25,318 nucleotides of DNA from a virus: positions 1-25,318 of IMG/VR virus record IMGVR_UViG_3300025687_000298; one strand, 5' to 3'. Made by a program: the position numbers and the translations under genes. Below the pieces are notes generated by a model. It saw only the letters and a program-made list of their open reading frames with translations. It had not been told where the DNA came from and did no database searches. Positions 1 to 25,318 of this stretch are shown piece by piece. Each line of letters opens with the position of its first letter. The first letter of the stretch is position 1.

Positions 1-68
1 GCTTTGAGCGTGCTGGCGAGACTAAAGATGGCACTGAGCTATGGGCTCTGTACCGGCACTTGCCATGA
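1..68 (+). CDS. C-terminal end of a truncated upstream gene (possible)
   Basis: Read from base 3, the DNA stays open for 21 codons and stops with TGA at 66-68. The peptide (ending in ELWALYRHLP) has a natural, charged and aromatic composition, so it may be the tail of a gene that begins before the window. A second frame from base 1 is also open, to TAG at 124-126, but its product is rich in Cys, His and Arg and looks less natural. The piece is too short to assign a function. Confidence 0.35.
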   Translation, partial: FERAGETKDGTELWALYRHLP

Positions 69-99
69 TGCGCAGTTGCGGCATCGGTTAAGGTCTCAT

Positions 100-127
100 T
101 TCACTGGACTTGAGGGCTGGGTATAGC
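100..127 (+). promoter_or_regulatory. Weak sigma70-like promoter candidate
   Basis: The 72-base gap between the partial upstream frame and the gene at 141 holds TTCACT (100-105) and TATAGC (122-127) with a 16-base spacer. Each hexamer matches 4 of 6 consensus bases. This is the largest gap in the window and the natural place for a promoter of the structural block, but matches this weak are common by chance. Confidence 0.2.
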
Positions 128-140
128 ACGCACCAAAAAT

Positions 141-605
141 GTGCGCTACCCTGAACCAATGGCAGACAAACTCGTAGACATGAAGAAGTTGGTGGCCCGG
201 TACGAGACCAATGCGTTCGGAGCACTGAGCAAGCAAGACAAGGCCAACTTGGCCGAGGATGTGGATGCGGCCCTGGAGACAGAGGCTGCTAGCATCAAGA
301 TGAATGCGGTCCCGGTCGAAGCGCGGTACTTGCCACGGCTCGCAGATATTCAGCAGAACATTTACTCGGTTCTGGAGAGTGAGAGTCGGAAGTTGGCTGA
401 TGCTAGCTTGCGCCGATACCACGAGACACTGAGCGCGGAAGAGGTTAAGTTACTTGGTGTGGTTACAAGGAGTCTTTGTCAGCTCGGAGACCTTGAAAGG
501 GGCTTGCGACAAAACGACCAACTAAGTAGCATGAGCGATGAAGATCTTCAGAGATTGGCCGGTGAAGCCTTCAAGCAACTGGAGACCAAGGGGCAAAAGA
601 AATGA
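141..605 (+). CDS. Helical phage protein, possible small terminase subunit
   Basis: This is a 154-residue protein if read from GTG at 141; an in-frame ATG at 159 (MADKLVDMKK) is an equally plausible start. It appears almost wholly alpha-helical and charged, with no membrane segment. Its C-terminal third (LSAEEVKLLGVV... SDEDLQRLAGEAF) has the spaced Leu/Glu pattern seen near the end of many small terminase subunits. It sits four genes upstream of the large terminase and no better small-subunit candidate is visible. No clear helix-turn-helix is seen, so the assignment is inference. Its TGA overlaps the ATG of the next gene (ATGA), suggesting translational coupling. Confidence 0.6.
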   Translation: MRYPEPMADKLVDMKKLVARYETNAFGALSKQDKANLAEDVDAALETEAASIKMNAVPVEARYLPRLADIQQNIYSVLESESRKLADASLRRYHETLSAEEVKLLGVVTRSLCQLGDLERGLRQNDQLSSMSDEDLQRLAGEAFKQLETKGQKK

Positions 606-1330
606 CGACCTATTATTACAAAAACACCATCACAGGTTTAGTGAGCCAAAACTCTGACTACTCTCAGCCTCAGGTTGTAACCAAGGCCGACCCGTCTACT
701 ACTACCGGCACTGAATGGTTTAGTAGCCGCATCAATCTATCAAGCGGAAGTTACCGACCCATTATCAATCAATCCAGTGGCTCATTTGGTATTGGTACCA
801 ATGCCCCCAAGCGATTGGTGCTGACGAACTTGTCCACGTCAGCCGCTTTGGTCGCGAATTATTATCAACGGGTACATACCTTTACCGGAACCACTGCCTT
901 TAGCGCCGGGTCTACATTCACAATCGCTGGCGGCACTATGTCACATGGTGACATCACCCTTACGGGCGATGGCGGTGATTTTCTTAGTGCTGTTGATGGG
1001 GTTCTTGGCCAATACACAGCCGAAAAAATGCTTTACATAAACCTCGCGAAAACAAGCACAACAACACGTTTTTATCGAGCGATTAGTATTCAAGATACTT
1101 CAGGCGATACAGTCATCGGCGTTGTTCGCGATGGAGCAAGCATCGATTTTCCTAGCAACGGAACTGCGACCATTGATGCTTATGTCAGAACCACTTCGAT
1201 GGTGCCTGTGGGTGGCCAATTGGTTCTCAACGACATGGTTCTTGCGCCGTCATCGACAGAGATTGCGCCTATCGATATTAAAGAAGAAAATGGCGGAGCT
1301 TGCGACTTTGAAATTCTGATGGTGGCCTAA
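602..1330 (+). CDS. Beta-rich, Ser/Thr-rich putative virion protein
   Basis: This is a 242-residue protein of unknown function. It is rich in Ser, Thr and Gly, with alternating hydrophobic residues typical of beta structure (TFTIAGGTMSHGDITLTGDG) and no obvious catalytic motif, signal peptide or membrane helix. Such composition is common in phage decoration, fibre and tail-tip proteins, so a virion role is a reasonable inference. The start ATG at 602 overlaps the previous stop, and an AAGGGG sequence about 8 bases upstream can serve as ribosome binding site. It is unusual in sitting upstream of the terminase, away from the tail-fibre-like genes at 20.8-24.3 kb. Confidence 0.7.
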   Translation: MTTYYYKNTITGLVSQNSDYSQPQVVTKADPSTTTGTEWFSSRINLSSGSYRPIINQSSGSFGIGTNAPKRLVLTNLSTSAALVANYYQRVHTFTGTTAFSAGSTFTIAGGTMSHGDITLTGDGGDFLSAVDGVLGQYTAEKMLYINLAKTSTTTRFYRAISIQDTSGDTVIGVVRDGASIDFPSNGTATIDAYVRTTSMVPVGGQLVLNDMVLAPSSTEIAPIDIKEENGGACDFEILMVA

Positions 1331-1331
1331 G

Positions 1332-1832
1332 ATGGCTCTCGCGCAAGAAAGACGCTTGCCCATCCGCATCCGCGTGGCTGATGCGTCCGATGCGCCGATG
1401 ATTTACTCCAACTGGCTCAAGTCGTACCACGGCCAGAACAAATCGATACCAAAAGCGGTGATGAACAAGTTACATCGCCAGGTTGTGGGCAGGCTTTTGA
1501 GCGAAGCCCATACAGTCGTCGCGGTCATAGACCTGCCGGATATGGATGATGAATTCTGTGGCTGGCTATGTGCAGACCGTACCGATAGATTTTTTATATG
1601 TCACTGGGGTTATGTGAAGCGTGAATACAGAACCTTTGGCGTAATGACAGCAATGCTTAATGCGTTTGATTACAAGCGCGGCGAGCCAACGCTGGCTAGT
1701 CATGATTTTGTTCTCCGTAAAGACCTTCGGCGGCACAATATTAGCCTTGTCCCGCATCTCTGCCATGAAGGTGGCTTAGAGCAGGTCAACAAACTCTACA
1801 ATGGAGAACTCAATGCAGTCAGTCCCGCTTAA
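1332..1832 (+). CDS. GNAT-fold acetyltransferase-like phage protein
   Basis: The 166-residue protein has the layout of a GNAT acetyltransferase. It opens with an N-terminal strand and helix (IRIRVADASDAPMIYSNWL, residues 11-29), followed by strands around 60-80 (TVVAVIDLP... FCGWLCAD). A strand, then a helix, carries YVKREYRTFGVMTAML (94-109), which fits the acetyl-CoA loop R/Q-x-x-G-x-G/A except that Met replaces the last small residue. Similar small GNAT-like proteins are known next to phage packaging and head genes, but their substrate is generally unknown. It follows the previous gene after one base and overlaps the next gene by 20 bases. The altered last loop residue makes catalytic activity uncertain. 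Confidence 0.65.
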   Translation: MALAQERRLPIRIRVADASDAPMIYSNWLKSYHGQNKSIPKAVMNKLHRQVVGRLLSEAHTVVAVIDLPDMDDEFCGWLCADRTDRFFICHWGYVKREYRTFGVMTAMLNAFDYKRGEPTLASHDFVLRKDLRRHNISLVPHLCHEGGLEQVNKLYNGELNAVSPA

Positions 1833-2091
1833 GTGCATCATGCTTACCGATATCGCCAAGCCGGTATTCAATCAGAACTTCATCGACGTGCATACAAACC
1901 CACAATATGAGCTGACACTGATGGGTAACTGGATTTCGGTCAAATATGGCCAATCAGACCCTCGTTTCGTGCCAGTTCAGTCTATTTCGTGGATGGCACC
2001 GCTCAAAGCCGAGGATATGGGGGCAAAAGAGACCCCAAAAAGGGGTCGAAAACCCAAAATCAAGGCGGTAGCCGATGAGCTTCATGCGTGA
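1813..2091 (+). CDS. Small protein with AT-hook-like C-terminal tail
   Basis: This 92-residue protein has no function I recognise. ATG 1813 is chosen because GGAG lies at 1803-1806 with a 6-base spacer; ATG 1801 (four residues longer) is the alternative. The body looks like mixed beta structure (YELTLMGNWISVKYG). The C-terminus carries PKRGRKPKIK, which resembles the RGRP core of an AT-hook, so DNA binding is possible. The last codons contain one copy of a 12-base direct repeat (2069-2080) whose other copy overlaps the terminase start. If the 700 bases between were absent, this gene would read on to end in ADEPAKQAI, giving 95 residues. The present C-terminus may therefore be altered by an insertion. 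Confidence 0.65.
   Translation: MQSVPLKCIMLTDIAKPVFNQNFIDVHTNPQYELTLMGNWISVKYGQSDPRFVPVQSISWMAPLKAEDMGAKETPKRGRKPKIKAVADELHA
2069..2080 (+). repeat. Left copy of 12-base direct repeat TAGCCGATGAGC
   Basis: This is an exact match to 2769-2780, offset by 700 bases. It contains the ATG at 2075 used, or usable, as the methyltransferase start. It is read in frame as (V)-A-D-E in the upstream small protein. Confidence 0.85.
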
Positions 2092-2800
2092 GCTGGCTCT
2101 TTTCGCGGGCGCTGGTGGAGGAGTCCTTGGGGGAAAACTCCTTGGATGGCGAACCGTGTGCGCTGTCGAGTGCGACCCCTACGCCGCCAGCGTCTTGGTT
2201 TCCCGACAAAACGACGGAACCCTTGACCCTTTCCCGGTCTGGGATGACGTGCGAACGTTTGACGGCAGACCATGGCGAGGCATTGTTGACGTCGTTTCGG
2301 GCGGCTTTCCGTGCCAAGCCTACAGTAACGCCGCTCGAGGCCGACATACAGCGCGAGGCTTGTGGCCAGAAATGCTTAGAATTATTTCAGAAGTACGCCC
2401 AAGATACGCTTTTTCCGAAAACCCGAGCGAAGATGCAATCATCGAAGCTCAAGCAGACCTTGCCGCCGCCGGTTACTCTACCGCGAGAATCAAACTATCA
2501 GCGTCCTTCTTGGGTGCTCCGCATATTAGGGACAGATGGTGGATGGTTGCCGACTCCGACAACAAAAGCGAATTGGGCGGCCAAAAGTATGCAAAAGTGG
2601 AAGGGCAGCAGAAATGCCGTAATGGTCTTTGGGAAACCGACCCCCGAGAACCACGAGTGGTTGATGGGGTGGCCAATCGGATGGACAGACTTAAATGCAT
2701 TGGAAATGGGCAAGTTCCATCAGTGGCAGCAGCAGCATGGGGATATTTAACTGGATATTGGGGTAATTTAGCCGATGAGCCAGCAAAACAAGCAATATGA
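2075..2800 (+). CDS. DNA cytosine-5 methyltransferase (Dcm type)
   Basis: The product transfers a methyl group from S-adenosylmethionine to C5 of cytosine. Counting from the internal ATG at 2084 (MRELALFAGAGGG), motif I FAGAGGG is at 7-13 and motif IV GGFPCQ has catalytic Cys77. Motif VI is ENP at 112-114 (usually ENV), motif VIII is IRDRWW at 148-153, and the final motif GNGQVP is at 207-212. All catalytic landmarks are present, but the target-recognition stretch between motif VIII and the final motif is only about 45 residues, making the enzyme compact (238-241 aa). The residues after motif X (ADEPAKQAI) look borrowed from the neighbouring gene. ATG 2075 has AAGG nine bases upstream, while ATG 2084 matches the start I recall for the family. 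Likely role: methylating phage DNA against host restriction. Confidence 0.93.
   Translation: MSFMRELALFAGAGGGVLGGKLLGWRTVCAVECDPYAASVLVSRQNDGTLDPFPVWDDVRTFDGRPWRGIVDVVSGGFPCQAYSNAARGRHTARGLWPEMLRIISEVRPRYAFSENPSEDAIIEAQADLAAAGYSTARIKLSASFLGAPHIRDRWWMVADSDNKSELGGQKYAKVEGQQKCRNGLWETDPREPRVVDGVANRMDRLKCIGNGQVPSVAAAAWGYLTGYWGNLADEPAKQAI
2088..2750 (+). CDS. Alternate-frame protein fully overlapping the methyltransferase gene
   Basis: The second frame of the methyltransferase DNA encodes 220 residues from GTG 2088. That GTG forms a GTGA overlap with the stop of the upstream small gene (TGA 2089-2091), a classic coupling arrangement. The product (MSWLFSRALVEES...) matches, from memory, a family often annotated as hypothetical in phage and prophage genomes. 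Shared landmarks are SLDGEPCALSS at 18-28, GMTCERLT at 52-59, WLPTPT at 153-158 and EWLMGWPIGWTDL at 190-202. WPTP and WLMGWP motifs also occur in C-terminal parts of some phage cytosine methyltransferases. An open frame of 220 codons has a chance of roughly 3 in 100,000 under uniform base use, though constraint from the other frame weakens that figure. Function is unknown; it could be a partner or decoy of the enzyme, or a conserved shadow. Confidence 0.55.
   Translation: MSWLFSRALVEESLGENSLDGEPCALSSATPTPPASWFPDKTTEPLTLSRSGMTCERLTADHGEALLTSFRAAFRAKPTVTPLEADIQREACGQKCLELFQKYAQDTLFPKTRAKMQSSKLKQTLPPPVTLPRESNYQRPSWVLRILGTDGGWLPTPTTKANWAAKSMQKWKGSRNAVMVFGKPTPENHEWLMGWPIGWTDLNALEMGKFHQWQQQHGDI
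2769..2780 (+). repeat. Right copy of 12-base direct repeat TAGCCGATGAGC
   Basis: This exact copy of 2069-2080 contains the terminase start ATG at 2775. It is read as L-A-D-E near the end of the methyltransferase, in the same phase as A-D-E in the upstream small gene. Confidence 0.85.
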
Positions 2801-4241
2801 TGCGCGTCAGGTATTAAAAGAGTACCTAAAACGGCATGGTGACCTGTCCGAACTACGGGATGAGAACCCAGATGCCGAAAACCGCTCATTTGCTTGGCAT
2901 AAACACCTCTTACCGCAGCAAATGGAGTATTTGCAGGACGAATCGCGCCTAAAAACGGCCCTTTGTAGTCGTCGAGCGGGTAAGACTTATGCATCTTGCT
3001 ATTATCTCATCGAAACATGCATGAAATTCGCAGAATCGACCTGCGCATACATTGCATTGACCCGTTCAAGCGCAAAGAAGCTCATGTGGGCCGAATTGCA
3101 GCGTGCAAACCGCAAATATTACCTAAATATCCACTTCAATAACTCAGAACTGACTGCGACCTTCCCAAATCACAGTCAAATCATCCTCACGGGTGCCAAT
3201 GATGAAGCTGATATTGATAAACTACGTGGCCTTAAATATCAGTTGGTTATTCTCGATGAGGCCGGGTCTTTTGGTCGCCACATTGATGCACTGGTTGAGG
3301 AAGTCTTGGAACCGGCGCTGATTGACTGCGATGGCACCTTGGCAATGATTGGGACTCCTACTGCAAGCTGCTCAGGATTTTTCTATGAAGCATCGACAGG
3401 ACTTCGGCCCGGATTCAGTCAGCATCACTGGACCATTCTCGAAAACTCATACATCCCACACGCTGGAGAGTATCTCGACAAGAAGCGCGAGTCCAAAGGC
3501 TGGGGAGATGACAATCCAGTATACCTGCGAGAGTGGTGCGGAAGGTGGGTTAGGTCAGACGATTCGCTTGTGTACCGGTATCACAGCCACAACATTGTTG
3601 ACGGCCTCCCCGATGACCATGATTTCGAATACATCCTTGGCGTCGACCTTGGATACCACGATGCAACTGCCTTCGTCGTCATGGCTTATAGTCGAGACCT
3701 ACCGTATGTCTTCATCGTCGATTGCCAAAAGCAATCCAAGATGCTGCCAACCGACATTGCAGAGCGAGTCGGTGATCTTGCCGACGAGTACGAGTTTACC
3801 AGAATCGTCGCCGACACAGGTGGATTGGGTAAGTCTATTGTGGAGGAGTTTAAGGTTCGCTACGGGCTCCCTATTTACCCGGCGGAAAAAACCAAGAAGA
3901 TGAGCTACATCGAGATGATGAATGCCGACTTGGCTGATGGCATCCTTAAGGTAACACGGGGCTCTGACATTTTAGATGAGTGGCAGAATCTGCAATGGGA
4001 TGAAGACCACCGCAAAGAAGACGGACGCTTTGAGAACCACCTTGCCGATGCCGCGCTTTACGCATGGCGAGAGTGCAGGCACTATAGATACGAGGCCCCA
4101 GTAGAAGCCCCGAAATACGGAACCCCAGAGTACTGGGCGATGATTGAGGATAAGCACTGGGCTGACACGGCGAAGAACTTAGACCGCAATGAGTCCGATA
4201 GATGGTGGGCTGCGGGGACATCGATTGAGAGGCTACAATGA
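2775..4241 (+). CDS. terL: Terminase large subunit (packaging ATPase and nuclease)
   Basis: This 488-residue motor protein cuts concatemeric DNA and pumps it through the portal. The ATPase domain shows a Walker A-type loop SRRAGKT (65-71), Walker B LVILDEAG (157-164) and a coupling motif MIGTPTAS (191-198). The nuclease domain has the acidic residues expected of an RNase H fold: Asp291 in GVDLGYHD, Asp347 in IVADTGG and Asp425 in NHLADAALYAW. Length and order match the family. The start ATG lies inside the right 12-base repeat and overlaps the methyltransferase end by 26 bases, with only a weak ribosome binding site. The stop overlaps the portal ATG (ATGA). Confidence 0.96.
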   Translation: MSQQNKQYDARQVLKEYLKRHGDLSELRDENPDAENRSFAWHKHLLPQQMEYLQDESRLKTALCSRRAGKTYASCYYLIETCMKFAESTCAYIALTRSSAKKLMWAELQRANRKYYLNIHFNNSELTATFPNHSQIILTGANDEADIDKLRGLKYQLVILDEAGSFGRHIDALVEEVLEPALIDCDGTLAMIGTPTASCSGFFYEASTGLRPGFSQHHWTILENSYIPHAGEYLDKKRESKGWGDDNPVYLREWCGRWVRSDDSLVYRYHSHNIVDGLPDDHDFEYILGVDLGYHDATAFVVMAYSRDLPYVFIVDCQKQSKMLPTDIAERVGDLADEYEFTRIVADTGGLGKSIVEEFKVRYGLPIYPAEKTKKMSYIEMMNADLADGILKVTRGSDILDEWQNLQWDEDHRKEDGRFENHLADAALYAWRECRHYRYEAPVEAPKYGTPEYWAMIEDKHWADTAKNLDRNESDRWWAAGTSIERLQ

Positions 4242-6130
4242 TTGGTGCAAGCGCATATATGGATCAAAGATTTTGGTGGGATTCCGGCGAGGAGAGACCG
4301 CAGGATTTAATTTACTCCCTGCTTGAAAATCTCAAAGATCGAATCGAGACACGCGCTGACCATGATGTGCTTCACCTGTCTTTATTTGAGAACTACTACA
4401 ACAACGCTTTAAACCCAGCAGGGTACAAAACAGGCACTCTCTTCGACGATGACCGCGTTACCTTCAACGTCATTGCCTCGTGCTGCAATACGGTCACGGC
4501 TAAGATTGCCAAAACTAGACCGCGTCCAATCTTCCTGACCAGTGGCGGCGACTTCAGCATGAAGCGCAAGGCTAAGCTACTGACAAAGTTTGTTGATGGA
4601 ATGTTTTACCAGGTCGATCTTTACAATGTGATGCAGCGAGTATTTCTCGATAGCTGCGTCTTCGGCACCGGCGTTCTTAAGGTGTTCATTGAAGACAACC
4701 AGGTCAAGGTTGAGCGCGTCTTCCCTAGCGAAGTTATCGTTGATGAGTATGAGGCCCGATATGGTGACCCTCGCTCAATGTTCCAGCGTAAGGTCATGCC
4801 CCGCGAAGTGGTAGCGGGTCTTTATCCGAATCACCGCGAAGAGATTGCAGCAGCGAACCCATGCGACCCAGAAGACCGAAGCTACAATACCGGCGATATG
4901 ATTGAAGTTATCGAGGCGTGGCATATCCCGTCAGCAAAAGGCGCGGATGATGGCCGCCACGTTATCTGTATCGACAACGCGACGCTCTTCGACGAGAAGT
5001 ATGAGAAAGATTACTTCCCGTTTGTCACCCTCCGTTGGTCACGCCGTATGCTTGGCTTCTATGGCCAAGGTCTAGCTGAGCAACTCCGTGGCATCCAGGC
5101 AGAGATCAATCAACTACTCCTCAACATCCAGGAGCAGATGAATCTCGCGACACCGAAGGTGTTTCTGGAGCGCGGGTCACAGGTAGCAAAAGAGCAGATT
5201 AACAACCAGACGTGGGGCATCATCGAGTATGAAGGTCAGCCACCGCGTTTCTTCGTGCCTCAGACTGTAGCGGGCGAAGTGTTTAGCCATCTCGACCGAC
5301 TCTACAACCGAGCGTATGAAATTTCCGGCATCAGTCAGTTGTCTGCGACGAGTCTTAAGCCTGCGGGCCTAGAGTCTGGTGTTGCCTTGCGTGAGTACAG
5401 CGACATTGAGACCGAGCGTTTTGTGATTGTTGGGCAGGCGTATGAGTCGGCATTCTTAGAGATTGCACGTCAGATGATTGACCTAGCCAAAGACGCATCC
5501 GAAGAAGGCAAAACCTACGAAGTCATCTCCTACGGCGATAAAGAGATTGAGAAGATTAAGTGGTCTGATATTAACCTGCGTGAAGACCAGTACCGAATGA
5601 AGGTATACCCGGCGAGTCTTCTCCCGACCACGCCAGCCGCACGTTTGCAGACAGTCATTGAAATGTCGCAGGCAGGTTTGCTTGATAAGGCGGAGACTCG
5701 CAGTCTTCTCGACTTCCCAGACATTGAGCAATACAACAAGCTGGCAACAGCTCCACTTGATGAAGCCGAGATGCTGGTCGAAGAGATACTGGAGAAGGGC
5801 AAATATTACCCGCCTGAGCCTTTCAGTAACCTGCAACTTCACCTACAGTTCTTTCAGCGGGCTTATATCGAGGCGAAGATTAACGGTGCCCCTGAAGACC
5901 GTTTGGATTTGATGCGTCGATATATGCAGGAGTGCTTTAAGTTACTCCAACCACCAGCGCCGCCTGTCGCTGCCATGCCAGGAGGGCCAACCCCAGTTGC
6001 TGGTGGTTCGCTACCTACCGAACTAACGCCTACGGCAACACCGCCGAAGGAAGCCATTGATGCGCTGGCAGAAGCAGAATTGCCAGCCCCACAAGTAACT
6101 GGCACCGCGCTAGAAGGTGTGCCAGTTTAA
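4238..6130 (+). CDS. Portal protein
   Basis: This 630-residue protein is the likely dodecameric portal at the head vertex through which DNA enters and leaves. Support comes from position (between terminase and scaffold), length, and a portal-like body. The body runs from LFENYYNNALNPAGY through a mixed core to long helices around AEQLRGIQAEINQLLLNIQEQ. The segment SGISQLSATSLKPAGLESGVAL follows the usual stem/wing pattern of podovirus-type portals. The last 60 residues are Pro- and Ala-rich and probably disordered. ATG 4238 is preferred because GAGAGG lies about five bases upstream and the start overlaps the terminase stop; ATG 4259 (MDQRFWW) is an alternative. Confidence 0.93.
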   Translation: MIGASAYMDQRFWWDSGEERPQDLIYSLLENLKDRIETRADHDVLHLSLFENYYNNALNPAGYKTGTLFDDDRVTFNVIASCCNTVTAKIAKTRPRPIFLTSGGDFSMKRKAKLLTKFVDGMFYQVDLYNVMQRVFLDSCVFGTGVLKVFIEDNQVKVERVFPSEVIVDEYEARYGDPRSMFQRKVMPREVVAGLYPNHREEIAAANPCDPEDRSYNTGDMIEVIEAWHIPSAKGADDGRHVICIDNATLFDEKYEKDYFPFVTLRWSRRMLGFYGQGLAEQLRGIQAEINQLLLNIQEQMNLATPKVFLERGSQVAKEQINNQTWGIIEYEGQPPRFFVPQTVAGEVFSHLDRLYNRAYEISGISQLSATSLKPAGLESGVALREYSDIETERFVIVGQAYESAFLEIARQMIDLAKDASEEGKTYEVISYGDKEIEKIKWSDINLREDQYRMKVYPASLLPTTPAARLQTVIEMSQAGLLDKAETRSLLDFPDIEQYNKLATAPLDEAEMLVEEILEKGKYYPPEPFSNLQLHLQFFQRAYIEAKINGAPEDRLDLMRRYMQECFKLLQPPAPPVAAMPGGPTPVAGGSLPTELTPTATPPKEAIDALAEAELPAPQVTGTALEGVPV

Positions 6131-6139
6131 GGAGAGAAT

Positions 6140-7099
6140 ATGACTGAAGAGGGTCAGATTGCAGAAGAGGTTCAACCAGTTCCTGATATGGGAGAATCTT
6201 CTGGAGGAGTTGATGGACGAGCCTCTGGAGGAGGCGACGTTTCACATGAAACAACTGGAGCGGATGATAATCACGATGGAGTGGAGAGCAGCAATGCAGG
6301 AACTCCGCCCGAACCAGCGCCCGACCCATTCAGCAGGCGATTTGCCCAACTAGCTCGCGAGCAGAAGAAGTTGCGCCAAGAGCGCGACGAGATGAAGCGC
6401 ATCCAGCAAGAGCTTGATGCACGCAAAGGTACGGTCTCATCGTTTGACGACCTACAGCGACTTGCCCGCGATAACCCTTACGAAGTCATGCAGAAGCTAG
6501 GGTTAGACTACGAAGCCCTTAGCCGACAAGTCCTACAAGATGGCGAGATTACCCCTGAGCAGAAGATGGCGGGGGAGATGAAGCGTCTTCGAGATGAGAT
6601 TAACGCCATGAAGGCAGAGCGAGCAGAGCTTGTGAAGCAGGAAGAGGCGAAGAAATATCAGGACACATACGGTCGTTTTGTTGACGAGATCAAAAGTTTT
6701 GTGGACAATACAAGTGAGTTCGACTTCGTCAAAGCTAACAATGCTTACCACGTCGTCGCTGAGGTGATGCAAGAGCACTACAACAGCACGCAGGAAGTAA
6801 TGAGTTATGACGATGCTGCCAAGATGGTTGAAGACTACTACGAGGCTGAAGCAGAAAAGTACCTCGCAGTACCGAAACTAGAGCAGAGACTCAAAGAGCG
6901 ATACGCTCCAGCGAAAACAGAGCCCGTGGCTGGGCAAGCAGAAGAAGAAGCTCAGGCTTCTGAGAAAAGGCCACCAAAAACATTAACAAATACCCAGGTG
7001 CAAAGGGCACCAGGGGATAAGCCCGCGAAGCTTAGTAAGCAGCAGTCTATTGATGTGCTGGTTAATAAGTACGGGTCCAGTCTGTTTCGCCAGGGGTGA
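6140..7099 (+). CDS. Scaffolding protein
   Basis: This 319-residue protein probably guides capsid assembly around the portal and then leaves. It has the usual layout. An acidic, Gly/Ser-rich disordered N-terminus (1-60) is followed by a coiled coil (FAQLAREQKKLRQERDEM, about 68-95) and further helical segments with many Glu and Lys (about 150-250). The short basic C-terminus ends LVNKYGSSLFRQG, and in other phages such a basic tail binds the capsid protein. It lies directly between portal and capsid genes. GGAG just before the ATG gives a good ribosome binding site. No protease motif is seen. Confidence 0.88.
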   Translation: MTEEGQIAEEVQPVPDMGESSGGVDGRASGGGDVSHETTGADDNHDGVESSNAGTPPEPAPDPFSRRFAQLAREQKKLRQERDEMKRIQQELDARKGTVSSFDDLQRLARDNPYEVMQKLGLDYEALSRQVLQDGEITPEQKMAGEMKRLRDEINAMKAERAELVKQEEAKKYQDTYGRFVDEIKSFVDNTSEFDFVKANNAYHVVAEVMQEHYNSTQEVMSYDDAAKMVEDYYEAEAEKYLAVPKLEQRLKERYAPAKTEPVAGQAEEEAQASEKRPPKTLTNTQVQRAPGDKPAKLSKQQSIDVLVNKYGSSLFRQG

Positions 7100-7103
7100 G
7101 AAT

Positions 7104-7124
7104 AACTCGCTCCTGATAGGAGTT
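7104..7124 (+). promoter_or_regulatory. Hairpin enclosing the capsid-gene Shine-Dalgarno
   Basis: The capsid gene's ribosome binding site AGGAG (7118-7122, six bases before ATG 7129) can pair with CTCCT (7110-7114) across a three-base loop. An alternative pairing is AACTC (7104-7108) with GAGTT (7120-7124). Either fold would hide the site, and the two exclude each other. This could tune capsid translation or be an RNA processing site; the effect is inferred. Confidence 0.45.
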
Positions 7125-7128
7125 AGTT

Positions 7129-8370
7129 ATGACAGTTTTATACGGAAATGGGTTAAACCTAGATACCGTCACCCAAGCCCTTAAAGAACACTATAAGCCT
7201 TTGACCGTTAAAAATATGGTCTACAAGGACAATCCTTTTCTCGCGCTGGTTAACAAGTATGAGCGTTTCGGTGGTGAAAACATGCCGATTCCAACTCAGT
7301 ACGGAATTGCAAACCGCCGTTCTGCTGACTTTCAAACTGGTCAGCTTCTCGGCACCGGAACTGCTCTAGCGCGTTTCGTGCTCACTCGTGTGAAGGATTA
7401 CTCTTTCGCAAGCATTACCGGCGAATCTATCAAGGCTACTGAAGGAAGTGCGGACGCATTCTTGAAGTATGCAACTCTTGAGATTGACGGCGCTATTCAG
7501 TCACTTACTCGATCGATTGCGATCGGTATGTATGGCGACGGTTCAGGTTCAATCGGTACTGTTGGAAGCATCCCTGACAACACTACTGGTACCAACCGAA
7601 CCATTACGCTAGCTAACGTTGAGACTGTCACCAACTTTGAAGTTGGCATGGTTCTCAAGTTTGCAAACGACGCTGCAACTAACCCTGACCCCGATACCTT
7701 CACTGTGACAAAAGTTGACCGTGACACAGGTATCCTAACAGGTACTATCGCCAACGGCGGTAACGGTGCTCCGACCAACCTTCTTTTCCAAGACGGTGAC
7801 TACACTGCCGGAGGAAACAGAAAGAAAATCTCAGGTCTTGAAGCTTGGATTCCTGCTGGTACTCCAGCGGCAAACTTCTTCGGCGTGGCTGATAGAACTG
7901 TAGACCGTACCCGTCTTGCAGGCGTTCCTTTTAACGGTGCTTCTCAGCCAATCGAAGAGGCACTTATCGGTGCAGCAAGCCGTCTTGCTCGCGAAGGTGG
8001 CTCACCAGACGTTTGCTTCATGGACTACACTCAGTTTGCAAACCTTGAGAAAGCTCTTGGCTCTAAGGTTGTTTACGACAAAGTAAGCAGCGACGACGCT
8101 GATATTGGCTTCCAAGCTCTCAGCATCATCGGACCAAAAGGCCCAATCAAGATTATTGCTGACCAGAACTGTACTCCAAACGTTGCATACATGCTTCAGA
8201 TGGATACCTGGACACTCAACAGCCTTGGCGCTGCTCCACATATCCTTGACCTTGATGGCAATCGTATGCTTCGTGAAGCTAACAACGACGCTTATGAAGT
8301 CCGAGTTGGTTTCTACGGAAACCTTAGCTGCAATGCACCAGGATACAACAGCCGCGTCGCTCTAGCATAA
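7129..8370 (+). CDS. Major capsid protein
   Basis: This 413-residue protein directly follows the scaffold gene and is the expected shell subunit, most likely with the HK97 fold. Features consistent with this are an N-terminal arm (to about residue 50), a long-helix region (ADAFLKYATLEIDGAIQSLTRSI) and a central Gly/Asn/Thr-rich insertion around 145-235. The C-terminal half includes the segments VRVGFYGNLSCNAPGY and PIKIIADQNC. Codon use appears more biased than in its neighbours (frequent GGT, GCT, CTT and AAC), as expected for the most abundant virion protein. A strong AGGAG ribosome binding site is set in a small hairpin. No protease gene lies nearby, so processing is not evident. Confidence 0.93.
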   Translation: MTVLYGNGLNLDTVTQALKEHYKPLTVKNMVYKDNPFLALVNKYERFGGENMPIPTQYGIANRRSADFQTGQLLGTGTALARFVLTRVKDYSFASITGESIKATEGSADAFLKYATLEIDGAIQSLTRSIAIGMYGDGSGSIGTVGSIPDNTTGTNRTITLANVETVTNFEVGMVLKFANDAATNPDPDTFTVTKVDRDTGILTGTIANGGNGAPTNLLFQDGDYTAGGNRKKISGLEAWIPAGTPAANFFGVADRTVDRTRLAGVPFNGASQPIEEALIGAASRLAREGGSPDVCFMDYTQFANLEKALGSKVVYDKVSSDDADIGFQALSIIGPKGPIKIIADQNCTPNVAYMLQMDTWTLNSLGAAPHILDLDGNRMLREANNDAYEVRVGFYGNLSCNAPGYNSRVALA

Positions 8371-8382
8371 GGAGAGTGAAAG

Positions 8383-8745
8383 ATGGCTAACAGAACTTTT
8401 CAAGACGTACAGGCGGTGGAGCGAGAGGTTAAAATTCTCGCCACGACTATTAGCGGTGTTAATGGCGCTACCTGCACTGCAACACCTAGCCTTGGCATCT
8501 CAAAGGTAGCGCAAGCTACTGGAGACGTGACCATCACGTTGGATGACAAGTACAATCAACTGCTTTGCGCTCAAGTCACTTTAGGTGATGGCGCAGGTGG
8601 TGCAGGTGCTTTGACTGCGGCAAAGATTAAAAGTGAAGATGTTGATGGCGCTAAAACCGTTGTTATCGATACGACGGGAACAGCAAATGCCAACGATGAA
8701 CTGCACGTAACCTTGTTCCTTAAAAACACAAGCGTGCCACGCTGA
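8383..8745 (+). CDS. Putative head decoration protein
   Basis: This 120-residue, beta-rich protein immediately follows the capsid gene with a GGAG ribosome binding site. The central part (GISKVAQATGDVTITLDDKYNQLL) and the ending TANANDELHVTLFLKNTSV resemble small proteins commonly found in this place in podo- and siphovirus genomes and thought to sit on the capsid surface. No catalytic motif or membrane segment is seen. The assignment rests on position and composition. Its TGA overlaps the ATG of the next gene by one base. Confidence 0.7.
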   Translation: MANRTFQDVQAVEREVKILATTISGVNGATCTATPSLGISKVAQATGDVTITLDDKYNQLLCAQVTLGDGAGGAGALTAAKIKSEDVDGAKTVVIDTTGTANANDELHVTLFLKNTSVPR

Positions 8746-8939
8746 TGAAGGGCAAGGGCAAAGGCCTTGCGGTCATGATTCTGGAGAAAGCCAAAGGCAA
8801 AGATGCTGAAAGCTCTTCAGATGATGATTACAGCAAGGCAAAAGAAGATGCGGGCAAGCGTATGGCTATGGCCATCAAGGAAGAAGACGGCAATGCGTTC
8901 GTCGAAGCTCTTGATGACTACCTAGACATGCGCATGTAA
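8745..8939 (+). CDS. Small highly charged protein after the capsid genes
   Basis: This 64-residue protein has a Lys/Gly-rich start (MKGKGKG), an acidic serine stretch (ESSSDDDYS) and a final acidic helix (NAFVEALDDYLDM). It has no recognisable enzyme domain. Small acidic proteins with a similar closing helix often follow capsid genes in phages, where their role is mostly unknown. It is coupled to the previous gene through TGATG, which supports real translation. Confidence 0.65.
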   Translation: MKGKGKGLAVMILEKAKGKDAESSSDDDYSKAKEDAGKRMAMAIKEEDGNAFVEALDDYLDMRM

Positions 8940-8950
8940 GGAGTGGGGCA

Positions 8951-9631
8951 ATGGCGACGTTCACTGAATCTGATTTAAGAACTCGTGCGCGTCGCCGCGC
9001 CGACATGGAGAATAGTACCTTCGTAACGGACGCGGAGATTCAGGACTACCTGAACTCAAGCATCTCCGAGTTACATGACTACATGGTCAAAAGCTACGAA
9101 GACTATTTTGTCTCTGAGCAAGCTTATAGCGTCCCCATTGCGACCGGGGGCGCTAACTTGCCAGACGACTTTTACAAGGCTCTGGGCGTTGATTACAATT
9201 CCGGTGGGATTACATCGACGCTCAGGGCTTACTCCTTCTCTGAGCGAAACGTCTACAATACGCCCTATGCAGTTATCGATCGATTGGCTGAGCCAATGTA
9301 CAAGGTCGAAGGGAACAAGATTAAACTTATTCCCAACAACTCACAGTCTGGCTCTATCACGCTCTACTATGTCCCGCAGGCAACGCAGTTTTCGTCTACG
9401 GTGACAGAGATTGAGAATGTAATCCCTGGCTTTGAGGAGTACGTGGTTGTGGCGACTGCAATCCGTATGTTGATGAAAGAGGAGTCTGACGTTTCCGCCC
9501 TGGAGCGTGAGCGTCAGCAACTCGCTAGTCGTATTATCAGAGCCATCACACCACGTGATGTAAGTGGCTCGTTTGCTATTCGCGATGTTCGCAAGGGTCG
9601 ATTCAGAGACGACTTTATTCTTCGCTACTAG
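8951..9631 (+). CDS. Head-tail adaptor-like protein
   Basis: This 226-residue protein probably joins the portal ring to the tail. It begins with a helical segment (TESDLRTRARRRADMENS, then DAEIQDYLNSSISELHDY), which is the pattern of phage adaptor or connector proteins. A beta-rich middle follows (IKLIPNNSQSGSITLYYVP), and then helices (GFEEYVVVATAIRMLMKEES, ALERERQQLASRIIRAI). Position after the capsid genes and before the nozzle-like gene supports the call, which is by layout rather than by a signature motif. GGAG about eight bases upstream serves as ribosome binding site. Confidence 0.75.
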   Translation: MATFTESDLRTRARRRADMENSTFVTDAEIQDYLNSSISELHDYMVKSYEDYFVSEQAYSVPIATGGANLPDDFYKALGVDYNSGGITSTLRAYSFSERNVYNTPYAVIDRLAEPMYKVEGNKIKLIPNNSQSGSITLYYVPQATQFSSTVTEIENVIPGFEEYVVVATAIRMLMKEESDVSALERERQQLASRIIRAITPRDVSGSFAIRDVRKGRFRDDFILRY

Positions 9632-9641
9632 GGGGTGACGT

Positions 9642-9953
9642 ATGACTAGGTTCTATAGTCAATTTCATTTGTCATCCGATGCAAACAATCTTCAAAATGC
9701 TGTTCTTAAACTTGCTCGTGGCCTTGAAGAAGCGCCGTTTCAGTACGGGGTTTTACTTGAAGGTGTAAAGTTAAAGACGGGTCAAGATAATCAAGTTGGC
9801 CATTCTCTCAGGCATAAAGCTGCGGGTTACTTTGTATTAACGAAAAGTGCGCAGGCTGATATATTCGACGGAGTTAATGGCATAGGTGAGTCGCGTGAGC
9901 ATATAAAACTTCGGTGCAGCGCGGATGTTACCGTAAATCTTTGGGTATTCTAA
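9642..9953 (+). CDS. Small virion-associated family protein
   Basis: This 103-residue protein contains the block GVKLKTGQDNQVGHSLRHKAAGYFVL and ends IKLRCSADVTVNLWVF. From memory, this matches a small phage family with the pattern 'H-x-L-x-R-K-P-x-G-W-x-V ... LxxSAxVTVxLWVF' found beside head-tail genes of many phages; the role is unknown, probably structural. The arrangement (between adaptor and nozzle-like protein) agrees with that. Its TAA overlaps the ATG of the next gene (TAATG). Confidence 0.7.
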   Translation: MTRFYSQFHLSSDANNLQNAVLKLARGLEEAPFQYGVLLEGVKLKTGQDNQVGHSLRHKAAGYFVLTKSAQADIFDGVNGIGESREHIKLRCSADVTVNLWVF

Positions 9954-12900
9954 TGGCGCTCCAGAAAAAAACCTTATCGCTACCATTTAGCTCTGGCCTT
10001 GATGAGAAGTCTTCATTTGTTACTTCTCAGCCTGGTGCGCTTAGTAATGCTGAAAACGCATCAATGCTAAAGACTGGTCAGATAAGCAAGCGAAACGGCT
10101 ACAGCATCCATAGAGATAGTGAGTCTGTCGATGATGGAGAAGGCGGCACGACTATCTACCGTTTTCAAAACGGTACCGCTATTGGTAAATTTAAAGATCA
10201 AATGATCGTATCTGATGGTCAGCAGCTTTACACCGAATATGCTAGCGGAGCATTAAAGAGAAGCGGTGATTTCCTAAACTGCGAATTTAAAAATGAGTCA
10301 GTGTATAATGCTGACTTTAAAAAAGTTGGAGCATTTAAACTTCAGCAATATACGATTAGCAGCAAAGTTTACAACTTTGTGGCGTGGGTTGAAGTAACTC
10401 CTGTTGGCCCCCTTTCTGGTCAAGCGTACGTTATTTATGCTGGTATTCAAGAAGACGACACTAAGACGTGGGTTCGTGACCCAATTATTGTAGACAGTGT
10501 TACAAGGGCATCTTTAAATTACAAGGAGGGGATCTCGCGGCTTCCTTCTGTGCATCTTCAGAAAATAGGCACTGACGCTTATATTGTTTACTCCATCTAT
10601 GACTCTGGGTCTTCTAAGAATAAGATTAAGATTGCCAGAGTGGAGATGAACAGTCTCCCTAACTGGACAGGTGCAGCGCCAATCACGAAGAATGATCTTC
10701 TTGATAATGCAGGGACGCCCGCAGTTCTTCAATGCGACGAAGTCCTGTCGTCAATTAGCGTAGAGTCTGTTAATGACAGTGGTTCCGAAGCAATCTTTGT
10801 TGCGTTTCATCTTTACGCTTCGCCTTCTGTGACCACAGTAAAGCTCGCCAGGTATCGCCAATCCGATATTAACGGCGGTACCTATAAAGCACATCAGTAT
10901 GTTGATGTAACCACTACGGTTAACATGACTAAATCGTCTATTCAGAATGACGGTTTCGCCATTGTCCCGGGATTAGCTTGCCGTGTCGACCCCGATGACA
11001 CGCACACAAACAAACTTTCAGTTTATTACACGCGAGAAGCCAGTAAAGCGGGTTCATACAAAGTAAGCAGCACGGCATTTGACCCAGCGTCCTTATCATC
11101 AAGTCCTGTTACTTTTGACTTTGACCCTAGCGATGGCGCGATTTTGCATAATGCTACACATGTACAAATGGGTACAAGTTCAGAGGCGTATTACTATTTA
11201 ACAGTGATTCATCAGCCTATTAATGCCAGCTCTACTCCTCGCCAAAATCACAGTGGTCTTGATGAAGATTCTGATACTGGTGGATTGCTTGAGATTGGGG
11301 ATATAGAATGCGGCTCAGGTCACTCAACCCCAACAACTGATTTCATAGTGGATGTGACCCCTGCTGGAGGCGGTACTGCTACATCTGCTAAAGCAAAGTT
11401 ATATCTAGGTTATTCAAGGTTAATCGGGGCGCACGGCGGATTTACGGTTTCAATCTTAGAGCCTGGGTCAGGTTTTGAGTATAATCTTTTATCGTTATCT
11501 TCAAATACTGAGAAGGCGATATTAACGTCAGCAGAACAAACAAATTTAGAGACTGCTATAAATACAGCTCTTTCCCCAAGTCATGCTTTTACCTATGCAG
11601 ACTCTTTCGTTAATTTAGATAAAACATCCGTAAAACCATTAGCACATACTGTCTATGCTGCTTTTGGAGATAGAACTAGCACAGGCCAAAAGTCATCGTA
11701 TGTGCTGGCTCAAAACGCTACACTCGTATGCGATGCTATGAGGTTTAATGCATTTAATGCAAAGTCTGGTGTAGGTAGTGGACTAGGTAAAACTCCTTAC
11801 GTTGTTATCTCCAGGACTAATGCCGATGGCGCTGACTTCAACACTGTCGAATACCTAGTTAGGCCAGATACTACACTCACTGGAAACATTCTTTACAAAA
11901 GTATTGTTGGCGCAACTGTGCCCACACAAGGCTGCTTGAATCTCACTGATGACTATCAGGCCCGAATCTCTGCAAACTATCGATTGCTCGATGGTATTTC
12001 TCGGGTATCTCAGACTGGAGCATCTGGTCTTGGCACTGTTTCTAAGTTTGTATTTGGATCAAATAGATTAGCTACTGAAGGGTTCTTCGCAGAGACTCAA
12101 AACATTACAGCAGCAACTATGTCTGAAAAATACAAAGATCAGACATACACTGGCTCAATTACAGAGCTTAACCTTGATCCAGATAGAGATCACAAGTTTC
12201 TTGATGTTGGCAATGCGCTTCTTGGATCAGGCGGTGTTCTTTACAGCTATGACGGCGTTGATGTTGTTGAGAATGGTTTTTACGAGTACCCAGGAATAAC
12301 TACACTTGTTGGTTCGGCCTCAAATTACTTGAGCAGGCTCTCATCGGCTAAAACTTATTCTGTCTCGTTCACCTACGATTACGTGGATGCGCAGGGTAAC
12401 ATTCACTTCTCTGTAAATACGCCGATTCAACAGGTTGATTTAGGTGCAAATGACAGCATTATTATCGCAAGAGTTTACGGGTTAGACCTTACAACTAAGT
12501 ATCTTAAAACTCGCGTTACTATGTATCGGTCTGGAGTTAACGAAGGGCCATTACTTAAGAAGGTATCGTCTATTCTTATGAACTCAAATGACTCGGTGAT
12601 TACTTTTATCGACCGAGGAGAGACCGAAGAAGAATACGAGCAGCTTCCAATTATTTATACAACAGGTGGGGTTTTACCTAATTACCAACCTGGCTGTGTT
12701 ACTGATCTTATTGAGCACAAAGGCAGAGTCTTTGTAACTACACCAACTGAGTTTGTTCGATTCTCAAAACCACTGACCCAAGGGGAAGTCTCAGGGTATC
12801 CATTGCCGCAGTTTGTAATTGACATACCTGGCGATGCTGGTGAGATAACAGGCGTTGAGTCAAACATAAACTTTCTTACTTTGTTCACCAGGAACAATGT

Positions 12901-13762
12901 ATTTGCTGTACAGGGCGATGGCCCCAATGCAATCGGCCAGGGATTCTTTGCCCAGCCGTCTTTGATTGGAGCAGGCCAAGGGGCGATTCCTGGTAGTCCG
13001 CATCTATCTCACGCCTTTGGCACTTTTTATGTAGCAGACAGGGGAATCTACCTGATTACCACCAACGGTCAGATTCAATATGTTGGTGCGCCGGTTGAAG
13101 ACCTTGTAAATACATATGGTGTAAAAAACATAACCGTCTTTGATTATCAAAATGAGATTCGTTTTGCTGGCGAATCATTAGACGGAAATAATGTAGCCAT
13201 GCTGGTCTACAACACATTCTTTAGGCAATGGACTAATTGGACAATTCAGGATTCCACCAGTGACGCATTTGCAGGTCAGGTCTTTGATGGTTCAGGTGGT
13301 GATCCTAAAGAAGCGCATTACATCCTAAAGAAGTCAGGTAAGATTATCCGTCAATCATCTACGTTGTTTCGCGACCAAACAGCTTTAAGCCCCGTCGCAT
13401 ACAGCGAGTACAGGTTAGACATAACTTTAAACAACTTGTCTATGGCTGGTCTGCAATCCATTCAGCGTGTTTACCGAATGTTGTTGTTGTTCCAAGAGTT
13501 AAATTCAACAACGTTTACAATTTATTTGACTGATGATCGTGGCAACACAGACGAATACAACATACTGGCTGATGCTTTTCCGACCGATCAATTACGGATA
13601 CATTTATCAAATCAAAAGAGCCGATACGTGAAAGCGCGTATTCGGTGCAGCGCAAACGTATCCGACTATGAAGGTGTTACTCTTAACGGAATTGCCTTTG
13701 AAGTTGGTTCGCGTGCGGGAACCTTCAAGTTGCCAGCAGCTCAAACAGCCCCGGAGATATAA
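9953..13762 (+). CDS. Giant tail nozzle-like structural protein
   Basis: This 1269-residue protein starts at ATG 9953 (TAATG with the previous stop); an upstream GTG at 9914 extends the frame by 13 residues but is unlikely to be used. The N-terminus (LPFSSGLDEKSSFV... NAENASMLKTGQISKRNGY) and the C-terminal half resemble podovirus tail tube B/nozzle proteins. C-terminal landmarks are VTDLIEHKGRVFVTTPTEFV, NFLTLFTRNNVFAVQGDGP and VYNTFFRQWTNWT. These proteins form a beta-propeller-like hexamer below the adaptor. It is well over the usual 600-900 residues. The extra sequence seems to lie around residues 420-700, a Gly/Ser/Thr-rich region with rather AT-rich codons. Confidence 0.8.
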   Translation: MALQKKTLSLPFSSGLDEKSSFVTSQPGALSNAENASMLKTGQISKRNGYSIHRDSESVDDGEGGTTIYRFQNGTAIGKFKDQMIVSDGQQLYTEYASGALKRSGDFLNCEFKNESVYNADFKKVGAFKLQQYTISSKVYNFVAWVEVTPVGPLSGQAYVIYAGIQEDDTKTWVRDPIIVDSVTRASLNYKEGISRLPSVHLQKIGTDAYIVYSIYDSGSSKNKIKIARVEMNSLPNWTGAAPITKNDLLDNAGTPAVLQCDEVLSSISVESVNDSGSEAIFVAFHLYASPSVTTVKLARYRQSDINGGTYKAHQYVDVTTTVNMTKSSIQNDGFAIVPGLACRVDPDDTHTNKLSVYYTREASKAGSYKVSSTAFDPASLSSSPVTFDFDPSDGAILHNATHVQMGTSSEAYYYLTVIHQPINASSTPRQNHSGLDEDSDTGGLLEIGDIECGSGHSTPTTDFIVDVTPAGGGTATSAKAKLYLGYSRLIGAHGGFTVSILEPGSGFEYNLLSLSSNTEKAILTSAEQTNLETAINTALSPSHAFTYADSFVNLDKTSVKPLAHTVYAAFGDRTSTGQKSSYVLAQNATLVCDAMRFNAFNAKSGVGSGLGKTPYVVISRTNADGADFNTVEYLVRPDTTLTGNILYKSIVGATVPTQGCLNLTDDYQARISANYRLLDGISRVSQTGASGLGTVSKFVFGSNRLATEGFFAETQNITAATMSEKYKDQTYTGSITELNLDPDRDHKFLDVGNALLGSGGVLYSYDGVDVVENGFYEYPGITTLVGSASNYLSRLSSAKTYSVSFTYDYVDAQGNIHFSVNTPIQQVDLGANDSIIIARVYGLDLTTKYLKTRVTMYRSGVNEGPLLKKVSSILMNSNDSVITFIDRGETEEEYEQLPIIYTTGGVLPNYQPGCVTDLIEHKGRVFVTTPTEFVRFSKPLTQGEVSGYPLPQFVIDIPGDAGEITGVESNINFLTLFTRNNVFAVQGDGPNAIGQGFFAQPSLIGAGQGAIPGSPHLSHAFGTFYVADRGIYLITTNGQIQYVGAPVEDLVNTYGVKNITVFDYQNEIRFAGESLDGNNVAMLVYNTFFRQWTNWTIQDSTSDAFAGQVFDGSGGDPKEAHYILKKSGKIIRQSSTLFRDQTALSPVAYSEYRLDITLNNLSMAGLQSIQRVYRMLLLFQELNSTTFTIYLTDDRGNTDEYNILADAFPTDQLRIHLSNQKSRYVKARIRCSANVSDYEGVTLNGIAFEVGSRAGTFKLPAAQTAPEI

Positions 13763-14797
13763 ATGGAACCAGAAGCTCAACTTATCGCAGCACAGGCTGC
13801 TGAAGAACTGGCAAGACAGCAAGCCACTGGTCAGGTTGATGAGATTCAGCGTGGTCGTATGGCGCAGCAGATTCTTGGTGGTGCAGCACAGCAGGCAAAG
13901 GCGCGTGAAGCGCAACAGAGGCAGGCAGAATTTGCTCGTCGTAAAAGACTTGGCGATGTTGTCGCGGCTGGCGAGGCAGAAAAGCGATTGCGTAAATATC
14001 GCAAGAAGACGCAAGATATTGGCCGTATGTTTCAGGCGGGTCTTGGTACTGCAAGCGCATTAGCAGGACAGTATGGTAGTTACCTGGCCGAGCAAAGTGC
14101 TTTAGCAGAGGGCTTGAAGGCTGCTGAAGCCAAGGGCGGTGTTCAGGGAGCGGTCGACTTCCTTAACGAGAACCCTAACTATGATCCAGGGCAGGATACG
14201 CTTCAGAGATTGTACGCTGGCTCTCAGATGGGGCAGCAGGATGCTACTAAAAGAGCGATGGAGCAAGAAGCGTTAGCTAGAAGTGTTTTTAATGCAGCAT
14301 CGGCAAGACGCTTTGAAAGACAGTTTGATCCTGAATTTTCTATAATTAGAGGCGATGCTCCTGACATGATTTCGCCTTTGGCAGCAAACATTGAGTCTAC
14401 GCGCCTTGATGATTCAGCGACATTAGGGCCTTCTGGTATAGTTTCTGGTTTCGATGCAGCGGTCTCCCCTACACGACAAACCATGACGCCCTATGAGGAG
14501 TCTGCAAGAGCAGCACTAACAATGAACCTTCAGGGTCAGGACGAAGGCCTTTCAAAGTTAAATACTTTTCTCGACAAATTTCGTTCCGGTGTAGCTACTC
14601 CTGACGACGTGGCCAATTATTACGGCGACATTGCGGATTTTGCTCAAAAGACAAAATCTTTAGAGTACATACTCAACAACGCTACAATCAGCGATGATTT
14701 GCGCATGAAGGTTGCCCGAGACATGCAGAGAAGACAAAATATTTACGAAGACCTAATGGGCACAATTCAGGCCGGTGTTAAGTTTGGGGGTATGTAA
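13763..14797 (+). CDS. Helical putative internal/ejection protein
   Basis: This 344-residue protein is Ala/Gln/Glu/Arg-rich and mostly helical. It has a coiled-coil-like N-terminus (AEELARQQATGQVDEIQRGR), a basic stretch (KRLRKYRKKTQ) and a small Gly/Ala-rich hydrophobic patch (MFQAGLGTASALAGQYGSYL, about 89-108). Phage proteins ejected with DNA in podoviruses have this composition and lie after the nozzle gene. GGAG eight bases upstream of the ATG is a good ribosome binding site, and the stop overlaps the next start (TAATG). No enzymatic motif is seen. The specific function is unknown. Confidence 0.65.
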   Translation: MEPEAQLIAAQAAEELARQQATGQVDEIQRGRMAQQILGGAAQQAKAREAQQRQAEFARRKRLGDVVAAGEAEKRLRKYRKKTQDIGRMFQAGLGTASALAGQYGSYLAEQSALAEGLKAAEAKGGVQGAVDFLNENPNYDPGQDTLQRLYAGSQMGQQDATKRAMEQEALARSVFNAASARRFERQFDPEFSIIRGDAPDMISPLAANIESTRLDDSATLGPSGIVSGFDAAVSPTRQTMTPYEESARAALTMNLQGQDEGLSKLNTFLDKFRSGVATPDDVANYYGDIADFAQKTKSLEYILNNATISDDLRMKVARDMQRRQNIYEDLMGTIQAGVKFGGM

Positions 14798-15672
14798 TGG
14801 CAGATAGATACGAAGAACCAACCGGCGCTCCGGGGCAAGAAGTAACCCCTGAGAGAAACCAACCTGCTTACACTGGTATTCAAAACAATGCTTACCGCAA
14901 TCAAGAGTCTCTGCGCTACAGGGGGCAACAGGCAGGATTAGAAGGTCCGCAGCTTCAGCAATTTATGCAATTAGGCAGAGAGGCTCGCGATCTTCGTCGT
15001 CGTGATCGCAGAAGCCAAGCAGCCCAAGATATTTTTCGCCAACAGCGCGAGCTTGCAGCAGCTCAGATGGGTGTCGGTGCAGCAGCGCGTGGCCCATTTG
15101 CCGGAGCAACTCAGCAGGCGGCGCAAAGAGCAGTGGGGGCCAGTGGTGCGCAAGCAGCAGCGCAAGCAGCAGCAGCAGACTTAGCGCGTCTACGCCAGGC
15201 TGATGAAATGATGCAGCAGTTGCAGACTCAGGGCGAAATTCAAAAGTATCAAGAAGAGCAGGCTCGAAAAGCAGCAGAAGAAGAGCGAAATTCAATGTTT
15301 GGAGGCGGAATAGGCAGTGCTATTGGTGCTGGATTAGGTGCTTTGGGCTTCTTTGTTAACCCTGCCGTTGGTATGGCAACTATGTCTGCGGGCGGTCAGC
15401 TTGGGGGTGCTTTTGGCCAGATGGTTTCTGACGAAAACATGAAGTCCAACATCAAGGATGGGAATGCAAAGACCCGCAAGATGCTAGACGCTCTCTCCGC
15501 TAAGGAATACGATATTGGTGGGGAGCGCGACTACGGCGTGATGGCGCAAGACATGCCGAAAGATATGGTTAAAGAAGTCGGTGGCGTGAAGACGATCCCT
15601 GAAGGTTTTGGTAAGTTGCTCGCGGGTATGGCGAACCTTAACGACCGTATCAAAAAACTGGAGGGTAAGTGA
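14797..15672 (+). CDS. Internal virion-like protein with S74-like chaperone-type C-terminus
   Basis: The 291-residue protein has three parts. First is a Gln/Ala-rich helical section with low-complexity Ala/Gln runs (about 1-165). Second is a Gly-rich hydrophobic segment (GSAIGAGLGALGFFVNPAVG, about 173-192) that could insert in a membrane. Third is a C-terminal domain beginning SDENMKSNIKDG, followed by MLDALSAKEYDIGG and DYGVMAQDMPK and closing in a short coiled coil (LNDRIKKLEGK). The last part follows the pattern of the S74 intramolecular chaperone domain found at the end of trimeric tail fibres. Here the host protein looks like an ejection or pre-neck protein. The usual cleavage residues cannot be confirmed by eye. 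It is coupled to both neighbours. Confidence 0.7.
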   Translation: MADRYEEPTGAPGQEVTPERNQPAYTGIQNNAYRNQESLRYRGQQAGLEGPQLQQFMQLGREARDLRRRDRRSQAAQDIFRQQRELAAAQMGVGAAARGPFAGATQQAAQRAVGASGAQAAAQAAAADLARLRQADEMMQQLQTQGEIQKYQEEQARKAAEEERNSMFGGGIGSAIGAGLGALGFFVNPAVGMATMSAGGQLGGAFGQMVSDENMKSNIKDGNAKTRKMLDALSAKEYDIGGERDYGVMAQDMPKDMVKEVGGVKTIPEGFGKLLAGMANLNDRIKKLEGK

Positions 15673-17495
15673 TGCCGAGACCACGAGGGGATAATGTAAT
15701 CAATGAAAATTTCATCGCCGAATCGATAAAAGATGAAGTTGAGCCCGATCCGCTGACCTTTAGAGATGTTTATCCAGAAAGATTTAGGTCGGGGCTTGAT
15801 CCTGATCCAATGAGTTTTCAATCAATATTGCCTGAGCGATTTGAGCAATTATCAAACGAAGAAAAACTAGAACTTTTAACTGAAAGGCAGAAAAGATCTA
15901 TTGGCCCAATAGCTAGAGTGCGGGGGCAATCACGATTCGATCCCATAGATGAAGATGATATAAATCAATTTCTCATTGACTCAATTTCAGAAGATGTAGA
16001 GCCGCCTCTTACAGAAACAGAGAAACGTCTTCGTAGAGATGCCACTTTCGTAGGCCCCCCAGTGGTCGATCCCCTGCGCCCTGTTCCGCCACGAACTCCT
16101 TACGCTTTAATGTCTGACGAAGATGCTCCTATGTCTCGGGCTACTTTAGACACGACTAAGCCGGATTTGTCCGAGTTTGAAGATTCTGCGGAAGAGCGCG
16201 GCTCACAACAAAGACGTTTTGTTGAAGACTATTTAGCAAGAAGCGCAACAGGCAGACCTGCTCCATCAAGGTATACGCCAAAAGTATTCGGCTTAGATCC
16301 AGAGATTGCAAAAGAGCGAGAGCGTGTCCGTGGTGACCTTGCTCGAAAAGAGCAAGAGATAGAAGAGATGAAGGAGACTGATAGACTCCTCAAAGCTCGC
16401 GAAGAAAAAGAAAGATCGATAAAAAATCTGCAAGCGGCTGAAAAGATGGTCAATGAGTACAGGCCAACTGACCGTGGTCCTTTGTCAACAACCGGGTCAA
16501 AGGTTGCTGCTGCTATTGCAATTGCACTGGGCGAGGCAGCCCGTGGTTTTCGCGGCGGTCAAGGTCGCAATGTAGGGATGGATTTGATCAATCAAGCGAT
16601 TGACCGAGAAGCCAAGCGACAACAGGACGAATATAACCGGCTTAAGGATCGAGCTAACTTTGCCAACAACATCTACGCTAGAGCGTTCAAAGAGTTTGGT
16701 AGCGCTGAGGCTGCTTTTGAGACAGCAAAGTCTGCCTTGTGGAATCGAGCATATCAAACTGCTGATATTCAACTGAAGTCATTACGAGACGACGCTGCTG
16801 CTGATCGATTTCTTAAGCAAGCATTGAACAGCCGTGAGATTCAAAAAGCGAAAAGCCAAGACGCAATCAATAAGCTTAGAGCAGCCCCTGGAGGCTTAAG
16901 CGACAGTATGCGAATGGCAGCCAGAAACGCAGCACAGAAATCCAAAGGACTTGTGAGTGAATTTAAGTCAGCTAGGGGATTATTGAAGTCCGTAAGAGCT
17001 AACGACGCAACACGTAAGGCGCTCTCGGTCTTTGCTGCGGCTGATAAAGATGGCGTGACGACCCAAATGCTTACAGCATTTGGGGTATCGATGAGTGATG
17101 ATTTCCAAAGGCTAGTTAACTTTTATAACAGAATTAACGCTATTGCCTTTGCTCAAGCCGCTGAAGGTCAGGCAGCATCGTCTATCTCTAATAAGGACGT
17201 TGGAATCTTTAGAAACCTTTTGGCTAACCCGTCGATTAGCAGTGATGAGATCAATAGATACTTGAGTTTCTTGCAAGACAAGGCCAGCGCCAACGCAGTA
17301 TTCAATGATCTGATCGTGGGAAGAAAAGACATAGAGGAGGCTCAACTAGCCGCCGATGCCTATATGGTTAATGTTCTTGGATATAAGCAACGTGACGATG
17401 GCTCTTTCTACAAAGGCAACTTTGACTACAATAAGTCGTCGGATTTGGCCGAGAGTTATGGAAGTCTTGAGATCACTGAAAGGTTAACTAAGTAG
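15672..17495 (+). CDS. Large helical putative ejection protein with internal peptide repeats
   Basis: This 607-residue protein starts at ATG 15672 (TGATG with the previous stop; GAGGG just upstream); a GTG one codon earlier is possible. The first 120 residues are acidic, Pro-rich and contain duplicated peptides: DPLTFRDVYPERF (26-38) with DPMSFQSILPERF (45-57), and FIAESIKDEVEP (14-25) with FLIDSISEDVEP (100-111). A Lys/Glu coiled coil (about 215-265) follows. The rest is helical with many Ala, Arg and Lys, including a Gly/Ala patch (KVAAAIAIALGEAARGFRGG). No enzyme motif is recognised. Position and composition suggest an internal virion protein. Confidence 0.65.
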   Translation: MPRPRGDNVINENFIAESIKDEVEPDPLTFRDVYPERFRSGLDPDPMSFQSILPERFEQLSNEEKLELLTERQKRSIGPIARVRGQSRFDPIDEDDINQFLIDSISEDVEPPLTETEKRLRRDATFVGPPVVDPLRPVPPRTPYALMSDEDAPMSRATLDTTKPDLSEFEDSAEERGSQQRRFVEDYLARSATGRPAPSRYTPKVFGLDPEIAKERERVRGDLARKEQEIEEMKETDRLLKAREEKERSIKNLQAAEKMVNEYRPTDRGPLSTTGSKVAAAIAIALGEAARGFRGGQGRNVGMDLINQAIDREAKRQQDEYNRLKDRANFANNIYARAFKEFGSAEAAFETAKSALWNRAYQTADIQLKSLRDDAAADRFLKQALNSREIQKAKSQDAINKLRAAPGGLSDSMRMAARNAAQKSKGLVSEFKSARGLLKSVRANDATRKALSVFAAADKDGVTTQMLTAFGVSMSDDFQRLVNFYNRINAIAFAQAAEGQAASSISNKDVGIFRNLLANPSISSDEINRYLSFLQDKASANAVFNDLIVGRKDIEEAQLAADAYMVNVLGYKQRDDGSFYKGNFDYNKSSDLAESYGSLEITERLTK

Positions 17496-17497
17496 CA

Positions 17498-20140
17498 ATG
17501 GCTAAGCCCACAGAGGATAAGCAAGTCGCTTACTTTGAGGTTGATGGTAAGCCATACGGCGTCCCTATGGACGACGAAGCAACCCTTCGTGCCTTTGTAA
17601 ATGACCCCAATGCTAAGCAAATTAGTCCTTATGAAGTAGATGTATTGGTCGAAACGGCCAAGATGAAAGAGGAGCCTTTGCTTGGTAGGCTTGAGGCCCT
17701 AGGCCGAGGGGCTGTGTCTGGTGCTACTATTGGCCTTGGTCAATTAGCTATGGACCCCGTGGAGCTTGCAGCCTCTAAAGAAGCCTATCCGTATTCTTTC
17801 TATGGCGCTGACATAGGCACAGGCGTCGGTGCATCTATCTTGTCGCTGGGGTCACTTGGCAAGGCAAGGCTTGGAATTGAAGCCTTAAAAGCCGCAGGCA
17901 AAAGCACATTGGCCAAGGAAGTGCTTCAGGGTGCTCGAGCGTTATCGAAGATTACTCCTACAGGCATGGTTAGTCAGGTAGGGGGTGTTGGAGCAAAAGT
18001 GCCTCTTGCCCTACAGGGCACCAACCCTGTTTCTGCAACAGTGCGCTCAATGACTCCGTTTGTGATTCAGGGTGCGGTTGAGGGTGCAGCAGGTGGCTTT
18101 GGGTATGGAGCAGCTGATAAATATTTAGAAAACCCTAATGCTACGGCTGAGACCCTTCTTGCATCAGGCTTAGATTCTGCTTCTGCCGGTGGAGTTATTG
18201 GGGCAGCAATACCAGCAGGTTTGACCGGATTAAAAACTCTTGGAGCAGGAACAGTTAAAGGCGCTAGTGGCATTGCAAAGTCTATCTATGGGTCTGCCGC
18301 TGAAAAATACGGAGAAGGTTTTTCTGACAAATTGAGCGCGTTCATTGCGTCTGAAACCCCTGAAGTACAAGAGGCGCTCGCTCAAGAGATTCGCAAGGTA
18401 GTTCAATATGGTGAAAACTATTCAGATATTGAGCGACGAATTAAGTCAGTGCAGGAATCTGCCAGGATTATGCGAGAGCAAGGTCTTGAGTCTCGTGACA
18501 TTACAAAGCGTCTTAATGCTGAAATTAAAGAGATCAAGGATCAAATCAAAGCCCTAGACTCAACTGAAGTAAAAGAAGCCAATAAGAAACTAAAAAGTTT
18601 GCTCGACACCTCAAAGAAGCAGACACAGGACGCTTTGAAGCAAGGCGAGCTAGCTCTTACTGACGAGGCCCTTAAGCCGATACGAGAAGCAGCAGAACAA
18701 TTCGAAGCGATTCTTGGACCTGGAGGGTTGGGAGACACTAGCCGCAAAGTTTTTGAAGGCAAAGAATACGTTGCGGTCTCAATGATAGACGATGCCATTG
18801 GTCGCCAAATTGACGATCAGATTGCTCAAAGAGCGATTGGTGAACCTTTTGAGTTGGCCCAAAGTATGGTCCAGGCTCAAAATAGAAGTATTGACGCTTT
18901 TCGTACTGTAGCGGCTACAGTCTTGCCTGATAGTGCAGGCCGCAAAGAATTGTTAGGCGCTATCAACGGCATTGAGCAATTGCGTAATCAAATACAGGCA
19001 AAGCTCAAGAGCGGCACAGTCACGGTAGATGATGTTAAAAATTTCTATCTCGCCGAGAGACAACTTATTCGAAGATTAAATGAAGTACCAAATGCGTTTA
19101 GGTCTAAAGCGGTTGCGGCAGATAAAGCAGCGACCAATCAAGTAATCAAAGCAAAAAATTTCCTTGAGTCTTTTCATCAGGGACCAGTATTTGGAAAAGC
19201 TGCCGAACTTGAGCGTGCTAGGAATCAAGCAATTGCTCCGATGAGGCAACTTATAAATAGGCTGCGTGGTGCTAAGAAACCAGGGCAAATAGAGGCAGGC
19301 GCTGAAGATATTGTAAGCTTAGCAGTCAACTCTAACAGCGGTTTAGATGAAATATCTCGCGTGACTCAAGAGATAATGGGTGATGAGTTTTCTGCAAAGC
19401 TCATGCGTTCATTTGGTTTTGCTAAGTCAAAGGCGGAAGAAGCACAAAAATCACTTGAGGCGATAGCAGATTTCCGAGGTGCAGCGAATCAGATTAAAAC
19501 CCTCCAGCCAGGGCTTGATCCTGTGACAGTGCCGCAGCTTCCAGGCACGTCTTCTGATGAAGTTATATCTAAAGCATACGATGACCTAAATGCTGCGCTA
19601 TTGAAGTCGGTTGATGATTTTATGTCACCGGAAGCGTTGCAAGAAGCTCAAAGGCTTAAGGGTAACCTAGATCTTATGGAGGATTTAAAATTATCTAATT
19701 CTCCAGGCGGTAATATGTTTCGAGCCAGACTTAATGAAAAACTTAAGCGTGACCCAAATCTAATTGCAGCTCAGTATGACGAAAACATTAAGGAACTATT
19801 ACGCTATCGAGCCTCATCTTCCCCTGGCGGCTTAGACTTACTGGATGCCGTAGCTGCAATTGACCTGGCCACAGGTCTGCCCATCCCCAACTCAGTAAGC
19901 GGAGCCATAATTGGTCTGAACCGCTTGAAGGGCAAAAACTTAGGAGCGTTGCAGTCTATCGCCAGAGTAGCTCAAACAGTTCGCAAAACAGATGAAAACA
20001 TAAATAAAGCAGCAGATTGGGCGTTGAATGCGGCGGTGCAGGGTAAGAAACCCAGTGAATATATTCAAGGAACTTCTATCTTAGGCAAGATTCTAGGTGT
20101 GACGATAGGTAAATCGTATCGTCCATCAGAGGGGGAGTAA
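17498..20140 (+). CDS. Very large internal virion-like protein
   Basis: This 880-residue protein opens with a short motif, YFEVDGKPYGVPMDDEATL (12-30), recalling the 'DGxxxxVP' start of giant phage or prophage proteins of unknown function. Two Gly/Ala-rich hydrophobic regions follow (about 66-125 and 185-262, including GAVEGAAGGFGYGAADKYL). Next come long coiled coils (about 300-380) and a helical remainder. The end (LLDAVAAIDLATGLPIPNSV... LGALQSIARVAQTV) also fits that family. In relatives as I remember them, a further C-terminal module continues in the same chain; here that module seems to be the separate next gene, joined by TAATG. A role in genome ejection is inferred. Confidence 0.68.
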   Translation: MAKPTEDKQVAYFEVDGKPYGVPMDDEATLRAFVNDPNAKQISPYEVDVLVETAKMKEEPLLGRLEALGRGAVSGATIGLGQLAMDPVELAASKEAYPYSFYGADIGTGVGASILSLGSLGKARLGIEALKAAGKSTLAKEVLQGARALSKITPTGMVSQVGGVGAKVPLALQGTNPVSATVRSMTPFVIQGAVEGAAGGFGYGAADKYLENPNATAETLLASGLDSASAGGVIGAAIPAGLTGLKTLGAGTVKGASGIAKSIYGSAAEKYGEGFSDKLSAFIASETPEVQEALAQEIRKVVQYGENYSDIERRIKSVQESARIMREQGLESRDITKRLNAEIKEIKDQIKALDSTEVKEANKKLKSLLDTSKKQTQDALKQGELALTDEALKPIREAAEQFEAILGPGGLGDTSRKVFEGKEYVAVSMIDDAIGRQIDDQIAQRAIGEPFELAQSMVQAQNRSIDAFRTVAATVLPDSAGRKELLGAINGIEQLRNQIQAKLKSGTVTVDDVKNFYLAERQLIRRLNEVPNAFRSKAVAADKAATNQVIKAKNFLESFHQGPVFGKAAELERARNQAIAPMRQLINRLRGAKKPGQIEAGAEDIVSLAVNSNSGLDEISRVTQEIMGDEFSAKLMRSFGFAKSKAEEAQKSLEAIADFRGAANQIKTLQPGLDPVTVPQLPGTSSDEVISKAYDDLNAALLKSVDDFMSPEALQEAQRLKGNLDLMEDLKLSNSPGGNMFRARLNEKLKRDPNLIAAQYDENIKELLRYRASSSPGGLDLLDAVAAIDLATGLPIPNSVSGAIIGLNRLKGKNLGALQSIARVAQTVRKTDENINKAADWALNAAVQGKKPSEYIQGTSILGKILGVTIGKSYRPSEGE

Positions 20141-20766
20141 TGGATAAAGAGCTGTACAAAAGGTCTGTAGCCAAAATTAAAGAACTCCGTGACAACCCAG
20201 AGAAGCTTGAATTTGCTATGAATCAAGCTACGTCTGAGTCTTTGCCTATCTTCAACGACGCCATGCAGGGCACCGTAACAAGGGCATTCACCTATCTTTC
20301 AGAGAAGGTCCCTGAACTCGCGCCACAAGCACCTTTTGACTTGTATGAGCCAGAGCCAACACCCGAGCAAATGGAAAACTTTGATGCTGCGGTTCGAGTC
20401 ATTAACGACCCCATCAATACGTATTTCTATCACCTAGCGACCAATACATTGTCGCCTCAAGTGACAGAGCCATTTCAGGCAATCTATCCAGACCTGTATG
20501 CACGGGTCACAGATGCCGCGATGGAAAAGTTTATCGAGAACCGCAAAGAACTACCCTACGCATCTCGTGTGCAGATGGGCCTAGCTTATGGTGCGGGCAT
20601 GGAATCCACGGTCTCTCCTGAGTTCGTGGCAATGAATCAACAATTGTACGCACCCGCTGGCCAAGAGCAGCAAGGTGGCGTTAATATGACACAGGGGGGA
20701 GTAGGCAAGCTCAGCAAGTCAGCGGCAGCTTACGAGACCCCCGGACAACGTATGATGGGGGCCTGA
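20140..20766 (+). CDS. Stand-alone C-terminal module of the preceding giant protein family
   Basis: This 208-residue protein is helical. From memory, its landmarks correspond to the final section of long phage or prophage proteins. They are FDAAVRVINDPINTYFYHLATNTLSP, FQAIYPDLYARVTDAAMEKF and LPYASRVQMGLAYGAGMESTVSPEFVAMNQ. In such proteins the pattern is 'F-x-RYVxAVxDP ... VYPxLYxxV ... LPYxxRLxLSxLxGxxxDxTLxPxxI'. Here it is an independent gene whose ATG overlaps the stop of the 880-residue gene by one base (TAATG), with GGGGG/GAG as ribosome binding site. The two products may act as a complex. No catalytic motif is seen. Confidence 0.65.
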   Translation: MDKELYKRSVAKIKELRDNPEKLEFAMNQATSESLPIFNDAMQGTVTRAFTYLSEKVPELAPQAPFDLYEPEPTPEQMENFDAAVRVINDPINTYFYHLATNTLSPQVTEPFQAIYPDLYARVTDAAMEKFIENRKELPYASRVQMGLAYGAGMESTVSPEFVAMNQQLYAPAGQEQQGGVNMTQGGVGKLSKSAAAYETPGQRMMGA

Positions 20767-20767
20767 C

Positions 20768-21118
20768 ATGGCAACAGTAATTGAAGGACAATCAATCTAT
20801 GTAGGGCAAATCGTTAAGAAGGTGACAAGCGATTCTACGTCAGTCACAGGCCCCACGTTCGAGATGAGCCATAAGGACAAGGTAACCGTAGCTATCCGCA
20901 ACGTTAGCGGTCCAGACATTAGCGCAGTTAAGCTTATGCGCATCTTTAGTGATGGCACTGCATCCGAAGAGTCTTCTTCAGCAGGACCTTTCTCTGCTGG
21001 TAATGGCCCAACCTTTGCGGTGACCTACAACATTCCTAAGTTCCGCGTAGACTACACAGTTGCAAGCTCATCTGCGGGCGTAGTTCTTATCGAAGTCGAA
21101 GGAGGGGTAGGAGCATGA
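20768..21118 (+). CDS. Small beta-rich putative tail-tip protein
   Basis: This 116-residue protein is made of alternating polar and hydrophobic residues (KVTVAIRNVSGPDISAVKLM, VDYTVASSSAGVVLIEVEGG), typical of a beta-sandwich. It has no signal peptide or membrane helix. It lies between the ejection-like block and the lectin-domain protein, so a role in the tail tip or fibre base is a reasonable guess. It ends in GGVGA and overlaps the next gene by four bases (ATGA). Confidence 0.65.
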   Translation: MATVIEGQSIYVGQIVKKVTSDSTSVTGPTFEMSHKDKVTVAIRNVSGPDISAVKLMRIFSDGTASEESSSAGPFSAGNGPTFAVTYNIPKFRVDYTVASSSAGVVLIEVEGGVGA

Positions 21119-21504
21119 CCCAGACAGTTGTTAATGTTCCTGCTGTTGCTGGCGGCGGCGGCAAGATGGGCGAGGGTGACTTTTTCAGCACCACTGCCGG
21201 AGGCGCTATCACCATCGACTTTGCCAACGGCTACTATCAGCGCATCACTTTAAACGCGGCTATCACCGACGTGGCTTTCTCTGCGGTGCCTGCTAGTGAA
21301 GGGCGCTCGGTGGTCGTGGATTTTATTCAGCCTAGTTCTGGCACGACCTACGGCGCATCATTCCCTGGCATCAAGTTCGACTCTGGCATTGCGCCGACAC
21401 TCAGCACTGGCAATAGTGACGTAGACCGCATTGCTTTTGACCTGGTTAACGATGGCGTAACTACTACCGAATACGGCCACGTTCTCGGCCTGGATATGCA
21501 GTAA
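21115..21504 (+). CDS. Small fibre-type beta protein
   Basis: This 129-residue protein contains the pattern ITLNAAITDVAFSAVPASEG, then VVVDFIQPSSGTTY, GIKFDSGIAPTLS and DRIAFDLVNDG. That series (strand, hydrophobic 'aPtL', then 'D-x-I-x-F') recurs in phage tail fibre and receptor-binding proteins. A strong purine-rich site (GGAGGGG and GGAG) precedes the ATG at 21115. Its stop TAA overlaps the ATG of the lectin-domain gene by one base, so the two are probably made together and may assemble together. Confidence 0.68.
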   Translation: MTQTVVNVPAVAGGGGKMGEGDFFSTTAGGAITIDFANGYYQRITLNAAITDVAFSAVPASEGRSVVVDFIQPSSGTTYGASFPGIKFDSGIAPTLSTGNSDVDRIAFDLVNDGVTTTEYGHVLGLDMQ

Positions 21505-24311
21505 TGGCACCACCAAAGGACATAGCTCGGAGCTATCCAAAGCGCGGCTTGACGGCGGATGTAGGGTTTCGGAGTGAGCCTACTTTTGTGAGTGAAGGCT
21601 CGATTGAGTTTGTTGGTTACAGCAGCGGTGGTGGTCCGTTTATTAACTACTCTCTAGATAAGACCTTTAGTGCCTTTACCGTCGCAGCTTGGGTATTGAT
21701 GGATGGCACCAGCACTTACAATATTTTTATGAGAGCAGGCGGTGGCGGCTCTTTTGGCGGTAGTGTGGCCTTCGGGTGGATCAATGGCACCACGTTTCCC
21801 CAATTAAGATTATTTGACAAAACAGGCATCTCATACATCCCGACTCAAGCATTCCCCGAAGTCAAAGGCCAATGGTGCCATGTGGCTTGCACGATTAACA
21901 GTGCGGGTGACACCATTAAGATGTACGTGAATGGGATCGAGGCAACTGGATTGACGCAGCCGACAGCGGGCAATGAAATTGAAATGCCTGGGTCGGATGG
22001 TTCGAGCATTGGTCACTTTAACGTTGGTTCTTTTCAGTACAGTGCCACTGTGTCATCCTTGGGTATCGGTGGCAAGATGGCGAACTTCGGCTTGTATGAT
22101 GCCGAACTAACGCAAGATCAAATCATTCAACTTATGCGCTGCAATGATTTTGCAACTTGCTCCGCAGTAGCAACACCAGCGGTATTCTTTGAGCTGTTCG
22201 AAGACAATACAGATTCAACCGGTAACGCTGTGAGCATTGTCGATGCCGGAACACCGTCCTATGGGAACACCTACGCCCAACTCCCCCGCGGTCTCGATTT
22301 GGCACGCGGCGCGGCAATGGCGCGAGTGTATACGGGCAGGGCAATCGAGCTAGACGGGTCGGCGGATTACTTACAAACAACGCTAGACTCTGCCCTTGGC
22401 ACGACATTCACTGTTTCGTCTTGGGTATACCGTACTAGCCCAGTAAGCGGATTTGATGTTATCTGGGAAACCGGTACCTTTGGAGCAAACGCTGCTTTGC
22501 GACCCGCTATCAAAAACACTAACGAGGGGCTTATAGATTTAAACGACAACGCAGGTGTTGCTGTTAGTACAAAAGGGGTGGGCTTAGATAGATGGGCTCA
22601 CGTTGTCATTTGCGCCATTTCTGGGGCGGGTAACACCAAGATTTATGTGGACGGTGTTGATGCAACTCCGGCATCACATAGCGTTTTTGTAAATGCGACC
22701 AATCCGCTTTTTGAGATTGGTCGATACATCGGCGGCGCTCACTACTTCAAGGGCTACATCTCAGACGTCAGAGTCTTTAACTCAACCCTTACAGCCGACC
22801 AAGTAAAAGAGCTTTATCACTACCCAGAGAAAGTTCTTCCTACCGGCGTTAGTGCATCCAATTTGATACATCGTTGGGCGTTGTCGGACTATAACGACAC
22901 CGGCGCTACAGGTGGCCGATACTTCCAAGATTCCGCTGGCAGTAATGCGATGGAAGATAAAAGCTCTGCTGCCATGGCCTTCGCTCAACCCGTACCGTGT
23001 CCGCAACTGGGATTGCAGCAGAGTGCGACGCGGCTTTTTTTCTCAGGCGGGACTCAAGGAGCGACGGCCACAATCACAGCACCAGGAACTACGGTTAGTT
23101 TTTCGGCTTGGGTATTCTGGGACCAAGCTCGAACATCATACGCCATAAACATTGGGGATGTTGTCAGTACTTCGGGCGATGGATTCCAAATAAGGATTAA
23201 CGCATCGGGGCAAATCACGATGTATCAAAGAGATGGAGGCGGTGTTAATCAAGAGTTACTCAGTGGTCTTACCGTCACTGAAGGCGAATGGAATCACATC
23301 GTCGTAGCCACTCGATCTGACTCCCCTTATTGGAGATGTTGGCTTAATAACTCCGAGGCGTCTTCTCCCAATGCATTAGTAAATACGGTGAACGTAACTA
23401 GCACAAACTGCAATCTGGGGATGAATAATTACAATTTTGGAATGGCTGGAATTGCTAACGACGCCGCAGTCTGGAACACCGAACTAGGCGACTCCGATGT
23501 GGCGGCTCTTTACAACTCCGGCGTCCAAGGCATGGACGTGTCCACGGTTCAATCTGCGAATCTTTTGGGCTGGTGGAAGTTTGACGACCTTACAACGCTT
23601 AAGGACTACAGCGGCAACGGCGCAAATGCGACGGTGACCGGAACCTTTGCAGCCGCATCCTTCCCAGAAAACGCCAGCGGCTCGACTATCGTCGGTGACT
23701 TCTCGATGAAGCGGAAGGGTGTGAGTGTTTTGAATCCGACGGCGACGCCCTTGGTCACAGGCGTCATGCCAGGTGCTCAGATTGCGAATGATGGGTCGCT
23801 CAATATTGACCCAGCCAATGGGGGACACACGGTTTCTTTTTTCATTCGTGTTGAGATGGGATCAGCCTCCGGAGGCATGATGCTTGCTCCCGCCGCTGGC
23901 ACATCAGGGGCAAATTGGCATTTTTGCTATTTCACATCGACAATCAACGCCGTCCCCCCGAGACTGCAAATTGGAGATGGCGCTACTACCTATCGGGACT
24001 ACATTTGGCCAGCGGCTATAACCAACCCCGAAGAATGGCATCAACTCGCGTATACGGTTGACTTCTCAACATCTCCGACAACGTTTAGATTGTATCTAGA
24101 TGGCGCACTGGTAAGCACTCAGGCAGCCTACACCCATTTAGCTATTGACTCAGGGGATGTTATGCACGTCGGAAACAATTCGTCAGGTACCCTCAATTTT
24201 CCTGGCGCGATTGCCTGCGTCAAAATGTATCAGACTAAACTCAGCGACGATGAAGTAGAGCAAATCTATCGATCAGACTTACGTCTCATAAAAGGACTAG
24301 CAAATGAGTAG
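21504..24311 (+). CDS. Tail protein with four LamG/concanavalin-like lectin domains
   Basis: This 935-residue protein probably binds carbohydrate on the host surface. Four LamG-like jelly-roll units can be traced at about residues 33-215, 280-432, 508-675 and 773-925. Each carries 'FTVAAWV/FTVSSWV/VSFSAWV/HTVSFFI', then 'W-x-H-V/I/L' (WCHVACTI, WAHVVICA, WNHIVVAT, WHQLAYTV). A 'xxYVxG' or equivalent strand follows, and each closes with LTQDQIIQLM, LTADQVKELY, LGDSDVAALY or LSDDEVEQIY. Linkers NLIHRWALSD and NLLGWWKFDD precede units three and four. The N-terminal 30 residues may anchor it to the tail. No endosialidase or lyase motif is evident. Position after the fibre-type proteins fits a receptor-binding protein. 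Confidence 0.85.
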   Translation: MAPPKDIARSYPKRGLTADVGFRSEPTFVSEGSIEFVGYSSGGGPFINYSLDKTFSAFTVAAWVLMDGTSTYNIFMRAGGGGSFGGSVAFGWINGTTFPQLRLFDKTGISYIPTQAFPEVKGQWCHVACTINSAGDTIKMYVNGIEATGLTQPTAGNEIEMPGSDGSSIGHFNVGSFQYSATVSSLGIGGKMANFGLYDAELTQDQIIQLMRCNDFATCSAVATPAVFFELFEDNTDSTGNAVSIVDAGTPSYGNTYAQLPRGLDLARGAAMARVYTGRAIELDGSADYLQTTLDSALGTTFTVSSWVYRTSPVSGFDVIWETGTFGANAALRPAIKNTNEGLIDLNDNAGVAVSTKGVGLDRWAHVVICAISGAGNTKIYVDGVDATPASHSVFVNATNPLFEIGRYIGGAHYFKGYISDVRVFNSTLTADQVKELYHYPEKVLPTGVSASNLIHRWALSDYNDTGATGGRYFQDSAGSNAMEDKSSAAMAFAQPVPCPQLGLQQSATRLFFSGGTQGATATITAPGTTVSFSAWVFWDQARTSYAINIGDVVSTSGDGFQIRINASGQITMYQRDGGGVNQELLSGLTVTEGEWNHIVVATRSDSPYWRCWLNNSEASSPNALVNTVNVTSTNCNLGMNNYNFGMAGIANDAAVWNTELGDSDVAALYNSGVQGMDVSTVQSANLLGWWKFDDLTTLKDYSGNGANATVTGTFAAASFPENASGSTIVGDFSMKRKGVSVLNPTATPLVTGVMPGAQIANDGSLNIDPANGGHTVSFFIRVEMGSASGGMMLAPAAGTSGANWHFCYFTSTINAVPPRLQIGDGATTYRDYIWPAAITNPEEWHQLAYTVDFSTSPTTFRLYLDGALVSTQAAYTHLAIDSGDVMHVGNNSSGTLNFPGAIACVKMYQTKLSDDEVEQIYRSDLRLIKGLANE

Positions 24312-24642
24312 CGGAACTTGGGTATATCTTTTAGTGCCAGTCGGCAATCTCGACGATGACCTACCATCGGCGGTTACTCGATACGACTATGAAACCTACC
24401 CGGACCCGGACCAACCACCGGTGACGGTTCATCCAACCTACCGAACCTCGGCGGAGTTTAACCGAGCCAATTGTGCTCTTGGTGCGAGCGATGGCGTTCA
24501 CACCATATGGAAGTGTAACAGCCCAACGCTCATGGCAGGCGGTGACCTAGACCAATTCCGAGCCACCGGCTGGACTATCTACACGCAACCAGAAGCAGCA
24601 GAGTGGGCGGGGAACATCACGCCACCGGATGACGAGCCGTAA
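24304..24642 (+). CDS. Small hypothetical protein following the lectin-domain gene
   Basis: This 112-residue protein overlaps the lectin-domain gene by eight bases and ends in TAATG with the next gene. It has an aromatic and acidic body (YDYETYPDPDQPP, GWTIYTQPEAAEWAG) and a Pro/Asp-rich end (TPPDDEP). No membrane segment or known motif is seen. Small proteins in this position are often fibre assembly factors or minor tail proteins, but nothing in this sequence proves it. Confidence 0.6.
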   Translation: MSSGTWVYLLVPVGNLDDDLPSAVTRYDYETYPDPDQPPVTVHPTYRTSAEFNRANCALGASDGVHTIWKCNSPTLMAGGDLDQFRATGWTIYTQPEAAEWAGNITPPDDEP

Positions 24643-24938
24643 TGGAAGCGATCGATCACGCGACGCTTGCCGGTTTAGTGGCGGCAGCAATTGCAGCGTT
24701 GAGAGCGTTTGAACGCTGGGCAGACAATTTCAAAGCTCGAAGCAATGGCGGCACCGTCTACGATAACGTCAAGCGTATGCAAGACCAAGCCGACCGGATT
24801 GAGGATGAGGTGAAGGACTTGCGGGACAAGATGCAGCGCACTCATCGAGATTTGTGCGAGTTTCGCGAGCAGTTCAACACATACACCGCGTATCGCAGGG
24901 GGCTTGATGATGCGCGTAAGGAGGGTACTAATGGTTAA
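24642..24938 (+). CDS. Small protein with N-terminal hydrophobic helix and coiled coil
   Basis: This 98-residue protein has a short hydrophobic segment at residues 8-22 (TLAGLVAAAIAALRA). A long charged coiled coil follows (VKRMQDQADRIEDEVKDLRD and on to about residue 80). A single N-terminal membrane helix followed by a coiled coil is the layout of i-spanins, but also of other small phage membrane proteins. The neighbour downstream looks like a holin. Start ATG 24642 overlaps the previous stop by one base. Confidence 0.6.
   Translation: MEAIDHATLAGLVAAAIAALRAFERWADNFKARSNGGTVYDNVKRMQDQADRIEDEVKDLRDKMQRTHRDLCEFREQFNTYTAYRRGLDDARKEGTNG
24918..24924 (+). promoter_or_regulatory. Strong ribosome binding site deciding the holin-like start
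   Basis: AAGGAGG lies six bases before ATG 24931 and sets that codon as the start. Two in-frame ATGs upstream (24904 and 24907) have no comparable site. Confidence 0.75.
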
Positions 24939-25188
24939 AGGTAAGACTAACGGCAAGGCCAGTTCAGAGTATATCTTGGCACTGGTCGGTATGATTGGCG
25001 GTATTGTCATTGCGAGCATTGAAGGCTTTCAAGGCGAATCATCGTGGCTAACGCTTGCAGGCACGCTCCTAAGCGCCATTTGTGGTGCGAGCTATACTGC
25101 GAGTCGAGCAAAGGTAAAGGCTGCTCTAGCGGGCGCTGAGGCGGTTGCACAGGTGGGAAAGCAGGAAGCCAACTCACCGGACAAGTAA
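24931..25188 (+). CDS. Holin-like two-helix membrane protein
   Basis: This 85-residue protein has a short basic N-terminus (MVKGKTNGK). Two hydrophobic segments follow (YILALVGMIGGIVIASI, about 14-30, and LTLAGTLLSAICGASYTAS, about 40-58), and then a charged tail. Size and topology suit a class II holin, the protein that holes the inner membrane at lysis. Other small two-helix phage proteins look the same, so the call is tentative. The gene overlaps the previous one by eight bases and has the strongest ribosome binding site seen in this part of the window. Confidence 0.6.
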   Translation: MVKGKTNGKASSEYILALVGMIGGIVIASIEGFQGESSWLTLAGTLLSAICGASYTASRAKVKAALAGAEAVAQVGKQEANSPDK

Positions 25189-25191
25189 CTC

Positions 25192-25318
25192 GTGCGTTGG
25201 CGCTCGTACCGAAAAGCAATGGCGGGCGCATCGACCTTGGGCTCGCTGCTGGCCCTACTGGGCTCCGGGGCACTCTGGATGCTGCTGCACGAGTTAATGA
25301 CACCGTCGAACTCATCGC
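25192..25318 (+). CDS. 5' part of a small membrane protein, cut by the window end
   Basis: GTG at 25192 lies three bases after the previous stop and opens a frame that runs to the window edge (42 codons). The start is basic (RWRSYRK), followed by a hydrophobic stretch (ASTLGSLLALLGSGALWMLL). It reads as one N-terminal membrane helix. ATG 25219 (residue 10) is an alternative start. It may belong to the lysis genes, but with most of the gene missing no function can be given. Confidence 0.5.
   Translation, partial: MRWRSYRKAMAGASTLGSLLALLGSGALWMLLHELMTPSNSS

Follow-up and report, generated by a model that had tools for sequence, protein, structure and literature searches.

A phage C5-cytosine methyltransferase gene that probably encodes two overprinted polypeptides

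Our results suggest that the methyltransferase locus of a 25 kb virus contig (IMG/VR IMGVR_UViG_3300025687_000298; the whole stretch analysed, 25,318 nucleotides, is called here the window) encodes a single C5-cytosine methyltransferase as two overprinted polypeptides of the M.EcoHK31I kind. Alpha, read in frame 0, would be the catalytic domain, while beta, read in the +1 frame, would carry the target-recognition segment (TRD) and motif IX. We put the probability of this reading at about 85%.

The locus and its two open reading frames

The locus is located directly 5' of the genes for the terminase large subunit, the portal and the capsid. The beta ORF (2088-2750) is nested within the alpha ORF (2084-2800), in the +1 frame. 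The features of the locus, all on the + strand, are the following:

2084..2800, +, alpha ORF, C5-cytosine methyltransferase catalytic part; frame 0; motifs I, IV, VI, VIII and X
2075, +, alternative alpha start, an in-frame ATG preceded by AAGGCGG
2088..2750, +, beta ORF, predicted small-domain subunit (TRD and motif IX); +1 frame, GTG start, 220 aa
2084..2090, +, paired start codons ATGcGTG, alpha and beta 4 nt apart
2099..2122, +, alpha motif I (LFAGAGGG, SAM binding), from the sequence and invariant alignment columns
2300..2317, +, alpha motif IV (GGFPCQ, catalytic Cys)
2417..2425, +, alpha motif VI (ENP); E112 and N113 invariant in the alignment
2522..2542, +, alpha motif VIII (HIRDRWW)
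2543..2654, +, beta-dominant coding stretch, predicted TRD WLPTPTTKANWAAKSMQKWKGSRNAVMVFGKPTPENH, from codon-position variability and low alpha pLDDT
2655..2693, +, motif IX EWLMGWPIGWTDL in the beta frame, over alpha VVDGVANRMDRL
2699..2719, +, alpha motif X (IGNGQVP)

The initial annotation had described two long ORFs in different frames of the same 660 bases, and proposed a near-complete overprinted gene pair whose +1 product belongs to a widespread phage family. We confirmed the coordinates (2075/2084-2800 and 2088-2750), the peptides quoted from both frames are correct, and both proposals hold, the family being represented by phrog_1008, phrog_26627 and phrog_35493. In PHROG searches beta matched these three families, phrog_26627 and phrog_35493 (both of 'unknown function') at its C-terminal end. 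The phrog_1008 family ('DNA methyltransferase') matches the beta-frame proteins of the relatives in long alignments, the longest running from 67-313 to 38-281. None of the three has a record of overlap with a methyltransferase gene. A profile search with beta matched no Pfam family, and the beta family is conserved in alignments of 19 and 67 rows. Alpha matched PF00145 (E=2.9e-19; profile positions 2-164 of 324 only) and phrog_363 (DNA methyltransferase; E=2.8e-54).

The methyltransferase motifs are divided between the two frames

Motifs I, IV (PCQ), VI (ENx) and VIII, characteristic of PF00145, are together in the alpha chain. Alpha is nevertheless not a full-length single-chain enzyme, its Pfam match ending at position 164 of 324 and motif IX being in the +1 frame. 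Between motifs VIII and X, alpha only contains a spacer of about 40 poorly conserved residues (amino acid identity 0.21) without a confident fold, and the predicted TRD of the window was placed in beta for this reason. These results do not agree with the original idea that the enzyme frame carries all the motifs, because motif IX is absent from alpha and present in the +1 frame at 2655-2693. Nor do they favour the proposal that the second protein is an extra which regulates a complete enzyme or works on its own, since the +1 product holds the piece that alpha lacks. As this piece is the small domain with motif IX, the +1 product is best read as the other subunit of this enzyme. The WPTP and WLMGWP motifs, seen also in the C-terminal parts of other phage methyltransferases, are shared because this is the TRD/motif IX region.

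Alternatively, beta could be a separate protein, such as a regulator or an inhibitor of the methyltransferase, and alpha a complete small enzyme. The N-terminal 150 residues of beta, which are conserved and have no known fold, would fit this possibility, as would the routine annotation of alpha ORFs as complete enzymes. We consider it improbable, since alpha has neither motif IX nor a folded small domain, beta has them at the expected place, and beta dominates selection exactly between motifs VIII and X (see below).

The division is the same in the relatives of the locus. When motif IX is recognisable, it is in the +1 frame, with motifs IV and VIII in frame 0, in essentially all of them; motif X is mostly in frame 0. 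Among 252 sequences, 169 combined two open frames with IX in +1 and X in frame 0, another 5 carried both IX and X in +1, and none (0/252) had motif IX in frame 0. Note that this set includes some duplicates and that some of the scans used beta as bait, so the fair count comes from the loci found with alpha as the only bait. In 58 of these 62 distinct loci, motif IX was in +1 and there were zero stops from motif IV to IX; in 3/62 the pattern used did not detect IX, and 1/62 was shifted.

Selection acts on the +1 frame

Selection on the +1 frame is frame-specific in the 110 loci studied. After synonymous shuffling of alpha, an open +1 frame survives in 3% of the window shuffles, and in a median of 0.2% for 110 relatives. 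In 110 non-redundant loci, all with both frames open and picked for this openness, 4.2 stops per gene in the +1 frame are expected under synonymous shuffling and 0 were observed, while the +2 frame has 13.3. Canonical methyltransferases have 19.8 stops in +1, compared to 20.9 in their own shuffles.

Conditioning on alpha-synonymous differences, the BLOSUM excess of the +1 residues was +0.44 in the I-VIII region and +1.84 in VIII-X. Of the remaining four frames, three gave 0.06-0.12 and 0.68-1.35, respectively, in the same test, and one stayed close to zero; the pairs are not independent, and just the contrast between frames is used. At alpha-synonymous differences in I-VIII, 163 stops were observed in the +1 frame, versus 2551 expected. 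Codon identity at conserved alpha residues showed an excess of 0.13-0.24, about double the 0.06-0.11 measured in flanking genes at similar protein identity. Moreover, the real +1 translation scored 274.6 bits with a beta HMM for which only more distant loci had been used in training, compared to 134.9 +/- 14.8 (maximum 183 bits) for 2000 shuffles that preserve the enzyme protein.

The codon position that varies most changes along the gene in the 38 window-like loci. In I-VIII it is alpha position 3 (0.54 vs 0.31/0.24), from VIII to IX it is alpha position 1, which is beta position 3 (0.64 vs 0.50/0.49), and the same position varies most across motif IX (0.48 vs 0.28/0.28). At motif X it is again alpha position 3 (0.50). 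Since the variable position passes from alpha to beta and back to alpha, the dominant reading frame switches at the domain borders. Taken together, the openness, BLOSUM, codon identity, codon position and HMM tests reveal purifying selection in the 2088 frame beyond that forced by the enzyme.

Could alpha conservation and codon bias force an apparent conservation of the +1 frame, which would then be a by-product? Alpha conservation on its own yields about 135 bits of apparent beta similarity, and in simple identity tests other frames also show an excess. We regard this explanation as extremely improbable: it is rejected by the lack of +1 stops when +2 has 13.3, by the conditional BLOSUM test and by the codon-position switch; the real beta scores 140 bits above the shuffles, and canonical methyltransferases keep about as many +1 stops as their shuffles.

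The simple identity excess over synonymous shuffles was discarded as a test. It was positive in +1, but the other frames also showed an excess because shared codons raise every frame; being unspecific, it was replaced by the conditional and codon-position tests. Terminase homologues were too similar (at least 89%) to serve as divergence control and were substituted by flanking ORF pairs. In close pairs, pS in the overlap was clearly depressed in one (0.044) and hardly so in the other (0.122, compared to 0.166 in the terminase); dN/dS of close pairs is suggestive only, because the divergence of the flanks is mosaic.

Paired start codons and proposed expression of the two chains

The alpha start is exactly 4 nt upstream of the beta start in 78 of the 88 loci whose beta start codon aligns with that of the window, mostly as ATGAATGAGC. 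A Shine-Dalgarno (SD)-like sequence was present in 58 of these 78 paired-start loci, as a single SD whose median distance is 4 nt to alpha and 8 nt to beta, and in 72/78 an in-frame stop comes before the beta start. The beta GTG of the window shares bases with the stop codon of ORF 1801-2091, which lies upstream (GTGA). A start/stop overlap of the GTGA type is the usual sign of translational coupling.

We propose that both chains are probably translated from one mRNA, with the ribosomes choosing between starts located 4 nt apart, and that translation of the window beta may be coupled to the stop of the upstream ORF. Alpha would form the large catalytic domain, with SAM binding (motif I), PCQ (IV), EN (VI) and motif VIII, and its motif X would fold back onto this domain. 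Beta would supply the small domain, with the target-recognition segment and motif IX. The two are expected to form an active heterodimer and to methylate the phage DNA, with beta determining the site, most likely as a protection from host restriction.

Another explanation would be a single-chain enzyme produced by programmed frameshifting, in which a shift to +1 after motif VIII is undone between IX and X by a return to frame 0. These two shifts restore the canonical order I-VIII-TRD-IX-X, coding dominance switches at exactly the points that frameshifting would need, and for those relatives with X in +1 one shift would suffice. However, two programmed shifts per protein are needed, the +1 frame is also constrained in I-VIII (163 vs 2551 stops; BLOSUM excess 0.44), a region of it that the frameshift product would not use, and beta has its own conserved start, with the preceding in-frame stop in 72/78 paired-start loci. 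We therefore find this mechanism highly unlikely. Against the two-chain reading we counted the GTG start of the window beta, its poor fold and lack of a PDB match when modelled alone, the lack of a profile match and the uneven pS of the close pairs.

ORF 1801-2091 overlaps the acetyltransferase-like ORF 1332-1832 as well as the beta start. It has strongly diverged from its counterpart in L002 (pS 0.46, pN 0.14) while its neighbours are well conserved, so this could be a recombination border.

Structure predictions

The AF2 model of alpha (pTM 0.74; residues 162-185 and 195-209 with pLDDT <50) has the large-domain fold of M.HhaI. The model aligned with M.HhaI with Z 17-19 and 2.6-3.4 A over 181-186/327 residues, covering the large domain and the motif X helix, with the stretch in between disordered; the alignment with Z 17.4 had 2.6 A over 181 residues. 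This large-domain fold is common to alpha and the single-chain enzymes M.HhaI and M.HaeIII (Z about 17), from which the window differs in that the small domain and motif IX lie outside this chain.

Modelled alone, beta had a mean pLDDT of 53 and a pTM of 0.24, and just residues 160-220, approximately, reached 60-84. A weak fold of this sort would not be surprising in a subunit that needs its partner for folding, although it is not evidence of a complex. The single-chain beta model had no structural match in the PDB, the beta sequence profile gave two chance-level matches only against the PDB, and HHalign did not match beta with the five canonical methyltransferase sequences compared. The proposed homology between beta and the classical TRD is therefore based on the presence of motif IX, on position and on frame dominance.

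Comparison with known two-polypeptide methyltransferases

The smaller chain of M.EcoHK31I is encoded inside the larger one, in another frame, and the two ORFs of the window are nested in the same way. In this two-polypeptide C5-methyltransferase (YGGCCR), the larger chain has motifs I-VIII and X and the smaller one motif IX (PMC3404938, which cites Lee, Kam and Shaw 1995 NAR 23:103). By its described motif layout, the window is like M.EcoHK31I. The predicted TRD of M.EcoHK31I, however, sits in the larger chain (PMC3404938), whereas that of the window is in beta.

In M.AquI (CYCGRG), alpha has motifs I-VIII and beta motifs IX-X (PMC3404938). The window resembles it in having two chains, with the catalytic and the small-domain parts separated, and differs from it because motif X stays in alpha, in frame 0, and because the ORFs overlap almost completely. 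The M.AquI layout, with IX and X in +1, was found in L031, L039, L040 and the Mycobacterium phages Nebs and Anthony.

M.BatI, an orphan prophage methyltransferase that recognises GCDGC, is reported to be 20-30% smaller than is typical and to have an unusually short TRD (PMC8936443). By this description, its small size and short TRD are as expected of an alpha chain. M.BatI is likely a characterised relative, for which a beta frame is predicted.

Public annotation and implications

Public records mostly annotate one frame or the other: just alpha in E. coli PT62, a truncated alpha in Klebsiella phage BUCT711, and just beta, as 'hypothetical', in the Pseudomonas phages phPA-G and Shamal and in Vibrio phage 1.291.O. 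In the phage records L092, L093 and L290, the beta frame alone is annotated (hypothetical) and the methyltransferase is missing. Two-polypeptide enzymes of this kind were already known; that they extend over phages, bacteria and one archaeal plasmid appears little recognised, and a text search of a literature library found no paper describing the overprinting as a general phenomenon.

Outside small viruses, overlaps this long rarely have evidence of selection across a wide host range. For the pair in the window, a joint function can be tested, a biochemical precedent exists, and sequence-specific methylation offers a clear assay. On our reading, for many methyltransferases of phages and prophages, cloning only the one annotated protein in a recoded or tagged version would yield an inactive enzyme, and many 'hypothetical' phage proteins of the EWLMGWPIGWTDL family would gain a function. 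To predict specificity, the +1 frame, rather than the annotated enzyme, would be the place to look.

Distribution of the overprinted layout

The bacterial contigs matched include Pseudomonadota, Verrucomicrobiota, Desulfuromonadales, Chloroflexi and Omnitrophota. Distant relatives with the same layout are present in Mycobacterium phages, a Synechococcus phage, an E. coli phage, and plasmids from Nostoc, Salmonella and Methanomethylovorans. Pseudomonas phage Shamal, Klebsiella phage BUCT711 and Mycobacterium phage Zerg are relatives available in culture. The true single-chain enzymes obtained in the same searches (L343, L346, L352 and L354) have motif IX in frame 0 and many +1 stops.

We also considered whether the split loci might be single-chain methyltransferases that have become pseudogenes by degeneration or frameshift. 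A small number of copies are clearly shifted, as in L048/L049 (2968-3802), where an indel between VIII and IX places IX in +2 and X in +1, the result of a decayed gene or a sequencing error. Decay is hardly credible as a general explanation, because loci with as little as about 40% alpha identity, from phages, several bacterial phyla and one archaeal plasmid, keep the frame layout and intact catalytic motifs.

We lean towards the view that overprinting is the ancestral, clade-wide layout of a very large group of phage, bacterial and archaeal C5-methyltransferases, with the recognition subunit always in +1, the 4-nt paired starts in one subgroup, and nearly all members annotated as one protein or the other. 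If so, it would rank with the broadest and oldest near-complete gene overlaps of cells and phages, in an enzyme that has the same DNA coding for both of its complementary parts.

Several relatives depart from the window in their arrangement. In the AquI-like L031/L029 (3005-3823), L039 (3005-3946), L040 (2945-3919), L350 and L351, frame 0 ends after motif VIII, and the TRD, IX and X are all within the +1 ORF. In phages Nebs and Anthony, which are AquI-like, the annotation lists each part as a DNA methylase, and the parts overlap by 23 and 215 nt. A second broad subfamily, the GGFPCQPFSVAGKR enzymes (L042 3137-3751, L335 and L338), has beta in +1 with a later start, near motif IV, and the beta pattern LFAEDSPASRSVLPGSE...LPTPT...EWLMGFPxGWTDL. 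In L347 (1081-2052), from a Streptomyces platensis plasmid, IX and X are in frame 0 and +1 is open over TRD-like repeats; it may be a re-fused single-chain member. In L345 (1138-2628), from a Paenibacillus polymyxa plasmid, the +1 frame has two copies of motif IX, which suggests an internal duplication.
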